Shown: positions 1 through 64,000 of the stretch, one piece after another
Layout of the letters: each line of letters opens with the position of its first letter
Numbering within the stretch: position 1 is the stretch's first letter
Origin: Bacillus sp. NEB1478
GTDB taxonomy: Bacteria; Bacillota; Bacilli; Bacillales; Fictibacillaceae
Assembly (NCBI RefSeq): GCF_031582965.1
Contig: NZ_CP134049.1
Coordinates: 3,534,001-3,598,000, forward strand
Direction: 5' to 3'
DNA length: 64,000 nucleotides
Translations under genes and position numbers: made by a program
The notes under the pieces: model-generated
What the model was told of the DNA's origin: nothing
Seen by the model: the letters and a program-made list of their open reading frames with translations, nothing else
Databases searched by the model: none

Positions 1-85
1 TTTCTCCACGTTATCGGAACTACTTACATCGCTTTTTTTGTTAAGATAAAAATAGCAAGGATCGTACATATGGGAGGAATCAAGT

Positions 86-538
86 ATGGCGTCTTCAGAA
101 GAAAAAAACGTACAAGCTCTTTATCAAAACTTTTTGGCTGCATGGAATGATCGCAGCGCTCGCGATATGGCGGATTATTTCTTAGCAGATGGCGAGATAA
201 TAGGCTTTGACGGAAGTCAGGTAATCGGAAAAAAAGAGATCTACTCACATCTTCATCCGATTTTTGAAAATCATCCAACACCTCCGTATTTCGGAAAGGT
301 AAAAAACGTTTCGTTTCTTAGCGAAGAGGCAGCTGTAATACGGGCAATTGCAGGGATGGTGCCTGAAGGGAAAACAGAGATTGTCCCTGAGTTGAACACA
401 CACCAAACGCTGATCGCTGTAAAATCTGACGCCGAATGGAGAATCAAACTTTTTCAAAATACACCTGCTCAGTTTCACGGAAGACCTGAGCTTGTGGAGC
501 AAATGACAGCAGAGCTAAGTGATTTGCTAGATAAATAG
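86..538 (+). CDS. SnoaL/DUF4440-like small protein (NTF2-like fold)
   Basis: 150 aa. The N-terminal helices (VQALYQNFLAAWNDRSARDM) followed by DYFLADGEIIGFDGS and KEIYSHLHPIF have the pattern of SnoaL-like/SgcJ-EcaC NTF2-fold proteins, which are single-domain ligand-binding or enzyme folds of about 120-150 aa. The start is an ATG eight or so bases after GGGAGGA. The gene stands alone and is followed by a strong terminator. No catalytic residue can be assigned with confidence, so substrate and role are unknown. Family assignment rests on pattern recognition only. Confidence 0.8.
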   Translation: MASSEEKNVQALYQNFLAAWNDRSARDMADYFLADGEIIGFDGSQVIGKKEIYSHLHPIFENHPTPPYFGKVKNVSFLSEEAAVIRAIAGMVPEGKTEIVPELNTHQTLIAVKSDAEWRIKLFQNTPAQFHGRPELVEQMTAELSDLLDK

Positions 539-557
539 TTAAATGGAAATACGGATG

Positions 558-609
558 ATGCTGACTCATGATTGTGTGATAACACACTGACGGTTCAGCA
601 TTTTTCTTT
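558..609 (+). terminator. Intrinsic terminator after the SnoaL-like gene
   Basis: ATGCTGA (558-564) pairs with TCAGCAT (595-601), with an inner GTGTG/CACAC hairpin, followed by TTTTTCTTTT. Confidence 0.75.
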
Positions 610-723
610 TGATGAAAAGTGTGTATGCGGATTGTGGTACGCGCCAATGCGTGGGATCCTCCTGCGGCACTTACAAATACGAAGATTTCCATACTGAAAA
701 TCCAGTATATGATTAGTGATGAA

Positions 724-765
724 AAGAAAAAGACCCTAAAGATGCTTTAAAACAACTTTTGGGTC
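724..765 (-). terminator. Intrinsic terminator for the 63-aa membrane protein gene
   Basis: AAAGACCC pairs with GGGTCTTT. Read leftward the stem is followed by a T-rich run (TTTTTCTTTT), just past the stop of the leftward gene. Confidence 0.7.
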
Positions 766-792
766 TTTCTCATTAATTTTTATATAGTGAGA

Positions 793-984
793 CTAACGTT
801 TTCCTAATAACTCGAGAATTCCCTTATAAATTAAAACAACTGCAAATATAAGGACTGTCAGGATAGCGATGATCTTGATTGCCGGACCGAACGTTGCTAA
901 AAAGGTTCCAGCTACAGGCAACCCAAGTAGAAAATAACCTGCTAATAAAGCACCAATTAATGTTAATACATTTGCATTAGACAT
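793..984 (-). CDS. Small two-helix membrane protein
   Basis: 63 aa with two hydrophobic segments (about residues 5-27 and 33-55), a Lys/Arg C-terminus and almost no soluble part. The start ATG follows AAAAGGGAGGCG on the minus strand. It is monocistronic with its own terminator. It resembles the many uncharacterised small membrane proteins of Bacillaceae. No function is proposed. The roughly 220 bp upstream (985-1204) are AT-rich with no other gene visible. Confidence 0.7.
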   Translation of the reverse strand: MSNANVLTLIGALLAGYFLLGLPVAGTFLATFGPAIKIIAILTVLIFAVVLIYKGILELLGKR

Positions 985-1204
985 ATTGCGCCTCCCTTTT
1001 ACAGATTTTCCTTGCTTGATATAGGATATGCTCGTTATTTAAATAGGTTAATTAAATGATTGGTTATTTTGAGGTGCGCCGTTTACGGTACATGTTATTT
1101 TATTTATTACACGATTCCACATAAAAATGCAGCTTTCACTCTTAAATTATCCATTTTCGCACTCAAATGGAAAAACAACTTTCCTTAACGACTTTTAATA
1201 GCTC

Positions 1205-1239
1205 CAAAAACAAAAAACTGGCTCGACTGAACCAGTTTT
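1205..1239 (-). terminator. Intrinsic terminator of the recQ-mqnD operon
   Basis: AAAACTGG (1214-1221) pairs with CCAGTTTT (1232-1239). Read leftward, a T-run follows. Confidence 0.8.
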
Positions 1240-1252
1240 CATCACGATCCTA

Positions 1253-2098
1253 TTATTTTAGCAATTCTGCGTAGTCTTTCTTCGGAATGATGCCTTCATC
1301 TGCTGCACGATTCAATAGAGTTGTAACTGCATCAAACCCGCTCTGACCAAGGTCTGCGGTAAAATTATTCACATACAGATTAATGTGAGATTGCGCCACA
1401 TCTGGTGACAGTTCACTTGCATGCCGCATGACATATTCTTTTGATGCTTCAGGGTGTTCCCACGCGTATTCTACAGATTGCTTGATCCATTTGCTGATCG
1501 CCTCTAAATCTAGTGACCGGCGGGCGATGATAGCACCGAGCGGAATCGGAAGACCTGTATCCTCTTCCCACCAGTTCCCCATATCAGCTAAGAGATTCAA
1601 CCCGTAATTTTGGTATGTAAAACGGGCTTCATGGATGACAAGACCTGCATCAATACGTCCTTCTTTTACAGCAGGCATGATCTGGTCAAACGGCATCACG
1701 ACGATTTCGCCTACGCCTCCAGGAACATTTTGTGCTGCCCATAATCGGAATAATAGATAAGCGGTAGAACGTTCACTCGGAACGGCTACTTTTTTACCTG
1801 ACAGCATATCAGGCTTAACTTCACCAGGTTCGTTCACCAAAACGAGCGGTCCGCATCCGCGTCCTAATGCTCCGCCGCAATGAATCAGTGCGTACTTATC
1901 GAGCACCCAAGGCAGTGCTGCATACGAGATTTTCAAAATATCCAGCTCATCAGATCTTGCTGCTAAGCCGTTTGTTATATCAATATCAGCATATGTCACG
2001 TCAAATTCCGGTGCGCCTGTCACTAAGCCGTGAACGAGGGCATGAAAGACAAACGTATCATTGGGACAAGGAGAAAAAGCGATATTTAATTTGTTCAT
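1253..2098 (-). CDS. mqnD: 1,4-dihydroxy-6-naphthoate synthase (futalosine pathway)
   Basis: 281 aa, a normal length for MqnD. The N-terminus carries the signature SPCPNDTFVFHAL, and the fold is that of a type-2 periplasmic-binding-like protein (VMPFDQIMPAVKEGRIDAGLVIHE region). MqnD converts cyclic dehypoxanthinyl futalosine to 1,4-dihydroxy-6-naphthoate, a step of the alternative menaquinone route. It overlaps the upstream mqnB stop by one base (TAATG), which implies translational coupling, and is the last gene of a four-gene leftward operon. mqnA, mqnC and mqnE are not in the window. Confidence 0.92.
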   Translation of the reverse strand: MNKLNIAFSPCPNDTFVFHALVHGLVTGAPEFDVTYADIDITNGLAARSDELDILKISYAALPWVLDKYALIHCGGALGRGCGPLVLVNEPGEVKPDMLSGKKVAVPSERSTAYLLFRLWAAQNVPGGVGEIVVMPFDQIMPAVKEGRIDAGLVIHEARFTYQNYGLNLLADMGNWWEEDTGLPIPLGAIIARRSLDLEAISKWIKQSVEYAWEHPEASKEYVMRHASELSPDVAQSHINLYVNNFTADLGQSGFDAVTTLLNRAADEGIIPKKDYAELLK

Positions 2099-2751
2099 TA
2101 CAGTACCTCCACTATTACTCTACTAGCAGCTTCTAGTGTACCGAATGCTTCTTTCATTCGCCAAGCAGAACGATCTCGAGGACCGATCGGATTCGAGATC
2201 GAACGGATTTCCAAAACTGGCACTCCGAACTCACCAGCAGCCATCGCGACTCCGTATCCCTCCATCGCTTCTGCAACCGCAAATGGTTCACGCACCATTA
2301 ACTCAGACGTTGTATCAGTTGTACCCGTTACAGTGGATAGCGTAAGAATTATACCAGTTCGAGCCGGAATACGTGCCTCGTTCAACGCATTAAATAAACT
2401 GGCCACCAGCTGCTCGTCTACTTTTACACGTGTCGAAGCTCCAAATCCTAGCTCGTCGAGTGGTATAAATCCGTCTGGTGATTCAGCGCCTAGATCGGCT
2501 GAAACAATTTCATCCGCAATAACGATTGAACCCGGCTCAGCTTTTCCGACGAATCCCCCCGCAATGCCCATATTGATGACGAGATCATAATCCCCAGTGG
2601 ACAATGCCTTCACGGTTTGGATACCAGCAGCAATCGGACCGACACCTGCCAGTTCTACATCGATTCTTTCGTTTTCACCAATTCCTCTTAAAATCGCTTC
2701 ACGTTCAGCGGAAACTGATGTCATGATTAAGATGCGGCGATTTTTATTCAT
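2098..2751 (-). CDS. mqnB: Futalosine hydrolase
   Basis: 217 aa nucleosidase of the MTA/SAH (PNP/UDP) superfamily. INMGIAGGF and the late region FAVAEAMEGYGVAMAA match the ribose and base binding segments of futalosine hydrolases. It removes hypoxanthine from futalosine to give dehypoxanthinyl futalosine. The start ATG lies after GAGGGGGAG, 18 bp past the preceding methyltransferase gene, and the stop overlaps mqnD. Assignment over MTA/SAH nucleosidase rests on the neighbouring mqnD and on general similarity. Confidence 0.9.
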   Translation of the reverse strand: MNKNRRILIMTSVSAEREAILRGIGENERIDVELAGVGPIAAGIQTVKALSTGDYDLVINMGIAGGFVGKAEPGSIVIADEIVSADLGAESPDGFIPLDELGFGASTRVKVDEQLVASLFNALNEARIPARTGIILTLSTVTGTTDTTSELMVREPFAVAEAMEGYGVAMAAGEFGVPVLEIRSISNPIGPRDRSAWRMKEAFGTLEAASRVIVEVL

Positions 2752-2769
2752 CGAGCTCCCCCTCGCTTC

Positions 2770-3969
2770 TTACTTTACCTTTTGAATGAAGACTACTTTT
2801 AGATAGTTACCTTCTTTAAACTCTCTATGTGTTTTGAAATCTGAAGGCAGCTTGAATTCTTCTAAAATTTTATATTTGAAGCCTGTTTGTTCGAACGCAT
2901 GAGCGATGAACTCTTTAAACTTTCTCATACCAAACGTGCTGCAGTTGGAAGATGCCACGATTACGCCGTTGTCCTCTGTAATCTGAATAGCCTGGGCTAA
3001 TAGCTCCGGATAATCCTTCCCTGCACTGAATGTATGCTTTTTCGAACGTGCAAAGCTTGGCGGATCTAGGATAACTAGATCAAACGACATTTGCTTTCTT
3101 ACTGCATATTTGAAATAGTTGAACACATCTTCGACAATGATGTCATGATCTTCGTATACTAGACCGTTCACGCTAAACTGCTCTTGTGTCTTGCTTCGGC
3201 TTCTGTTCGCAAGGTCTACGCTCGTCGTTTTTGTCGCGCCGCCTAGTGCAGCTGCTACTGAAAACGCACCTGTATAAGAAAAAGTGTTGAGTACAGTTTT
3301 GCCGTTTGCATATTGATTACGAATTGCTTTTCTTACGTCACGCTGATCAAGGAATACACCTACCATTGCACCATCATTCAAATAAACAGCAAAATGAATG
3401 CCGTTTTCTCTAACGATTAACGGACTAGGTGCCTCTTCACCCTCTACAAAATCATTGTCCTCGATGTATTTTCCTTTTACCGCAAACCGTTTCTTTTCAT
3501 ACAAGCCTTTTACTTTTGTAAGTTTTTTTAGAGAAGTAACGACTTCCTCTTTAAACGCATAGATTCCTTCACTGTACCAAGTAATCACATAATATCCGTT
3601 AAAATGATCAATCGTCAGACCGCCGATTCCGTCTCCTTCACCATTAAAAACACGGAAAGCTGTTGTTTCATAATCGTTATAAAAAGACTCCCGGAAATCG
3701 ATCGCTTTTTTCAGCTTCTTTTCAAAAAAGCTTTGGTCGATGAGTTCTTGGGGATTATTAGTCAGCATCCACCCGCGTCCTTTATTTTGCTTGCCATAAT
3801 ACCCTTTACCGAGAAAATCATTTCTATCATCGAAAAGCTCAATAATTGTGCCTTCTTCTTTTACATGGTGTAAATTTTGAACCGTATCTTCTGTAATTAA
3901 TGGAAATCCTGATTTCAGACCCTTTACATATGAAGGTTTTACTTTTAATCGCACGCTTTTTTTCATCAT
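2770..3969 (-). CDS. RlmI-type class I 23S rRNA (cytosine-C5) methyltransferase, YwbD-like
   Basis: 399 aa. An N-terminal PUA-like domain (residues 1-80) is followed by an EEHEE-like segment and a Rossmann methyltransferase domain. VLNTFSYTGAFSVAAALGG is the SAM-binding loop, and DLVILDPPSFARSK is the catalytic DPP(S) motif. FLDQRDVR is conserved in the RlmI/YwbD group. The start overlaps the recQ stop in an ATGA arrangement, and mqnB follows after 18 bp, so the operon links DNA repair, RNA modification and menaquinone genes. The exact target base is inferred from the family, not proven. Confidence 0.88.
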   Translation of the reverse strand: MMKKSVRLKVKPSYVKGLKSGFPLITEDTVQNLHHVKEEGTIIELFDDRNDFLGKGYYGKQNKGRGWMLTNNPQELIDQSFFEKKLKKAIDFRESFYNDYETTAFRVFNGEGDGIGGLTIDHFNGYYVITWYSEGIYAFKEEVVTSLKKLTKVKGLYEKKRFAVKGKYIEDNDFVEGEEAPSPLIVRENGIHFAVYLNDGAMVGVFLDQRDVRKAIRNQYANGKTVLNTFSYTGAFSVAAALGGATKTTSVDLANRSRSKTQEQFSVNGLVYEDHDIIVEDVFNYFKYAVRKQMSFDLVILDPPSFARSKKHTFSAGKDYPELLAQAIQITEDNGVIVASSNCSTFGMRKFKEFIAHAFEQTGFKYKILEEFKLPSDFKTHREFKEGNYLKVVFIQKVK

Positions 3970-6083
3970 GTCACCCGTTTCTCATTTTCATTTTGTAGTA
4001 AATATACTTTAATCATAAAATAGCTCACTTCATCAGGAAGCAGCTCTTTGATGGGCTTTAACTTTTCGCCGCCCGCTTGCTCGATGGCACTTTCAATATC
4101 AGAGACATATTCATCAGGAATAAGATCTTCCATATGAACGTCCATTCCTTCTTGCATGCATTGGATGAGATGGCTCTCCACCGTGCTCACCGCAAGATCG
4201 CGATGCTCTGCGATTTCTTCTACACTCATCTCTTTTTTATAAAACGTGTACGTTTCCAGATGTGAGTTTGGCGTCGTTTTCTTCGGTTTTACGGCTTCTT
4301 CTTTCCGCTCAGGGTTTTGTTCTAAATATTCCGCGATGGCTTCAATAAACTGATCACCGTACTTTTCAAGTTTATTTTGCCCCACTCCCGTAACCGTTAA
4401 AAATTCTTCCTTTGACTGCGGCTGTTTTACACACATATCTTTTAATGCGGTATCAGCAAAAATAACGAAAGGCGGAACATTTTCTTTTTCCGCAATTTCT
4501 TTACGAACTTTACGAAGCTCTTCAAATAACGGATCGTCAACTGCAACCTGCTTCGTTTGCACGGCTTCTTTCCGCTTTACGATTTCTTTTCCTAAGAGAA
4601 CGTCTTTCCCTTGTTCTTTTATATAAAGAGTCGGAAATGTGCCGTGATATACTGCGATCAGTTCTTGTGAGATGAAAAATTCGATAAAGTCAGTTACTTC
4701 TTTTATCCCTTTTTCTTTCATCAGCCCGTAAGTCGGGAGCTTATTAAGCCTTAGTTCCAGTACTTTTTTATTCTTTGAACCAGTCAGCACTTGAGCAATG
4801 AGCGTCTTCCCGAATCTCTTTTGTCCCATTCGAACGATACAAGACAGCACGATTTGAGCTTCACGGGTCACGTCGATGCTTTCACGTGAATCCGTACAGT
4901 TGCCGCAACGCCCGCATGGCGGTGTTTCCACATTGCTGAAATACCGTACGATCGATGTTTGCAAACAGTTTTCGGTATGACAGTAATCCACCATGAGCTG
5001 CAGTTTTTCAAGTTCCTGCGGCATGCGGTCAGGTTCACTCGACTGATCGATCAAGAATCGCTGTACTTGTACGTCCTGTGAAGAATACAACAGAATACAT
5101 TCACTTGGAAGTCCGTCACGACCGGCACGTCCCGCTTCTTGGTAGTAGCTTTCCATATTTTTCGTAAGCTGATAATGAATCACATAACGAATGTTCGATT
5201 TGTCGATTCCCATACCAAAAGCTGAAGTAGCAATCATCACACTGGATTGATCCTGCAAAAACTGCTCTTGCTGTTCCATCCGCTCCACATCGTTCATTCC
5301 AGCATGGTAACGAGAAACGTTGATTCCGCTTTTTTTCAAATGATCGTACAGCTGATCTACTGTTTTCCGAGTAGCAGCATAGATGATTCCCGCTTCTTTT
5401 TCGTTCTTTTTAATAAAATCTTTTAAAAAGCCGAGCCGATCCTGGCCTTTAATCACCGAAAAAGAAAGATTCTCTCGCTCAAAACCTGTCAGTACTGTGT
5501 TCTTCTCATCGATATCGAGCGACCAGCAAATATCCTGCCGAACTCTTGGCGTCGCTGTTGCCGTTAATGCCAGCACGGTCGGTCTTTTCGGCAAGTTCCC
5601 TATCATTCTCTGAATACGCTGATAGCTCGGACGAAAATCATGTCCCCATTGGGAGATACAGTGGGCTTCATCCACTGCGATCAAAGGAATGTTCAGTTCT
5701 TTTAAGTGCTCCATAAAGTCGTAGGATTCTAATCTTTCAGGTGCAATATATAAAAGCTTATACTCTCCGCCTTTTGCCTTCTCAATGCGTTCTCTCGTTT
5801 CCAAACCGGTGAGTGAACTATTGATGAATGCAGCGGAAATGCCTAATTGAAGCAATGTATCTACTTGATCTTTCATTAAAGAAATCAACGGAGAAATAAC
5901 GATCGTCGTTCCCTCAAATACAAGCGCCGGGATCTGGTAGCAGATCGACTTCCCTCCGCCTGTCGGCATGACACAAAGGGTATCCTCCCCATTCAATACC
6001 GACTGTATCGCCTGCTCTTGCCCCACCCGGAATGATGAGTAACCGTAATGCAGCTGAAGCATCTCTTTAGCTTTTTGTATCAA
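3966..6083 (-). CDS. recQ: ATP-dependent DNA helicase RecQ
   Basis: 705 aa. Walker A PTGGGKS lies near residues 40-46, and the DEAH box (VDEAHCISQWG) at about 138. SAFGMGIDKSNIRYVIHY and QEAGRAGRDGLPS are helicase motifs V and VI. The Cys cluster CHTENC...CGRCGNC (about 370-397) is the RecQ zinc site. An HRDC domain (about 515-595) and a C-terminal HTH_40-like module follow. The TTG start is chosen because GGAGGAGG lies 11 nt upstream. It unwinds DNA during recombination and fork repair. It is the first gene of the operon, with a good promoter at 6120-6148. Confidence 0.95.
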   Translation of the reverse strand: MIQKAKEMLQLHYGYSSFRVGQEQAIQSVLNGEDTLCVMPTGGGKSICYQIPALVFEGTTIVISPLISLMKDQVDTLLQLGISAAFINSSLTGLETRERIEKAKGGEYKLLYIAPERLESYDFMEHLKELNIPLIAVDEAHCISQWGHDFRPSYQRIQRMIGNLPKRPTVLALTATATPRVRQDICWSLDIDEKNTVLTGFERENLSFSVIKGQDRLGFLKDFIKKNEKEAGIIYAATRKTVDQLYDHLKKSGINVSRYHAGMNDVERMEQQEQFLQDQSSVMIATSAFGMGIDKSNIRYVIHYQLTKNMESYYQEAGRAGRDGLPSECILLYSSQDVQVQRFLIDQSSEPDRMPQELEKLQLMVDYCHTENCLQTSIVRYFSNVETPPCGRCGNCTDSRESIDVTREAQIVLSCIVRMGQKRFGKTLIAQVLTGSKNKKVLELRLNKLPTYGLMKEKGIKEVTDFIEFFISQELIAVYHGTFPTLYIKEQGKDVLLGKEIVKRKEAVQTKQVAVDDPLFEELRKVRKEIAEKENVPPFVIFADTALKDMCVKQPQSKEEFLTVTGVGQNKLEKYGDQFIEAIAEYLEQNPERKEEAVKPKKTTPNSHLETYTFYKKEMSVEEIAEHRDLAVSTVESHLIQCMQEGMDVHMEDLIPDEYVSDIESAIEQAGGEKLKPIKELLPDEVSYFMIKVYLLQNENEKRVT

Positions 6084-6119
6084 AACTTGTTTATCCTCCT
6101 CCGGTTATCTACTCTCTTG

Positions 6120-6148
6120 ATTATAAAGGTACCATCTCTACATAGCAA
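6120..6148 (-). promoter_or_regulatory. Sigma-A promoter of the recQ operon
   Basis: On the minus strand TTGCTA (6148-6143) and TATAAT (6125-6120) are separated by exactly 17 bp, about 35 bp upstream of the recQ start. Confidence 0.7.
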
Positions 6149-6226
6149 AAACACTCCAAAGAGACGTACATTTTTGTGAAATATGATACATTAGATAGGA
6201 ATTGAAAAATTGGGAGGTCTCTTCAT

Positions 6227-6574
6227 ATGACTAACAACGAAACGAACAATACACTACCGCCAAAAACGTGTTCAGTAGAAAGACTTGTAACAATGCCATC
6301 AGATGTTGAATTGGTAATTGCGGGCAAAAAGACTGCCACTCGACGAAACGGCAGATATGCTGATGTTGGTGAAATCATGGAATTAAACGGCCATAAATTT
6401 GTCGTGGAGAATGTGTATGAACAATCATTAGGAGAACTAACAGATGAACACGCAAAACAAGAAGGTTTTGAATCAGTAGACGCCTATAAAGAAGCGATTC
6501 TTTCCTATCACCCTGGTATGCCGTGGCTTCCGCACATGAAAGTTTGGGTTCACGAATTCAGCCCTGTTAAGTAG
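6227..6574 (+). CDS. ASCH domain protein
   Basis: 115 aa. GKKTATRRNGRYADVGEIME followed by FVVENVYEQSLGELTDE is the ASCH (PUA-like beta-barrel) signature, with the GKKT/R motif near the N-terminus. ASCH proteins bind RNA or modified nucleosides, and some are amidohydrolases acting on N4-acetylcytidine. The start ATG follows GGGAGGTCTCTTCAT. The downstream membrane-protein gene begins 14 bp after the stop and may be co-transcribed. The substrate cannot be stated from the sequence. Confidence 0.85.
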   Translation: MTNNETNNTLPPKTCSVERLVTMPSDVELVIAGKKTATRRNGRYADVGEIMELNGHKFVVENVYEQSLGELTDEHAKQEGFESVDAYKEAILSYHPGMPWLPHMKVWVHEFSPVK

Positions 6575-6588
6575 GTGTTTGAATAAGA

Positions 6589-7029
6589 ATGGACTTTCTG
6601 TACAGAATCCTTCTTTACATACATATCCTTAGTGTAATCGTTTCAATTGGTCCATTTTTTATTTTGTTTCCGATTGTAAAAAAACTGCGGACTGCAGGTG
6701 AAACGGAAATGAACGCTCATCTAGGCACATTCCGTTTTATTGTAAGGCTGGCAAAGCATTCAGGACACGTGCTTGTGGTTTCCGGAATCCTGATGGTTAT
6801 ATCTGGACCGTGGACTTGGGGCACGCCTTGGCTGTTAACTACCCTCATCATCCTGTTTTGCTCGCTGTTATTTTTAGCACGCGCCTTTTCGCCGACACTA
6901 AGAAAATTCAATGTAGAAGGCCACGATAAAGAAGTACTAACAAAAAAATTGAACAAAGCCGTTTGGATCTATATCTCATTATTGGTCATCATGCTTTGGT
7001 TCATGGTCGTAAAACCGTATATGTGGTAA
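6589..7029 (+). CDS. DUF2269-like four-helix membrane protein
   Basis: 146 aa, four predicted transmembrane helices (about 5-27, 55-75, 80-100, 122-142). HILSVIVSIGPFFILFPIV with an early His and an HLGTFRFIVRLAKHSG loop resemble DUF2269-type integral membrane proteins of unknown role. The ribosome binding site is weak (AGGTG). It lies 14 bp after the ASCH gene and ends in a strong terminator, so the two form a likely short operon. Confidence 0.78.
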   Translation: MDFLYRILLYIHILSVIVSIGPFFILFPIVKKLRTAGETEMNAHLGTFRFIVRLAKHSGHVLVVSGILMVISGPWTWGTPWLLTTLIILFCSLLFLARAFSPTLRKFNVEGHDKEVLTKKLNKAVWIYISLLVIMLWFMVVKPYMW

Positions 7030-7035
7030 AACGAG

Positions 7036-7079
7036 AAAGCAACCCGCCTGCACAGATGTGTGAGTGGGTTGCTTTTTTA
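7036..7079 (+). terminator. Intrinsic terminator
   Basis: AAAGCAACCC pairs with GGGTTGCTTT, followed by a T-run. Confidence 0.85.
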
Positions 7080-7115
7080 CTTTGGCCGTTTTCTAAAAGA
7101 TTGTTGTCCTTGGAA

Positions 7116-7136
7116 GTGGTTGATTTCCGTTCCACT
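7116..7136. repeat. Fragment of a Bacillaceae intergenic repeat
   Basis: GGTTGATTTCCGTTCC is the left terminus of an intergenic element whose partial copies also appear at 15921-15970 and 39499-39616. Only this end remains here. Confidence 0.5.
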
Positions 7137-7276
7137 TATCGATTGAAGCCTCTCTACAAAAATGACATAAATGCAACAAACTTTAGAAAAGAGACTTTAC
7201 TTTTGATCGCCATTTTATTTCGTTATTTGTTATATAATGGAATAATCAAATACTAAATGATAAAAGGATGCTGAAA

Positions 7277-7576
7277 ATGAAATCTAATAAAAAGGTATTC
7301 GAAATAATAGATTCCGCAGAAGGCTTCGATAATGGATTTGAAGATCTATTAGCATTATCCGCGACTTGTAGGTTTTCTGACTGCACTCATACAAACGAGA
7401 CTGACTGTGCCGTTAAAAAAGCCATTTCTGAAGGCATTCTTCCCGAAGATAGATTAAATAATTATTATAGAATTAAAAACGAAGCATCATATGTTTCTAA
7501 ACAACAGAATAAAACGAAGGCCATTGATTATATGAAACAGAGGAAACTTTTTCAAAAAAGATCTGATCAAAAGTAA
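7277..7576 (+). CDS. Stand-alone RsgA C-terminal zinc-binding domain protein
   Basis: 99 aa. The core LLALSATCRFSDCTHTNE followed by CAVKKAISEGILPEDRLNNY reproduces the C-terminal zinc domain of the ribosome-assembly GTPase RsgA, ligands C-x4-C-x-H-x5-C. The OB fold and the circularly permuted GTPase that normally precede it are absent, and no remnant was seen in the roughly 250 bp upstream. The ATG at 7277 is preferred over 7268 because AAAGGA lies 8 nt before it. A TATAAT-like box is near 7231. The ORF is intact. It could be a functional solo domain or a truncated relic. Confidence 0.75.
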   Translation: MKSNKKVFEIIDSAEGFDNGFEDLLALSATCRFSDCTHTNETDCAVKKAISEGILPEDRLNNYYRIKNEASYVSKQQNKTKAIDYMKQRKLFQKRSDQK

Positions 7577-7597
7577 TTTTGCTGAGTCCCTATTAGT

Positions 7598-8521
7598 TCA
7601 GAAACTCTTCCTATCAATCGATCTTTCATCCTTCACCAGTGTTCCACTGTGATAAATTCCATTTATGGATCGATTTCTCCACGCGACGGTAGAATCATAG
7701 AGATCATCCTCTGTATCAATTTCTGTGACCAAGACTCCGGCCACATTACGACTCAGTCGGCCTATCGTAATTCCGTCTGCTCTTACGAAAAAACTCGCCC
7801 AGCAGCTTTCTTTCGCCGAACTGTTGCTGGCACTGATCCACATAAAGTTGTTAGCTGCATAACTAGTCATCGTCGCTGGCATCGTAATTCCTGGAAACGT
7901 CATGGTCATTCCCGAATTATATTTTTTGTACTTTTCCCCAACAACGGACTGCATCGCTTCTAATCGTTCCGTTCCGACATTCGCCGCATGATAAGAATGA
8001 AACATCACCTGTACCCCTTTTTTCTTATACTCTCTATACAGCTCTGGATAGCGATAATCATGACAAATCTGAGTTCCGCAAACAATGCCTTTTATTTCGA
8101 ACGTGCAGAAATGATCGCCAGCTGAATAATGAGCGAGATCCCCGGTTTGTTCTGTCGCGTCGCCTGCGCAGAACATTTTATCGTAACGATCAATGAGCTC
8201 ACCTTTGGAGTTAATGATGTACAAACTGTTGTGCGGTTTATGACAGCCTGAAAGCTGGTGTGTTGTACCTAAAACGACCCAGATCCCAGCTTCACGAGCA
8301 CAATTTAAAATCTCGATCGTACAATTTTTTAGCAAATCCCAGTCAAAACCCTCATACGAAGGCATATCAACTCCGGCATAACCTGAAAGTGCAGCTTCTG
8401 GAAAATGAGCAACATCCGCACCTTTTTCCGTTGCCATTTTTATCTGTTTCACTATGTAATCCTTATTACGCTGAATATTAGACGAAACAGGAAACTGGCA
8501 TGACGCCACAGTCATTTTCAT
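7598..8521 (-). CDS. Nitrilase-superfamily carbon-nitrogen hydrolase
   Basis: 307 aa. The Glu-Lys-Cys triad is visible: Glu in HFPEAALSGY (about residue 42), Lys in DRYDKMFCAGD (about 115), Cys in GTQICHDYRYPE (about 153). The family hydrolyses amides or nitriles, typically releasing ammonia from an N-carbamoyl or amide substrate. The length and motifs fit a cytosolic single-domain member. It is monocistronic on the minus strand. The ATG start follows GGAGGAATTACC. The substrate is unknown. Confidence 0.88.
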   Translation of the reverse strand: MKMTVASCQFPVSSNIQRNKDYIVKQIKMATEKGADVAHFPEAALSGYAGVDMPSYEGFDWDLLKNCTIEILNCAREAGIWVVLGTTHQLSGCHKPHNSLYIINSKGELIDRYDKMFCAGDATEQTGDLAHYSAGDHFCTFEIKGIVCGTQICHDYRYPELYREYKKKGVQVMFHSYHAANVGTERLEAMQSVVGEKYKKYNSGMTMTFPGITMPATMTSYAANNFMWISASNSSAKESCWASFFVRADGITIGRLSRNVAGVLVTEIDTEDDLYDSTVAWRNRSINGIYHSGTLVKDERSIDRKSF

Positions 8522-8595
8522 GGTAATTCCTCCGATTCAATTGGATGATTTTGAGATTTACAGCGCCCATCTGCTTTCCTTATTAATCTAAGGAG

Positions 8596-8679
8596 AGAAT
8601 TCTACGAAAAGAGCTGTTAATCCTACCAAAACCGATGTCAATCCTACCAAAACAGTTTCTAATCCTACCATACATCGTT
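8596..8679. repeat. 21-bp tandem array, core AATCCTACCAAAAC
   Basis: Three contiguous 21-bp units start at 8617, 8638 and 8659, with AATCCTACCA at exactly 21-bp spacing (8619, 8640, 8661). A degenerate in-phase unit lies at 8596-8616. The array sits between two leftward genes and has no coding potential. Confidence 0.8.
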
Positions 8680-8690
8680 AATACGAAAAT

Positions 8691-8712
8691 GAACCTGCGA
8701 TTTTGCAGGTTC
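8691..8712 (-). terminator. Probable terminator after the Cys-containing small ORF
   Basis: GAACCTGC pairs with GCAGGTTC. The leftward tail is ATTTTCG, so the T-tract is short. Confidence 0.55.
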
Positions 8713-8729
8713 TTTCCACTTTTACACTT

Positions 8730-9008
8730 TTATATAAAATCATGCGTCGCGTCGTTTTGCCGCCAGTGATTATTAGTAATTCCTTCGTCTAAAGTAAAAA
8801 GTCCGCTGCTGTTGATGGCAGTTATTGAATGACAGCTCAAAGTTGTGATTTCATTTCCTGTTGTTCTGCCTGTTACAAATTGGTGATTGTTGCTTATAAG
8901 AGTAAAAGGAATCTGCTTGCCTTTTACAATAAGGACAACAGGGGTTCCGGGGCTCAAACAATTTAGCGTGTGACAAACACAGCTTTTTTTTATAAAAAAT
9001 AGGCACAC
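8730..9008 (-). CDS. Hypothetical Cys-containing small protein
   Basis: 92 aa from a GTG start. Four Cys lie in the N-terminal 17 residues plus one later. A beta-rich central part (GTPVVLIVKGKQIPFTLISN) and the segment TGNEITTLSCHSITAI suggest a compact beta domain, perhaps a surface or coat protein. No family is recognised. An AAGAGGGGGT sequence abuts the GTG, closer than normal, so the true start is uncertain. A hairpin terminator downstream supports it being a real gene. Confidence 0.5.
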   Translation of the reverse strand: MCLFFIKKSCVCHTLNCLSPGTPVVLIVKGKQIPFTLISNNHQFVTGRTTGNEITTLSCHSITAINSSGLFTLDEGITNNHWRQNDATHDFI

Positions 9009-9071
9009 CCCCTCTTACTCAAATGCCTTGGCTCACCATAAGCTTTTTAGGTTGAACAGCAAATACTTTTT

Positions 9072-9085
9072 ATAAAACGCTTACA
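9072..9085. promoter_or_regulatory. cre-like (CcpA) site
   Basis: ATAAAACGCTTACA matches the cre consensus TGWAANCGNTNNCA at most positions. It lies about 45 bp upstream of the -35 box at 9130. Confidence 0.4.
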
Positions 9086-9129
9086 TTCTCATAATAAATT
9101 AAATATTTTAAAAATTTACTAAATTACCC

Positions 9130-9158
9130 TTGTTCCACTCTTTTAAAGCTGTTATGAT
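9130..9158 (+). promoter_or_regulatory. Sigma-A promoter of the symporter operon
   Basis: TTGTTC (9130-9135), 17-bp spacer, TATGAT (9153-9158), 45 bp upstream of the DUF3311 gene. Confidence 0.75.
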
Positions 9159-9203
9159 TATGAACATTCTATTTCCAAAACAACTTAGAAGGAGCGCAGC
9201 ACA

Positions 9204-9404
9204 ATGAAAAAAATATTAATGATCTTATTAATCGTTCTCCCTTTTCTATCACAGCTCGTCGTTTTACCGTTCGTGAACCGGATCGATCCTATCATTTTCG
9301 GGTTACCGTTCTTACAATTCTGGCTCTTTTTATGGATTGTGTTAACTCCTTTATGCACTTTTGGAATCTTTCAACTACAGAAATCACAAGGAGGCTTGGA
9401 ATAA
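9204..9404 (+). CDS. DUF3311 small membrane subunit (YhjC-like)
   Basis: 66 aa with two transmembrane helices (about 4-26 and 32-54). DUF3311 proteins are encoded immediately before sodium:solute symporters of the YhjB/MctP group and probably help assemble or regulate the carrier. Here its stop is directly followed by the symporter start (no gap). The start follows AGAAGGAGCGC. Confidence 0.88.
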   Translation: MKKILMILLIVLPFLSQLVVLPFVNRIDPIIFGLPFLQFWLFLWIVLTPLCTFGIFQLQKSQGGLE

Positions 9405-10907
9405 ATGCAGCAGGGCAATCTTACAGCACTATCCATCACTATTTTTATCATCTTAACTGTCGTACTGATCGGATTCCTTGCAGGAAGGGACAAAGCTACC
9501 CGCAGTTCTGTAGAAGAATGGTCTGTTGGGGGAAGACGTTTCGGCGGCCTGCTTGTATGGTTTTTAGTAGGAGCAGATTTATATACGGCATATACATTTC
9601 TCGGATTAACATCCACAGCTTATACAGCAGGTAGTCTCGCATTCTTCGCGATTCCCTACTCAGTACTGGCTTACTTCATCTCCTATTTTTTCCTTCCGAA
9701 ACTTTGGAAAGTGGCCAATCATCATAAACTGACGACACTGGCAGACTATGCTCGTGAACGTTTTGACAGCAAACTGCTGTCTTCACTTATCGCTATCGTC
9801 GGTGTGTTTATGCTTATTCCTTACATTTGTCTGCAGCTAAGCGGAATTCAAGATACACTTCAAGTTGCTGGGACAGGTTTTATTAATGTAAAAGTGGTTG
9901 TTATCACTTCATTTGTACTCGTCGCTCTTTATACATTTTTCAGCGGTATTAAAGGACCCACATATACAGCCATCATTAAGGATGTCCTTGTGTGGGCAAT
10001 CATGCTCTTTATGGTTGTTTCATTGCCAATCATGCATTTCGGTGGCTGGAACCCAATGGTCGATAAAATAGTTAATGAAGCACCACAGCTTTTAACGGTA
10101 CCGAAAGCTGGACCTAAAGGAATTCCTTGGTTCATCACAGCTTCGTTCGTGTCAGCGCTTGCTCTATTCATGTGGGCACATGCCGCAACAGGCGTTTTCA
10201 CTGCAAAAAGTGCAGATGCAATCCGTAAAAATGCAATGTATCTGCCGCTATACAATATCGTTTTGATTCTTGTTGTTTTCCTGGGATTCATTGCATTCTT
10301 GGTGCTGCCCGACGGAACAGATCCGCGTTTTGCACTATTGGCATTGATCCAAACGTCATATGGCGGGGTGGCTCAAGGTCTTGCTTATTCAACAATCGCA
10401 CTCGCATCACTTATTCCATGTTCCATCATGGCGATCGGGGCTTCAAACTTGTTTGCAAATAACATTTATCGTGATTTGATTAACCCGGAAGTAAAAGGTG
10501 CTAAACTAACCATGATTACAAGGGGTATGGTGTTTGTCGTTATTGGGCTCGCCCTTTTATTCGGACTTGTTTTCCCGCAAGCACTCGTATCGCTCCAGCT
10601 TTTAGGAGTATCCGGAATGGTGCAGATCTTCCCGGCGATTGTGGTCAGTTTATTTTGGAAAAACCAATCTCGGGAAGCGACAATCATTGGTTTACTCGTG
10701 GGATTAATCGTGACTTTCACGGTTTACTCCACTGGCACCTCTCTTGGAATATACGAAGGATTCTGGGGACTCATGGCTAACTTTGCAGCGGTTGTATTAT
10801 TGAACCCGCTTTTCGTTAAAAAAGCGAAATCCTCTACCAACTCAGTGAAAGATTATTTATTTAAAGACAAATCGAAAAAATTAGAACTAGTAAGGAAAGG
10901 TGCATAA
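9405..10907 (+). CDS. Sodium:solute symporter (SSS family, YhjB/MctP-like)
   Basis: 500 aa, about 13 transmembrane helices. The N-terminal WSVGGRRFGGLLVWFLVGAD and TYTAIIKDVLVWAIML segments are typical of SSS carriers. Members paired with DUF3311 import monocarboxylates or amino acids with sodium. The GGAGG ribosome binding site lies within the end of the preceding gene. The cre-like site upstream fits carbon-source control. The substrate cannot be read from the sequence. Confidence 0.9.
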   Translation: MQQGNLTALSITIFIILTVVLIGFLAGRDKATRSSVEEWSVGGRRFGGLLVWFLVGADLYTAYTFLGLTSTAYTAGSLAFFAIPYSVLAYFISYFFLPKLWKVANHHKLTTLADYARERFDSKLLSSLIAIVGVFMLIPYICLQLSGIQDTLQVAGTGFINVKVVVITSFVLVALYTFFSGIKGPTYTAIIKDVLVWAIMLFMVVSLPIMHFGGWNPMVDKIVNEAPQLLTVPKAGPKGIPWFITASFVSALALFMWAHAATGVFTAKSADAIRKNAMYLPLYNIVLILVVFLGFIAFLVLPDGTDPRFALLALIQTSYGGVAQGLAYSTIALASLIPCSIMAIGASNLFANNIYRDLINPEVKGAKLTMITRGMVFVVIGLALLFGLVFPQALVSLQLLGVSGMVQIFPAIVVSLFWKNQSREATIIGLLVGLIVTFTVYSTGTSLGIYEGFWGLMANFAAVVLLNPLFVKKAKSSTNSVKDYLFKDKSKKLELVRKGA

Positions 10908-10908
10908 A

Positions 10909-10942
10909 AAAGAGGGTGGCGATTCTAAAGCCATCCTCTTTT
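10909..10942. terminator. Bidirectional terminator between the symporter and DUF3021 genes
   Basis: AAGAGGGTGGC pairs with GCCATCCTCTT, with A-rich and T-rich flanks suitable for both convergent transcripts. Confidence 0.8.
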
Positions 10943-10950
10943 ACTATTAA

Positions 10951-11394
10951 TTAACGAATCTGATTTTGCTCAAGATAATGAAGCATTTTTTTATTAAATT
11001 TCATTCCAAGTACTCTAAAATAAATCGAGAAGCCGAAGATTCCGCCAGCATATATGATGTGGTACAACACCAGCATTTGATAAAACGTTTCAGAGCCAAC
11101 CGCAAACCAATCAAACAGCTGGGACATCCCGAACAGCACTACTCCCAACAAAATATATTGAATAAGTACTTTACCTAATGCGGGCATTTTGATACGGCTA
11201 TCTTCATTCCAGAGCAAGTGGTTCAAACACGTTATAAAGATACTTAAGAAAAACAATTGTACGATCATCTCAAACGAAATCTCCCGGACACCAAGCATAT
11301 AACCAAATATAACGTAAATAATGATTCCAGCTGAGAAAAACAGACCAGCCATTGTTTTAAAAACAAGAGTTGATTCCATTATTTTATTCCACAT
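10951..11394 (-). CDS. DUF3021 membrane protein
   Basis: 147 aa with four predicted transmembrane helices (about 12-33, 42-60, 75-95, 104-125). The arrangement is that of DUF3021 proteins, which are encoded beside small LytTR regulators in Firmicutes and are thought to modulate them. The start follows AAGGAGGAAAT, and the gene lies 18 bp after the LytTR gene in the same operon. The signal sensed is unknown. Confidence 0.85.
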   Translation of the reverse strand: MWNKIMESTLVFKTMAGLFFSAGIIIYVIFGYMLGVREISFEMIVQLFFLSIFITCLNHLLWNEDSRIKMPALGKVLIQYILLGVVLFGMSQLFDWFAVGSETFYQMLVLYHIIYAGGIFGFSIYFRVLGMKFNKKMLHYLEQNQIR

Positions 11395-11412
11395 TATTTA
11401 TTTCCTCCTTAT

Positions 11413-11850
11413 TTAAAAACCTAATTTCTCTTTCAAATACGTTACATATTGACGAGAAACCATCATATTTTCACCGTTCTCGAGTGTTACCTCTACCTTG
11501 CCGCCGAGCCTTGGTGTAATGGTTTTAATTTTATCCAAATTCAAAATGGTTGCTTTTGTCGCTCGAAAGTAATTTCCGTCTCCGAACATCTCCTCAATCT
11601 GATAAAGCCTCATCGAAACTTCATACACTTGTTGCTTTGTGTAAGCGAAATTCTTTTTATCAACCGATTCGAAGTAATAAATATCGTCTGGTGACAACAA
11701 GTAGATTTTGCCTTCTAATGTCCCTAACACTTTTCGTTCTAGAGACCGTAATGATGTTATTACTTTAATGACATCCTCGTTCATTTCTTTGCACTTGACG
11801 ATGATTTCCAGTTCCTCTGAATCATGTTCTTCGATAATGGTCAACTTCAT
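11413..11850 (-). CDS. LytTR-domain DNA-binding regulator
   Basis: 145 aa. A short N-terminal extension is followed by a LytTR domain (about 45-145): KIYLLSPDDIYYFESVDK, then FRATKATILNLDKIKTITPR and GENMMVSRQYVTYLKEKLGF. No receiver domain is present, as is usual for LytTR-DUF3021 pairs. It probably regulates its own operon. The start follows AAGGAAGGGGGGC. It is transcribed divergently from the ferritin-like gene across a 210-bp gap. Confidence 0.9.
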   Translation of the reverse strand: MKLTIIEEHDSEELEIIVKCKEMNEDVIKVITSLRSLERKVLGTLEGKIYLLSPDDIYYFESVDKKNFAYTKQQVYEVSMRLYQIEEMFGDGNYFRATKATILNLDKIKTITPRLGGKVEVTLENGENMMVSRQYVTYLKEKLGF

Positions 11851-12002
11851 CCAACGCCCCCCTTCCTTTCAAGGACTATTTTTCTTGTGTCCCCAGTATA
11901 TGACAGCACAACTAACTCGTAAATCCACTTTTAACCGACCTGCAGAAACCCCGCACTAAGCTGCACATAAGCATCATAGCCTGCACAAAAAACAGCAAAA
12001 AG

Positions 12003-12031
12003 AACAAAAAATAGGCTTTTTGCATAGACTA
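12003..12031 (+). promoter_or_regulatory. Sigma-K-like promoter of the ferritin-like operon
   Basis: AACA (12003-12006), 16-bp spacer, CATAGACTA (12023-12031) fits the sigma-K consensus mACm-N16-CATAnnnTA. The ribosome binding site follows about 18 bp later. Confidence 0.55.
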
Positions 12032-12060
12032 TTGCGACATTATTTTTTGGAGGTAAGATG

Positions 12061-12840
12061 ATGAGCTATCCAGGAATGGGTTCACAACAGCAACAGCAGC
12101 AACAACAGCAACAACAGCAGAGCGGAATGCAAATGACCTACCAGCAGCAGGCACTTCAGCAATCATTGGCATTAATGAAAGAAGCGGTAGAAGGGGAAAT
12201 GGAAGATCGGTTATTTTACGATTACTTAATAAAAGAAGCTCCTACTAAAGAACAAAAACAAATTATCGCCTCGATTCGTGATGATGAAATCGGGCATAAC
12301 CGGATGTTTAGACAAATGTATCGAGACATTACCGGCCAGGATATCCAAGTTCCATCAGATGTTCAATTTGAAAAGCCCAAGACGTATAAAGCAGGTTTAG
12401 TAAAAGCTCTTTTCGGTGAACTAAAAGCTGTTGAAAAATATCGTGTCATAAGAAAAGGTCTGCCAAATAACTATTATCGGGATATTCTTTTTGACATCAT
12501 AACTGATGAAATCAAGCACAGTGCGAAATACAATTACTTGATTACAATCAACCAAAATATGCGGATACCTGACACAGACATCAGCCAATCAAACGTAACT
12601 CCAACTGCAAGTGCACCGGATCAATGGGTGATGTATATTGAGCCTCTTGTACAAAATGCCCTTAAAGAAGTGGAAGAAGGAATCAATCTCACTCACCTGT
12701 TCCAAGAATACATTCTGTCAGGTGTTTTGGTCGGGCAAGGGTTCACACCTGATGAAGCCATACAGCTTGTTGAAAGATGGGAAAAAACTGGCGAATCTCA
12801 GCTACTCGTTAAAAGCAAGATGTTCGGTCAGCAAGGATAA
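12061..12840 (+). CDS. Ferritin-like diiron-domain protein with N-terminal polyglutamine
   Basis: 259 aa. Residues 9-20 are twelve consecutive Gln (mixed CAA/CAG). A four-helix ferritin-like domain follows: EGEMEDRLFYDYL with DDEIGHNRMF form the first Glu/ExxH pair, and GELKAVEKYR with DEIKHSAKYN the second, giving two complete metal-binding half sites. A C-terminal helical region (about 185-255) is not assigned. The ATG at 12061 is preferred over 12058 because GGAGGT is then 6-7 nt away. It shares an operon with the peroxiredoxin 20 bp downstream. The sigma-K-like promoter suggests mother-cell expression during sporulation (inference). Confidence 0.85.
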   Translation: MSYPGMGSQQQQQQQQQQQQSGMQMTYQQQALQQSLALMKEAVEGEMEDRLFYDYLIKEAPTKEQKQIIASIRDDEIGHNRMFRQMYRDITGQDIQVPSDVQFEKPKTYKAGLVKALFGELKAVEKYRVIRKGLPNNYYRDILFDIITDEIKHSAKYNYLITINQNMRIPDTDISQSNVTPTASAPDQWVMYIEPLVQNALKEVEEGINLTHLFQEYILSGVLVGQGFTPDEAIQLVERWEKTGESQLLVKSKMFGQQG

Positions 12841-12860
12841 TCCGGTCAGGGGGAATTTAA

Positions 12861-13536
12861 ATGGATCAGACTCAGATCCAACAAGGTGCAAAGCCTTTTA
12901 TCGGAGACATGTTCCCCCAGATGCATGTACAAACCACTCTAGGTGAACTAGTTCTCCCTACTAGCTATCAAGGTCATTGGTTCGTACTGTTTAGTCATCC
13001 GGGTGATTTTTACACCTGTCTGTACAACAGAATTTGTCGCTTTTCAAAAATTAATGCCGGAATTTAATAAACGAAATATTTACTTAATCGGTTTATCCGT
13101 AGAACAGGTTTACTCCCACATTAAATGGATTGAGTGGATCCAGCAAAACTTGAAAGTAGATATTACTTTTCCGATAATTGCAGATTCTTTAGGGAAAGTT
13201 GCCACAAGACTTGGGATGATCCATCCGACAATAGGTTCGAGAACGGTTAGAAGTGTATATATCATAGATCCAACAGGGATGATCCGCCTTATCCTAACGT
13301 ATCCTGAGAATGTTGGTCGTAATATTCATGAGATTTTGAGAGCTGTTACTGCTTTACAGACTGCAGATGCACATAAAGCAGCAACTCCGGCAAACTGGCC
13401 AAAAAACGAACTGATTGGAGACCGGCTCATCGTTCATGCACCAAAAACGATTCAAGAAGCAAAAGAACGTGAAAAACAAGCACAAGCAGGAGAAATTCAG
13501 TGCTACGACTGGCGGTTATGTTCGAAACCACAATAA
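12861..13536 (+). pseudogene. Peroxiredoxin (1-Cys/Prx6-like), frameshifted
   Basis: A peroxiredoxin split by a +1 shift in a T5 run at 13007-13011. The first frame encodes [20 protein letters not shown] through SHPGDF. The second resumes at [19 protein letters not shown] and runs to the stop. Removing one T restores a 224-aa protein with the catalytic motif [12 protein letters not shown] (peroxidatic Cys about residue 54) and a normal Prx6-type C-terminal domain. AGGGGGA precedes the ATG. The rest of the ORF is well conserved, so the lesion is recent, a homopolymer sequencing error, or phase-variable. As written the product is truncated near residue 68. Confidence 0.85.
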
Positions 13537-13542
13537 ATGATG

Positions 13543-13573
13543 AATCAGCCTGAGATGAAAGGCTGATTTTTTT
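13543..13573 (+). terminator. Terminator of the ferritin-like/peroxiredoxin operon
   Basis: AATCAGCC pairs with GGCTGATT, followed by a T-run. Confidence 0.85.
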
Positions 13574-13646
13574 AATTCGTATAAACTAAGAAATTCTGAT
13601 AAGCTACATACTAATATGAATCAGATCTTGAAGTGCAGGTGTGAAA

Positions 13647-14522
13647 ATGGATATTAAACAATTACAATATTTTATCGAAGTAGCAAAACACAACAGCTTT
13701 ACCCGTGCGGCAGAACAGCTTTTTATTACACAGCCCACCATAAGTAAAATGATTAAAAACTTGGAAGATGAGCTCGGAATCACTCTCTTTAACCGATCGC
13801 GAAAAAAATTGATATTAACAGATGCTGGCAAAATCATTTATGAACAGGCCAAGCTCGTCGATAAAGCCTTCCATAACATTGAAACCGAAATGGATAATCT
13901 GCTTGAACTGAAAAAAGGACACATCCGGATCGGCTTGCCTCCTATCTTTGATCCGACACTCTTCCCTAAATTAGTAGGAAGCTTTCATGATAAATACCCT
14001 GCGATAACCTTTGAACTGATGGAGAACGGTTCTAAAAAAATAGAAGAAGAAGTGGAAAACCACCAGCTCGATATTGGTGTTGTTGTACTCCCGACAAACA
14101 ACGATATCTTTGAGTACTTTTCCTTTATGGAAGAAGATTTCAGGCTGATTATCCACCCTGACCACAAGCTAGCTAATCATGATGAAATTCATTTATCAGA
14201 GTTGAGTGAAGAATCATTTATTACTTTTAATAAAGATTTCGCTCTGCACGATCGAATCATCTCTTCCTGTAATCAAGCAGGCTTTAATCCGCATATCATA
14301 TCTGAAAGCTCACAATGGTCGTTCATCGAGGAAATGGTAGCATGTAAGCTAGGTGTATCTCTCTTACCCGAAAGCATCTGCCGTCATCTCACAGAAAAAG
14401 TAAGAACAATTAAAGTGGTAAACCCTTCTATTGGCTGGAATCTGGCAATCATTTGGAACAAAGATCAATATTTGTCCTATGCCGCAAAAGAATGGCTACG
14501 GTATACGAAAGAACAACTATAA
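13647..14522 (+). CDS. LysR-family transcriptional regulator, CidR/YwbI-like
   Basis: 291 aa. N-terminal winged HTH (MDIKQLQYFIEVAKHNSFTR, then LFITQPTISKMIKNLEDELG), followed by a LysR substrate-binding domain. The HIRIGLPPIF and IGWNLAIIWNKDQYLSYAAK segments resemble the CidR/YwbI group, which in B. subtilis responds to overflow metabolites and controls holin-like genes. The ATG at 13647 is chosen because AGGTG lies 5-6 nt upstream. No divergently transcribed target is adjacent, so its regulon is not evident here. Confidence 0.88.
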   Translation: MDIKQLQYFIEVAKHNSFTRAAEQLFITQPTISKMIKNLEDELGITLFNRSRKKLILTDAGKIIYEQAKLVDKAFHNIETEMDNLLELKKGHIRIGLPPIFDPTLFPKLVGSFHDKYPAITFELMENGSKKIEEEVENHQLDIGVVVLPTNNDIFEYFSFMEEDFRLIIHPDHKLANHDEIHLSELSEESFITFNKDFALHDRIISSCNQAGFNPHIISESSQWSFIEEMVACKLGVSLLPESICRHLTEKVRTIKVVNPSIGWNLAIIWNKDQYLSYAAKEWLRYTKEQL

Positions 14523-14537
14523 TTGGAAACTTAGTTT

Positions 14538-14590
14538 AAAACCCTGGAAAAGGCTGCGTTGTATGCTGCCTTTTCCAGGGTTTTTGTTTT
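14538..14590 (+). terminator. Terminator after the LysR gene
   Basis: AAACCCTGGAAAAGGC pairs with GCCTTTTCCAGGGTTT, followed by a T-run. The 16-bp stem is among the strongest in the window. Confidence 0.9.
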
Positions 14591-14732
14591 GCAGTGAAGC
14601 TTCGCCGACCTGTGATGAACCCCTTAAGAAATAGTCGGGAAATACAAGTCGTTTATAAATAGGAAAAATAAAAATCGAAAAAATAAACCAAAAAAACTCA
14701 GTAAACACCCTGAGCAAATTGAAAGAATTAGA

Positions 14733-14767
14733 AAAGGAAATAAATTGTTTGGGGTCAGTCCCCTTTC
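14733..14767 (+). repeat. GGGGTCAGTCCCC intergenic repeat, copy 1
   Basis: AAGGAAATAAATTGTTTGGG followed by GTCAGTCCCCTTT. It is nearly identical to the minus strand of 55370-55406. It lies in a 420-bp gene-free stretch (14523-14942). Confidence 0.7.
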
Positions 14768-14822
14768 GTTTCATAGGTGTAAGCATTTACATAGATGAAA
14801 GCTATGTTCTTAGTGAAAAATA

Positions 14823-14859
14823 GCCATTTTACTTCATGTTTAACCCGGCGTAAAATGGC
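14823..14859. promoter_or_regulatory. Inverted repeat upstream of the thioesterase gene
   Basis: GCCATTTTAC (14823-14832) and GTAAAATGGC (14850-14859) form a perfect 10-bp inverted repeat about 85 bp before the gene. No T-run follows, so an operator or leader hairpin is likelier than a terminator. Confidence 0.45.
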
Positions 14860-14942
14860 AATGTAAATGAGATGCATTTGTAAATTTCAACCAAGCATCC
14901 AATAAAAAATATTCGATTCCACATCTTGAAAGGAGAGATACT

Positions 14943-15479
14943 ATGGAAACGAAATTAGCGAGAGAAAGCCGTATTATCAATACTGACCAGGTTATGTCCC
15001 TGGATTTAAATAACTACAATACATTGTTTGGCGGAGTTTTAATGAGAAAGCTGGACAACAACGCAACTCTATCTGCCAGAAGGCATGCCAGAGTAAAAGA
15101 ATGTGTAACAGCATCCACTGACTCAATCGACTTTTTGCATCCAATCCACCAAACTGACTCTGTTTGTATTGAATCTTTCGTGTCCTATACAGGAAAGAGT
15201 TCAATGGAGATTTTCTGTAAAGTTATTGCCGAAGATATGATGACCGGCGAAAGAAGAATTGCAGCTACAGCATTTTTAACATTCGTTGCCCTTGGCGAAG
15301 ACAAAAAGCCGGTTGAAGTCCCGCAAGTTATCCCTGAAACAGAAGAGGAAAAATTCTTATTTGAAACGGCAAAAGAAAGAGCAGAAGTACGTAAGTCTAG
15401 AAGAAAGAAAAGTAAAGAATTAGCGGAAGTTATTTCACTTAAGAAACCTTGGGATACAAAAGAGGAGGTATTTGCGTGA
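14943..15479 (+). CDS. Acyl-CoA thioesterase, hotdog fold (YkhA/BFIT-like)
   Basis: 178 aa. LNNYNTLFGGVLMRKLDNNA is the hotdog helix with the conserved GG, and FVSYTGKSSMEIFCKV the CoA-side strand. The C-terminal tail is long and Lys/Arg-rich. These enzymes hydrolyse acyl-CoA to free acid and CoA in the cytosol. Compared with the paralogue at 16751-17224, the helix carries LDNNA in place of YIDEIAA, so the acidic residue pattern differs. The start follows AAAGGAGAG. The stop overlaps the next gene (GTGA). Confidence 0.88.
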   Translation: METKLARESRIINTDQVMSLDLNNYNTLFGGVLMRKLDNNATLSARRHARVKECVTASTDSIDFLHPIHQTDSVCIESFVSYTGKSSMEIFCKVIAEDMMTGERRIAATAFLTFVALGEDKKPVEVPQVIPETEEEKFLFETAKERAEVRKSRRKKSKELAEVISLKKPWDTKEEVFA

Positions 15480-15850
15480 TCACATTATGCAGCCAAAATG
15501 AATTGAAAGAGGCGCAAAGCGCAATCAAAAATTTAGAGCAGTCTTATCCTGAACTATTTGATAAATTATTAGACGTCATCAACCTTACACGTGCAATGCA
15601 ATTAACGTATCAATACATGGGATGCCTGATCATGAATGAAGATCCAGGGAACTCACACCCTCAATTTATATATCGCTCAGTTATTCGTCTTTATAAAAAA
15701 GAAATTCAAAAACTAACAGACGACAAAGACATTGAAGCACTAAGAAATACATTCAATGAATATCAAAATACGGGTTACGCAAGACTTAGCCAACTCGCTC
15801 TAGGCAAAACACCAGAATCACTAGCTGGCAGTACTGCAATCATTCATTAA
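15476..15850 (+). CDS. Unrecognised protein, translationally coupled to the thioesterase
   Basis: 124 aa, soluble and mostly helical, with Cys at residues 5 and about 49. No known family was recognised. The GTG at 15476 is chosen because AGAGGAGG lies 7 nt upstream. The GTG overlaps the TGA of the thioesterase, so translation is probably coupled. A longer in-frame extension upstream would lie inside the thioesterase gene. The pairing suggests a thioesterase partner or regulator, but this is inference only. Confidence 0.72.
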   Translation: MITLCSQNELKEAQSAIKNLEQSYPELFDKLLDVINLTRAMQLTYQYMGCLIMNEDPGNSHPQFIYRSVIRLYKKEIQKLTDDKDIEALRNTFNEYQNTGYARLSQLALGKTPESLAGSTAIIH

Positions 15851-15857
15851 ATAAGGT

Positions 15858-15891
15858 AAACCGATCTCTAAAATAGCAGATCGGTTTTTTT
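15858..15891 (+). terminator. Terminator of the thioesterase operon
   Basis: AAACCGATCT pairs with AGATCGGTTT, followed by T7. Confidence 0.9.
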
Positions 15892-15920
15892 GTATACTTT
15901 GGCGGTATTCAAGAAAAAGA

Positions 15921-15970
15921 GGTTGATTTCCGTGGGGCCTGAGTTTCGCACATTGCACTCCAATCAACTT
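15921..15970. repeat. Internally deleted Bacillaceae intergenic repeat
   Basis: GGTTGATTTCCGT at the left and ACTCCAATCAACTT at the right form near-inverted termini about 50 bp apart. The middle of the usual longer element is missing. Confidence 0.55.
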
Positions 15971-16117
15971 TTTAAGTCCTTTTTTATTATTATTTTTTCA
16001 TTCAAGTACCGAAAAATCTATTAACTGAAAGAATCATGATTCGAATGCACCTTCCACATCCAATATTGCTGATGAAAACGGGTCGATGAGAAGAGTTGAT
16101 GTCGTTCAAATGAGCCG

Positions 16118-16229
16118 ATTAAGTCTAATCCGAGGTTAATTGAGTCTGAATTTGAATAATTAAGTCTGTTCGAAGGAAGATTGAGTCTTTTTGAGCCACA
16201 ATTGAGTCTAATTTATAATAATTATGTCT
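16118..16229. repeat. 20-21-bp array, core ATTRAGTCT (six units)
   Basis: ATTAAGTCT or ATTGAGTCT (last unit ATTATGTCT) starts at 16118, 16139, 16159, 16180, 16201 and 16221, with spacings of 21, 20, 21, 21 and 20 bp. It is followed by TTCTACAAATTTCGACA. It lies between convergent genes in a 470-bp gap and has no coding potential. Confidence 0.85.
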
Positions 16230-16280
16230 TTCTACAAATTTCGACAAAAAACCTTGATATAACGCTTAATTGAAATACAT

Positions 16281-16320
16281 AAAAAAACCTAAGTCCGGTT
16301 TCCCGCTGACTCAGGTTTTT
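16281..16320 (-). terminator. Terminator for the DUF454 gene
   Basis: AAAAACCTGAGTC pairs with GACTTAGGTTTTT on the minus strand, followed by T-rich sequence. Confidence 0.85.
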
Positions 16321-16692
16321 CTATTCTATCTTCGTTTTAATTTTGAAAATGAAGTAGTAATACTTTAATAAAACAATGAGAACTAATAATATTCTCACAT
16401 AAAGGTTATCAGTAAGAATAAACGGTATGGCAATCATGATGTCAGCTAGTAAATTGATCATGATTTTCTTTTTTCGTGTTAATGCTTTTTCTTTTACGAA
16501 TTCTTCTAAATGTTTTTTATAGATCGAGGTTCCTTTAAACCAGTTATCGAACTTTTTCGATCCCTTCATGAAAAAATAAGAAGCGACAAGTAAGAAAGGT
16601 GTGGTTGGAATGAGGGACAATAGCAGCCCTACGATTCCGAGCAACAAAAACAACATTCCGAGAAAAATGAAAAATGCTTTTTTGACCTTCAC
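16321..16692 (-). CDS. DUF454 (YbaN-like) inner membrane protein
   Basis: 123 aa. Hydrophobic segment FIFLGMLFLLLGIVGLLLS is followed by the conserved LIPTTPFLLVASYFFMKGS motif of DUF454, a KxFDNWFKGTSIYKKHLEEF loop, and two C-terminal helices. Function is unknown. The GTG at 16692 is chosen because GAGGGG lies 9 nt upstream. An in-frame GTG at 16749 has no ribosome binding site. It is probably co-transcribed with the thioesterase gene that ends just upstream. Confidence 0.8.
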   Translation of the reverse strand: MKVKKAFFIFLGMLFLLLGIVGLLLSLIPTTPFLLVASYFFMKGSKKFDNWFKGTSIYKKHLEEFVKEKALTRKKKIMINLLADIMIAIPFILTDNLYVRILLVLIVLLKYYYFIFKIKTKIE

Positions 16693-16750
16693 GAGACTCA
16701 TCCCCTCATCTGTATGAATTTGGTCTGAGTCCATCTTAACAGTTATCACC

Positions 16751-17224
16751 CTATTGATTCACATTTTTATAAAACAATCGGTTTTCTTTTCTGAGCCGGG
16801 CACTTTGAAACAGAACAGCTTCTTCCTTTGTTTCTGGAATAACACTCGGCACAGGTGTTGGGGTACCTTCTGCATCAATTGCTACCATCGTTAAAATCGA
16901 AGTCGTATTCAATGTCCGATTTCCCGTTTCTAAGTTCTGGCATTCTACTTTTACATAAACCTCCATAGATGTCCTTCCTGTTGAAATTACAACACCTTCT
17001 AAAATTAAAATATCTCCCACTTTTGCAGAGGATAAAAAGTTCACATTGTCGATGGAAGCTGTCACAACAACCTTTTGACTATGCTTCATAGCCGCTATTG
17101 CAGCAATTTCATCAATGTAAGATAACACCCTTCCGCCGAAGATTGTTCCCATGTGATTCGTATCAGGAGGCAACACCAATTTTGTCTGGATCGTTCTTGA
17201 TATGTTTGCTGATAACTGTTCCAT
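16751..17224 (-). CDS. Acyl-CoA thioesterase, hotdog fold (YkhA-like)
   Basis: 157 aa. DTNHMGTIFGGRVLSYIDEI is the canonical acyl-CoA thioesterase helix with Asn, the GG turn and Asp. VVVTASIDNVNFLSSAKVGD and STGRTSMEVYVKVE complete the hotdog signature. It hydrolyses acyl-CoA in the cytosol. The ATG at 17224 is preferred over a TTG at 17236 because GAGG is 6 nt before it. It is a paralogue of the gene at 14943-15479, in opposite orientation. The cobalamin riboswitch lies upstream on the same strand, but a terminator intervenes. Confidence 0.9.
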   Translation of the reverse strand: MEQLSANISRTIQTKLVLPPDTNHMGTIFGGRVLSYIDEIAAIAAMKHSQKVVVTASIDNVNFLSSAKVGDILILEGVVISTGRTSMEVYVKVECQNLETGNRTLNTTSILTMVAIDAEGTPTPVPSVIPETKEEAVLFQSARLRKENRLFYKNVNQ

Positions 17225-17293
17225 CCCATTCCTCAATTCCGGAGCTTGAAACTCCTAGGTTTTAGTTGTGGGAGCTGGTAATTGGTACTAATA

Positions 17294-17329
17294 AGCTGAC
17301 AAAAGATTCGAAGCTTATCAATTAACAAA
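17294..17329. repeat. Direct repeat, left copy
   Basis: AGCTGAC then GATTCGAAGCTTATCAATTA, repeated at 17418-17454 with one substitution and a 1-nt indel. The end of this copy is part of a perfect 9-bp palindrome (AATTAACAA/TTGTTAATT, 17320-17340). Confidence 0.75.
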
Positions 17330-17417
17330 CATTGTTAATTAAGAAGCAAGAAGGTCGAGGAAGCAAAGTTTCGAGAAACGGACGCGTATTCAACATACGT
17401 GAGTATCGCAGAAACAA

Positions 17418-17454
17418 AGCTGACGACGAGATTCGACGCTTATCAATTAACAAA
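17418..17454. repeat. Direct repeat, right copy
   Basis: AGCTGAC then GATTCGACGCTTATCAATTA, about 125 bp from the left copy. The interval contains CGTAT/ATACG and a purine-rich stretch, with no ORF. Confidence 0.75.
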
Positions 17455-17478
17455 AAACTCCATCACTAAGGATGGAGG
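17452..17478 (-). terminator. Terminator downstream of the cobalamin riboswitch
   Basis: On the minus strand CTCCATC pairs with GATGGAG, followed by TTTTTT. It lies about 110 nt past the aptamer and before the thioesterase gene. Confidence 0.75.
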
Positions 17479-17585
17479 AAGAATATAAATAAAACGTAAG
17501 AATACTTAATTAAACAGAAATACTCTGCATCAATTAAAATTCCTTCGTCTTATCTTCCCAACTCCCGAAGAAGATCAACGCGATA

Positions 17586-17740
17586 AACATGGCAGGTCTC
17601 CTGACTCGTGCGTCAATCTACTCTAAGCCCTTCCCGTTTTTAGACAGTGGTTTTCGCTTATTTCGTCAGCACTTACAGTTGCGGGTACAGTTCTGGTTTT
17701 GCACCAGATTCCCTATTAAGTCTGTAACAGACACCATGAT
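17586..17740 (-). ncRNA. Cobalamin riboswitch (adenosylcobalamin type)
   Basis: On the minus strand the 5' core AATAGGGAATCTGGTGCAAA, CCCGCAACTGTAAG, the P6 segments CCACTGTC and GGGAAGG, and a perfect B12 box (GAGTCAGGAGACCTGCC) appear in the right order. P1 can form between CATGG (17738-17734) and CCATG (17592-17588). No cobalamin-related gene follows. The only reading frame starting at P1 is 18 codons long, after which a terminator is reached. The upstream MFS gene ends 63 bp before it with no clear terminator. Confidence 0.9.
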
Positions 17741-17802
17741 TATTTGTTATTTAATTATCTATATTTTATTGTGCTCGTTCTCAAAAGACAAGCTGTACGC
17801 TA

Positions 17803-19338
17803 TTAACTCGCTGCTTTTCCTGTTTCTTCAGCAGCTTGCCGCATCACATAACGATCTCCGCCAACAAAGAAAGCTACGACTAACCCTAAGCAACCGGCAA
17901 TAAGAGCTAACATAAATCCATGATGCAGTGCTGTTTCAAGCGCACTTCTCATGAACTCCACTAATTGCGGAGGAAGGTTTGCATCTTTTTGCATTAAGAT
18001 TTCTGGTTTTGCCATCTTTCCAATCTGGTCAGCCGGCATTTTAGAAGCTGCTGCAAAATCCAGCATCTTTTCTTTTAAGTCGCTATTTACGATCGTTGCT
18101 GTTATCGCCGCTCCCATTACACCGCCTATGCTGCGCCAAAAACCAACAACAGATGAAGCGATCCCCATGTATTTCATATCAACAGATTGAGCGACAGCAT
18201 TCTGCGAAACACTCATTAATGGCCCCAGTACAACAAGACCCATCATGATCATGACAAGCGTAACCGTCCATTTCGCAGTTTCATGCGTAATGCTTCCTAA
18301 CATGTACGCTTCAAAAATGCCCATACCCATCGAGATAATCATGATCGTTCTGAATGGAATTTTCGTACATAAGAATCCGCCTATAATGGCTCCGATCATG
18401 ATTGGAAACATCATTGGTGTTAGTACGCCATTTGAATTTTCATTCCCCATAACCGCGACAGATAAAATCGGCAGGTACGTAATCGCCGAGAACATAATTG
18501 CTCCTTGGCAGAATACTACGATACTTGTGCCCAGCACCATCTTATTTTTAAAAATTTCAAGCGGTAAAATCGGTTCTGCAGCTTTCGTTTCAACCCATAA
18601 GAATAATGCAATCGCAACAGCTGCTCCACTAAACATGGAGATGATCTGTACCGAATCCCAAGCGTAATCTTTTCCACCCCACTCTAAGCCGAGCAGAAGC
18701 AATACGGTTGAAGTAATCAAAAGCAGCGTGCCTAAATAGTCTACTTTTGGCTTTTGATCTGACTTGGATTCTTTTAAAGCAAACATTAAAGCAATGATAG
18801 ATAGAATTCCAAACGGCACATTCACGTAAAAGCACCATCTCCATCCTAACCATGAAGCTTCCGAAATCCATGTTCCGATCTGCGGTCCTAATACAGATGA
18901 GATACCGAATATCCCTGCAAATATTCCAGACATTTTAGCCGCTTGCTTAGGGCTGGTTGAGACCGAATAAATAATCGTAAACGAGATCGGAAAAATCGCT
19001 CCAGAACCAACCCCTTGAATCACACGATATGCAATCAATTGATCAATGTTTTGAGCTGTTCCGCATAAAGCAGATCCGATTAAAAACAGGCTGATTCCAA
19101 TCAGGTAAAACAATTTTCGGCCAAATAAATCACTCATTTTACCGAACACCAACATCGTACTTGTCGCAGCTAGCATGTAAGCTGTAAAGATCCAGCTCAT
19201 CTTTTCGAATCCGCCGATATCTTGAATAACCTGGCTTATGCTTGCTGAAACGATTGTATTATCAAGAGATGACATAAAAAGCCCCAGCGCCATAGCCAGG
19301 ATAACAAATGGCATTCTTTTGTTTTGTTCCATATGCAC
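17803..19338 (-). CDS. MFS multidrug exporter, DHA2 family (EmrB/QacA type)
   Basis: 511 aa with about 14 transmembrane helices. LDNTIVSASISQVIQDIGG is motif D1 of DHA2 exporters, GKMSDLFGRKLFYLIG is motif A, and YRVIQGVGSGAIFPIS is motif B. GIFGISSVLGPQIG is antiporter motif C. It exports drugs or metabolites by proton antiport. A GTG start with GGGGGA 8 nt upstream is used, and an in-frame ATG lies two codons later. Small inverted repeats (GTCATTTTATGAC; CTGTCTGACGACAG) at about 19415-19450 could be operators. Confidence 0.92.
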   Translation of the reverse strand: MHMEQNKRMPFVILAMALGLFMSSLDNTIVSASISQVIQDIGGFEKMSWIFTAYMLAATSTMLVFGKMSDLFGRKLFYLIGISLFLIGSALCGTAQNIDQLIAYRVIQGVGSGAIFPISFTIIYSVSTSPKQAAKMSGIFAGIFGISSVLGPQIGTWISEASWLGWRWCFYVNVPFGILSIIALMFALKESKSDQKPKVDYLGTLLLITSTVLLLLGLEWGGKDYAWDSVQIISMFSGAAVAIALFLWVETKAAEPILPLEIFKNKMVLGTSIVVFCQGAIMFSAITYLPILSVAVMGNENSNGVLTPMMFPIMIGAIIGGFLCTKIPFRTIMIISMGMGIFEAYMLGSITHETAKWTVTLVMIMMGLVVLGPLMSVSQNAVAQSVDMKYMGIASSVVGFWRSIGGVMGAAITATIVNSDLKEKMLDFAAASKMPADQIGKMAKPEILMQKDANLPPQLVEFMRSALETALHHGFMLALIAGCLGLVVAFFVGGDRYVMRQAAEETGKAAS

Positions 19339-19487
19339 TCACTTCTTCCCCCGTATTTTAAAATTCCACTAAACTAGAATACCATGATAATTATAAAAAA
19401 CAACAAAATATGGAAGTCATTTTATGACAAATAAAACTGTCTGACGACAGGCATTATCAGTCGCCATCATGATCTCTGATAACATAA

Positions 19488-19517
19488 AGAAAACCACCGA
19501 AAATTCGATGGTTTTTA
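19488..19517 (-). terminator. Terminator for the threonine-aldolase-like gene
   Basis: AAAACCATCG pairs with CGGTGGTTTT on the minus strand, followed by CTTT. Confidence 0.8.
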
Positions 19518-19527
19518 GCTTGTTATT

Positions 19528-20625
19528 CTATTTCACAACCCCTGTTAATCTCTCGTTAAGTTGACGAAATGCCTCATTTAGCTTGTCTTTAGGAACATCT
19601 TTAAACTGATCGCCAATACTGACTTCAAAATTACACTCATTCTCGCTAACTTCCCTTAAATGACCTGTTAACCCGATTCCTGATTCTCTGTAGATATCCA
19701 CAAGAATAGGCTCAACTTTTTCTTTTGGTCTTTTAAAATGAACATGGAACATATTCGAAACAGGTTGAATTGGAACTGTAGCTGCATCAGTACATTGGTT
19801 ATAAAGTGCAGCCAGCTCTTTCGCACCTTCATAATATTGCTCCATCTTATCGATCCGTTGATTAAAATAATAATCCGCACTGATAATATACGGATATAGA
19901 CTGATTAAGTCACCGCCGTGGCGTCTTTTCCAAACCTTTGATTCATCTGTAAAAGACTTCTCACCTGCTAGTATCGCTCCTGCTACTCCGCCAATTCCTT
20001 TATAAAAAGAAACATACACGCTGTCAAAAAGCTCACAAACCTCAGCCGCCGATTTTTGATAATATGGCAGGATTTCAAACAAACGTGCCCCATCCAGTTG
20101 CAGTTTGATTCCTTTTTCACGACAATAAGCCGAAATGGCTTGTAGCGTCTCATAATCAGGCAGCTGCCCGCCAATCTCACGCTGAGGAAGCTCGAGAAGC
20201 AGGCAGGAAATATCCTCTTTCAAACCGGTAACATCCTCTAGCGTAATGACTCTATCTTTATCTGCCAGCAAAATCGGTTCAATATGATGCAGTTCCTTCA
20301 ACCCATCTTCTTCATGGATCTCTAAATGGCATAAAGGATGATATGCGACTTTTTTTATCCCTTTTTGATCACACCATATTCTTAATGCAATTTGCTGTGC
20401 CATTGTTCCGCTCGGAAAGAAGACAGCTGACTCTTTACCTAGATACGCTGCCATCTTGTCTTGGAACTCCTCTATTATTTTACCCTCGCCGTACATATCA
20501 CTATCTTGATGACCATCTATTGTTTCCAATGCTTCCTTCAAAATATCGATGTTTCTTTTACCATGGCTGGTTACTTGGTATTTTGTTTGCTTATAGGCTT
20601 CCAGTAAAGGATTATTATCACTCAA
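19528..20625 (-). CDS. PLP-dependent threonine aldolase/beta-eliminating lyase family enzyme
   Basis: 365 aa, fold-type I PLP enzyme. FFPSGTMAQQIALRIWC is the phosphate-cup segment, KLQLDGARLFEILPYY contains the PLP-stacking Asp, and VSFYKGIGGVAGAILAG holds the Schiff-base Lys. L-threonine aldolases and aromatic beta-lyases share these motifs, so cleavage of L-threonine or allo-threonine to glycine and acetaldehyde is likely but not certain. TTG start with GGGAGG 7 nt upstream. The small zinc-ribbon gene ends 15 bp upstream, suggesting an operon. Confidence 0.85.
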   Translation of the reverse strand: MSDNNPLLEAYKQTKYQVTSHGKRNIDILKEALETIDGHQDSDMYGEGKIIEEFQDKMAAYLGKESAVFFPSGTMAQQIALRIWCDQKGIKKVAYHPLCHLEIHEEDGLKELHHIEPILLADKDRVITLEDVTGLKEDISCLLLELPQREIGGQLPDYETLQAISAYCREKGIKLQLDGARLFEILPYYQKSAAEVCELFDSVYVSFYKGIGGVAGAILAGEKSFTDESKVWKRRHGGDLISLYPYIISADYYFNQRIDKMEQYYEGAKELAALYNQCTDAATVPIQPVSNMFHVHFKRPKEKVEPILVDIYRESGIGLTGHLREVSENECNFEVSIGDQFKDVPKDKLNEAFRQLNERLTGVVK

Positions 20626-20639
20626 AGAAATACCTCCCT

Positions 20640-20906
20640 TTATTGATTTTTCCAGCGATCTAGCTTGTGGATGTTACGAGTGAACATTCCGGTTAAGAAT
20701 TTAGGGAAACCAAACTCTACTAACTTACCTTTCACTCTTTCTCTCATTTGATCAGCCGTTAGATCAGGAGCTGTAAACTCACCATTTATATAACAATGAC
20801 TACAATACGTTTTGCTGATTTCACCGTTTCTTTCAGTTCCTCCGCCTTTTTCATCACGTACAAGCGGCATACCGCAGCTTTGACAATTTTTATTTGCTTT
20901 TGACAT
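20640..20906 (-). CDS. Putative zinc-ribbon domain protein
   Basis: 88 aa. CQSCGMPL and YCSHCYINGEF supply a four-Cys zinc ribbon of the small prokaryotic PF12674 type, followed by LTADQMRERVKGKLVEFGFP and a basic tail. Such proteins have no established function. The ATG start follows AAAGGAGACTATAC. It lies 15 bp upstream of the PLP-enzyme gene. Confidence 0.85.
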   Translation of the reverse strand: MSKANKNCQSCGMPLVRDEKGGGTERNGEISKTYCSHCYINGEFTAPDLTADQMRERVKGKLVEFGFPKFLTGMFTRNIHKLDRWKNQ

Positions 20907-20943
20907 ATGTATAGTCTCCTTTAATACTTGCTTCCAATAAAAA

Positions 20944-20973
20944 TTCGAGACAGAGAGCTGGAACCCTCTGTCT
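20944..20973 (-). terminator. Possible terminator
   Basis: AGACAGAG (20948-20955) pairs with CTCTGTCT (20966-20973). Leftward tail CGAATTTTTATT. Confidence 0.5.
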
Positions 20974-21093
20974 AAATGTGATTATTTAATTCACCGAAAT
21001 ATAGTTTTCGTTTACCTTACTACATTTGTACATCACTTTTGTAATGCGCTATATATATTACCATTATATACAAATTTTGTTTTTCGTTGAACG

Positions 21094-21126
21094 AAAAAGA
21101 CAACTTCCTATTGCGGAAAGTTGTCT
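21094..21126 (-). terminator. Terminator for the YesK-like gene
   Basis: AGACAACTT pairs with AAGTTGTCT, followed leftward by TTTTTCG. Confidence 0.8.
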
Positions 21127-21172
21127 ATTTGTATTTATATTTTTTATACTGCATATCCTTTCAGGGCTTATC

Positions 21173-21481
21173 CTATAATTCTTTTTGCTGTCCGCTTTTT
21201 AATCTTCTTTTTAATGACAAGACCATACTGCCAATCAAAATGACAATGCCATTTACGAATGTAACAAATCCTACAAAAAATCCGCCGTATCCTGCACCTT
21301 CCCCTGCATCCGTATAATGAAGCAATAAAAATCCAGTTATGAAGGCAAAAACAGGAGCTAAAACAAGAATCACGAGACCGGAAACGTACAATCTTAGCTG
21401 CCTGCTTTTATGCAGTTTAACCGCTGTATAATTAAGTACCAAAATAATGAGCAAATACGTCCACAAAATGATACTATCCAT
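21173..21481 (-). CDS. Small membrane protein, YesK-like
   Basis: 102 aa with three hydrophobic segments (about 4-22, 32-53, 67-88), a Gly-rich loop (DAGEGAGYGGFF) and a basic C-terminus. It resembles the YesK-like membrane proteins of Bacilli, whose function is unknown. The start follows GGGAGATG. It has its own terminator and no evident partner. Confidence 0.72.
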   Translation of the reverse strand: MDSIILWTYLLIILVLNYTAVKLHKSRQLRLYVSGLVILVLAPVFAFITGFLLLHYTDAGEGAGYGGFFVGFVTFVNGIVILIGSMVLSLKRRLKSGQQKEL

Positions 21482-21544
21482 TTTTCATCTCCCATAATAT
21501 GAGTCATACTATTAGTTTATCCTATTGGAAACATATGTAAAACA

Positions 21545-22153
21545 TTAAACCTCTAAACGATAGATCAAAAACCGTTCATACGGATTATTTTCATAAAGAC
21601 GCGGGATTCTTACCTCTTCTTTCAATTCAAATGCAGTCTGATATTCGAGAAACTGCAGATAATCTTCTGAACCATAATACAAGATGAGTTCCACATCGCG
21701 CGGATTTTGTTCAACTGATAATAATATGTTGTTAATGACCTTCATAAACACTTGTACAGAAAATGGATTGAAAAAATAAAACACATTATCTAACGAAGCA
21801 ATCTCGTACTCTTCCGCCAAACAGCAATGAAAATGTATTTTCTCTTTGTTCTTCTTGCCCTCTTTAATATAATTCAGTTGGTTCATAAGTGCCTCGTTAT
21901 AAAAAGAGGCATTCATTTCTATCCCTGTAACTGTTGCATTGAAATGATAATGAATATAAAAGTTCAGCCTTCCTTTGCCGCATCCAAAATCAACAACATG
22001 ATCTTTGCTTTGTATATCATAATGCTGAAAAAGAGTTTCAAGTGCATGATATGGCGTGGGCTCGTACCGATTGTAATGTGCAGAATCATTAAACCCCTTT
22101 TGGAATTCCTCGGTATGTATGTTGAGTAATTTATCAAATTGTTGTTCAATCAT
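21545..22153 (-). CDS. Class I SAM-dependent methyltransferase
   Basis: 202 aa. VVDFGCGKGRLNFYIHYHF is the SAM-binding motif I, TGIEMNASFYNEA is motif II, and VFYFFNPFSVQVFMKVI is the motif IV region. The substrate is unknown. The ATG at 22153 is used because AGGAG lies 8 nt upstream. An in-frame GTG at 22162 would sit on the ribosome binding site. Monocistronic. A small acidic protein gene lies 99 bp upstream on the same strand, with a terminator between them. Confidence 0.85.
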   Translation of the reverse strand: MIEQQFDKLLNIHTEEFQKGFNDSAHYNRYEPTPYHALETLFQHYDIQSKDHVVDFGCGKGRLNFYIHYHFNATVTGIEMNASFYNEALMNQLNYIKEGKKNKEKIHFHCCLAEEYEIASLDNVFYFFNPFSVQVFMKVINNILLSVEQNPRDVELILYYGSEDYLQFLEYQTAFELKEEVRIPRLYENNPYERFLIYRLEV

Positions 22154-22185
22154 GAGGTTCACTCCTAATTAACTTCAGTCCAATA

Positions 22186-22211
22186 AAAATAGAGAGCTCT
22201 AATGGCTCTCT
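22186..22211 (-). terminator. Terminator after the 70-aa acidic protein gene
   Basis: AGAGAGC pairs with GCTCTCT, followed leftward by ATTTTTATT. Confidence 0.7.
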
Positions 22212-22252
22212 AATTTATATACCAGTTTTTGAGTAAAATTAAAATGCCTTTA

Positions 22253-22465
22253 CTAATCTTCTTTCGCCCCATCTTCAGCAATTGCTCTCAAATCTGTATA
22301 GAAAAACTCATCATTGCATAAAGGAGAATGTTCTTTTTCGTCTTTGTCGTACTTATTGACGATCTCTTTTAATTCACCGGTATCCCCTTTTGCGTTTATG
22401 ATTTCAACAAGTTCATTCAAACCGTCAGATGTTTCTTGATTTTCTCGTTCTTCTTTTTCTTTCAT
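22253..22465 (-). CDS. Small acidic hypothetical protein
   Basis: 70 aa, rich in Glu, Asp and Lys, with predicted helices and no membrane segment. No family recognised. The ATG start follows AGGAGGGATATGTC, a strong site, and a terminator follows the stop, which supports a real gene. About 270 bp upstream (22466-22736) hold a terminator and a 21-bp repeat array. Confidence 0.68.
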   Translation of the reverse strand: MKEKEERENQETSDGLNELVEIINAKGDTGELKEIVNKYDKDEKEHSPLCNDEFFYTDLRAIAEDGAKED

Positions 22466-22631
22466 GACATATCCCTCCTATAGTTTTTTATCTTCCCCAA
22501 AACGGAAATAATTACCCAAAAAAGAGAGACGAATACGTTTGAAAATGTATTATTTTTGTCTGCATTTCGTTTATCGGAGTTCTTATACTTTCCTGGCTAT
22601 GGAATTGAACAGTAATAGGACGTACTATCTG

Positions 22632-22673
22632 TTTAATCCCGCGATTTCTAGCCATAATCCCGCGAATTTTTCA
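22632..22673. repeat. 21-bp repeat pair, core TAATCCCGCGA
   Basis: TAATCCCGCGA occurs at 22634-22644 and 22655-22665, spacing exactly 21 bp. A degenerate in-phase TAAT unit lies 21 bp to the left (22611-22631). Confidence 0.65.
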
Positions 22674-22691
22674 ATATAACCATGAATCGAC

Positions 22692-22719
22692 AAAAAAACA
22701 GAGAGCATCCGGCTCTCTG
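22692..22719 (-). terminator. Terminator of the iron alcohol dehydrogenase gene
   Basis: CAGAGAGC pairs with GCTCTCTG, followed leftward by T7. Confidence 0.9.
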
Positions 22720-22736
22720 GCGTTAGTCATTTTCAA

Positions 22737-23900
22737 TTACAACGAACGCTTCAAGATATCACGTACGCTGTCGTAATCCATTTCTTTATACGTTCCCACA
22801 CCTGGCTTGATGAATGTTTTGTCAACCATCGCATCAAACTCACTATCATCGATATTATAATCACTTAACTTGCTAGGTGCTCCTAACGAGTTCCAGAAGT
22901 CGCGAAGTGCTTTTGCCCCTTCTTTCGCTACTTCCATGTCTGATTTATTCTCAGTTGAGATTCCGAACACATTAACCGCCAGCTGTTTCACACGTGAAGG
23001 ATCTTCTTCTAACACATGTTCCAGCCAATTCGGGAATAAAATCGCCAGTCCGCCGCCATGCGGGATATCGTAGACCGCTGAAATCGCGTGCTCAATTCGG
23101 TGTGTAGCCCAGTCACCGCCATCTGTTCCATTGGAAAGTGTACCGTTGAATGCAGTTGTACTTAAATACATCATCGTTTCGCGATGTTCAAACGACTCCA
23201 AGTTTTCAAGTAATTTCGGTCCTGTCGCAATCGCCGTTCTAAGCAATGATTCGATAAATCCATCGATCATTGGAGTGTTTTCCGTACGGTGGAAATAACT
23301 TTCTAAAGCATGAGACATGCTATCCACAATGCCATAAACCGTTTGGTCACGAGGAACTGAGAACGTGTAGCTCGGATCTAAAATTGAAAACGCTGGGAAT
23401 ACAAACGGAGAACCCCAGCCTAACTTATCTTTTGTTTCCCAGTTTGTAATCACAGATATCGAGTTCATCTCAGAACCAGTTGCAGCCAGTGTAAGTACCG
23501 TACCGAAAGGAAGAGCGTCCTCAATTGGTGCGTTTTGAGTGATCAAATCCCACGCGTCTCCATCATATTTAGCTCCTGCAGAAATGGCTTTCGTACAATC
23601 GATGACACTGCCTCCGCCAACTGCCAGAATGAAATCGATCTTTTCCGTTTTACAGATGTCGACACCTTTATGAACCGTAGTTAAACGTGGATTCGGCTCA
23701 ACACCTGACAATTCAAAAATTGTAGCACCCGCTTTATTTAATTCAACAATGACATCTTCATAAACGCCATTTTTCTTAATGCTTCCTCCACCATAAACGA
23801 TAAGAACATTTAAATCTTTATCTAAAACATTAGATATTTGCTGAACTTCACCTTTACCGAAAAATAGTTTCGTAGGATTGTATTGCAAGAATTTATTCAT
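22737..23900 (-). CDS. Iron-containing alcohol dehydrogenase (YugJ/BdhA-like)
   Basis: 387 aa, type III iron-dependent ADH. The nucleotide-binding GGGS(V/I) motif ([17 protein letters not shown]), the segment [10 protein letters not shown] and metal-ligand regions [11 protein letters not shown] and [20 protein letters not shown] are complete. Members reduce aldehydes to alcohols using NADPH or NADH. The nearest B. subtilis relatives are YugJ and YugK. The start follows GAGGTGCAAAC. It lies downstream of the acid-sugar operon on the same strand but is separated by a strong terminator, so it is probably an independent unit. Confidence 0.92.
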
Positions 23901-23980
23901 GTTTGCACCTCAATTATTTCAAAGATATGGACTATTTTAGCATGGCCAATAAAATTATTGTTTAATATTGACCTGGGAAC

Positions 23981-24012
23981 GAAAAAGACAGAAAGCTTCT
24001 GGGCTTTCTGTC
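23981..24012 (-). terminator. Terminator of the acid-sugar operon
   Basis: GACAGAAAGC pairs with GCTTTCTGTC (10-bp perfect stem), followed leftward by TTTTTCG. Confidence 0.9.
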
Positions 24013-24121
24013 AAACTTCTTTTGCTCAATATTCTGCAATTGCCTTAAAAGAATGGGCTGTTTCCGCACACTTTGTTGCTCTTTTTAGTGGTTTATTTCC
24101 GTTACAGAGTCAGCTCTTGAG

Positions 24122-25390
24122 CTATGATACTTTGTTTATTGTTGGTTTATTCGGCACATTAGCTTTTTGTACATTCATCGTTCTTCCTAAAAACCATGTT
24201 AATAATGCCGCGAGGACTAGAGAAGCAGCCAAAAAGTAGAACCCTGCATGGAAACTGCCTGTTGCATCCTTTAGCACACCAACAAATTTAGGTCCATTAT
24301 AGCCTCCTAAATTTCCGATTGCATTTTGCAACCCAAGTGCTGCACCTACTACTCCTGCCGGAATGATTGCAGTCGGAATCGCCCAAAGCGGCCCGTATGG
24401 AGCATACACACCAATGGCAGTTATCGATAGAAGAACCATTTGTAAAACAGGAGAATCCACAAATTGTCCAGCAACCATTGAAATTGCGGCGATTATCAAC
24501 GGAGTTACCACATGCTGTACCCGGTTCAAACGTCTGTCTGACCATATGGAGTTAACTACCATTCCTACAAGCGCAAATGTAAATGGGATTGCTGTTAACC
24601 ACCCCATTGTTGCAGGATCTTTAGTAAACGTACTCACTACACTTGGCACCCACATCGTATATCCATAAAAACCTGTCATCCATAAGAAGTACATCACGAC
24701 TAAGCCCCAAACCGTTTTGTTCTTGAAGGCTGCACCATAACCTTGTGATTTAACAGATTTACTTTGTTCTGCATTAAGGTCCGAAAGCAGCTTTGTGCGT
24801 TCCTTGTCATCCATCCATTTTGCATCTGACGGTCTGTCATCAATGAAAGCTAACCAAACAAATGCAAAAATAATAGGCGGAATTCCTTCTAAAATTAATA
24901 CCGTTTGCCAATCAAAATTCTTTAACAAAAGACCGGAAATTGGAGCCATTAGAATGGCTGAAACAGGCAGACACGCCATCCAAAATGCGTTTGCTCGTGC
25001 TCTTTCTTTTATTGTGAACCAGTTTGCTAACAAGATCAGTACCGCTGGCCAAACTCCACCTTCAGCAACCCCTAGTAAGAATCTAACAACTTTAAGCTGA
25101 CCTTCTGTTTGTACAAATCCTGATGCCATTGCGCATAATCCCCATAAAATCATCAGGATAAAAATAAATTTTTTCGCAGACCATTTTGTCGCAAGAATTC
25201 CACCAGGAATCTGGAGAATTAAATACCCTACAAAGAAAATTCCCGCGATATCACCGGCAGAAGATGCTGAGATATTAAGATCCTTCTGAATATAAGGCAT
25301 CAATACACCTACGTTAATTCGGTCCATATACGCAAGCATATACATAATAAAAGCTACCGGAATGATTTTTAACCACTTTGAACTTGTCAT
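24122..25390 (-). CDS. MFS transporter, anion:cation symporter family (acid-sugar uptake)
   Basis: 422 aa, 12 transmembrane helices. AYMDRINVGVLMPYIQKDLN and GYLILQIPGGILATKWSAKK are typical of ACS-family carriers of hexonates, glucarate and related sugar acids. Position after dtnK-like and pdxA2 genes suggests it imports a four-carbon sugar acid such as D-threonate or D-erythronate. The start follows TAGGAGGGATTGTGTC. A separate cre-like site lies at 25444-25457 in the 127-bp gap after pdxA2, so the transporter may have its own CcpA-responsive promoter. Confidence 0.9.
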   Translation of the reverse strand: MTSSKWLKIIPVAFIMYMLAYMDRINVGVLMPYIQKDLNISASSAGDIAGIFFVGYLILQIPGGILATKWSAKKFIFILMILWGLCAMASGFVQTEGQLKVVRFLLGVAEGGVWPAVLILLANWFTIKERARANAFWMACLPVSAILMAPISGLLLKNFDWQTVLILEGIPPIIFAFVWLAFIDDRPSDAKWMDDKERTKLLSDLNAEQSKSVKSQGYGAAFKNKTVWGLVVMYFLWMTGFYGYTMWVPSVVSTFTKDPATMGWLTAIPFTFALVGMVVNSIWSDRRLNRVQHVVTPLIIAAISMVAGQFVDSPVLQMVLLSITAIGVYAPYGPLWAIPTAIIPAGVVGAALGLQNAIGNLGGYNGPKFVGVLKDATGSFHAGFYFLAASLVLAALLTWFLGRTMNVQKANVPNKPTINKVS

Positions 25391-25443
25391 GACACAATCC
25401 CTCCTAGTTTTTCGTTCATTTTCTGACAGAACTTAGAAGTTGT

Positions 25444-25457
25444 TGTAATCGCTTACA
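25444..25457. promoter_or_regulatory. cre (CcpA-binding) site
   Basis: TGTAATCGCTTACA fits the cre consensus TGWAANCGNTNNCA at every position. It lies 54 bp before the MFS transporter start. Confidence 0.65.
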
Positions 25458-25470
25458 TGATTTTCAATCT

Positions 25471-25498
25471 AGAAAGAGAGAACTATAACCCTCTCTCT
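25471..25498 (-). terminator. Possible weak terminator after pdxA2
   Basis: GAGAGAG pairs with CTCTCTT, tail TTTC. It may allow partial read-through to the transporter. Confidence 0.4.
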
Positions 25499-25517
25499 CC
25501 AGCGATACCCGGAAAAC

Positions 25518-26537
25518 CTAAACTTTTTGTGTACGGAAGTAAACAGAATACTTTGCCGCGAGCTTAATAGCTTCTTCCATACTTACTGATCCAGCAATGC
25601 CTGTTCCAGCGATATCAAAAGCTGTTCCATGATCGACAGATGTTCTTAGGAATGGCAAACCATTCGTTATCGAAATCGTTCTTTCAAAATCAGTCATCTT
25701 TGCAGCAATATGACCTTGGTCATGATAAAGAGAAAGAACAGCATCGTACTTTCCATGTAACGCCTGATGAAAAACTGAATCTGCTGGAACTGGTCCAAAT
25801 ACTTGTAATCCATCCTTTCGGGCTCTTTCAATTCCTGGCGTGATTTCGTCGAGTTCTTCTCGTCCGAATAACCCATGTTCTCCACTATGTGGGTTTAATC
25901 CCGCTACTGCTATTTTTCGTTCCTCAATACCAAGACGCTGCAGTGCCTCGTCACATCTTTTCACATAATCATATACTCTGTCTGCCGTTATCTGGCCGAT
26001 TGCATCTTTAAGGGATAAGTGTCTAGTCAGGAAAAAGATTCTTAGTGAGTTCACTTCAAACATTGTTAACGGATCGTCAACACCTGTTAAGCCAGCAAGC
26101 ATCTCAGTATGTCCGATGTAAGGAACCTTCGCTGCTTGTAATGATTCTTTATTAATAGGAGTGGTAGCGATAGCATCGACTTTACCTTGGTTTGCCAATT
26201 CAATACTTTTTTGAATATATTCAAACGCCGCCTGTCCACACATTGCCTGTACTTCTCCAATTCTCAAATCACTTATATTCAAGTTATCCAGATGGATAAT
26301 ATCAATCGTTCCAAATTCAAACTTTCCATCAACCGGTTCACTTATGTCATTTAAAGAAAGAGATACATCGGTAAATGACATTGCTTTTTTTAACACTTCT
26401 TTATGTCCGATTACTAACGGTTTACAGTTCTCATAGATTTCTTTTTTCTCCAAAGCTTTTACAACGATTTCTGGTCCAATCCCTGCCGGGTCACCCATAG
26501 GTATTACAACAACCGGTTTTGAATCAATTCTAGTCAT
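25518..26537 (-). CDS. pdxA2: 4-phospho-D-threonate/erythronate 3-dehydrogenase (PdxA2-type)
   Basis: 339 aa of the PdxA family. [20 protein letters not shown] is the family N-terminus, and the metal ligands lie in [21 protein letters not shown] and [10 protein letters not shown]. PdxA2 oxidises and decarboxylates 4-phospho-threonate or erythronate to dihydroxyacetone phosphate. The adjoining kinase supports this over a role in pyridoxal phosphate synthesis. The ATG overlaps the kinase stop (ATGA), indicating coupling. Confidence 0.88.
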
Positions 26538-27850
26538 CTCACAATCTCCTCTTCTTTTTTAAGACTTTTCAAATGATGCATTAAATACTGTACTGATCTT
26601 GTAATCGCGTCCTCTTCGCCCACCATACCGCCTTTCGTGATAATAGGCAGTCCATCCAAGTATCCACCGATCAACCGTCCATAAGCTGCAAGTGGAAATA
26701 CCTCATCCAACAACTGAATACCATATGTTTTTCCTGCCGCACAAATGGATGCAGTTACATCTCCACCACTCGAAAAACACCCACTGATTACGGTTTCACT
26801 GCCTTGTATAATCTTCTGGGAGATTAAAGCAAGGCCATCGGTAATTCTCTTAGCTAATGATTCTTCGTTCGTATTTTGCTGTTTGGCTAAAGTCTGCAAG
26901 TCTAATAGTTTCATGCCTTCTTGAAAGGTAGTAACGAGTATGATGTTTTCATTCTTAGTGCGATCAATTCCTTCTTGAACAGCCCTTACCAACTCTGCCG
27001 TCCTTACGTCCATGTCAGGACTTACGAGCTTTTCTGGTACAACATACACGGGTTTCACTTTCATCGTACTAATCAGATGATTTAACTGTCTTCCAGTTGC
27101 AGTTGTACAACTTCCGACAGATACTAGTAACTTTGGTGAATGATTTCTTCTCTTAAACTTTTCTTTCACATATAAAGAGGTCAATGGTCCAGGATCAACC
27201 GGAACAAACGAGTGATTTAATGAACACATTGTTTCTGAGATGAGCTGTATCTGTTCATTGGTAACAGCATCAATCACAATAATTTTTTTGCCCTTCTTCA
27301 TCATCGAATCCAACTCAGCGGACAATGCTGTTTTTCCTTTTAATACAAGGCTCAGTTCAATATGGTCCACAGTATACTTGCTTTGTTGTGAAATAATGCT
27401 CACTACATTTGATTGTTTCAAAGGATTTTGGGGATCTTTCGCAACATCTGTTTCTTGTACCGGAACGCCTTCGACTAAAAGATAGCCGCCAACTGTTGTC
27501 CTTCCTGAGTTTGGGTAAGAAGGGACTACGACAGCAACAAAATCTTCTGTTAGTGTATCCAAAATCGCATCAATTTCCGTACCAATGTTACCTCTGACTG
27601 TACTGTCAATTCTTTTGCTGAACAGCTCAGCCCCTAAAGAAGCCATGCGGGTAACAGCCCTCTTTACACGTTCGTACGCTACTTCTTGACGAATGTATCT
27701 GCTGTCTGTATCTATACAGATAGCGTCATAGTTGTATCCTTTAACGCTTGAGTCATCCAAAATTGTTGCTGTTGAAAACCCGTGTTTGGTTAAGAGAACC
27801 CCAGTTGCATTTGCTCCTGTCAAATCGTCTGCAATAACAGCTATTTTCAT
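26534..27850 (-). CDS. dtnK: Four-carbon acid-sugar kinase (DtnK/OtnK-like, DUF1537 family)
   Basis: 438 aa. [20 protein letters not shown] with [18 protein letters not shown] are the N-terminal DUF1537 signatures, and [20 protein letters not shown] the C-terminal nucleotide-binding loop. Family members phosphorylate D-threonate or D-erythronate at the 4-position. Its stop overlaps pdxA2 and its start overlaps the DeoR gene stop (both ATGA). Threonate versus erythronate specificity cannot be decided from sequence alone. Confidence 0.88.
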
Positions 27851-28635
27851 ATCGCTGTTTCCTCACCTTCGGAAACAGTGCGAATAATCGTTTGTTCACC
27901 AAAACGTTTTAAATCTTCTTTGCTGATTTGAGAGTCTGTAATGATCCCGTTTATCTCATCTAAGGAACAAATTTGAGAAAAAGCATTTTTATTAAATTTG
28001 CTTGAATCTGCAACTAGCCAGATTGATTTTGCTGAGGCTACCATCAATTTTTTTATTAAGGCTTTTTCCATTGTTGGTGCTGACATACCATTGTCCAAGT
28101 CAATAGCATGTGTACCAAGGAAAAGAAGGTCTACTTTGATTTGCCGCAGCAACGATTGAGTATGTGGACCTGACATCGCTCCTATGCCCGACTGCACGTT
28201 TCCACCTGTGCAGATGACGGAAGACGGGCTATCGACTAATTCACTAGCAACCTTTAAATCGTTCGTTATAATTGTTAAATCTGCTCTGTTCTTAATTATT
28301 TTGGCAATTTCAAATGTTGTTGTCCCTGAGTCTAGTAAAAGACTGCATCCTTCAGGAATTATTGTTGCCGCATATTTCGCTATTAATTTTTTTTGCTCAG
28401 TTCTAGTTACTGTCTTGCTTTGATAAGGCGTTTCTGAAATAAGAACATTTACAGCGACTGCTCCTCCGTGTGTACGAATTAACTTGCTCTCATCTTCCAA
28501 CTGCCCAAGATCTCTTCTTATCGTCATACTGGAAACTTGCAGTTCCTGAACGAGCTGATCAATCTGGACCTTCCCGTCTCTTTCTAGAATTTTTATGATT
28601 TCTAGTTTTCTTTCTAAAGGAAGCATGTTGTTCAT
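27847..28635 (-). CDS. DeoR/GlpR-family transcriptional repressor of the acid-sugar operon
   Basis: 262 aa. N-terminal HTH (LPLERKLEIIKILERDGKVQ, then VSSMTIRRDLGQLE) and a DeoR sensor domain (LLLDSGTTTFEIAK, LFLGTHAIDLDNGMSAPTM). The ATG at 28635 is preferred because AAGGA lies 10 nt upstream. A GTG at 28644 would abut it. It is the first gene of the operon, so it is probably autoregulated through the repeats at 28647-28675, responding to a phosphorylated intermediate. Confidence 0.9.
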   Translation of the reverse strand: MNNMLPLERKLEIIKILERDGKVQIDQLVQELQVSSMTIRRDLGQLEDESKLIRTHGGAVAVNVLISETPYQSKTVTRTEQKKLIAKYAATIIPEGCSLLLDSGTTTFEIAKIIKNRADLTIITNDLKVASELVDSPSSVICTGGNVQSGIGAMSGPHTQSLLRQIKVDLLFLGTHAIDLDNGMSAPTMEKALIKKLMVASAKSIWLVADSSKFNKNAFSQICSLDEINGIITDSQISKEDLKRFGEQTIIRTVSEGEETAI

Positions 28636-28646
28636 TTTTACCACAT

Positions 28647-28675
28647 CCTTGTGTTCGATTATGTTCGTTTATGTT
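28647..28675. promoter_or_regulatory. Probable DeoR operator (10-bp direct repeats)
   Basis: On the minus strand AACATAAACG, AACATAATCG and a degenerate AACACAAGG lie head-to-tail, one helical turn apart, just upstream of the regulator start. Confidence 0.6.
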
Positions 28676-28723
28676 ATTTTTCGCAATAGTACTTTTTCAG
28701 TATTTTCTAAAAATACTTACAGC

Positions 28724-28765
28724 AAATAAAAAAACCAACTCCAATTAGAGAATCGGCAGTTGGTT
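28724..28765 (-). terminator. Terminator of the vWA gene
   Basis: AACCAACT pairs with AGTTGGTT, followed leftward by T7. Confidence 0.85.
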
Positions 28766-28773
28766 CCTTTTTG

Positions 28774-29358
28774 TCATTTTCGTCTTTTCTCTGATACTTC
28801 CTCACAAATCATGTTATACATTTTCTCAACACCGTTTTCAGTTGCTTCAAAGTTAAACGCGTTATCCATCTGGATGCCAATGCTCTCCGCTTCTTTTACA
28901 GCATCGATGTTTGCTCCCATGAAAATGAACTCCCAACTGTATTTCTCTTGCTGGTGTTTGATGAGCTGCTGCACTTTTTCATACGTAAACTCACTGCTCG
29001 CATTTTCCATTCCGTCTGTCGTGATTACAAAAAATACCTTGCCAGGTTTTTGGTCCTCATTTGTGTTTGATAATCTGTATCCAACATCCAAAACCGTTTT
29101 CCCTACTGCATCAAGAAGCGCTGTGGTACCTCTTACGTAATAATCTTTATCTGTCAGCTTTGCTTTTTTTGCATCAATCCCGTTCCATAAAATTTCATAC
29201 TTATCATCAAAAAGTACGGTAGTAAGAACTGTGTCACCTTCAAGCTGACACTGCTTTTCAATAAACGCATTGAACCCGCCAATCGCATCCTGCTCCAATC
29301 CTGACATAGACCCGCTTCGATCCAGCAAAAAGACAATCTCCGTTAAATTCTTATTCAT
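28774..29358 (-). CDS. von Willebrand factor A domain protein (TerY-like)
   Basis: 194 aa, essentially one vWA domain. The MIDAS is complete: DRSGSMSG (about 13-20), the Thr of VRGTTALLDAVG, and the Asp of FFVITTDGMENAS. FNFEATENGVEKMYNMI forms the last helix. No signal peptide, so it is cytosolic. The ATG at 29358 has GGAGG 9 nt upstream. The ATG at 29367 directly abuts that site. It is divergent from the HTH-like gene at 29458 across 99 bp, suggesting a functional pair. Confidence 0.88.
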   Translation of the reverse strand: MNKNLTEIVFLLDRSGSMSGLEQDAIGGFNAFIEKQCQLEGDTVLTTVLFDDKYEILWNGIDAKKAKLTDKDYYVRGTTALLDAVGKTVLDVGYRLSNTNEDQKPGKVFFVITTDGMENASSEFTYEKVQQLIKHQQEKYSWEFIFMGANIDAVKEAESIGIQMDNAFNFEATENGVEKMYNMICEEVSEKRRK

Positions 29359-29457
29359 AATCTTCATCCTCCAAAAATGTTTGTCATGCTATAATAATAA
29401 CGAGGATTATCCATTATTTGGTCGCCTCATAAGCGACATTTCCAGGAGGTTGACCAT

Positions 29458-29949
29458 ATGCTAGATCAGAAGATTTTATTGGAACTGCAGGAGTATATTG
29501 AACAGCATTTAATCTATGAGAGTTCACTTAAGTACTCTGAATATATGGAACAAGAGCTCATCCTCGATAGCATTCATTTTGAACTGGATGATTATATAAA
29601 AAACAATAAGAAGCCAACTCTTCAGGAAGTGCTGTTTCGTTTTATTGATAAAAAAGAAATGAAAGATCCGGAAGTCTATAAAAAAGCTGGGATCGATCGG
29701 AAGCTGTTTTCAAAAATACGGTCTACTTCCGACTACCGACCTGGAAAAAATACGATTATTGCACTTGCCTTAGCACTTGAGCTAAATGAAGAGGAATTCG
29801 ATGAACTACTTGAATCAGGAGGGTACTCATTGTCTGAGAGCGACACGAGTGATTTAGTCATCAAATTTTGTTTAGAAAAGAAAATCTATGATGTGATGCA
29901 AGTGAATGAGTGTTTGGACTATTTTAGTATGAAAACTTTGGGTGTTTAA
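29458..29949 (+). CDS. Helical protein with an XRE-like HTH-type C-terminal module
   Basis: 163 aa, entirely helical. The N-terminal 75 residues are acidic. Residues from about 80 (VYKKAGIDRKLFSKIRS, then GKNTIIALALALELNEEEFD, then LLESGGYSLSESDTSDLVIK) look like an XRE-type helix-turn-helix followed by a small module. From memory the same module occurs at the C-terminus of some Firmicute macro-domain proteins and beside vWA genes. The start follows AGGAGGTTGACCAT. Divergent pairing with the vWA gene suggests joint function. No role is established. Confidence 0.75.
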   Translation: MLDQKILLELQEYIEQHLIYESSLKYSEYMEQELILDSIHFELDDYIKNNKKPTLQEVLFRFIDKKEMKDPEVYKKAGIDRKLFSKIRSTSDYRPGKNTIIALALALELNEEEFDELLESGGYSLSESDTSDLVIKFCLEKKIYDVMQVNECLDYFSMKTLGV

Positions 29950-29953
29950 ATGT

Positions 29954-29987
29954 AAAAAGACAACTTCGAAATCGAAGTTGTCTTTTT
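29954..29987. terminator. Bidirectional terminator
   Basis: AAAAAGACAACTTCG pairs with CGAAGTTGTCTTTTT, serving both the HTH-like gene and the convergent oxidoreductase gene. Confidence 0.9.
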
Positions 29988-29993
29988 AAAATT

Positions 29994-31109
29994 CTACTCA
30001 ATCGCTCCTGAAACTTCATAAAGACTCAAGTCAATTTCAGTTTGTTTGTTTAATGCCAGTTTTGCTAGTTCTGCCCCAAGATATGGTCCACTTGTTAAAC
30101 CGGAAGCCCCTAATCCATTGGCAATCAGAATTCCTTCGTAATCAGGCAAAGCTCCAATAACAGGTAAAAACCCTGGAGTGAATGGACGGAAACCTACCCT
30201 TGTTTCAAGAAGTGTACCATCTGATAATCCTGGCGCAATCGCTAAAGCTTTTGTTAAGATTTCATTCACTCCACCAGCAGTTACACGATTATCAAATCCA
30301 GCTTCATCTTCATGTGTCGCACCTACCACAACTTGTCCATCTTCAAAGGTGAGAATGTATTGAGTCGTTGGAGGCATGACAACCGGCCACGAACCTGTAT
30401 CCATATCCGGCATTTCAAGGTGAACAATTTGCGCCTTTTGTGGTGTTACTTTGAAGTTCACACCAAATTCCTGCAATAACTCTTGCGACCATGCACCTGC
30501 TGTAACGATGACTTGATCTGCCAGTAATGTTTTTTCTTCAAGTTTTATTCCGATAACACGATTGTTTTCAATAACAATAGAAGCATTTCCGTATAGAAGT
30601 TCAGCTCCATGCTTAACTGCACCGTTAATCAAAGCGTTCCGTAATGCTCTTCCGTTTACTCGTGCTCCACCGCTCACATAAACAGAACCATACTCTTCAG
30701 ATAATGGAGGGAATAACTTTCTCGTCTCTTCAGGTGATAATATCGAAATCTCCCCAATTTCAGGTGCGTCTTCCCGTCGTTTCCGTGCGCGTTCTGCCAT
30801 TTTTTCTAACTTAACAGGATCACCATGAAGGCTTAGCGCTCCAACCCGCTCGTATCCCGTATCCGTTTCACCATCAGCTTCTAATTGAGCAATCAATTCA
30901 GGATAATAGCGGGCACCGCCTTTAACTAATTGATACCACGCTTTGTTTCGCCGCTGTGAAAGCCAAGGACAAACAATTCCCGCTGCTGCGTCTGTTGCCT
31001 GCCCTTTGTCTTGGCGATCTACTAAAGTCACTTCTGCACCTGCTTTGGCAAGATGATATGCGGTTGATGCACCAAGGATTCCAGCTCCGATTACAATGAT
31101 TTTTTGCAT
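29994..31109 (-). CDS. FAD-dependent amino-acid oxidoreductase (DadA/glycine oxidase family)
   Basis: 371 aa, DAO family. KIIVIGAGILGASTAYHLAK is the FAD dinucleotide-binding motif at the very N-terminus, and GILIANGLGASGLTSGPYLG is the C-terminal FAD segment. FTPGFLPVIGALP is typical of D-amino-acid dehydrogenase or glycine oxidase-like enzymes. It deaminates an amino acid substrate that cannot be specified. The ATG at 31109 follows AAAGGTG. An upstream in-frame extension has no family similarity. Confidence 0.87.
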   Translation of the reverse strand: MQKIIVIGAGILGASTAYHLAKAGAEVTLVDRQDKGQATDAAAGIVCPWLSQRRNKAWYQLVKGGARYYPELIAQLEADGETDTGYERVGALSLHGDPVKLEKMAERARKRREDAPEIGEISILSPEETRKLFPPLSEEYGSVYVSGGARVNGRALRNALINGAVKHGAELLYGNASIVIENNRVIGIKLEEKTLLADQVIVTAGAWSQELLQEFGVNFKVTPQKAQIVHLEMPDMDTGSWPVVMPPTTQYILTFEDGQVVVGATHEDEAGFDNRVTAGGVNEILTKALAIAPGLSDGTLLETRVGFRPFTPGFLPVIGALPDYEGILIANGLGASGLTSGPYLGAELAKLALNKQTEIDLSLYEVSGAIE

Positions 31110-31271
31110 ATAAACACCTTTTTTTGTTTTCGTATATTTATAGTTTCCTACATAAGCGTTCTTAAATTGTAACATAAGCGATTTAGTTTTAATGAACGAT
31201 CATTTTATTACAAGCAGAGTTCCCATGATGTATTATTTTCATTCAATTGTAAAAATTAATAAACTTTGTAT

Positions 31272-31300
31272 TTGACAAAAGAAAAAGAATAAGTTAATTT
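31272..31300 (+). promoter_or_regulatory. Promoter of the flavodoxin-fold reductase gene
   Basis: TTGACA (31272-31277), 17-bp spacer, TAATTT (31295-31300). The operator at 31304 begins right after it. Confidence 0.6.
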
Positions 31301-31303
31301 GTA

Positions 31304-31341
31304 TGTACAAGCAACTATATACAAATAAGTTTGCTTGTACA
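31304..31341. promoter_or_regulatory. Inverted-repeat operator
   Basis: TGTACAAGCAA (31304-31314) and TTGCTTGTACA (31331-31341) form a perfect 11-bp inverted repeat over the transcription start region. The style is that of MarR/HxlR-type repressors of quinone-stress genes. No such regulator lies nearby. Confidence 0.65.
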
Positions 31342-31370
31342 CACAAAAGAATTTAAAGGAGACATTTCTT

Positions 31371-31907
31371 ATGAAAACACTCGTTATTATCACTCATCCT
31401 AATCTTCAGCAATCTCGTATCAATCGTGCCTGGATGGATGAATTAAAAAAGCATGAAGAAATCACAGTTCATACTCTTTATGAAACATACCCTGATGGAA
31501 AAATAGATGTAACTCACGAACAAAACTTGTTAGAGTCACATGATCGCATTATCCTTCAATTTCCGTTCTACTGGTACAGCACTCCTCCATTGTTAAAACA
31601 ATGGCAAGATGAAGTACTTTCTTATGGCTGGGCATATGGAGAAGGCGGCGACAAGCTTCATGGCAAAGAACTTGGCCTTGCCATTTCAACTTTTGGTCCA
31701 AAAGATTCGTATCAAACGACTGGTTACAACAATTTCACAATGGAAACATTAACAACTCCATTACAACAAACGAGTAATTTAATCGGTACTAAATTCATGC
31801 CACTATTCGTATTAAATGGTGTAATGCATGTAACAGATGAGGAACTTCAAGAAAGTGCAAAAGCTTATGTAGAATTTGTTTTACAGCGTTCTAAAATTGA
31901 AGCTTAA
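31371..31907 (+). CDS. NAD(P)H oxidoreductase with flavodoxin-like fold (YwrO/KefF-like)
   Basis: 178 aa. MKTLVIITHPNLQQSRINRA with ILQFPFYWYSTPPLLKQWQD and SYGWAYGEGG are signatures of the FMN-binding quinone reductase family (NQO1/KefF/YwrO). It reduces quinones or electrophiles with NAD(P)H. The ATG follows AAAGGAGACATTTCTT. The perfect operator overlapping the promoter implies inducible control, consistent with electrophile stress. The old yellow enzyme gene is convergent downstream. Confidence 0.9.
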   Translation: MKTLVIITHPNLQQSRINRAWMDELKKHEEITVHTLYETYPDGKIDVTHEQNLLESHDRIILQFPFYWYSTPPLLKQWQDEVLSYGWAYGEGGDKLHGKELGLAISTFGPKDSYQTTGYNNFTMETLTTPLQQTSNLIGTKFMPLFVLNGVMHVTDEELQESAKAYVEFVLQRSKIEA

Positions 31908-31922
31908 TATAAAAATATAAGC

Positions 31923-31963
31923 AAAAGAGGTATTTCTTGTGTAGAAATACCTCTTTTACTTTT
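31923..31963 (+). terminator. Terminator after the reductase gene
   Basis: AAAAGAGGTATTTCT pairs with AGAAATACCTCTTTT. Confidence 0.9.
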
Positions 31964-32054
31964 AAAAATGTATTCACTATTCACGCATTCATAACAACCT
32001 AGCTTAGAGTGCGTCCTTCTTAAAAATACCGAATGCCTTTGGATCCTCACTAAG

Positions 32055-32084
32055 CATAAAGAAGCATTCAGCCCCTGCTTCTTT
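32055..32084 (-). terminator. Possible terminator for the old yellow enzyme gene
   Basis: AAAGAAGCA pairs with TGCTTCTTT. The T-tract on the minus strand is short. Confidence 0.45.
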
Positions 32085-32092
32085 TCTACTTT

Positions 32093-33217
32093 CTATTCAA
32101 CCCCCGGGAACCATCCAGGTGTATTAATGATCGCGTTCCATAGCGGATCTGGAACAACTAGCTCTTTTTGTTTCGTTTTATCGATCTTTGTTACGATTTC
32201 AGACTCTTGTCCTTGTTCGATTTTTTCTAACCAATCTGGATCGATAATGAGCTCACGGCCAAGAGCTATTAGAGGTACACCAGTCTCAAACGCTTTGATC
32301 GCATCCTCTGCTGTGTAGATGGACCCGACGCCGATTACCGGTACACGGTCTCCAGCTCTTTCTTTGATGATCTCAATGCGAGGGCGTGCATCCTCTACTC
32401 CACGTCTAGGTTCTGACCAGAAATCCATCAGCGAAACATGAAGGTAATCCAGTTTCTTCCCACTTAATGCGTCAACAAGTGCCAATGTGTCCGCCATTGT
32501 GATTCCAGGTGTTGTTGGTTCTTCTGGAGAAAAACGAAATCCGACAAGGAAGTTTTCGTCAGCGTGTTCTGCCGCTGCTTTTTGTACAGCATCTACCACC
32601 GCAATCGGGAATGCCATGCGCTTTTCTAAAGAACCACCCCATTGATCTTCACGGCGGTTAGCGTGAGGAGAGAAGAACTGTTGAATCAAGTAGCCGTTCG
32701 CTCCGTGAATTTCAACACCGTCGTAACCCGCTTCAATCGCACGTCTCGTCGCTTCTCCAAAATCATGGATGATGGATTCTACTTCAGATGAAGTTAATGG
32801 ACGAGGCACTGGTTTGCCTTCAGCTGATGGGATGTCACTTGCACTGACAACGTCTCCATTTGGAACGAGCTCTGGCGGAACTTCACGACCGCCATGAAAA
32901 ATCTGCAAAATGGCTTTTGAACCTTTTGCCTGAATAGCTGAAGCCAAGCGGCGAAGGCTCGGAACCATGTCATCCGTATCTCCAGCAAACTCTCCCGGAA
33001 ACCCTTTACCATTCGCTGTTACATACGTACAAGCTGTTATCACCATGCCAACACCTTCAGAACGGCGCTCATAATATTGAACCTCTTCATCGGTTACCGT
33101 CCCATCTTCGTTAGATGAGAAATTTGTCATCGGTGCCATTACTACCCGGTTCTTTAACTCAATACCATTTTTGAAACGGAAAGAAGTAAATAGCGGTGCG
33201 TATTTTTCGTTCATCAT
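32093..33217 (-). CDS. NADH:flavin oxidoreductase, old yellow enzyme family
   Basis: 374 aa FMN TIM barrel. LKNRVVMAPMTNFSSNEDG is the N-terminal FMN segment. AGYDGVEIHGANGYLIQQFF has the substrate-binding HGAN motif (His/Asn pair), followed by SPHANRREDQWGGSLEKR. VPVIGVGSIYTAEDAIKAF binds the FMN phosphate. It reduces activated alkenes or nitro compounds. The ATG at 33217 follows GGTGGAG by 9 nt. An in-frame GTG upstream overlaps that site. With the neighbouring quinone reductase it suggests electrophile detoxification. Confidence 0.9.
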   Translation of the reverse strand: MMNEKYAPLFTSFRFKNGIELKNRVVMAPMTNFSSNEDGTVTDEEVQYYERRSEGVGMVITACTYVTANGKGFPGEFAGDTDDMVPSLRRLASAIQAKGSKAILQIFHGGREVPPELVPNGDVVSASDIPSAEGKPVPRPLTSSEVESIIHDFGEATRRAIEAGYDGVEIHGANGYLIQQFFSPHANRREDQWGGSLEKRMAFPIAVVDAVQKAAAEHADENFLVGFRFSPEEPTTPGITMADTLALVDALSGKKLDYLHVSLMDFWSEPRRGVEDARPRIEIIKERAGDRVPVIGVGSIYTAEDAIKAFETGVPLIALGRELIIDPDWLEKIEQGQESEIVTKIDKTKQKELVVPDPLWNAIINTPGWFPGVE

Positions 33218-33337
33218 ACTGTAAATCTCCACCTTTTATAATTCATAATTACTTTCTTTTTTAAAGTTACTACCTATATTAATGCTTCGTGTTTTGAAAA
33301 TCAAAGAAAACGATTCAAGTTGTATGTTTCACCTCAA

Positions 33338-33373
33338 ATAAAAAATCTAACCTCATAACAGTGAGATTAGATT
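33338..33373 (-). terminator. Terminator for the VCBS-like gene
   Basis: AATCTAATCTCA pairs with TGAGGTTAGATT on the minus strand, followed by TTTTT. Confidence 0.85.
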
Positions 33374-33387
33374 GAAAAGTTTATATT

Positions 33388-34101
33388 CTATGATCCAAAA
33401 ATAGCTACATTCTGATTCTGAAGAACAAATCGGTTCTTTCTCCAGCCTAATGTGTTCATTACATAACCTAATGCATCAGCATTATATTGTCCTGCTATTT
33501 TTTGATAAGCCAACAGCTCATAAATTCCATTAGAGTCAAAATCAACCGGATATAATACACTCAAAGGGTTCACAAAACCGGCTATCGGATTTTTTAGCTT
33601 CCCATTAGCATTATATATTTCGTTCAGATACTCAGGGTCTCTTAATGAAATATCGATCAAATACGTTTGTTGATTAATTTTGCTGACCACTTTCACTTTA
33701 TAGTTATCGAGATAAGTAACTTCATATTGGTATAGTTCGTTGTAAACATTAAAATCAAAAAGTAAAAGCGGTCTGTTATTCACGAATGAATAAACATAGT
33801 CATAAGTGAAGGCACCACTGCCGCCTGAATTAATGCTAATTAAAATATCATCTACGCCGTTACCCGTAAAATCACCTAAAAACAAGGTTGGGTTATACCC
33901 TGCATTGTCAGAAAGTGGCACTCTTGACATATTTCCTGTTCTTCCATCCTGTATAGTTAAAGTAATATCCTGAATGAATGGACTATCAGATGTTTTGACA
34001 CCGGTTAGATAAACGTTATCAGCTACACGATCCCCCGTTACATCCCCTTTGGCAAATGCAACAACAACACTCGGATTAGACCTAGCATAATAATTGTACA
34101 T
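33388..34101 (-). CDS. FG-GAP/VCBS-repeat-like protein, possibly spore-associated
   Basis: 237 aa. Three Asp-rich calcium-type loops, KGDVTGDRVADNVYLTG, LGDFTGNGVDDILISI and PVDFDSNGIYELLAY, mark FG-GAP/VCBS repeats. No signal peptide or membrane segment, which fits a protein made inside the mother cell rather than secreted. The ATG follows AAGGAGCATCTG. A sigma-K-like -10 element lies just upstream. The coat-protein role is inference. Confidence 0.75.
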   Translation of the reverse strand: MYNYYARSNPSVVVAFAKGDVTGDRVADNVYLTGVKTSDSPFIQDITLTIQDGRTGNMSRVPLSDNAGYNPTLFLGDFTGNGVDDILISINSGGSGAFTYDYVYSFVNNRPLLLFDFNVYNELYQYEVTYLDNYKVKVVSKINQQTYLIDISLRDPEYLNEIYNANGKLKNPIAGFVNPLSVLYPVDFDSNGIYELLAYQKIAGQYNADALGYVMNTLGWRKNRFVLQNQNVAIFGS

Positions 34102-34134
34102 AAACAGATGCTCCTTCTTTCAGACCTTTGTTGC

Positions 34135-34166
34135 TATCCTATGGGCTGTCAGGAGAATTGCTACTT
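34135..34166 (-). promoter_or_regulatory. Possible sigma-K promoter of the VCBS-like gene
   Basis: On the minus strand CATAGGATA (34143-34135) fits CATAnnnTA. AGCA, 16 bp upstream, is a near match to the mACm -35. Confidence 0.4.
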
Positions 34167-34321
34167 TTTACAGCAAAACAAAAAATGCTTCGAAAGTTTA
34201 CGACTTAAGAGGCACCCTAAATTATTTAAGTATGAAAAATAATAAGATTAACTGCACCTAAAAATAGATCCAGTTCATTTTCAGTTTTAAATTAAAGCCA
34301 TTTTCGTATTTATTGATGACT

Positions 34322-35416
34322 TTATTTTTTAATGTGATAAACTTCTTCCTTTGAATGAAAACCATCCCTGATGATCGTTTCGTCAATATTTCGTTTATCA
34401 ACGGCAATTGGTGAAAGCAGTACGGATTGAACCTCGATTTTTCCGTTATTTATTTTTCTGTTTGCTTCTATTTCTTCACCCTTTGCCATTCTGACCGCTA
34501 ATTTTGCGGCTTCCTCTGTCAATAATTTGATTGGTTTGTATACTGTCATGATCTGTGTGCCTTGGACAATTCTTTGAACACCCGAAAGCTCAGCGTCTTG
34601 ACCCGCTACCGGTATTTTGCCTGCAAGCCCTTGTGAGGCAAGTGCCTGAATGACTCCTCCAGCCGTTGCATCGTTTGCTGCTATAACCGCATCGATCTGA
34701 TTATGGTTGGCTTTGAGAGCTGCCTCCATGTTCGTCCGTGCATTAGCCGGGGTCCAGTCCTTAGACCATTGGTCAAACACCACCGTAATATCACCTTTGT
34801 TTATTAACGGCTGGAGGACTTCGAAGACACCTTTTTTGAATAGATGGGCATTATTGTCCGTTTCAGCGCCGCCGATGTACACATACTTTCCTTTAGGAAC
34901 AAGCTTGGTTATCACTTTAGCTTGCAGTTCACCGACTTTTTCGTTGTCGAAGGAAACATACAAATCGATATCCGCATTTTTAACGAGTCTGTCGTAGGCC
35001 ATTACTTTAATTCCAGCTAAATGTGCCTTTTTGACGATTGCCGCCATGGCCTCTGCGTTATGGGGAACCACAACGAGTAGATCGACCCCTTGGCTGATCA
35101 GTGTCTCCGCTTGAGCTATCTGGACAGAATCATCGCCATTCGCCGCTAGAATCTCTACTTCCGCACCAAGCGATTCGACCGCCTTTTTAAACAAATTTCT
35201 ATCCTTTAGCCAGCGCTCTTCCAATAATGTATCCATAGAAAAGCCAATTTTAATCTTTTCTTCAACTGGCTTTTTTACATGGGACTTTTCACTGTTTGAA
35301 GGTGTCACTTTCCCTAAAGTACTATTTTCGTTACCTCCCGCATCGCAAGCAGTGAATGCGAATACGAGAACGATTAGAAACAGTATGAGATTCACATGTT
35401 TCAAAATCCTCTCCAT
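34322..35416 (-). CDS. XylF-like sugar-binding lipoprotein
   Basis: 364 aa. Signal and lipobox (LFLIVLVFAFTAC, acylated Cys about residue 24), then a type-1 periplasmic binding fold: KIGFSMDTLLEERWLKDR, VVVPHNAEAMAAIVKKAH, KVMAYDRLVKNADIDLYVSF, AGQDAELSGVQRIVQGTQ, as in xylose-binding XylF. The ATG at 35416 follows AAGGAG. Upstream in-frame ATGs lack spacing. It is the last gene of the sensor operon rather than of the transporter operon, so it could feed sugar to the ABC importer or act in sensing. Confidence 0.88.
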   Translation of the reverse strand: MERILKHVNLILFLIVLVFAFTACDAGGNENSTLGKVTPSNSEKSHVKKPVEEKIKIGFSMDTLLEERWLKDRNLFKKAVESLGAEVEILAANGDDSVQIAQAETLISQGVDLLVVVPHNAEAMAAIVKKAHLAGIKVMAYDRLVKNADIDLYVSFDNEKVGELQAKVITKLVPKGKYVYIGGAETDNNAHLFKKGVFEVLQPLINKGDITVVFDQWSKDWTPANARTNMEAALKANHNQIDAVIAANDATAGGVIQALASQGLAGKIPVAGQDAELSGVQRIVQGTQIMTVYKPIKLLTEEAAKLAVRMAKGEEIEANRKINNGKIEVQSVLLSPIAVDKRNIDETIIRDGFHSKEEVYHIKK

Positions 35417-35445
35417 AGGGTGCTGCTCCTTTTTCATGCCTGCCT

Positions 35446-36966
35446 TCATCCTTTTCTGCCAAGGACGGCTTTTCGATATTCCGTAGGTGAAAGCGCAACC
35501 ATTTTTTTAAACACTTTGCTGAAATAGTTCGGTTCATGGTAGCCTACCTCGAACGTAATTTCCTTTAAGCTCTTTTCTGGATCTGCCATAAGTTTCTTAG
35601 CTTTTTCAATACGGCATTCCGTCAGAAAATCGATATAGTTAACGCCAAGTTTTTCCTTAAACATCTTGCTGATATAAATAGGACTCAAACCCACTTTCCT
35701 ACCTAAAGTCTCCAAGGAAATATCCTCATGTGAGTGCTTCATAATGTATTTTTTAATCTGATGGATCGTATCCGCCTCAAGCTGCTCATAATGTTCTTCA
35801 TACGATTGCCTCATCTGTACAAGCAAGCGGTCAGTCTCGAATCGCAGTTGACGAAAGTCTTGAGATTGATAAGAAAAGAAAGGTGTTTCCGTCTCGACGC
35901 CAATTTCGCTCATCACCCTTGCCGCGATCCAGAGCAGTTCAAGGACACGCTGCTGAGTCTGAAGCAATTCTGCCCCTTCGTTTTCGCATCGTCTAATAAG
36001 GTCCGTAACATTCATACGGATTTGATCCCATTTGCCAAGTCTTATTTCATCGAAAAACTGTCTTTCACGCTGCTTTGTCAGCGATTTTTCTTCCGTATTC
36101 CCCAGAACAGGAACATCTGAATAAAAGCGATATTTTACAGGCAGAGATGTATCCATTGTTGCTATTAGCGATTCCTGATAAGACTGGCGTACTTGATTCA
36201 ATGAACTGCATACGCTCCCAATTCCGACAAACCAGCCAGCTCCTGGGCTTGTTTTCGCAAGGGAAAGGATCTCATTAGCAAGGGAAATTGACTGGGAACG
36301 AAAAGAACAATCATGTTTCCGGAACACGATAACGGGAAGCTGTCGGCCATACAGAGCACCGACCCACGCACTCCCCAGCTGTCTGATCTTTTCTTTTACC
36401 GCAGAATAAAGTTTTTCTCCACCTTCTGGCAGCAGGATGCTTACCACAAAAGATTCGTCTGTCGAAGGGATGTCCAGCATTTCAACGAGCATGTCCAGAT
36501 GTACTTCATGTACATGATCGAACAGCAGTTGTGTCACAACATCCGTCTCGACAAGGGGCAGTGCTTTTTCTAAAACGCCCAATGACTTTCGCTCTCCTTC
36601 AATCTCTTCCAGCACTTTTCCAACGGTCGCTACAATTTCGCTCACTTTGCTAGGTTTCAGTAAATAATCCTTCACGCCAAGCTTTATCGCCTGTCGGGCG
36701 TAGTCAAACATATCAAAAGCCGTAATCATCACAAATTTAATAGAAGGATCGTTATCGGTAATTTGCTGGATCGCCTCTAGACCATTCATCCCGGGCATCT
36801 GGATATCCATTAAGACTAAGTCAGGCTTAAACTCATCCACCATCTCCACGGCGACTCTGCCGTTTTTTGCTTGGCCGATTGAGACCTCGGGAAAGGCTTT
36901 CTGCAAGATCACTTGCAGCCCTTCGCGTTCAATCTGTTCGTCATCCACGATCAAGAGTTTTAGCAT
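35446..36966 (-). CDS. AraC-type response regulator (YesN/AraT-like)
   Basis: 506 aa. Receiver domain (1-120) with LLIVDDEQIEREG, phospho-acceptor in FKPDLVLMDIQMPGMNGLEA and Lys in VKDYLLKPSK. A long middle region follows, then a C-terminal AraC double HTH (VGLSPIYISKMFKEKLGVNY ... FEVGYHEPNYFSKVFKKM). It probably activates the sugar transporter operon. The ATG at 36966 lies about 10 nt after GAGAGGG and overlaps the kinase gene by 26 bp. Confidence 0.92.
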   Translation of the reverse strand: MLKLLIVDDEQIEREGLQVILQKAFPEVSIGQAKNGRVAVEMVDEFKPDLVLMDIQMPGMNGLEAIQQITDNDPSIKFVMITAFDMFDYARQAIKLGVKDYLLKPSKVSEIVATVGKVLEEIEGERKSLGVLEKALPLVETDVVTQLLFDHVHEVHLDMLVEMLDIPSTDESFVVSILLPEGGEKLYSAVKEKIRQLGSAWVGALYGRQLPVIVFRKHDCSFRSQSISLANEILSLAKTSPGAGWFVGIGSVCSSLNQVRQSYQESLIATMDTSLPVKYRFYSDVPVLGNTEEKSLTKQRERQFFDEIRLGKWDQIRMNVTDLIRRCENEGAELLQTQQRVLELLWIAARVMSEIGVETETPFFSYQSQDFRQLRFETDRLLVQMRQSYEEHYEQLEADTIHQIKKYIMKHSHEDISLETLGRKVGLSPIYISKMFKEKLGVNYIDFLTECRIEKAKKLMADPEKSLKEITFEVGYHEPNYFSKVFKKMVALSPTEYRKAVLGRKG

Positions 36967-38407
36967 GCTCTTCAATCCCTCTCGTTTTTGGTATTCTTAG
37001 TACAACCTTCGTACCTAGCCCGATATGGCTTTGGATATCCATAAGATTTTCCATGCCGTAAAATAGCTTGAGCCGTTTCACAACGTTACTGAAACCGATG
37101 CCCGTCGAAGCGGCTCCTGTCTGTACAAGCTCTCCTTCAACTATCTGCTTAATTTTATGTTCCTGAATACCTGGGCCGTCATCTTCAACCTCTATGATTA
37201 CCTGGTTATCACCGTCTTTAATGCGGAACCAAATATTTCCGCCTTCCTCCCGCGGTTCAACCGCATAAATAACCGCGTTTTCAATGATCGGCTGCAGGGT
37301 CAGACCAGGAATCTGAACTTCTAGGCATGCTTCGTCTATATCCATGTTCAAAGTCAGACGGTCCGTGAACCTGGCTTTCTGAATGTTCATGTATTGCTGG
37401 ATCACCACTACTTCATCGCGAAGTGTAACGGCTCTGTCCAGCCACTTTAAGTTATAGCGCAGCAAGCCCGCAACACTTACAAGCAAGTCGCTCGTTTCTT
37501 CTGATCCTTCCAAATACGCTTTTTTAGAGAGCGTATTCAGTGTGTTAAACAAAAAATGCGGGTTGATCTGGCTTTGGAGATTTCGAAGCTGACTTTCCTT
37601 CAGCAGGAGCTTGCTTTGCTGAAGTTCGTGTTCCAGCTGTGCCTTCTGCTGTATTTCCTGAAATAGATTATTAATGCTGATGCGCATTCTGTTAAATGTC
37701 TGGGCAAGGAAAGAGATTTCGTCGTTAGAATCGACCTTGATCTCCTTGTCAAAACGGCCGGCAGACAGCTCGTTGGCTGCCCGTGTCAATAGCTGCACCG
37801 GTCTTGTAATACTTAACGAAAACCAATAGGTGATCATCAGCAGCAGCAATGTGATAAGGAGCATAAGCCAGATGCCCAGCTTTTTAAATTCTGCTGACTG
37901 ATCAATTATGCCGCGGTAAAAACGGTCGTACGTTTTTAGCTCTGTGTCGATCAACGTGAGCGTCATATCGGAAATGTACTTCGAGATGCGTGTCGCTTCA
38001 GTAAACTCTTTGTCTGAAGCCTCTGTATCTTTTTCAGAGTAAAACATGAGTGAGCGGTCCGTTGTCTCGATCAAGCTGTCTATCAAATTCATATAATTGG
38101 TAAGATCGAATTCGTTCTCTGTGTTCCTTAAAGATAAGACTTCATCCTTTGCCCGGTTAAGATTCTCTTTGCTATGATTCAGTTCAGTCAAGTTCGCTTT
38201 AGTTGGCTCGAGCAAATAGTTATTAAGATTCGTGACCACCTTCTGACTCGTACTGGTCACTTCGTTCATCCTTATATACCGCTGCAAAATTTCGTTATAT
38301 TGATTTTGTGTTTTCTGGTTGTAGTATGTAAGTGCAATCCAAATGATCCCCATAATGACAAGAACGACAGTTGCCAGCATCCATATTTTCTTCTGAATTC
38401 TGTTCAT
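36941..38407 (-). CDS. Sensor histidine kinase (YesM/AraS-like)
   Basis: 488 aa. TM1 (about 8-28), a helical extracytoplasmic domain, TM2 (about 178-198) and HAMP. Then a His_kinase domain with QSQINPHFLFNTLNTLSKKA (phospho-His) and a HATPase with IIENAVIYAVEPREEGG and VEDDGPGIQEHKI. It probably receives the signal from the adjacent membrane-anchored binding protein. The start overlaps that gene by ATGA. Confidence 0.92.
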   Translation of the reverse strand: MNRIQKKIWMLATVVLVIMGIIWIALTYYNQKTQNQYNEILQRYIRMNEVTSTSQKVVTNLNNYLLEPTKANLTELNHSKENLNRAKDEVLSLRNTENEFDLTNYMNLIDSLIETTDRSLMFYSEKDTEASDKEFTEATRISKYISDMTLTLIDTELKTYDRFYRGIIDQSAEFKKLGIWLMLLITLLLLMITYWFSLSITRPVQLLTRAANELSAGRFDKEIKVDSNDEISFLAQTFNRMRISINNLFQEIQQKAQLEHELQQSKLLLKESQLRNLQSQINPHFLFNTLNTLSKKAYLEGSEETSDLLVSVAGLLRYNLKWLDRAVTLRDEVVVIQQYMNIQKARFTDRLTLNMDIDEACLEVQIPGLTLQPIIENAVIYAVEPREEGGNIWFRIKDGDNQVIIEVEDDGPGIQEHKIKQIVEGELVQTGAASTGIGFSNVVKRLKLFYGMENLMDIQSHIGLGTKVVLRIPKTRGIEEHAKTLDRG

Positions 38408-39381
38408 CGCTTGCCCATCGCTTTTATGATCCCAATATCACTTAGATAGCCATCAGCATTCAGAGGAACCTTATCGTTATTCAGCCATTTGATTAATAGA
38501 TTTACACTCTTTCTCCCCATCATCTCAGGAGATTGCTCGATTACACCATCAAGCTTTTTTTGGTTGAGCAAAGAAAGCGATTCAGACCCGTCGTCGAATG
38601 AATAGATATGATAGGGCTCGACCTTACCTCGCCTGCTGATTTCCTGAATCATCGCTCCTGCGATATTTGCATTCACAGCAATAAAGCCATTCACATCAGG
38701 ATACTTGTTCAGTAAATCTTGTGTTTTGGCGATTACCTGCTCCCTAGAATCAGGCGTTTCCGCATAAACAGCTTTGACGTTCGGGTAATCCTTGAAAACT
38801 TCTCTGATCCCTTTCAGCCGTTGCTCCTGGTAATACTCCTTTTGGCTGTCGCTTAATAAAATGATATTTCCATGCTGGCCCATATCGGACAGCATCAGCT
38901 GAGCAATCATCTTTCCAGCCAAGTGCTGGTCTGATCCAACGTATGTCTTTCTAAGACTTTCCGCTTTCGGCACATCATTCGCAACGGTAATGACGGGGAT
39001 GCCATAAAATGCCGCTTTTATTTTCGTCAAATCCTTAAATTTCTGAGTGTCCAGCCCTTGTACAATAATGCCGTCGACTTTCGACTGAATGGCTATTTCA
39101 AGCTTTTTCAAGAAATCTTCTTGGTTTTTGCCGTAGCTCCCCCATACCTCAAGGCTTGCTCCATCCTTTTGGGCTTGTTCGGCCGCACCTGCTCCGACCT
39201 TATCCCAAAACGGTGTCTCCAGTTCTTGAGTAATGAGAACAATACGATATCGATCCTTAGTAGGGGTGGATGCAGCAGGCAGTTCCAATTCAGACTTGAA
39301 CGCTTTTTGTGCTGTGGTAAACGTAAAATAACAAAGGACGATACATAAGAAACTAAGTATGATTATGCCAGCTTTACGCAA
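38404..39381 (-). CDS. Membrane-anchored sugar-binding protein (AraP-like sensor component)
   Basis: 325 aa. One N-terminal hydrophobic anchor (residues 4-22) without a clear lipobox, then a type-1 periplasmic binding fold (RIVLITQELETPFWDKVGAG, KVDGIIVQGLDTQKFKDL, HIYSFDDGSESLSLLNQKKL). The TTG at 39381 lies about 10 nt after AAGGAG. A longer in-frame ORF upstream runs into the intergenic repeat at 39499-39616 and is not coding. Position before a YesM/YesN pair fits three-component sugar sensing. Confidence 0.85.
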   Translation of the reverse strand: MRKAGIIILSFLCIVLCYFTFTTAQKAFKSELELPAASTPTKDRYRIVLITQELETPFWDKVGAGAAEQAQKDGASLEVWGSYGKNQEDFLKKLEIAIQSKVDGIIVQGLDTQKFKDLTKIKAAFYGIPVITVANDVPKAESLRKTYVGSDQHLAGKMIAQLMLSDMGQHGNIILLSDSQKEYYQEQRLKGIREVFKDYPNVKAVYAETPDSREQVIAKTQDLLNKYPDVNGFIAVNANIAGAMIQEISRRGKVEPYHIYSFDDGSESLSLLNQKKLDGVIEQSPEMMGRKSVNLLIKWLNNDKVPLNADGYLSDIGIIKAMGKR

Positions 39382-39426
39382 AGTGAAGTATCTCCTTTTT
39401 TTCCGATAATTTACTAATTTTATTTT

Positions 39427-39455
39427 ATCATATTGAACTAAACGTGAATGCTCAA
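39427..39455 (-). promoter_or_regulatory. Promoter of the sensing operon
   Basis: On the minus strand TTGAGC (39455-39450), 17-bp spacer, TATGAT (39432-39427), about 45 bp before the TTG start. Confidence 0.7.
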
Positions 39456-39498
39456 TCCTTTTCCAATCAGCAGGCGATTTAAAAGATCGTTTTGAAAG

Positions 39499-39616
39499 GG
39501 TTGCTCTTTGGGCTCGCTTTCCGCAGGACAAGGAAGGCTTCGGCAGCTTCACATCGCACGAAGAAAATGTGATTTTCATTTTCGAGGAGTCTCGCCCTTC
39601 GCTCCAATTAACTTTT
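39499..39616. repeat. Bacillaceae intergenic repeat, degraded copy
   Basis: Contains GGGCTCGCTTTCCGCAGG on the left and GAGGAGTCTCGCCCTTCGCT then CCAATTAACTT on the right, the familiar arms of a GC-rich Bacillaceae intergenic element. Related fragments are at 7116 and 15921. It fills most of the gap between the sensing and transport operons. Confidence 0.65.
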
Positions 39617-39663
39617 CAATGATGAAATTCTTGAAAACAATAAAACCATCTTTTAAAAAAAAT

Positions 39664-39703
39664 CATTAAAAAATAGGAGCACCTTCCTTAGATAGGTGCC
39701 CCT
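39664..39703 (-). terminator. Terminator of the sugar ABC transporter operon
   Basis: AGGGGCACC pairs with GGTGCTCCT on the minus strand, followed by ATTTTTT. Confidence 0.85.
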
Positions 39704-39730
39704 GCGATATTACTATAGAAAAATAGGAAA

Positions 39731-40906
39731 CTATCCTCTCTTTTTACGAGTTATTACGTCAAAGAGAACTGCTGCAACCAATACGCCGCCTCTGATCATA
39801 TACTGCATGGAAACGCCTACTCCAAGCAGGTTCATTCCGCTGGACAAGGAAGCCATAACGATCGCACCGATGATGGCGCCTGTTACTTTCCCTACACCTC
39901 CTGCAGAAGATACTCCTCCGACGTAGGCAGCAGCGATCGCATCAAGCTCGAATAGTGTTCCAGCAGTCGTTGTCGCAGACTGCAGACGGGACGTGAACAG
40001 GATGCCGGAAAGCGCTGCGAGCATTCCCATAGAACCAAATACAATGTACGTGATTTTATTAACGTTAATCCCGCTAAGATGCGCGGCTTCCGGATTGCTT
40101 CCAACCGCATAAATGTGTCGGCCAAGCACTGTTTTTGTTGTTAAGAAATGATAGACAACAACAACCAAGAGCATGATGACAACTGTCCATGAGAAACCGT
40201 TATAGCCTGCAAGAATCCAAGTAACGTAAGCAATAATTGCAGAAACAAAGACTAGCTTAAATGTAAAAATCCCTTTAGAAACCACATCGAACTGATATTT
40301 AATCTTATTTCGGCGCGTGGAGATTTCACTGTAAACATAAAAAAGAATGGATAATAAACCTAGAATCAGAGATAGAAAATGCAAACCGTTTACAACCATA
40401 ATAGAAGGAATAAATCCGTTTCCGATCGCGTTAAAAGCATCGTCTTTAATGATGATTGTTCCCGTTGCCTCTGTTACCTGTAGCAGCGCACCACGGAAAA
40501 TGAGCATCCCAGCAAGAGTAGCAACGAAGGAAGGAATCGCGTATCTAGCAATCAGCAAGCCGTTAAACAAGCCGATAAAAATTCCAAGCACAAGAATGAT
40601 CGGAATGGTCGCATAAATCGGCATTCCCATCTTTGTAAGAAGGATAGCCGTAATTGCACCAAGGAATCCTGCCGCAAACCCAACCGATAAATCAATATGG
40701 CGGATAACAATAACAAGTGTCATACCTACTGCTAATACGGCAATGTAACCAGTAGAATCTAATAGATTGCTAATGTTTCGTGATGACATGAACAGCCCAT
40801 CCGTCATAATGGAGAACGTGAGCATAATCACGAATAAGGCAATATACATCCCATAATCACGGATATTCTCTTTCACTAATGATCTTGCTTCATTGATAAA
40901 TTCCAT
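39731..40906 (-). CDS. Sugar ABC transporter permease (XylH/GguB/AraH-like)
   Basis: 391 aa with about 11 hydrophobic segments, in the BPD_transp_2 family. SVGFAAGFLGAITAILLTKM, IPSFVATLAGMLIFRGALLQ and GRHIYAVGSNPEAAHLSGIN are the family landmarks. It forms the channel of a pentose or hexose importer with the double ATPase encoded 11 bp upstream. The start follows TAGGAGGTTAACAC. It is the last gene of the operon. Confidence 0.92.
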   Translation of the reverse strand: MEFINEARSLVKENIRDYGMYIALFVIMLTFSIMTDGLFMSSRNISNLLDSTGYIAVLAVGMTLVIVIRHIDLSVGFAAGFLGAITAILLTKMGMPIYATIPIILVLGIFIGLFNGLLIARYAIPSFVATLAGMLIFRGALLQVTEATGTIIIKDDAFNAIGNGFIPSIMVVNGLHFLSLILGLLSILFYVYSEISTRRNKIKYQFDVVSKGIFTFKLVFVSAIIAYVTWILAGYNGFSWTVVIMLLVVVVYHFLTTKTVLGRHIYAVGSNPEAAHLSGINVNKITYIVFGSMGMLAALSGILFTSRLQSATTTAGTLFELDAIAAAYVGGVSSAGGVGKVTGAIIGAIVMASLSSGMNLLGVGVSMQYMIRGGVLVAAVLFDVITRKKRG

Positions 40907-40917
40907 GTGTTAACCTC

Positions 40918-42438
40918 CTATTGCGTAGCAAGCTGCATAATGTTTTCCTGGTTGGCTTCTTCAATTGGCAGCTCACCTTTTATTTTGCCTTCAGCCATGA
41001 CATACACACGATCGCTCATTCCAAGTACTTCCCCAAGCTCGGAAGAAATCATGATAATGCTCATGCCCTCGCTTATCAATTTGTTCATAATCGTATAAAT
41101 TTCAAATTTTGCTCCAACATCAATACCTCGGGTCGGTTCATCGAGAATAAGCAGCTTAGGTCCGACAAAGAGCCATTTTCCGAGCGATACCTTCTGCTGG
41201 TTCCCTCCGCTTAGATTACCGACGACCTGCTCTAAAGAAGAAGCTTTAATGTACATTGATTTTTTATACGCTTCAGCCTTCTTCACTTCTTCATTCACGT
41301 TGATAATGCCGTTATCTGCAACACCATTCAGGTTTGCCGCAGTAATGTTGTTCTTGATATCCTGGATCAAAAACAGCCCGTCGCCTTTCCGGTCTTCCGT
41401 CACATACGCAATTCCTGACTTGATAGCATCGCTTGTATGTTTGAACGTCTTTGGTGAGCCACCAACCTTCAGCTGTCCATCCAGCTTGTAATTCTTTGGA
41501 TTTCCAAAAACGCTCAATGCAAGTTCTGTTCGCCCGGATCCCATCAAACCAGCTATCCCAACGATTTCTCCCTTTTTCACATGAAAATTGACGTCCTTTA
41601 CAACTTGACGGCCAAGTTCGGTACTGTAAGCAGACCAATTTTTCAATTCAAGAATGGTTTCGCCTATTTTCTTATCCGGACGCTTCGGATATATATCATC
41701 AATATCACGGCCAACCATGTTTTTAATAATGACGTTCTCGGAAATTTCGCCTTTTGATGCATCCAGCGTACAGATCGTTTTACCGTCGCGGAGCACCGTC
41801 GCTTTATCAGCGATCGAAATGACTTCCTTCAGCTTGTGTGAAATCATGATACTTGTGATGCCTTGTTTTTTCAGTTCACCCAAAAGCTTTAACAGATTTT
41901 CGCTGTCATCCTCATTAAGCGCCGCAGTGGGCTCATCAAGAATAAGAAGCTTAACGTCCTTACTTAACGCTTTGGCAATTTCGACTAACTGCTGCTTACC
42001 TACGCTCAAATCTTTTACGAGCGTTTCAGGATTCACGTCGAGTCCTACTCTTTTCAGCATCTCTTTCGCCTGGGCAATTGTCTGATTCCAGTCGACCAGA
42101 TTACCGCGCTTAACTTCATTGCCCACAAAAATATTTTCATAGACTGTCAGATCCGGAAACAATGCCAGCTCTTGGTAGATAATGACGATGCCTGTTTTTA
42201 CACTGTCACTGATCTTGTTGAACTGCTGCACGCTGCCTTCAAACACGATATCTCCAGCATATGTCCCATAAGGATAAACACCGCTCAGCACCTTCATCAG
42301 CGTTGATTTCCCTGCTCCGTTCTCCCCGATCAAGCAGTGAATCTCGCCTTTTCCTACCTTAAAATTGACATTGCTGAGCGCTTTAACTCCGGTAAACTCT
42401 TTGGAAATCTGGTTCATCTCCAAAATATATCCGCTCAT
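40918..42438 (-). CDS. Sugar ABC transporter ATP-binding protein (XylG/GguA/AraG-like)
   Basis: 506 aa with two ABC domains. First: Walker A GENGAGKST, signature LSVGKQQLVEIAKAL, Walker B LLILDEPTAAL. Second: atypical Walker A GLMGSGRTEL, signature LSGGNQQKVSLGKWL, Walker B LLILDEPTRGIDVG. The degenerate second Walker A is usual for this carbohydrate-uptake family. The ATG at 42438 is 7 nt after GGAGG. A 12-bp hairpin separates it from the binding-protein gene. Confidence 0.93.
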   Translation of the reverse strand: MSGYILEMNQISKEFTGVKALSNVNFKVGKGEIHCLIGENGAGKSTLMKVLSGVYPYGTYAGDIVFEGSVQQFNKISDSVKTGIVIIYQELALFPDLTVYENIFVGNEVKRGNLVDWNQTIAQAKEMLKRVGLDVNPETLVKDLSVGKQQLVEIAKALSKDVKLLILDEPTAALNEDDSENLLKLLGELKKQGITSIMISHKLKEVISIADKATVLRDGKTICTLDASKGEISENVIIKNMVGRDIDDIYPKRPDKKIGETILELKNWSAYSTELGRQVVKDVNFHVKKGEIVGIAGLMGSGRTELALSVFGNPKNYKLDGQLKVGGSPKTFKHTSDAIKSGIAYVTEDRKGDGLFLIQDIKNNITAANLNGVADNGIINVNEEVKKAEAYKKSMYIKASSLEQVVGNLSGGNQQKVSLGKWLFVGPKLLILDEPTRGIDVGAKFEIYTIMNKLISEGMSIIMISSELGEVLGMSDRVYVMAEGKIKGELPIEEANQENIMQLATQ

Positions 42439-42477
42439 CATTATCCCTCCATTAGCCAAACAACTGATTTAATTGTG

Positions 42478-42511
42478 AAAAATAGTGATAGACGTAGTAT
42501 CTATCACTATT
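42478..42511 (-). terminator. Intercistronic stem-loop (partial terminator)
   Basis: AATAGTGATAGA pairs with TCTATCACTATT, followed leftward by TTTTTC. Between the binding-protein and ATPase genes it probably reduces downstream expression or stabilises the upstream mRNA. Confidence 0.75.
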
Positions 42512-42529
42512 CCGCGCCGTACTATTTTC

Positions 42530-43630
42530 TTATTTAAGCCCTGTAAATTCGTCGGCTTTGTAGTATTTAGAATCGATAAGTTCCTTCTGTACGTTCTCTT
42601 TGTTAACAACGATAACGTTTGTTTGTTTTGCTTTAACTTTAACTTTTCCGTTATCGTATGATCCTGTTGTTTCAGGCTTCTTATCATCAAGGATATCAAC
42701 AGCCATTCCCATTGCATCCTTTACAAGTGTACGAACATCTTTAAACACAGTCATAGATTGTTTGCCATCAATTACGTATTGAATAGAAGCTTTCTCAGCA
42801 TCCTGTCCAGTTACGAGGTAGCTTGTTACAGCACTGTCAGAACCAAATACATCTGCGATAGAACGAGCTGTCCCGTCGTTAGGAGCAAGGATAGCCACAT
42901 CACCTTTCATGTCTGCTTTCGCCGCAGTCAAGTGAGTTTGGGCTTTGTTTTTCGCTTCATTAGCATCCCAGTTTGTTGTTACCTGTCCGATGATCTTGCT
43001 CAGCTCATCACGAGAAAGATCAGCTTTGTCTTTTAAAGCTTCTGCTGCGCTAGAGTTAGCAATTTTAAATGTACCGTCAGCGATTTTTGGCTGTAGCACT
43101 TTCCAAGCACCTTCGAAGAATAAGAACGCGTTGTTATCTGAAGCAGCACCAGCGTAAAGATAAAGCGGTACATTAGAACCTTTTGCATTATCGATCAAGT
43201 ATTGACCTTGTGCTGCACCTACTGCAAGGCTGTCGAATGTTACATAATAATCAACTGCATCTGTATTTGTAATAAGACGGTCATAAGAGATAACCGTGAT
43301 GTCATCCTTCTTCGCAGCTTCCACTGCAGCTGCTGCCGCATTTCCATCTTGCGGGCAAATAATTAGAACGTCGATCCCTTTGTTGATTAATGTTTCAACG
43401 TTTTCTTTTTCCTTAGCAGAAGAACCTTGGCTAAAAAGGATTTCAGTTGTGTAATCTGTACCTTTCAGCGCATCCTTAAATCGCTGCTCATCCTGCACCC
43501 ATCTTGGCTCATCTTTAGTTGGCAACACGATACCCACACTTACCTTGCTTTTGCTGTCACTGCAGCCAGCTGCAACAAGCATAACCATGACCACCGCAAG
43601 CATAAGAGATATAATTTTGCTTTTTTTCAT
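42530..43630 (-). CDS. Sugar ABC transporter substrate-binding lipoprotein (ChvE/XylF/AraE-like)
   Basis: 366 aa. Lipoprotein signal (VVMVMLVAAGCSDS, Cys about residue 23), then a type-1 binding fold: KVSVGIVLPTKDEPRWVQDE, LIICPQDGNAAAAAVEAAK, ITVISYDRLITNTDAVDYYV, LVTGQDAEKASIQYVIDGKQ. These match the ChvE-type multiple-sugar binding group. First gene of the transporter operon. The start follows AAAGGGGGAACTAAA. cre site and promoter lie at 43665-43703. Confidence 0.92.
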   Translation of the reverse strand: MKKSKIISLMLAVVMVMLVAAGCSDSKSKVSVGIVLPTKDEPRWVQDEQRFKDALKGTDYTTEILFSQGSSAKEKENVETLINKGIDVLIICPQDGNAAAAAVEAAKKDDITVISYDRLITNTDAVDYYVTFDSLAVGAAQGQYLIDNAKGSNVPLYLYAGAASDNNAFLFFEGAWKVLQPKIADGTFKIANSSAAEALKDKADLSRDELSKIIGQVTTNWDANEAKNKAQTHLTAAKADMKGDVAILAPNDGTARSIADVFGSDSAVTSYLVTGQDAEKASIQYVIDGKQSMTVFKDVRTLVKDAMGMAVDILDDKKPETTGSYDNGKVKVKAKQTNVIVVNKENVQKELIDSKYYKADEFTGLK

Positions 43631-43664
43631 TTTAGTTCCCCCTTTAAAAAGTACTTACATGTAA

Positions 43665-43693
43665 ATTATAGCTACGAAAAAACCATGTTTGAA
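43665..43693 (-). promoter_or_regulatory. Promoter of the sugar ABC transporter operon
   Basis: On the minus strand TTCAAA (43693-43688), 17-bp spacer, TATAAT (43670-43665). The -35 overlaps the cre site, suggesting CcpA repression. Confidence 0.65.
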
Positions 43694-43703
43694 AGCGCTA
43701 TCA
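43690..43703. promoter_or_regulatory. cre (CcpA-binding) site
   Basis: TGAAAGCGCTATCA is a full match to the cre consensus, overlapping the -35 box of the transporter promoter. Confidence 0.85.
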
Positions 43704-43747
43704 ATAGCACTCTTTTAACATTATCTGTACTTTTTTATACTGAAGGG

Positions 43748-43784
43748 TAAAAAAACCCGCAGCTTGGAAATAGCTGCGGGTTTT
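43748..43784 (-). terminator. Terminator of the MDR oxidoreductase gene
   Basis: AAACCCGCAGCT pairs with AGCTGCGGGTTT, followed leftward by T-rich sequence. Confidence 0.9.
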
Positions 43785-43798
43785 AAGTTTAACCATGA

Positions 43799-44767
43799 TC
43801 ACATATTAATGACAACTTTCCCTTGTGCGTGTCCTTCTTCAAAATACTTGAATGCTTCGGGAACTTCACTCAACTTATAGCTTCTATCAATAACAGGTTT
43901 CACTTTGCCTGCTTCAAGAAGTTCTTTCATAAAAACCAGATCATTTTGGTTTTGCCTTTGTAAAAAGCTACCCATCTTTTTATTCCCTGTCATCGAAACC
44001 CAAGGTCCCCGCATCATCACTTGAAACATTTGAGCCCCAGAACCTCCTACATGCACAAAAATTCCCTTTGGACGTAATGCCTGTTTATAAGCTGATATTG
44101 ACTGATAACCATTTACACCAAGAATAAGGTCATAACTCTCCGTTCTTTTAGAAAAATCTTCACTCTTGTAATCTATGATATGGTCTGCACCAATCGATCG
44201 CGCAATCTCCAAATTTCTCGTACTGCATACTGCCGTAACTTCAGCACCAAACGATTTGGCAATCTGTACCGCGAATGTTCCTACACCGCCCGATGCACCA
44301 TTAATCAAAACTTTTTGTCCCGGCTGAATCTTTCCTTTATCCCTCATTGCCTGCAGTGCTGTAACTGCCGCCATTGGTACAGAAGCCGCTTCCTCGAATG
44401 ATAGATTGGCTGGCTTTCGTGCTAGTGCATGTTCAGGAACAGCTGCATATTCTGCAAAACCGCCCCAGCCGCAGCGTGATAAGTCTCCGAACACCTCATC
44501 GCCGGGTTGAAACTGTGTAACATCTTTCCCAACCGCTTCAACTGTGCCTGCAATGTCTCCTCCAGGTACAGCGTATTTGGGTTTAAAAAGACCGAAAGCA
44601 AACCGGGCTAGGAACGGTTCCCCCTTTAAAAGAACCAAGTTACCAAAATTCACGGATGATGCATGAACTTTTACGAGCACTTGATCATCGTAAGGAATAG
44701 GATTTTCAACTTCTTTTAATTCAAGAACATCTGGTGGACCATATTTGTTAGAAACTATCGCCTTCAT
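43799..44767 (-). CDS. MDR-family NAD(P)-dependent quinone oxidoreductase-like enzyme
   Basis: 322 aa. GroES-like N-terminal half (MKAIVSNKYGPPDVLELKEV, VPGGDIAGTVEAVGKDVTQF) and a Rossmann half with VLINGASGGVGTFAVQIAKS and AEVTAVCSTRNLEIARSIGA. The Cys/His zinc ligands of classical ADHs are not seen, so a zinc-free quinone oxidoreductase or enoyl reductase is likelier. Substrate unknown. The start follows TAGGAGGGAATTT. Upstream, 44768-45014 holds only AT-rich sequence with no gene visible. Confidence 0.88.
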   Translation of the reverse strand: MKAIVSNKYGPPDVLELKEVENPIPYDDQVLVKVHASSVNFGNLVLLKGEPFLARFAFGLFKPKYAVPGGDIAGTVEAVGKDVTQFQPGDEVFGDLSRCGWGGFAEYAAVPEHALARKPANLSFEEAASVPMAAVTALQAMRDKGKIQPGQKVLINGASGGVGTFAVQIAKSFGAEVTAVCSTRNLEIARSIGADHIIDYKSEDFSKRTESYDLILGVNGYQSISAYKQALRPKGIFVHVGGSGAQMFQVMMRGPWVSMTGNKKMGSFLQRQNQNDLVFMKELLEAGKVKPVIDRSYKLSEVPEAFKYFEEGHAQGKVVINM

Positions 44768-45014
44768 AAATTCCCTCCTAATACACTAAAAAAGATCCAT
44801 TAAATAAAAGATATTCCTAAAAAGAGATTCAATACTGTAATTTACAAAAAAAACATCGTTCACAAAGATATGTTGCTTTCTTTTAAAATCGGCAGTGCGG
44901 ACGTTCTTAAAACTTATATATTTGGGTATTTAAACAAGCAAAATTCATATGGCTTCTAATCCCTAAACACAGATCTAACTGATAGATAAATTTTTATTTT
45001 TACAAATCCAATTG

Positions 45015-45050
45015 AAAAAGCAACTACCACAATAGTTAGTTGCTTTCTTT
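45015..45050. terminator. Terminator after the 147-aa unknown gene
   Basis: AAAGCAACTA pairs with TAGTTGCTTT, with T-runs on both sides. It lies about 95 bp past the leftward stop. Confidence 0.7.
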
Positions 45051-45144
45051 TATAATAATTAGTGCTACACACTCCATATTCTCGATCAAGCCAACAACAA
45101 ATGTTGACCTTCGTAACAAGCTAATATCTAATTTAATAATGGTT

Positions 45145-45588
45145 TTATGCTCCATAACCCATTTGTTTTAATAGCTGTTTAGCTGATGATAAACTTTGTT
45201 CCGTTTGTTCCTGCCAACTGATTATGTTTTGAATAAACGGTTTATATTCATTCGGAGCATCGTCTCTCATTACGAGTAACCATTTCATTACTTCTTGATC
45301 TTGTCTTAACCCATTATCCACACAGGCAACCAAAGATTTAATAATGGACTCATGAGATTCTCCATTTTGCAGCCGCCTTGCGCTTCCTGCTGCAGTCACT
45401 CGATGATAAGAAGCCGGAACAAGATGATTATGCATTTCAGCATTTCCTTTTAAGTTTGCGGTTGCTGGAATGAAATATAGCTGTGTGCTCATTGAACAAA
45501 CCATTTCTTCACCATTTAAGCTTTGATTTAAAAGTTGTAAAACAGCGGTCCAATCTGGTCTGAAAATATAAGGATTCAACACCTTCAC
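45145..45588 (-). CDS. Unrecognised soluble protein
   Basis: 147 aa, no membrane segment. A first half of mixed content (LYFIPATANLKGNAEMHNHL) and a helical C-terminal half (LRQDQEVMKWLLVMRDDAPN, QEQTEQSLSSAKQLLKQMG) are visible. No known family was recognised. The GTG start has only a loosely fitting site (AGTGGGTG). In-frame GTG and TTG codons just downstream are alternatives. Monocistronic with a downstream terminator. Confidence 0.62.
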   Translation of the reverse strand: MKVLNPYIFRPDWTAVLQLLNQSLNGEEMVCSMSTQLYFIPATANLKGNAEMHNHLVPASYHRVTAAGSARRLQNGESHESIIKSLVACVDNGLRQDQEVMKWLLVMRDDAPNEYKPFIQNIISWQEQTEQSLSSAKQLLKQMGYGA

Positions 45589-45698
45589 CCACTTTTAGAA
45601 AATTCCATATATCTTATGTGAGATGAATGTATTTGCTTCAATAAGTCAATTGGAATAAAAAATTGTGGGTGTTTTTGAATTAGGAAAGTAACACTTGC

Positions 45699-46772
45699 CT
45701 ACTCCCCTAAAGAAAGTTTAAATAATTTATCATCACCTTCTCGTGGAGTTCCTCTACCATCACGATTATTCGTAATTGTATACAATGCATGATCTTCAAT
45801 CAGCACATCCCGCATTCTCCCAGCGTTTTTAAAGAAAGTTCCCACGGTGTTGTCATTTAAATTAAACACGAGAATTCTTTCACCTCGTAAATTCGCCACA
45901 TACAATTTTTTGTTTTTAATAGCCATTCCTGATGGAGCCCAAGTCTCATCACCTGATTGAAATAAAGGAGCAACCATACCTGGGGCTTGCTCATTACCCT
46001 CAATGATCGGCCAACCATAATTTTTTCCGGACTCAATCAAGTTAATTTCATCATGGGCCGTTTGACCATGTTCAGAGCTATATAGTTTTCCGTCTTCATC
46101 CCAGGCTAACCCCTGTGGATTTCGATGGCCGTAGGAATAAACATAAGATTTTTCAAATGGATTATCGTTTGGTAAAGAACCATCTAATTCCATTCGCAAA
46201 ATTTTACCTGCCAGACTATTAACATTTTGGGCATTTTCCGGGTTCCCTGCATCACCGGCGGTAGCGTATAATTTGCCATCCGGTCCAATTTTAATTCTAC
46301 CTCCGTTATGAATCCTTCCTCCCGGGATCCTCTCCAATATAATCTTTTCTTCCGTCCACTTGTTTTGATCAAGCTTAAGCACAATAATGCGATTATAAAC
46401 GGTACCATCCTGTTTATAGGTATGGTAGGCAAATGCTTCACGAGAATTTTCAAAGTCAGGAGCAAGTATGAAACCTAGCAATCCTCCCTCACCTTCATGC
46501 AGGACTTTCTTTGTAACCTCTACATTTTGAACGGTTTTTGAACCGTTATCGCCATCCACTTTAATGATATAACCTGGCCGCTGACTCAAATAAAAGGTAT
46601 TATCTTGTTTGTTGATATTCCAAGGGATTACCAAATCTGTTGCGATCACATCTACTTGTCTGGCAAGCACTTCTGCTGCATCCTTTTCATTTTTTTCGGA
46701 TGTATTTTTCTCTTCATGGAAACAACCTGAAAGAAAGAGGATCGAAATTAAAGTGAGAATGAACCTTTTCAA
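45699..46772 (-). CDS. PQQ-dependent sugar dehydrogenase-type lipoprotein (GSDH family)
   Basis: 357 aa. Signal and lipobox (LISILFLSGCFHEE), then a six-bladed beta-propeller of the soluble glucose/sorbosone dehydrogenase family: GEGGLLGFILAPDFENSREA, GGRIHNGGRIKIGPDGKLY and SYGHRNPQGLAWDEDGKLY, with catalytic His in GRIHNGG. The TTG at 46772 follows GAGGTG by 6 nt, and the upstream in-frame ATG lacks a site. Whether it binds PQQ here is unknown. Confidence 0.87.
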   Translation of the reverse strand: MKRFILTLISILFLSGCFHEEKNTSEKNEKDAAEVLARQVDVIATDLVIPWNINKQDNTFYLSQRPGYIIKVDGDNGSKTVQNVEVTKKVLHEGEGGLLGFILAPDFENSREAFAYHTYKQDGTVYNRIIVLKLDQNKWTEEKIILERIPGGRIHNGGRIKIGPDGKLYATAGDAGNPENAQNVNSLAGKILRMELDGSLPNDNPFEKSYVYSYGHRNPQGLAWDEDGKLYSSEHGQTAHDEINLIESGKNYGWPIIEGNEQAPGMVAPLFQSGDETWAPSGMAIKNKKLYVANLRGERILVFNLNDNTVGTFFKNAGRMRDVLIEDHALYTITNNRDGRGTPREGDDKLFKLSLGE

Positions 46773-46886
46773 TGCTAACACCTCAATTTTCACTATTTTA
46801 CTGCTTAATAATAGTTTAACCCTTTCGCGAGTGGAATTATCTGGATTTTACTAAATTTAGCTTTTAGTCTATAAATCTGTGAAAAA

Positions 46887-46914
46887 TAAAAAAAAGGCAG
46901 ATCAGTCCGCCTTT
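46887..46914 (-). terminator. Terminator of the YjbR-like gene
   Basis: AAAGGC pairs with GCCTTT, followed leftward by T8. Confidence 0.75.
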
Positions 46915-46916
46915 CT

Positions 46917-47288
46917 TCATTTCCTATGTGATTCTATCCATTTCTTAACTAAACGCTTCGGTGCCGCACGTAAATAGGCATCTTGAATGAGATCGGTTAA
47001 TTCATCCCAGTCTTCTCCATCTGGATTTTGAATAGATACCCAGCCGTGACGCCCTATATATGGTGTTTTGTAAAAACGCTCTTTCTGCAACAAAATTTCT
47101 TGCATTTCACGATCTGACTTGAAAGACAAGCTGAATCCTTGCTCGCTTTCACCAGATATGACGAACGATTTCCCGTTTATTTTAAACGTATTGTGACCAA
47201 AACCATCGATAATTTCATCAGCTTCAGGCAGTGAGAGACATATACTGCGAACATTTCCAAGCATACCTGCTGTGTCTTGTGATTTCAT
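46917..47288 (-). CDS. MmcQ/YjbR family protein
   Basis: 123 aa. GFGHNTFKINGKSFVISGES and YKTPYIGRHGWVSIQNPDGE are the two conserved blocks of the YjbR fold (double-wing, DNA-binding-like). Biochemical role is unknown. The ATG at 47288 follows AGGTGG by 8 nt. It lies 24 bp after the VOC gene, so a two-gene operon is likely. Confidence 0.87.
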   Translation of the reverse strand: MKSQDTAGMLGNVRSICLSLPEADEIIDGFGHNTFKINGKSFVISGESEQGFSLSFKSDREMQEILLQKERFYKTPYIGRHGWVSIQNPDGEDWDELTDLIQDAYLRAAPKRLVKKWIESHRK

Positions 47289-47312
47289 GTTTTTATCCAC
47301 CTATTATGAATG

Positions 47313-47708
47313 TTATTTTGCGTTCTCATCCGGTTGATGGATTCCGAATAAATTGCCTTCTGTATCCATGTAGTATCCCTGCCATGCCATACCAGGAAGA
47401 GCATATTTCGGCATTGCAACTTTTCCGCCATTCTCAAGAATTTTTGCTTCTGTTTGATCGTAATTCCCCACACCCATTGTACATGCATAACCATTTAACG
47501 GTTGGTTTGCTTGTGGCGGAGGACTTTGACGTTTCATCAGACCTCCATTGATTCCTGGTTCATTCGCGTCACCTGTAACTGCCCCAAAGTAGGGTATTCC
47601 AGCGAATTCACTCCAATCTTCAAAAGACCAGCCGAATACCTCTCCATAAAATTTCTTTGCCCGTTCCATATCATCTACATGAATTTCAAAATGAACTAAT
47701 CTTCCCAT
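47313..47708 (-). CDS. VOC (glyoxalase/bleomycin-resistance-like) family protein
   Basis: 131 aa, two beta-alpha-beta-beta-beta units. MGRLVHFEIHVDDMERAKKF and KFYGEVFGWSFEDW open the first, and NYDQTEAKILENGGKVAMPK and YMDTEGNLFGIHQPDEN the second. The His and Glu metal positions (HFEIH..., TEGNLFGIHQ) are present. Substrate unknown. The ATG at 47708 follows GGAGGCAGATC. It is upstream of the YjbR gene in the same direction. Confidence 0.88.
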   Translation of the reverse strand: MGRLVHFEIHVDDMERAKKFYGEVFGWSFEDWSEFAGIPYFGAVTGDANEPGINGGLMKRQSPPPQANQPLNGYACTMGVGNYDQTEAKILENGGKVAMPKYALPGMAWQGYYMDTEGNLFGIHQPDENAK

Positions 47709-47824
47709 GATCTGCCTCCAATATTTAACTAGTAAATTACATCCTACTATCATTAGTTTGCTATTCAGCTTCAAAATTCCTCTTTCTATTAATAATCGTA
47801 ATCTCGTTAATCGTTTTAAAAATA

Positions 47825-47853
47825 ACAAAAAGAAGTTCAACCAATGAACTTCT
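47825..47853 (-). terminator. Terminator of the SNF2 helicase gene
   Basis: AGAAGTTCA pairs with TGAACTTCT, followed leftward by TTTTTG. Confidence 0.85.
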
Positions 47854-47861
47854 TTCGTCTA

Positions 47862-50800
47862 TCAAATCATAAATATTTCACGAATATCTTCTTCTGTTAA
47901 GGATGCTGATGCGATTTCATCAGAATCAACCATGGCTGTTATTAAATCTCTTTTCTTTTCCTGAAGCTCATACATTTTTTCCTCAATGGTACCACGGGCT
48001 ATGAGCTTGATCACTTGTACTGTATTTTTCTGACCCATTCGATGGGCTCTGTCTGCTGCTTGCTGTTCAACTGCTGGATTCCACCAAAGATCATATAAGA
48101 TGACTGTATCAGCCCCTGTTAAGTTCAACCCGGTACCTCCTGCTTTTAGGGAAATCAGGAATAAATCCCGCTCACCTCTGTTAAATCGATTACAAATCTC
48201 CAATCGTTCTTCAGAAGGCGTTTGTCCATCCAGATAAAAGTACGTATGACCACGTAATGCAATGTCTCTGCCAATCATCTCAAGCATTTTCGTAAATTGT
48301 GAGAATATCAGTACTCTCCTATTGGAAAGTCTGGCTTCCTCTATTATTTGCAGCAACTGCTCGTATTTCGCAGAACTTCCCTTATAGCCGTCAACAAAAA
48401 GAGAAGGGTGACAGCAAATTTGCCGCAAACGGGTCAACCCTGCTAAAATTCGAATACGATTTTTTCGAATGGTATTCCTATCGAGATGTTTTAAGGTATC
48501 ATGCCGCAGCTTAGCCAAATATGCTGCATAAAGCTTTTTTTGTTCAGGCAGCAGTTCTGTTGATTCGGACGTTTCTATTTTTTTCGGCAGCTCAGCAAGA
48601 ACATCTTCTTTTTTTCTGCGAAGTAAAAATGGACGAATCCTTCGAGCGATAGTTTTTCTAGAAAGGTGACTGTATTCCTTTAATCCTTTAAATAATTGCG
48701 GAAAGACGACATGATAAATTGCCCAGAGTTCCTCAATCGAATTTTCTATAGGTGTTCCAGTAAGTCCAAAACGATAATCTGCCTGTATTCTTTTAGCTGC
48801 TCGAGCTGTTTGCGTGAGGGGATTTTTAAAAGCCTGTGCCTCATCATAAAATACCGTATGAAACTTTTGACTTGCATACCATTGAATATCTCGGCGCATC
48901 AATGAGTAGGATGTAATCACAACATCTACATCCCCCATCTCCTTTTGAAGATTTTCCCGGTCTGCCTTTTTCCCATCTGCAACAATAGCTTGAAGGTCAG
49001 GTGCAAACTTCATGATTTCATGAAGCCAGTTATACGTTAATGATGAAGGACAAACAATCAAAACCGGGTTTTTCCTGTCTCGAATACTGGAAAGCTCTGA
49101 TACGATAAACGATATACTTTGCACCGTTTTGCCAAGTCCCATGTCATCCGCTAGAACACCGCCAAAATTGAAACTTGCAAGTGCCTTCATCCATTCATAT
49201 CCGCTCTTTTGATAGTCTCTCAATATGTTTTCTAGGCTTTGCGGCACCTCAAATTGCAAGTTACTCGGGTTACGTAAATTTTCTATAAAATCATGAAACG
49301 ATTTTTCTATTGTGAACACCTGACTATTTTCAATGGCATCAAGGTGTTGAAGGCTTTGGGTAATAGGCATGTTCAGACTAGCTTCCATATCAAAATCCTG
49401 AACCGGAACTTCTTTTAGAAAACGTTGAATTTCTTCCATTTCCTTCGTCTCAAGAGAGAGCAGTGAGCCATTTCGCAAGCGGTAATATTTCCGCTTTTCT
49501 TCGAGCGCTTCTAAAATTTCCCGAATCTGTTGATCAGCAATTTCGTCCATTTCAAACTTGAATTCCAGCCAATCGTTACGTTCTTTTTTAACTTTCACTC
49601 TGATTTTCGGAAAGGCGTTCTTCCTTACGATGCGGTTTCGAACTGCTGTTGTAGCATAAATCTGTACGAGTTGCTGAAGCTTTGGAACTGTATGGAATAA
49701 AAATGAATACTCCAATGTTTCATTTTGCATCGTGTATCCGCCATCTGTTTTGAAGAAGCCGCTTTCGTCCATTAATCCAAGAATCTCATCTTCCTTTTCC
49801 TGATCCCTCACAACTACCGGTCCTGTTAGAGTTTCCCGTTGCTCTAACGGTTGAATAATAATATCTTCATAATGAAACTCTAGTCCGCAAAGCAGACGAT
49901 TCTTAACACGATCCAAATATAGCTTGGCAACAAGAGGTTTTTTCAATAACTTTTGAGAGAGCGCTTTATCCAGTTGGACATCGCCAATCTTCTTCAGACT
50001 TGGAACAATGTTATCGAGGAAATGCTGAATTTTTTTATGTGAAATCGGTATATGATTCGTCCCCGACTTGAATAGCATTTGCTTTAAGTCATTTAATCGT
50101 TCACAATCCTGTTCATTTAATGTGTAGACTTTTCCGTCAAATAATACTGAACGATAGGGATTCAATACAATCATTCTATCGAATCCATCAATTGCTAACC
50201 GGTAATCTGTACCCTTTACTTCAAATGTAAACTGAATAGGAGGCGGTCCATCTATCATTCGTAAACTTTCAAAAGATTGGTCGTCTTGCTTCAGCCTCAC
50301 TAACGATGTTGTAGTGAGTAATGGAGCGAGACGCGTCCAAGAGGAGGGTGGAATGAGCAAAGATTCATTATCACCTGAAAAAGAAGAAGATAATGCTTCA
50401 AGAAATGCCTTTTCATAATGGATAACCCCAATAAGCTCTTGTATCACTAAATCATCTTCTTTTAAAAAGCAATGACGGCTCGGGTCATATGTAAAGACAG
50501 AAGATAAAGCACTGCGTTCCCCATGTCTTACATCCTGAAGAAAGGTTTGAATATTCTTCAGCTTTGTGTTGCCGACCTTTATTTCCATTCCGAACAAAAA
50601 TTGACCGTTCTCCATTTTCACTGGTCTGCATGTAAACATGACATCCAGTACCTCTCTTTTTTCAAAATGGAGTTGATGTCCACTTCTTCTTGCCGGTCTG
50701 TTATTGAAAACTGTCAGAAACCCTTTAGTCAGTTCATCATAATTAGACGATTGAACTGGTAAACTGTCAGGAACTGTCCCTTTTCGCTGGTAATCCTGAA

Positions 50801-51065
50801 TGGACAATAAAACAGCTGCAATGTGCTGGCAATGCTTTTGAAAATTCACTAGTGAAGGACAGCTGCATTTCAGGTCAGTCTTCCCTGCCGCATCTTTTTC
50901 TATCGTGACTTGAAAGTCTTCCGTTCCAGAAACGCTAGCTTCACAAAAATCATGACTATATTGACTGAACGTAACTTTATTTGCTCGATAAAAATAATCT
51001 CCCTTTTTAAAGGATACGGTGCCGCACATTTCTTTAATTTTATGATGACTTATACTAATATCCAT
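47862..51065 (-). CDS. SWIM zinc-finger SNF2-family helicase (YwqA-like)
   Basis: 1067 aa. N-terminal SWIM finger (KCSCPSLVNFQKHCQHIAAV; CxC...CxH). A long middle region follows, then a SNF2 ATPase: FGGVLADDMGLGKTVQSISF (Walker A), VFYDEAQAFKN (Walker B variant DEAQ), FGLTGTPIENS, then LDGQTPSEER, SLKAGGTGLNLTGAD and DRAHRMGQ of the helicase C domain. It remodels protein-DNA complexes. The ATG at 51065 follows AAGGAGCGGGAG. Monocistronic. Confidence 0.93.
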   Translation of the reverse strand: MDISISHHKIKEMCGTVSFKKGDYFYRANKVTFSQYSHDFCEASVSGTEDFQVTIEKDAAGKTDLKCSCPSLVNFQKHCQHIAAVLLSIQDYQRKGTVPDSLPVQSSNYDELTKGFLTVFNNRPARRSGHQLHFEKREVLDVMFTCRPVKMENGQFLFGMEIKVGNTKLKNIQTFLQDVRHGERSALSSVFTYDPSRHCFLKEDDLVIQELIGVIHYEKAFLEALSSSFSGDNESLLIPPSSWTRLAPLLTTTSLVRLKQDDQSFESLRMIDGPPPIQFTFEVKGTDYRLAIDGFDRMIVLNPYRSVLFDGKVYTLNEQDCERLNDLKQMLFKSGTNHIPISHKKIQHFLDNIVPSLKKIGDVQLDKALSQKLLKKPLVAKLYLDRVKNRLLCGLEFHYEDIIIQPLEQRETLTGPVVVRDQEKEDEILGLMDESGFFKTDGGYTMQNETLEYSFLFHTVPKLQQLVQIYATTAVRNRIVRKNAFPKIRVKVKKERNDWLEFKFEMDEIADQQIREILEALEEKRKYYRLRNGSLLSLETKEMEEIQRFLKEVPVQDFDMEASLNMPITQSLQHLDAIENSQVFTIEKSFHDFIENLRNPSNLQFEVPQSLENILRDYQKSGYEWMKALASFNFGGVLADDMGLGKTVQSISFIVSELSSIRDRKNPVLIVCPSSLTYNWLHEIMKFAPDLQAIVADGKKADRENLQKEMGDVDVVITSYSLMRRDIQWYASQKFHTVFYDEAQAFKNPLTQTARAAKRIQADYRFGLTGTPIENSIEELWAIYHVVFPQLFKGLKEYSHLSRKTIARRIRPFLLRRKKEDVLAELPKKIETSESTELLPEQKKLYAAYLAKLRHDTLKHLDRNTIRKNRIRILAGLTRLRQICCHPSLFVDGYKGSSAKYEQLLQIIEEARLSNRRVLIFSQFTKMLEMIGRDIALRGHTYFYLDGQTPSEERLEICNRFNRGERDLFLISLKAGGTGLNLTGADTVILYDLWWNPAVEQQAADRAHRMGQKNTVQVIKLIARGTIEEKMYELQEKKRDLITAMVDSDEIASASLTEEDIREIFMI

Positions 51066-51179
51066 GTACTCCCGCTCCTTCCGCTCTATATCAAATTTCA
51101 AATAAATTCACGCGACTAATTATCTTATTTCAACTTACATTTTATCCTCAAATGAAGCAAGCTGCATTCCTCAAATAAG

Positions 51180-51210
51180 AAAGAACCTAAACAAGTCGTT
51201 TAGGCTCTTT
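51180..51210 (-). terminator. Terminator of the dus gene
   Basis: GAGCCTAAAC pairs with GTTTAGGTTC on the minus strand, followed by TTTC. Confidence 0.8.
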
Positions 51211-51213
51211 CCA

Positions 51214-52170
51214 TCAATTTTCAAAGTTATCAAGCAATGCACGCACTTCATCTGTTGATTTCGTGTTCATTAATTGATTTCGTAATTCAGCAGCCCCAGG
51301 GAATCCTTTTACATAGATTTTGAAAAAGCGATGAAGCCCTGAGATTGAACGCGGCACTTCTTCCGCATATTGATCTTGAAGGTCAAGCTGCAGTCTTAAA
51401 AGATCAAGGTATTCTTTACTGCTGTGCTCTCTTGGCTCTTTTTCAAAAGCAAAAGGATTTTTAAAAATTCCTCGCCCGATCATTACACCATCAATACCGT
51501 ATTGTTCAGCAAGCTGCAGACCGGTTTGTCGGTCAGGAATGTCTCCATTGATTGTTAGCAGCGTATTTGGTGCGATACGGTCACGTAATTTTTTGATTTC
51601 CGGAATAAGCTCCCAATGCGCATCTACTAGGCTCATTTCCTCTCTTGTACGTAAATGAATGGAAAGGTTCGCAATATCCTGATTTAAAATATGCGTAAGC
51701 CACTCCTCCCACTCATTTACCTCCTTGAAGCCAAGTCGTGTTTTCACGCTGACAGGCAGCCCGCCCGCTTTTGCTGCTTGAATAAGTTCTGCAGCAACAT
51801 CCGGACGGAGAATAAGGCCACTCCCTTTACCTCTCTGTGCCACATTCGGCACCGGGCAGCCCATATTAATATCAATGCCTTTAAACCCCATCTCTTTCAT
51901 GCCAATACTCATTTGACGGAAATATTCAGGATTATCGCCCCAAATATGTGCCACCATTGGCTGTTCATCTTCTGTAAACTTCAAACGGCCGCGGACACTT
52001 TTTATACCCTCCGGATGACAGTAACTATCTGAGTTTGTAAACTCTGTGAAAAACACATCCGGCCGGCCGGCTTCACTTACAACGTGACGAAAAACAACAT
52101 CTGTCACATCTTCCATTGGTGCAAGTACAAAAAATGGACGTGGTAAATCACGCCAAAAATTATCTATCAT
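51214..52170 (-). CDS. dus: tRNA-dihydrouridine synthase
   Basis: 318 aa FMN TIM barrel. [20 protein letters not shown] is the FMN-binding start, [20 protein letters not shown] contains the catalytic Cys, and [11 protein letters not shown] and [17 protein letters not shown] are conserved. It reduces uridine to dihydrouridine in tRNA. An in-frame ATG exists at 52194, but relatives begin near the internal Met, so 52170 is preferred. The ribosome binding site is weak in both cases. Confidence 0.9.
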
Positions 52171-52332
52171 TTTACGCTCATATCCTCTCGACATATATAC
52201 AACTTCAAAATCCCGGTAAAAAATATTCTTTTACACTTATATCATGACTGCTAACTGATTATCAATCTCTGTATATTGATAATTTATGGAAAATCTATAA
52301 TGTTTTTTGATACTGAATGGTATTTTCACAAA

Positions 52333-52376
52333 CAAAAAAGCAGGTGGCATAGAATTTTTCTATCTCAGCTGCTTTC
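52333..52376 (-). terminator. Terminator of the rlmCD gene
   Basis: AAAGCAGCTGAGATAGA pairs imperfectly with CTATGCCACCTGCTTT, followed leftward by T6. Confidence 0.7.
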
Positions 52377-52379
52377 CTA

Positions 52380-53756
52380 TTATACTAACTCCAAACACGC
52401 GACCGCTTCACAATGTGTAGTTTGCGGAAACATATCTACCGGCTGTACTTCTGTTGTTTTAAAACCGCCGTCTTCAAGTACTCGGAGATCTCGTGCGAGT
52501 GTTGCCGGGTTACAGCTCACATACACGACGCGTTTTGGCTTCATTTCAATAATTGTCTTTAAAAGCTCTTCATCGCATCCTTTACGAGGCGGATCAACTA
52601 CGATTACATCTGGTGTGATCCCTTGTTTCTTCCACTCCGGGATGACTTCTTCTGATTTTCCAACTGCAAACTCTGCATTTGTAATTCCGTTCAGTTCGGC
52701 ATTTCGTTTCGCATCTTCAATCGCTTCTGGTACAATTTCGACACCGTACACTTTTTTCGCTTTTTGTGCAAGGAATAACGAGATTGTTCCGATTCCGCAG
52801 TATGCATCGATTACAGTTTCGTCACCGCTTAGTTCAGCGTATTTTAACGCTTGATCGTAAAGAACTTTCGTCTGATCCGGGTTAATCTGATAAAAAGACC
52901 TTGCTGAAATCGCAAACTTAATGTCTCCGATATTGTCATAAATGTACTCAGCGCCCCAAAGAACTTTGGTTTCATCTCCAAAGATTACGTTTGTTCGTTT
53001 TGTGTTTACGTTTTGCACAATGGATTTGATTTCAGGTAGAGCTGTTGTAATGTCATCAATAATCTTTTTTCTTTGCGGCAAGTCTTTGCCATTCGTTACG
53101 AGGACGATCATTAAATCGCCCGTTGTTTTTCCGTAACGTGCGATAATATGGCGTAGCATTCCTTTATGCTTTTCCTCGTTATATGCACTGATGTTGTATT
53201 TATTTACGATTTCTTTTACTGCTTGAACAGCATCGTCATTTGTATCACCTGTGATGATGCAGCTATCCATTTCGACGATTTCATGACTTCGTTTTTGATA
53301 AAATCCTGTGATGATTCGGCCGTCCCGCTCACCTACTGGCACTTGGGCTTTGTTTCTATAACGCCATGGTTCGTCATCCATTCCAAGCGTCGGCAAAACA
53401 GGGACGTTTTCTAATTTTCCGATACGAGTTAGAACGTCTTCAACCTGTTTTCGTTTATATTCGAGTTGTCCAGCATATGATAAATGCTGCAGCTGACAGC
53501 CTCCGCACCATTTATAGATGGGACATGGCGGCTCTACACGCTCTTGGCTCGGTTCAATCAATTCTTCCAAACGGCCAAAACCGAATCCTTTTTTTAACCC
53601 AACTACTTTTACCTTCGCACGCTCCCCTGGCAACGTGTTCGGTACGAACAAAGTAAACCCATTTACGCGGGCAACTCCCGCGCCTTCATGGGTTAAATCT
53701 AATATTTCAACTTCATAGCTTTCATTTTTATGAACAGGCAAATCAGCCTTCGTCAT
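52380..53756 (-). CDS. rlmCD: 23S rRNA (uracil-C5)-methyltransferase RlmCD
   Basis: 458 aa. TRAM domain (about 1-65), iron-sulfur-type Cys cluster ([15 protein letters not shown]), then a RumA-type methyltransferase: [19 protein letters not shown] (SAM), [15 protein letters not shown] and [13 protein letters not shown] with the catalytic Cys. The B. subtilis enzyme of this size (YefA) methylates U747 and U1939. The ATG at 53756 lies 8 nt after AAAGG. In many Bacillaceae it directly follows dagK. Here dagK is 4.2 kb away. Confidence 0.92.
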
Positions 53757-53830
53757 TTTCATCGTCCTTTTCGTCCTTTATGCTTTACTGATTGTAGCAC
53801 AACTGAAGAAGTACACCAAATACCGGTGCG

Positions 53831-53860
53831 CAAAAACAGACCTGAAAAATCAGGTCTGTC
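53831..53860 (-). terminator. Terminator of the glycosyltransferase gene
   Basis: ACAGACCTG pairs with CAGGTCTGT, followed leftward by TTTTTG. Confidence 0.9.
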
Positions 53861-53865
53861 GTATG

Positions 53866-55230
53866 TTAAGCAGCATGTTCGGTTGATGTTGTGTAATCTC
53901 TTCCTGTCCTCTCTACCTTATTCCAATTTTTATTATTAATGAAGTAAGCCACTGTGCCGTAAATAATGGCTGTCATGATGATGAATCGATAGATGAAAAT
54001 GTCAAAGAAAATAACGAAAGCTAGAATCACGTCTTCTTTCTCTTGGAAGAAAAATCCGTGTTTTTCACTCATTTCGATCGCTAGTTCATCGTAAACATAA
54101 CCAAGAAGGAATATATACACCACATAATAGACCAAGAATGTTAACGAAAAGAAATGTCCATTGAAAAAATCAATGAGTACGGCGCCTGTCATTACATAAA
54201 CCGCAAGTGTACCTGATACGAAACCTTCTACAATATAGAAAAAGGATACTGGTTTTTTGAAAAATGTTTTAAATAAAAATGGTCCATAGTGGATGAAACA
54301 ATCCACAAAAGCCTTTTGCCAGCGTACGCGTTGTTTAAACAAATCCCCCCAAGTCTCAGGAAGTTCAGTAAATCCTACTGCATCTGGAATGAGCGCTACT
54401 TTTCTTTTCTTGTCTTTTTCAATATATTTATGCATCTTCAACGTAATATCGATATCTTCTCCAATGGTCGCACGGTATCCGCCAACATCAATCAATGCTT
54501 TTTTCGTAAAAATACCAAAAGCGCCGGAGATCACGCCTAACGCATTAAATCCAGCTAATGAAATTTTGTTAATATAAAAGGCTCTTAAAAAATCAAGTGC
54601 TTGAGCCCGCACAAGCATCTTTGCTTTCCGGAGGGAAAGTCCATGCATCGGTTCTTCTACCTTTGTTTGTAATACATGCACTACACCGCCTGCTGCTACT
54701 ACATTCTCATCATGGAATTTGCGGTTAACGGCAGCAAGTGCTTTATTCGTTACAATGGTATCTGCATCCAGTGTGATGACTAATTGCTTACTGGAATATT
54801 CGATTCCTGCATTTAAGGCATCTGCTTTTCCGCCGTTTTCTTTATCAATAACAAAGACGTTCGGATATAGTTCAGATTGATAACAATTTTTTACTTTCTC
54901 ATGCGATAGTTTCTTTATTGGCTTTTTAGCCGACGGTTTTAACTGTAATAAAAAATCGAAATAGTTTAACGTCGTATCCTTAGAGCCATCATTAATGAAA
55001 ATAACCTCTAAATTAGAGTAAGACAGCTCTTTAATGCTATTAATAGCTGTATCTAAGATTCTTTGTTCGTTATAGCATGGAATTAAGATACTCATACCTT
55101 TCTCTTCATATTCAAGGTCTCCATCTCCAGTATGATGTTCTTCCTTTTTAAAAGACCGGAAACAATGGATCGAATGAATAATGGGAAAGAGAATAGATAA
55201 GAAAAAGAAAAAATACAACAAGTATTCCAA
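53866..55230 (-). CDS. Processive family-2 glycosyltransferase, membrane-bound (PgaC/IcaA-like)
   Basis: 454 aa. One N-terminal transmembrane helix. GT2 domain with MSILIPCYNEQRILDTAINS, LVITLDADTIV (DxD), IGEDIDITLKMH (GED) and LFKQRVRWQKAFVDC (QxxRW). Three to four C-terminal helices follow. These are hallmarks of polysaccharide synthases that polymerise and extrude beta-linked sugars. No deacetylase or partner gene is adjacent. TTG start after AAGGAGGGG. The 370-bp gap upstream holds the repeat at 55370 and the subtilase terminator. Confidence 0.9.
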   Translation of the reverse strand: MEYLLYFFFFLSILFPIIHSIHCFRSFKKEEHHTGDGDLEYEEKGMSILIPCYNEQRILDTAINSIKELSYSNLEVIFINDGSKDTTLNYFDFLLQLKPSAKKPIKKLSHEKVKNCYQSELYPNVFVIDKENGGKADALNAGIEYSSKQLVITLDADTIVTNKALAAVNRKFHDENVVAAGGVVHVLQTKVEEPMHGLSLRKAKMLVRAQALDFLRAFYINKISLAGFNALGVISGAFGIFTKKALIDVGGYRATIGEDIDITLKMHKYIEKDKKRKVALIPDAVGFTELPETWGDLFKQRVRWQKAFVDCFIHYGPFLFKTFFKKPVSFFYIVEGFVSGTLAVYVMTGAVLIDFFNGHFFSLTFLVYYVVYIFLLGYVYDELAIEMSEKHGFFFQEKEDVILAFVIFFDIFIYRFIIMTAIIYGTVAYFINNKNWNKVERTGRDYTTSTEHAA

Positions 55231-55369
55231 AATACCCCTCCTTCACTATAAAGTTGTTCTAGTTATAGTGTTTGGAAGAGCAAACCTTCTTTCTGTGGGT
55301 GACAATTAATGTAAGGGTTTACATGACAGAGACTTAATACTATTAATAAAACCTTAATATGAAATAGGG

Positions 55370-55406
55370 AAAAGGGGACTGTCCCTGAACAATTTATTTC
55401 CCTTTC
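55370..55406 (-). repeat. GGGNCAGTCCC intergenic repeat, copy 2
   Basis: On the minus strand GGGAAATAAATTGTTCAGGG followed by ACAGTCCCCTTTTCC. It aligns almost base for base with 14733-14767. Confidence 0.7.
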
Positions 55407-55534
55407 TGTTACTTAGGATTTATATATAGGCATTTGTCCATTTTTATATTGGTTTTTATCTTGTTTTTATTTTCCCGTTCTTTTTCTACCTAGTTTCTCC
55501 ATGGGTATTTCCCATGACGTTCGATGCTCAAAAC

Positions 55535-55588
55535 AAAAAAAGACTCAAAAGGGCTTATTGACCTGCGCCTTTTTGAGTCTTTTCTTTT
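55535..55588 (-). terminator. Terminator of the subtilase gene
   Basis: AAAGACTCAAAAAGGC pairs with GCCCTTTTGAGTCTTT, followed leftward by T-rich sequence. Confidence 0.9.
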
Positions 55589-55603
55589 ATCCATTAAGTT
55601 TAT

Positions 55604-56932
55604 TTAGTTGCCTGCAGCTTTCACAGCTTCGTATGCATTTACATATCCTGCTCCGACTTCATGCAGCTTGTATCCTGGCATCGGATCTGCTGTGGATTCC
55701 AACAGTTGCAGAACTTGATCAGGTGTTAAATTAGGATTGGCTTCATACAGCAATGCTGCTACTCCAGAGATATGCGGTGTTGCCATGCTCGTTCCGCTCG
55801 CTGTTGTGTAGTATGGCAGATATTCTGGTGCAATGTAATCTTTATCTTTTACCGTTCCTAGCGTGTTTATGACAACCCCGGTTTTTGATTTTGTCGAGAC
55901 GATATCCACACCAGGCGCTGTTATGTCTGGATGAAGAAGTGCATCTCCTTCAACTCCACGAGATGAGAAGTCAGCTAACTGTTTGTCCTTCGTTCCAGCT
56001 GCGACCGAAATCACCCATGGTGCTGCAGAATATGGGTTTAATGTGTTGTCGTCTGGTCCTTCGTTACCTGCTGCGAATGATACGACCATTCCAGCATCAT
56101 GAGCTTGTTTACTCGCTACGTTAATCGGGTCGTTCGGTGAATACTCACCTGTTGAACCCCAGCTGTTAGAAATGACGTTTATCCCGTATTTATCTTGATT
56201 TTTCAATACGTAATCAAAAGCTTCAAGTGCCCAAAGGATATTGATTCCTTCTCCCGTTCCGAGGCCAACTAGCTTAGCGTCTGGAGCAATCCCTGTATAT
56301 AAACCTGCACTTTGTGATCCTAGTCCTGCTATTGTTCCCGCAACATGTGTTCCGTGGCCGGAAGATGTATCCGTATTTACAACGTTTTCAAGGTATGTGG
56401 CATCCTCGGAGAAAATATCTTGTCCTACTAAGAACTTCACGTTTTGTACCACTTTTTCTTCACCAAACGGAAGATCAGGATGCGTACCATCAATACCGCT
56501 GTCGATCACAGCAACGGTCGTGCCTTTTCCTGTGTAGCCCAATTCATTCCACACGCGTTCGGCACCTATTAGCTTTCGGCTTTCATTCATTAAATAATGA
56601 AGGTCTTTGTTGTAGTAAATGGAAACGGCATTCAGGTTGCTTGTAAGTAATGACGTTAGCTCCAGCTTCGTTCCTTTTACTGCTACCATCGGAAGCTTGC
56701 TGAACGTTTTCGTTTCTAATCCAAGATTTTTTAGTGCTGCCACATCGGAAGTACTAGGCAATGAATCATACGTTACAACAGCTTCGATCACTGTATTTGA
56801 TGTAATATCTCCTAATACTTTTGTTAAAGTTTTATCTACTTCTAGACTTGATGCTGCCTTAACGTTTTGCTGAGGTGTGAAAAAAGCAACGGCTAAAACA
56901 GCTGTTAAACATATGGAAAGTATCTTTTTCAT
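55604..56932 (-). CDS. Secreted subtilisin-family serine protease (S8)
   Basis: 442 aa. Signal peptide (residues 1-27, cleavage after VKA), an I9-like propeptide (about 30-115), then the catalytic domain. Asp144 lies in VAVIDSGIDGTHPDL, His193 in SGHGTHVAGT, the oxyanion Asn290 in FAAGNEGPDD and Ser382 in SGTSMATPHISG. All triad residues are present, so it should be active outside the cell. The ATG at 56932 follows GGAGGGAG. It lies between dagK and rlmCD, apart from any degradative-enzyme cluster. Confidence 0.93.
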   Translation of the reverse strand: MKKILSICLTAVLAVAFFTPQQNVKAASSLEVDKTLTKVLGDITSNTVIEAVVTYDSLPSTSDVAALKNLGLETKTFSKLPMVAVKGTKLELTSLLTSNLNAVSIYYNKDLHYLMNESRKLIGAERVWNELGYTGKGTTVAVIDSGIDGTHPDLPFGEEKVVQNVKFLVGQDIFSEDATYLENVVNTDTSSGHGTHVAGTIAGLGSQSAGLYTGIAPDAKLVGLGTGEGINILWALEAFDYVLKNQDKYGINVISNSWGSTGEYSPNDPINVASKQAHDAGMVVSFAAGNEGPDDNTLNPYSAAPWVISVAAGTKDKQLADFSSRGVEGDALLHPDITAPGVDIVSTKSKTGVVINTLGTVKDKDYIAPEYLPYYTTASGTSMATPHISGVAALLYEANPNLTPDQVLQLLESTADPMPGYKLHEVGAGYVNAYEAVKAAGN

Positions 56933-57001
56933 ATATTCTCCCTCCACTTCTAAAATATTTGTCTTAATTTTCTAACAAGATTTAGAAGCGAACAATCGTA
57001 C

Positions 57002-57051
57002 AAAAGGATAAAATGTGCTATGGGAAACGGTCTATGTCCATTACTCCTTTT
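57002..57051. promoter_or_regulatory. Inverted repeat upstream of the subtilase gene
   Basis: AAAAGGA (57002-57008) and TCCTTTT (57045-57051) flank TATGGGAAACGGTCTATG. It is within the 320-bp gap 56933-57251 and could be a leader hairpin or operator. Confidence 0.3.
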
Positions 57052-57251
57052 GATATAACCCGAAAAAGTTATGTAAGTATTTCTTACTGCTTTTCTTTAC
57101 AAACTTAAAATTAAACAAATATTGTCATTCAAATTGACATTCTTGTAATCCGCTAGTTATAAAAAACTACATTATTTTTACAACAGTACGTAAGGCCTGA
57201 AAATAGATTTGGGGAGGTAAACATACTTCGTTTGGTTACGAAAAACAGCCT

Positions 57252-57857
57252 TTATTTTTTACGAACAACAATAATACTGTAAAGACCATTGAGGACCTTG
57301 TATTCTTTCATTATTTCGAGAGGCAGTTTATTTTTTATTTGATAAAAGTCACGATTAATATCTGTTCCAATTGCTGACGTAAATGTATTGAATAATTTTC
57401 TAATCAGATTTGGATTTGTATGAGCATCAATAAATTTATCAAAAATTAATATTGTGCCTCCTGGAGCCAGACACTCTATCGTTCTTTCAAGTACTTTTCC
57501 AGGTGTCTCTGCAACACTCAAAATAAGATTCAAAACGACGACATTAAAAGTTTGATTGGGAAAAACCATTTCTTCTGCATTCATCTGATGAAGGGTTATG
57601 TCCCGTCCATTCTTTTTTCCAGCGGCTATCTTTAACATATGTTCTGAAAGATCAATCCCGGTAACCTTGGCATGATCAGGCAAAAAAGGGAAGTCTTCTC
57701 CCGTTCCGACTCCAACTAAGAGAATAGTTTCCCCGTGAATTATATTTATTTCAGAAAAAGCTTGCTGGCGTGCTTTTCTAAACAGACGATTACCCATAAG
57801 TTTATCGTAAAACGGTGCAAGCCTTTTGTACTTATTCATATTTGAAAGATTTTTCAC
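57252..57857 (-). CDS. Class I SAM-dependent methyltransferase (UbiE/PmtA-like)
   Basis: 201 aa. ETILLVGVGTGEDFPFLPDH is motif I, KVTGIDLSEHMLKIAAGKK motif II, and LAPGGTILIFDKFIDAH motif IV. Architecture resembles phospholipid or quinone methyltransferases (Pmt/UbiE type). The GTG at 57857 has GGGG about 10 nt upstream. An in-frame ATG six codons in is an alternative. It lies downstream of dagK on the same strand, but a terminator separates them. Confidence 0.82.
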   Translation of the reverse strand: MKNLSNMNKYKRLAPFYDKLMGNRLFRKARQQAFSEINIIHGETILLVGVGTGEDFPFLPDHAKVTGIDLSEHMLKIAAGKKNGRDITLHQMNAEEMVFPNQTFNVVVLNLILSVAETPGKVLERTIECLAPGGTILIFDKFIDAHTNPNLIRKLFNTFTSAIGTDINRDFYQIKNKLPLEIMKEYKVLNGLYSIIVVRKK

Positions 57858-57913
57858 TCTTAGCTATCCCCTATCTCCCGACTTTTTTCAAGTTAAGATA
57901 TTGATATAATTGC

Positions 57914-57952
57914 AAAAAAAGAACACCTTAAGCACTTATGCCCTCGGTGTTC
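57914..57952 (-). terminator. Terminator of dagK
   Basis: GAACACC pairs with GGTGTTC, followed leftward by T7. Confidence 0.85.
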
Positions 57953-57970
57953 ATTCTTGTATGGTTTGTA

Positions 57971-58876
57971 TTATGATTTAATTCTTTCTTTTGGTACTAG
58001 TAGTTGGAAGTGATGATGCAGATTTTCGAACTCACCTGGCAAGATGCCGCCTAGTTCTCCATCTAAGTTAATCTGCATTTTTTCACGTGGTGTTACTTTT
58101 ACACGCTGAGCTTTTTTGTAGATTACGTGATCATCGTGAATGTGTTCTCCACGGATAGCAAGAGAAGCAATACGTACAAATTCAGCAAGATTCGTTTTCT
58201 TTAAAATGATTACGTCGAAAAGACCATCGTGGAATTCAGATGCTGGTGCTAGTTTTTCAAAACCGCCAACAGAGTTTGTATTTGCCACTAAGAAAAGCAT
58301 GATTTCGCCTTCATATTTATCTTGACCGTCAAATTCGATTTCAACGTATGTCGGACGGATCGAAGGAAGCATCTCGATTCCTTTTAGGAAATACGCGAGC
58401 TGTCCAATCATCGTTTTGAGCTTGCTTGGCACTTCATAAGTAAGCTCTGTAATGCGTCCTCCGCCAGCAATGTTAATGAAGAATCTATCGTTTACTTTTC
58501 CAATATCGACAGGCATTTGAGCGCCGCCGCACAGTACGTCACAAGCTCCTTCAATCGTACGCGGTACACCGACTGCTCGTGCGAAGTCATTTGTAGTCCC
58601 CGCTGGAATGATTCCCAGCATTGGACGATCTTCAAGTCCTGCAAGTCCGTTCACGACTTCATAGATTGTTCCATCTCCGCCTGCTGCTATCACTAGATCG
58701 AATCCGCGCTCACCCGCTAATTTTGCTGCACGTGTAGCACAGCCCTCTTCTGGTGTAGTCGCATGGCAAGAAGTTTCATAACCTGCGTTTTCAAGTCTAT
58801 TTAATATATATGGAAGTTGTTTTTTTACAGTTTCTCGTCCAGAACTCGGATTGTAGATCAGTCTTGCTCGTTTCAT
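57971..58876 (-). CDS. dagK: Diacylglycerol kinase DagK
   Basis: 301 aa soluble DGK. RLIYNPSSGRETVKK, LVIAAGGDGTIYEVVNGLAG (GGDGT nucleotide loop) and LGIIPAGTTNDFARAVGVPR are the family blocks, and KMQINLDGELGG lies near the C-terminus. It phosphorylates diacylglycerol released during lipoteichoic acid synthesis and returns phosphatidate to lipid metabolism. The ATG at 58876 follows AAGGTGAACATT. An in-frame ATG upstream would overlap that site. Its usual neighbour rlmCD is displaced. Confidence 0.93.
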   Translation of the reverse strand: MKRARLIYNPSSGRETVKKQLPYILNRLENAGYETSCHATTPEEGCATRAAKLAGERGFDLVIAAGGDGTIYEVVNGLAGLEDRPMLGIIPAGTTNDFARAVGVPRTIEGACDVLCGGAQMPVDIGKVNDRFFINIAGGGRITELTYEVPSKLKTMIGQLAYFLKGIEMLPSIRPTYVEIEFDGQDKYEGEIMLFLVANTNSVGGFEKLAPASEFHDGLFDVIILKKTNLAEFVRIASLAIRGEHIHDDHVIYKKAQRVKVTPREKMQINLDGELGGILPGEFENLHHHFQLLVPKERIKS

Positions 58877-59060
58877 AATGTTCACCTTCGTCATTTGACT
58901 TCTATTAAAAGCTTTAACTTAAACCTTTAGCTGTATAACCACAAAAAACAGCCCAGGATGGACTGCTTGTCAATTCTTCTTATATTATAAGGATTCATCC
59001 CATAAAAAGCAAAGCTGTATCTATCAGGGAAATGTGTTTAAATTGTGTCTAAATTGACTA

Positions 59061-59095
59061 GGGTCTGTCCCGGGGTCAGACCCCGGGACAGACCC
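59061..59095. repeat. Perfect 17-bp palindrome
   Basis: GGGTCTGTCCCGGGGTC (59061-59077), a single A, then its exact reverse complement (59079-59095). It contains two back-to-back GGGTCTGTCCC-type units. It lies between the divergent dagK and GNAT genes. Confidence 0.85.
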
Positions 59096-59181
59096 CCTGC
59101 AATTCTCAAACAATTCACTTTGGATCGAATAAAGGATTTTCATGTCTCTTTATGGAATTTTCTAGATGAGGAGTGTGTATG

Positions 59182-59673
59182 ATGGAAAAAACGACTATTG
59201 AAATTTCTTTATCCACCCCTGCAGACTATGCAGGTCTAATAGAGATCGACCATCTTGTTTGGAACATAGAAACAACACCTGCACCAGATATCCACTGGGA
59301 TTCACCAGAGGATTATGGAAGACAGTTCCCTGCAGGAAGTCAGATTGTTGCACGGAGCAACGGAAAAGTTTGCGGCTACATTTTTTACAAAGATGTTTTT
59401 CCGGTTCCCTCCAACCTGCATGTAGCAGATGTTGCAATGGCAGTTCATCCAGATTTCCAAGGTCAGAACATTGGCTTTGAACTGATGCGTGCTGTTGAAG
59501 AATTAGCACGTGATAACGGGAAAAGAAAACTTTCTTTACGTGTTTTAGCAAGTAACGAAAAAGCCATACGTTTTTACAAAAAATGCGGTTATCAAGAGCA
59601 AGGAAGGCTTGTCGAAGAATTTTATTTAAATGGGCGTTTTGTCGATGACTTACTTCTTTACAAGCATATTTAA
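59182..59673 (+). CDS. GNAT-family N-acetyltransferase
   Basis: 163 aa. VADVAMAVHPDFQGQNIGFE contains the acetyl-CoA pyrophosphate loop (Q-x-x-x-G-x-x form), and LRVLASNEKAIRFYKKCGYQ the conserved NxxAxxFYxKxGF motif B. It transfers an acetyl group to an unknown amine. ATG codons at 59179 and 59182 are both possible, and the second gives better spacing from GAGGAG. Confidence 0.9.
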   Translation: MEKTTIEISLSTPADYAGLIEIDHLVWNIETTPAPDIHWDSPEDYGRQFPAGSQIVARSNGKVCGYIFYKDVFPVPSNLHVADVAMAVHPDFQGQNIGFELMRAVEELARDNGKRKLSLRVLASNEKAIRFYKKCGYQEQGRLVEEFYLNGRFVDDLLLYKHI

Positions 59674-59727
59674 AACAGAACTTCATAGGTTTACTAAAGT
59701 ACTGCAAATCTTTTAGGAGGTGTTGCT

Positions 59728-59934
59728 ATGCTGTGGCTCATTCTCTTTTCACCGCTCATCTTGGTAATTTTGCTGGCGGTTTTCCTTAACTGGAGAGCAA
59801 AAAGACGCAACATGAAATTCAACCTGGACCATACTCCTGAACAATACGTTAGTAATCAAAATCAAATCAACAATGCAGCTGCAAGAGTAAATGCCATGCG
59901 CAACAATCATGATGGAGGCGGTGGCGGTTTCTAA
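59728..59934 (+). CDS. Small membrane protein with Gly-rich tail
   Basis: 68 aa. One transmembrane helix (about 3-20), a basic stop-transfer RAKRR, and a C-terminal Asn-rich segment ending HDGGGGGF. No family recognised. The ribosome binding site TAGGAGGTG is strong. It is co-directional with its neighbours, with no terminator seen on either side. Confidence 0.7.
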   Translation: MLWLILFSPLILVILLAVFLNWRAKRRNMKFNLDHTPEQYVSNQNQINNAAARVNAMRNNHDGGGGGF

Positions 59935-59991
59935 GGCGGGATTACATTCCTGTCTTTTTTTGCGCACTCATATTCATAAAGGAGTAATTAC

Positions 59992-60807
59992 ATGTCACAC
60001 ACACTAGCCATTTCTGGCAGCACGATTATGTCTGATACTTCCCGCTTAAATGATCTTTTCATAAAAAATATTGAACACATCGAAATCGGTGAATTGGAAA
60101 ACGAACAAGCTTTCCAAACTTTTTTACAGCTAGTCCAGCAGCACAATAAAACGTTCGGATTGCATTCACCTCTATTACGCAACGGCAGTAAATACGATTT
60201 GCTAGAAGAATTTCAATACAAACCAGAAGAAGCTTGGGCTCAGTTTGAAAAGGAAGTGAAACGCATGTCTGATTACGGTGCACAATACATCCTTGTTCAT
60301 TTTCCTTATTTTCAGCACGAAGCTGCCGACCCTGTAAAACAGATCGAAGAAGGATTAAAGAGTTTATCAAAGCTACAATCAGCATACGGAATTCAAATCG
60401 TTTGTGAACCAAAGTTAGGCTTATTGAAATCCCCGAAAAACATTCAGTATTTAGATCAATTTCCTTTAGATGTATGGGGTCGATATGGTCTAAAACTTTG
60501 CATCGACATCGGTGATTATCTGTTGGCCGGCCACGAATCTGCTCTCTCGAAGATACAAAAGTGGAAAGACCATATTAAAGTCATTCATTTACATAACATC
60601 GAGTTCACAGAGGACAAATACATATGGATTCCGATTCATCCTTCTCATGAAACGGACGGTGTGCATTTTCCGATTCAAGAGATACTCACTTTCCTGGAAA
60701 CTTGCCCTGACCTTTTTTGGGTGCTAGAACATACTCCACATTCCAATCCTGACATGGAATTTGTTACAGAAGGCATAAACTGGCTAAAACAAAATATTTT
60801 AAAATGA
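59992..60807 (+). CDS. Sugar phosphate isomerase/epimerase-like TIM barrel (AP endonuclease 2 family)
   Basis: 271 aa. Barrel strands with metal-ligand residues are visible in HFPYFQHEAADP, QIVCEPKLGLLKSPKN (Glu), LKLCIDIGDYLLAGHES (Asp/His), VIHLHNIEF (His) and LFWVLEHTPHSNPDMEFV (Glu). This matches xylose-isomerase-like TIM barrels, which isomerise sugars or cut abasic DNA. Which applies is unknown. The start follows AAAGGAGTAATTAC. Confidence 0.83.
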   Translation: MSHTLAISGSTIMSDTSRLNDLFIKNIEHIEIGELENEQAFQTFLQLVQQHNKTFGLHSPLLRNGSKYDLLEEFQYKPEEAWAQFEKEVKRMSDYGAQYILVHFPYFQHEAADPVKQIEEGLKSLSKLQSAYGIQIVCEPKLGLLKSPKNIQYLDQFPLDVWGRYGLKLCIDIGDYLLAGHESALSKIQKWKDHIKVIHLHNIEFTEDKYIWIPIHPSHETDGVHFPIQEILTFLETCPDLFWVLEHTPHSNPDMEFVTEGINWLKQNILK

Positions 60808-60848
60808 CACAACTTAACAATTGAATAGAGAACTTGGAGGACGCCCTT

Positions 60849-61646
60849 ATGAAACATTTAAAAATTGCATTATTTCTTGGTTTACTCGGCATGATTGCAG
60901 GAGCATTCGTTTTCCCGTATCAGCTTGATGCACTCAAAATCTCGCTCGGTGAGGCTGAGTACACAAAAATGATCGATCAAATTCCTGTTTCTATGACAGT
61001 AGTAGCTATCGTTACCGTGCTTCAAATCGCAGTGTTAACAACTGTGCTGAGTTGGATCGGACTTAAACTCACAACAAGGACCGGACTCATACTCCCTCTC
61101 ATCACACCATGGATTCTTGAAAAAAAGAAACCCGTGATTGACCAATCTGGATTAAAGCTTGCTGTAGTCGGTGGAATAGTGGGAGCCATTTTCATGATCG
61201 GTGCTGACGTGCTTCTTTTTCAGCCTTATATTCCAAAGCTCGGAAACGGAGAAAGCGTAGTCTGGTGGAAAGCTCTTCTTGGCGGAGCCTTATACGGAGG
61301 GATTGTAGAGGAAGTTCTGATTCGATTATTCCTCATGACATTGATTGTTTGGATCCTTGCTGTATTGTTCAAAAAGAAAAAAGGTGAACTTCCAAATGCG
61401 TTTTTCTGGATCGGATTAATTATCGCAGCACTTCTATTTTCAGCTGGCCATTTACCGGCAACCGCTAAACTTTATGATGGTTTAACACCAATTCTCATCA
61501 CACGTGCATTTGTACTCAACGGCGTTCTTGGGTGTCTATTCGGCTATATCTACTGGAAAAAAGGGTTAGAATACGCGATGATCTCACACATGTGCGTTCA
61601 TGTTGTGAACCAGCTCATCCTAATACCGCTTTTATCACTACTTTAA
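60849..61646 (+). CDS. CPBP-family intramembrane protease
   Basis: 265 aa, about seven transmembrane helices. GGIVEEVLIRLFLMTLIVW carries the EExxxR motif, LLFSAGHLPA the first His block and MISHMCVHVVNQL the second, so the three CPBP/Abi metalloprotease motifs are present. Such proteins cleave membrane substrates or process peptides. Target unknown. The ATG at 60849 follows GGAGGACG. An in-frame TTG at 60834 overlaps that site. Confidence 0.87.
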   Translation: MKHLKIALFLGLLGMIAGAFVFPYQLDALKISLGEAEYTKMIDQIPVSMTVVAIVTVLQIAVLTTVLSWIGLKLTTRTGLILPLITPWILEKKKPVIDQSGLKLAVVGGIVGAIFMIGADVLLFQPYIPKLGNGESVVWWKALLGGALYGGIVEEVLIRLFLMTLIVWILAVLFKKKKGELPNAFFWIGLIIAALLFSAGHLPATAKLYDGLTPILITRAFVLNGVLGCLFGYIYWKKGLEYAMISHMCVHVVNQLILIPLLSLL

Positions 61647-61657
61647 TTAGATGATGT

Positions 61658-61700
61658 CCCTGAAGGTGATGTGAACCATCACTTTTTGGGGTATTTTTTT
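61658..61700 (+). terminator. Terminator after the CPBP gene
   Basis: AGGTGATG pairs with CATCACTT with outer CCC/GGG, followed by TATTTTTTT. Confidence 0.8.
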
Positions 61701-61733
61701 ATGTTTCGATCCGTGATTCGAATGTGTTAATGA

Positions 61734-61804
61734 ATTAAGTCTGATTTTTAATAATTAAGTCTCCTCGAACCTTAATTAAGTCTAACTTCACCATATATAG
61801 GCCT
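61734..61804. repeat. 20-21-bp array, core ATTAAGTCT, second locus
   Basis: ATTAAGTCT at 61734, 61754 and 61775, with a degenerate unit (TATAGGCCT) at 61796, giving spacings of 20, 21 and 21. It is followed by TTCTACAAATTTTGACA, the same tail as after the array at 16118-16229. Confidence 0.85.
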
Positions 61805-61958
61805 TTCTACAAATTTTGACAGCCGAAGCACAAAAAATATATCCTCCACAATAAAATTGCCAAAATAATACATTCTTTTCACTTTCATTTCTGTTACAAA
61901 TATTTTACAATTATTACAAACTGAATTTTCTAATAATTATATGAGATCGAGGTGTCCA

Positions 61959-62780
61959 ATGAACTTCTCACTAAAGCGCTATTTCAACCGAGTTAGATCT
62001 ATCGTCTTCGGAATATTAATAATCAGTATTTTACCTCCTCTTTTGATCGGTTTTAATTCGATGCAGACTTTCAAGGCATGGGCTTTTTCTATTAATGGTA
62101 TAGAACGCGATCTTTTTCCTGATATTTTTGACAAATATAAATATTCGATGACTATATTCTTTGCCTCTTTATTAATCGGATTAATCATTGCCTTAATTCT
62201 TACCTTCCTGACTACCCTTCTTCCAAAAATTCTTCAACAGATGATCTTTGGATTTTTAACTTTATTAGAATCTTTACCCGATTTATTTATCGCCGTCTCA
62301 CTTCAATTCATAATCATTTACATATTCAAGAGAACTGGCTGGCTAGTTGCTGATGTAACGATGTTCTTCAATAAACCTATTTATTTGCTGCCCATTATTA
62401 CTCTTTCCATTTTGCCTACCATCCAATTATTTAAGATGACGCTGCTATTGATGAAGGAAGAGCAGCAAAAATCTTATGTAACAGTTGCTAGGGCTATGGG
62501 TCTTGGCCGACTCTATATCACATTAAAACACGTGTTTCGAAATATCATTACTAGCTTGTTCCAATATTACAAATCGATTTTTGTATTTATGCTATCCAAT
62601 CTATTAATCGTGGAATATGTATTTAATTTAAATGGTTTTATGATTACCATGCTTTATTCCCGAGGAGTTGCTTTTGTTGTGACTGCTCTTATCCTCGCAT
62701 TGCCGTTTTCATTGGTATTTGAACTCGTAGAAAACTACGCCGGATCCAGAAGCAAACAAGAAAAGGAGGAAGCCGCATGA
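61959..62780 (+). CDS. ABC transporter permease (DppB/OppB-like)
   Basis: 273 aa, about six transmembrane helices. SYVTVARAMGLGRLYITLKH is the cytoplasmic EAA-type coupling loop of BPD permeases, in the version used by dipeptide, oligopeptide or nickel importers. The ATG at 61959 follows CGAGGTGTCCA. An upstream GTG-like extension lacks a site. First gene of an operon that continues past the right edge. No binding protein is in view. Confidence 0.83.
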   Translation: MNFSLKRYFNRVRSIVFGILIISILPPLLIGFNSMQTFKAWAFSINGIERDLFPDIFDKYKYSMTIFFASLLIGLIIALILTFLTTLLPKILQQMIFGFLTLLESLPDLFIAVSLQFIIIYIFKRTGWLVADVTMFFNKPIYLLPIITLSILPTIQLFKMTLLLMKEEQQKSYVTVARAMGLGRLYITLKHVFRNIITSLFQYYKSIFVFMLSNLLIVEYVFNLNGFMITMLYSRGVAFVVTALILALPFSLVFELVENYAGSRSKQEKEEAA

Positions 62781-63712
62781 TCTTAAAGGTATTGAAACAG
62801 CCGCAGTTTTTGATCGGATTTATATTTATAATAGCATTGCTTATTTTCAGCTATAATTGGCCAGGCATATTAGATGTTAATAAAGAGAAGTCATTGGAAC
62901 TGCTTAGTTATAAATATAATGATAAAGGTATTATGATCGGTGTCCCTCCATTTAAGCCTTCTGATGAACCGCCTTTCGGTACAGATTCAGTAGGAAAAAA
63001 TTTATTTTATCAAATAATAGACGGTGCGAAATACACCATTCTTATTGCACTCGGAATTGCCTTTTTCAGAGTTCTGTTTTCTTTAGTCATTGCTTTGTTA
63101 AATCCAAAGTCGAAATTTAATTTTTTGGATGATCTCGTCCAAGCTACGCTTTACATTCCAGGTACAATTTTAGCGTATATGCTAATGACTGCGCTGTTAT
63201 CAAGACAAACCGTGCAGCCTATGAGCTCTACAAAATTAATTATTATGCAATGCTTAATTTTAATATTGATTGGTGTATTGCCCTTGATCTCCACTTTTTC
63301 TAAAGAAATAAATTCACTTTTAAATAAAGATTATATTGTCAGCACCATCGCACTGGGCTCTAAAAAGACATATGTTTATTACAAACATGTTCTGCCAGAG
63401 CTTACAACTAAATTGGTATTGGTTTTTGCGCAGCAAATGATTCAATCTCTTATCCTCCTTGCTCACTTAGGCGTACTGGCTATTTTTATAGGGGGCTCCC
63501 TGACACTTATGGTTGGAGACCCTCGTTCTCCAACCCCATTTCCTATTCCATTAGAGGGGGAATGGGCGGGAATTATCGGAATGTCTTATAGCAAAATGAT
63601 GGTTACTCCTTGGGTAATATTATTCCCGCTTGCTTTCTTTGCGGTAACCATTTTCGCTATTAATCTCATGATTCGAGGTATTCAAAACTCTGTTGATGTA
63701 AAAAAGACTTAA
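62777..63712 (+). CDS. ABC transporter permease (DppC/OppC-like)
   Basis: 311 aa. N-terminal helix, then an extracytoplasmic segment with EPPFGTDSVGKNLFYQIIDG, the GTDxxGrD-like motif of DppC/OppC. The coupling loop is DYIVSTIALGSKKTYVYYKH. About six helices. The ATG overlaps the stop of the first permease (ATGA), so the two are coupled. Peptide or nickel uptake is likely but unproven. Confidence 0.87.
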   Translation: MILKVLKQPQFLIGFIFIIALLIFSYNWPGILDVNKEKSLELLSYKYNDKGIMIGVPPFKPSDEPPFGTDSVGKNLFYQIIDGAKYTILIALGIAFFRVLFSLVIALLNPKSKFNFLDDLVQATLYIPGTILAYMLMTALLSRQTVQPMSSTKLIIMQCLILILIGVLPLISTFSKEINSLLNKDYIVSTIALGSKKTYVYYKHVLPELTTKLVLVFAQQMIQSLILLAHLGVLAIFIGGSLTLMVGDPRSPTPFPIPLEGEWAGIIGMSYSKMMVTPWVILFPLAFFAVTIFAINLMIRGIQNSVDVKKT

Positions 63713-63727
63713 AATGAGGTGAAATAT

Positions 63728-64000
63728 TTGAATCCATCCGTGCTGCAAATCAAGAATCTGCAAATCTCTTTCGGAGATAAAAAAAATACATTCACTGCTG
63801 TATCTGATGTAAGCCTTGATGTTAAAAAAAATCAAACTGTTGCTTTAATCGGAGAATCCGGATCTGGGAAAAGCATTTCTTCCCTTTCTGTTCTGCAGCT
63901 TTTGCCTGCTAATGGAAGAATCGAAAACGGAGAAATCCATTTTAAAGATCAGGACATTGTAAAATTAACCGAAAAAGAAATGAAGAAACTGAGAGGCAAT
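63728..64000 (+). CDS. ABC transporter ATP-binding protein (DppD/OppD-like), truncated by window end
   Basis: The first 91 codons only, open to the last base. LQIKNLQISFGDKKNTFTAV is the A-loop region, and LIGESGSGKSISSLSVLQLL the Walker A and following helix, in the OppD/DppD form. The TTG start lies 6 nt after GAGGTG, 15 bp past the second permease. It continues beyond position 64000. Confidence 0.9.
   Translation, partial: MNPSVLQIKNLQISFGDKKNTFTAVSDVSLDVKKNQTVALIGESGSGKSISSLSVLQLLPANGRIENGEIHFKDQDIVKLTEKEMKKLRGN

Follow-up and report, generated by a model that had tools for sequence, protein, structure and literature searches.

A cobalamin riboswitch probably controls an acyl-CoA thioesterase gene in Fictibacillus and other Bacilli

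Cobalamin riboswitches have been described as controlling the supply of B12 or replacements for B12-dependent enzymes (PMC3766115). The stretch of DNA analysed here (64,000 nucleotides of Bacillus sp. NEB1478, referred to as the window) contains a cobalamin aptamer that is followed by a terminator. A sequence-only reading had called this riboswitch an orphan and had noted that neither metE or nrd nor any gene for the uptake or synthesis of B12 lies downstream, which is true within the window. Which gene, then, does the riboswitch control, and what might that gene have to do with B12?

The aptamer is complete. RF00174 aligned with the minus strand from 17753 to 17574 over the full model (positions 1-189 of 189; score 122.1 bits, gathering score 31.5, E = 3.9e-30), confirming the full minus-strand aptamer of the sequence-only reading, and no other match within the window exceeded the gathering score. 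The genome (3.93 Mb, one contig) carries four cobalamin riboswitches in total. The other three head a class I ribonucleotide reductase (L002), metE (L004, where the locus ends within the gene) and a gene for a DUF4430 protein together with one for the S component of an ECF transporter (L003), and in each of these leaders a terminator-like hairpin can be recognised by eye 3' of the aptamer. The promoter-like site directly upstream of the aptamer is weak when taken alone, as a scan of the region gave 3 sites against 4.8 expected in shuffles, no better than chance; by eye, the orthologue L034 has a cleaner version, TTGTCA-17-TATAAT, at the corresponding position. The features of the locus are collected in Table 1. 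We rejected control of the neighbouring MFS efflux gene, which sits upstream of the aptamer and is replaced by other or opposite-strand genes in the relatives examined.

Table 1. Positions of the riboswitch leader and the genes behind it (window coordinates)
Feature	Position	Strand	Basis
Promoter-like site TTGTCT-17-TAAAAT, directly upstream of the aptamer	17763..17791	-	Scan
Cobalamin riboswitch aptamer	17574..17753	-	RF00174, 122.1 bits
18-codon frame; unconserved, probably no gene	17534..17590	-	Leader comparison
Conserved hairpin after P1: ATCTTC, loop TTCGGGAGTTGG, GAAGAT	17552..17575	-	Leader comparison
A+T-rich stem in the interval from hairpin to terminator	17494..17548	-	Folds
Intrinsic terminator	17452..17477	-	Scan and orthologue comparison
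Dispersed repeat in the gap from terminator to thioesterase gene	17304..17454 (about)	- (strand arbitrary)	Own-genome matches
Acyl-CoA thioesterase gene (4HBT hotdog), from ATG	16751..17224	-	PF03061, 71.7 bits (cut-off 20.6); PDB 1vpm, 197.7 bits
DUF454 gene, behind the thioesterase gene	16321..16749	-	PF04304, 110.9 bits (cut-off 35.1)

Named loci identify the genus of the window's genome as Fictibacillus. We used the leader DNA to search the other genomes of this genus and found a strong orthologue in 16 of 17. At all 16 orthologous loci the next gene on the same strand encodes the thioesterase. In genome G001, where the thioesterase is 62 percent identical, 143 nt separate the end of the same-strand aptamer (L226, 416-611) from the start of the protein match. 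A same-strand cobalamin riboswitch is found just upstream of the thioesterase gene in 18/18 genomes of the genus, that of the window included. The arrangement extends beyond the genus. A thioesterase search returned 140 relatives in named genomes, and an Rfam scan of the best 80 of these 140 loci placed a same-strand aptamer upstream of the thioesterase gene in 73, 11 of them from Fictibacillus (19, 15, 20 and 19 in the four successive sets of 20 loci). The seven loci without one are L093, L118, L124, L133, L134, L135 and L140. In the four scans the aptamer ends 145 to 345 nt before the thioesterase protein match. The term orphan is thus a misnomer, as the thioesterase gene is the conserved partner of the riboswitch. 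This synteny lends strong support to one of the roles that the sequence-only reading had offered, namely a switch that conditionally lets transcription run on into the thioesterase gene.

Why the partner had seemed to be missing is apparent from the gap between terminator and gene. This gap contains a repeat of about 150 bp that has 53 matches in the genome, itself counted, and occurs in tandem in places. The interval between the P1 strand and a fixed reference point within the gene is 401 nt in the window versus 211 to 245 nt in the 16 orthologues; the repeat lengthens the leader, which is why the RNA appeared in the sequence-only reading to be terminated and to have no gene. A scan of the window revealed no promoter-like or terminator-like site on the minus strand between the start of the repeat and the gene, so the predicted read-through should still reach the thioesterase gene. 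More generally, a riboswitch that appears orphaned in one genome may merely be separated from its gene by a repeat. The corresponding gap in the relative L039 holds a string related to the window's repeat.

The terminator lies between the aptamer and a same-strand gene, which is the usual place for the expression platform of a cobalamin riboswitch. Its stem (17477-17458, minus strand) has 7 pairs and is followed by TTTTTTGTTA. A scan of this single region found 1 terminator against a mean of 1.0 in shuffles, which by itself is within chance. The orthologous leaders bear out the proposed intrinsic terminator: among the leaders in which the conserved hairpin could be recognised (78, of which 17 are from the genus and 61 are others), the gene is preceded by a hairpin with a run of four or more T behind it, and in 71 of the 78, the window's included, this combination is stronger than in at least 95 out of 100 dinucleotide shuffles. 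The seven leaders in which it is not are L039, L046, L048, L109, L111, L112 and L131. We read the terminator as the likely expression platform through which a B12 switch acts in cis.

The hairpin that follows P1, which we take to be P13, is also widely kept. Of 79 leaders with a riboswitch (17 from the genus and 62 from other named loci), 78 contain a matching motif; the exception is L142. In free folds of some leaders the hairpin loop pairs with the 5' arm of the terminator, as an antiterminator would. Measured against shuffled arms, this pairing was better at the 5 percent level in none of the 78 leaders, and against shuffled loops it was better in four. We also considered, and rejected, pairing of the loop with a CCAACTCCC-type string near the thioesterase start, which was significant against shuffles (5 percent level) in 4 of 17 Fictibacillus leaders and 4 of 61 others. 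In the window the minus strand reads CCAGCTCCC at 17270-17278, near the thioesterase start and complementary to the loop GGGAGTTGG. A similar form of this string, non-significant by itself, is kept in most Fictibacillus leaders, with runs of at least 9 pairs in 16 of 17; in L040 the run is at a different place.

The thioesterase belongs to the 4HBT hotdog superfamily by the Pfam gathering score and also matches HI0827 (PDB 1yli, 3bjk). The program-made frame begins at a TTG at 17236, and we took the ATG at 17224 as the start. In its 4HBT domain and its matches to 1vpm and HI0827 the protein is like YkhA/YciA-type hotdog thioesterases, but it falls below the NCBIfam equivalog cut-off for YciA (62.2 versus 162 bits). 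The ykhA gene of Bacillus subtilis is reported to be a target of the small RNA RoxS (PMC10433868). The DUF454 gene follows the thioesterase gene in 10 of the 11 named Fictibacillus loci and in none of the 69 other named loci. A second 4HBT thioesterase gene lies 1.3 kb from the first (14943-15479, plus strand); its product is 40 percent identical to the first, and none of the genome's four aptamers adjoins it. A search of plasmid records for a near match returned none.

We consider it probable, at roughly 85 percent, that a cis-acting cobalamin riboswitch controls the transcription unit formed by the thioesterase gene and, where present, DUF454. The switch is probably OFF with cobalamin. The direction of control is suggested by the riboswitch family and by its partners metE and nrdA. 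RNA polymerase would initiate directly upstream of the aptamer and, when cobalamin is bound, would be halted at the terminator; without cobalamin, it would continue through the inserted repeat into the thioesterase gene. The gene order suggests that these bacteria make the thioesterase when B12 runs low.

In many relatives the thioesterase gene shares its riboswitch with genes for B12-independent enzymes. A class I nrdA relative follows it in 47 of the best 80 named loci, all 47 of which have the riboswitch (the family assignment was confirmed on L079), and at one further locus, L100, the following gene is the anaerobic nrdD. In a class-wide sample of 151 genomes, 105 have a thioesterase relative (E 1e-20) and 113 a cobalamin riboswitch. 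The best thioesterase match has a riboswitch upstream in 7 of the 105 (G000, G153, G166, G168, G175, G190 and G199), and in G207 a different copy of the thioesterase has one. The order riboswitch, metE, thioesterase occurs in at least five of the 151 genomes, with metE identified by family search in G100 and G125 and by the appearance of its N terminus in G141, G144 and G211; in G141 a small extra frame separates metE from the thioesterase gene. Altogether at least 13 genomes of the sample are linked, a lower bound since many stretches were checked by regular expression only. Regular-expression matches in L151, L196, L206, L211, L216 and L219 were not accepted as aptamers, being unconfirmed by Rfam. 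In L273 (G079) a riboswitch (C4:167673-167869, plus strand) heads nrdA, and the adjoining divergent thioesterase gene has no aptamer of its own by regular expression.

This sharing raises the question of whether the thioesterase is a mere passenger of nrd and metE operons, for which B12 control would have no significance of its own. The 47 loci with nrdA and the at least five genomes with metE could be read in that way. However, in Fictibacillus and some other genomes the thioesterase gene has its own riboswitch with no nrd or metE gene behind it, and at L085 the thioesterase gene and nrdA are divergent, each with a separate aptamer. The history of the link was examined in a tree of 117 thioesterases, from which 28 near relatives had been dropped beforehand and in which 'unlinked' means that the stretch fetched contained no aptamer. 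One large group of riboswitch-linked thioesterases also includes unlinked members. Four of the five metE-linked cases cluster with three stand-alone cases in a second group (support 0.97), and the remaining metE-linked thioesterase lies apart from both, so that linked cases occur in at least three places. Parsimony requires 7 changes on this tree, whose deep supports are uneven. Because the thioesterase gene has repeatedly been joined to B12 gene strings of differing make-up, the tree suggests that B12 control is important to the thioesterase in its own right, and we regard the passenger explanation as unlikely.

The other explanations turn on the repeat and on the leader itself. If the switch had served a lost gene, a fate that had already been proposed for it, and the repeat had cut off the thioesterase gene, the riboswitch would be a non-working relic in this species. 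The roughly 150-bp repeat between terminator and gene fits such a history, but the aptamer scores as high as those of the relatives, the terminator is kept, and the insert carries no promoter-like or terminator-like site on the minus strand. The comparison with relatives also gives no support to a lost gene, as the thioesterase gene is next at the 16 orthologous loci and is still present in the window beyond the repeat; this explanation is improbable. Alternatively, the leader RNA that ends at the terminator (about 300 nt) might act in trans on other RNAs as a B12-responsive small RNA. Precedents come from Listeria, where the B12 riboswitch RNA Rli39/AspocR acts on other RNAs, and from the eut-locus RNAs, which also combine an aptamer with a terminator; as in the window, no classical B12 gene adjoins them. 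Aptamer and terminator do form a self-contained unit, and in the window species the repeat separates that unit from the gene. In contrast to an AspocR-type antisense RNA, the window's riboswitch has a conserved same-strand downstream gene, which lies within the normal leader range at all 16 orthologous loci and in the same order at 73 of the 80 named loci. We consider action in trans very improbable; the terminated leader may be a by-product of the switch, and there is no need to invoke a separate small RNA. Finally, translation of the 18-codon frame as a regulatory leader peptide has next to no likelihood. The frame is indeed open at 17590-17534, and from the corresponding ATG 5 of the 17 orthologous leaders (the window's included) have frames of 15 to 19 codons; in 11, however, the ATG is absent and in one the frame has 2 codons, and the window's peptide reads through the conserved hairpin.

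The preferred reading, cis-acting control of the thioesterase gene, joins a known aptamer and a known mechanism to an apparently new sort of target, an acyl-CoA thioesterase. Cobalamin riboswitches before metE and nrdAB in Bacillus methanolicus MGA3 share with the window's case the aptamer family and the logic of turning on B12-independent functions. The targets in MGA3 fall into three classes (transport and synthesis, NrdAB, and metE), and the word thioesterase is absent from the main text (PMC4342826). The same is true of thioester and thioesterase in the main text of the riboswitch papers searched, including PMC4342826 and PMC3766115. Among openly accessible papers, titles and the beginnings of abstracts revealed none joining a cobalamin riboswitch to a thioesterase; four papers contain both words.

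What a thioesterase might do when B12 is short is suggested by the enzymes that share its control. The thioesterase gene has riboswitches in common with B12-independent isozymes (nrdA, nrdD and metE), as would be expected within a B12-independence regulon, but a 4HBT thioesterase and an acyl-CoA mutase are not isozymes. The window's genome has metH, with a frame that continues to its end, and nrdJ, as well as a gene of the methylmalonyl-CoA mutase type and a second, longer gene that matches IcmF in length. During B12 shortage, MetE and class I ribonucleotide reductase would stand in for the B12-dependent enzymes, and we know of no B12-independent substitute for the acyl-CoA mutases. Since MetH and NrdJ have riboswitch-controlled substitutes and the mutases have none that we know of, a thioesterase that releases CoA would fill the vacant place. 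When B12 is short the mutases would stall, methylmalonyl-, propionyl- or isobutyryl-CoA would accumulate, and the thioesterase could hydrolyse the accumulated acyl-CoA and so free coenzyme A. A methylmalonyl-CoA hydrolase is known from mammals in the older literature, and the literature search listed one paper that uses this name. At most, the enzyme would relieve the stalled mutase step. We tentatively propose that in Bacilli the riboswitch-controlled thioesterase is a CoA safety valve at a stalled methylmalonyl-CoA or isobutyryl-CoA mutase rather than a replacement enzyme, a reading that we hold at somewhat less than even odds.

The distribution of mutase genes is in part consistent with such a role. 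A PF01642 match, one of them weak, is present in 87 of the 151 genomes of the class sample: in all 13 linked genomes versus 74 of the 138 others (Fisher p = 0.0005, a value that ignores kinship and takes the linked genomes, at least 13, as 13). Among genomes with both a riboswitch and a thioesterase, 13 of 65 with a mutase are linked versus 0 of 20 without (p = 0.022, under the same two provisos), and in the other 52 of the 65 no link was found (links being a minimum). All 44 named genomes tested, of the 80, have mutase genes. These include the seven without the riboswitch, and the mutase thus does not require the link. In G125 the metE-thioesterase pair is followed by a second aptamer and then by genes for methylmalonyl-CoA mutase subunits and MeaB; this aptamer (L271, 6476-6604, minus strand) is shorter and scores 64.1 bits.

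If the proposed role holds, the thioesterase would represent a new answer to B12 shortage and a third member of the B12-independence programme, in addition to MetE and the class I ribonucleotide reductase, joined to the riboswitch in several lineages. Its wide conservation as a target leads to a clear prediction about the keeping of free coenzyme A when B12-dependent mutases stop, and would give a group of hotdog thioesterases a possible physiological setting. In the window's genome, the two parts of the B12-dependent reductase gene nrdJ (region C1:1615751-1618163) have a group I intron between them (L282, 3024-3483; RF00028, score 67.1 bits, cut-off 50).
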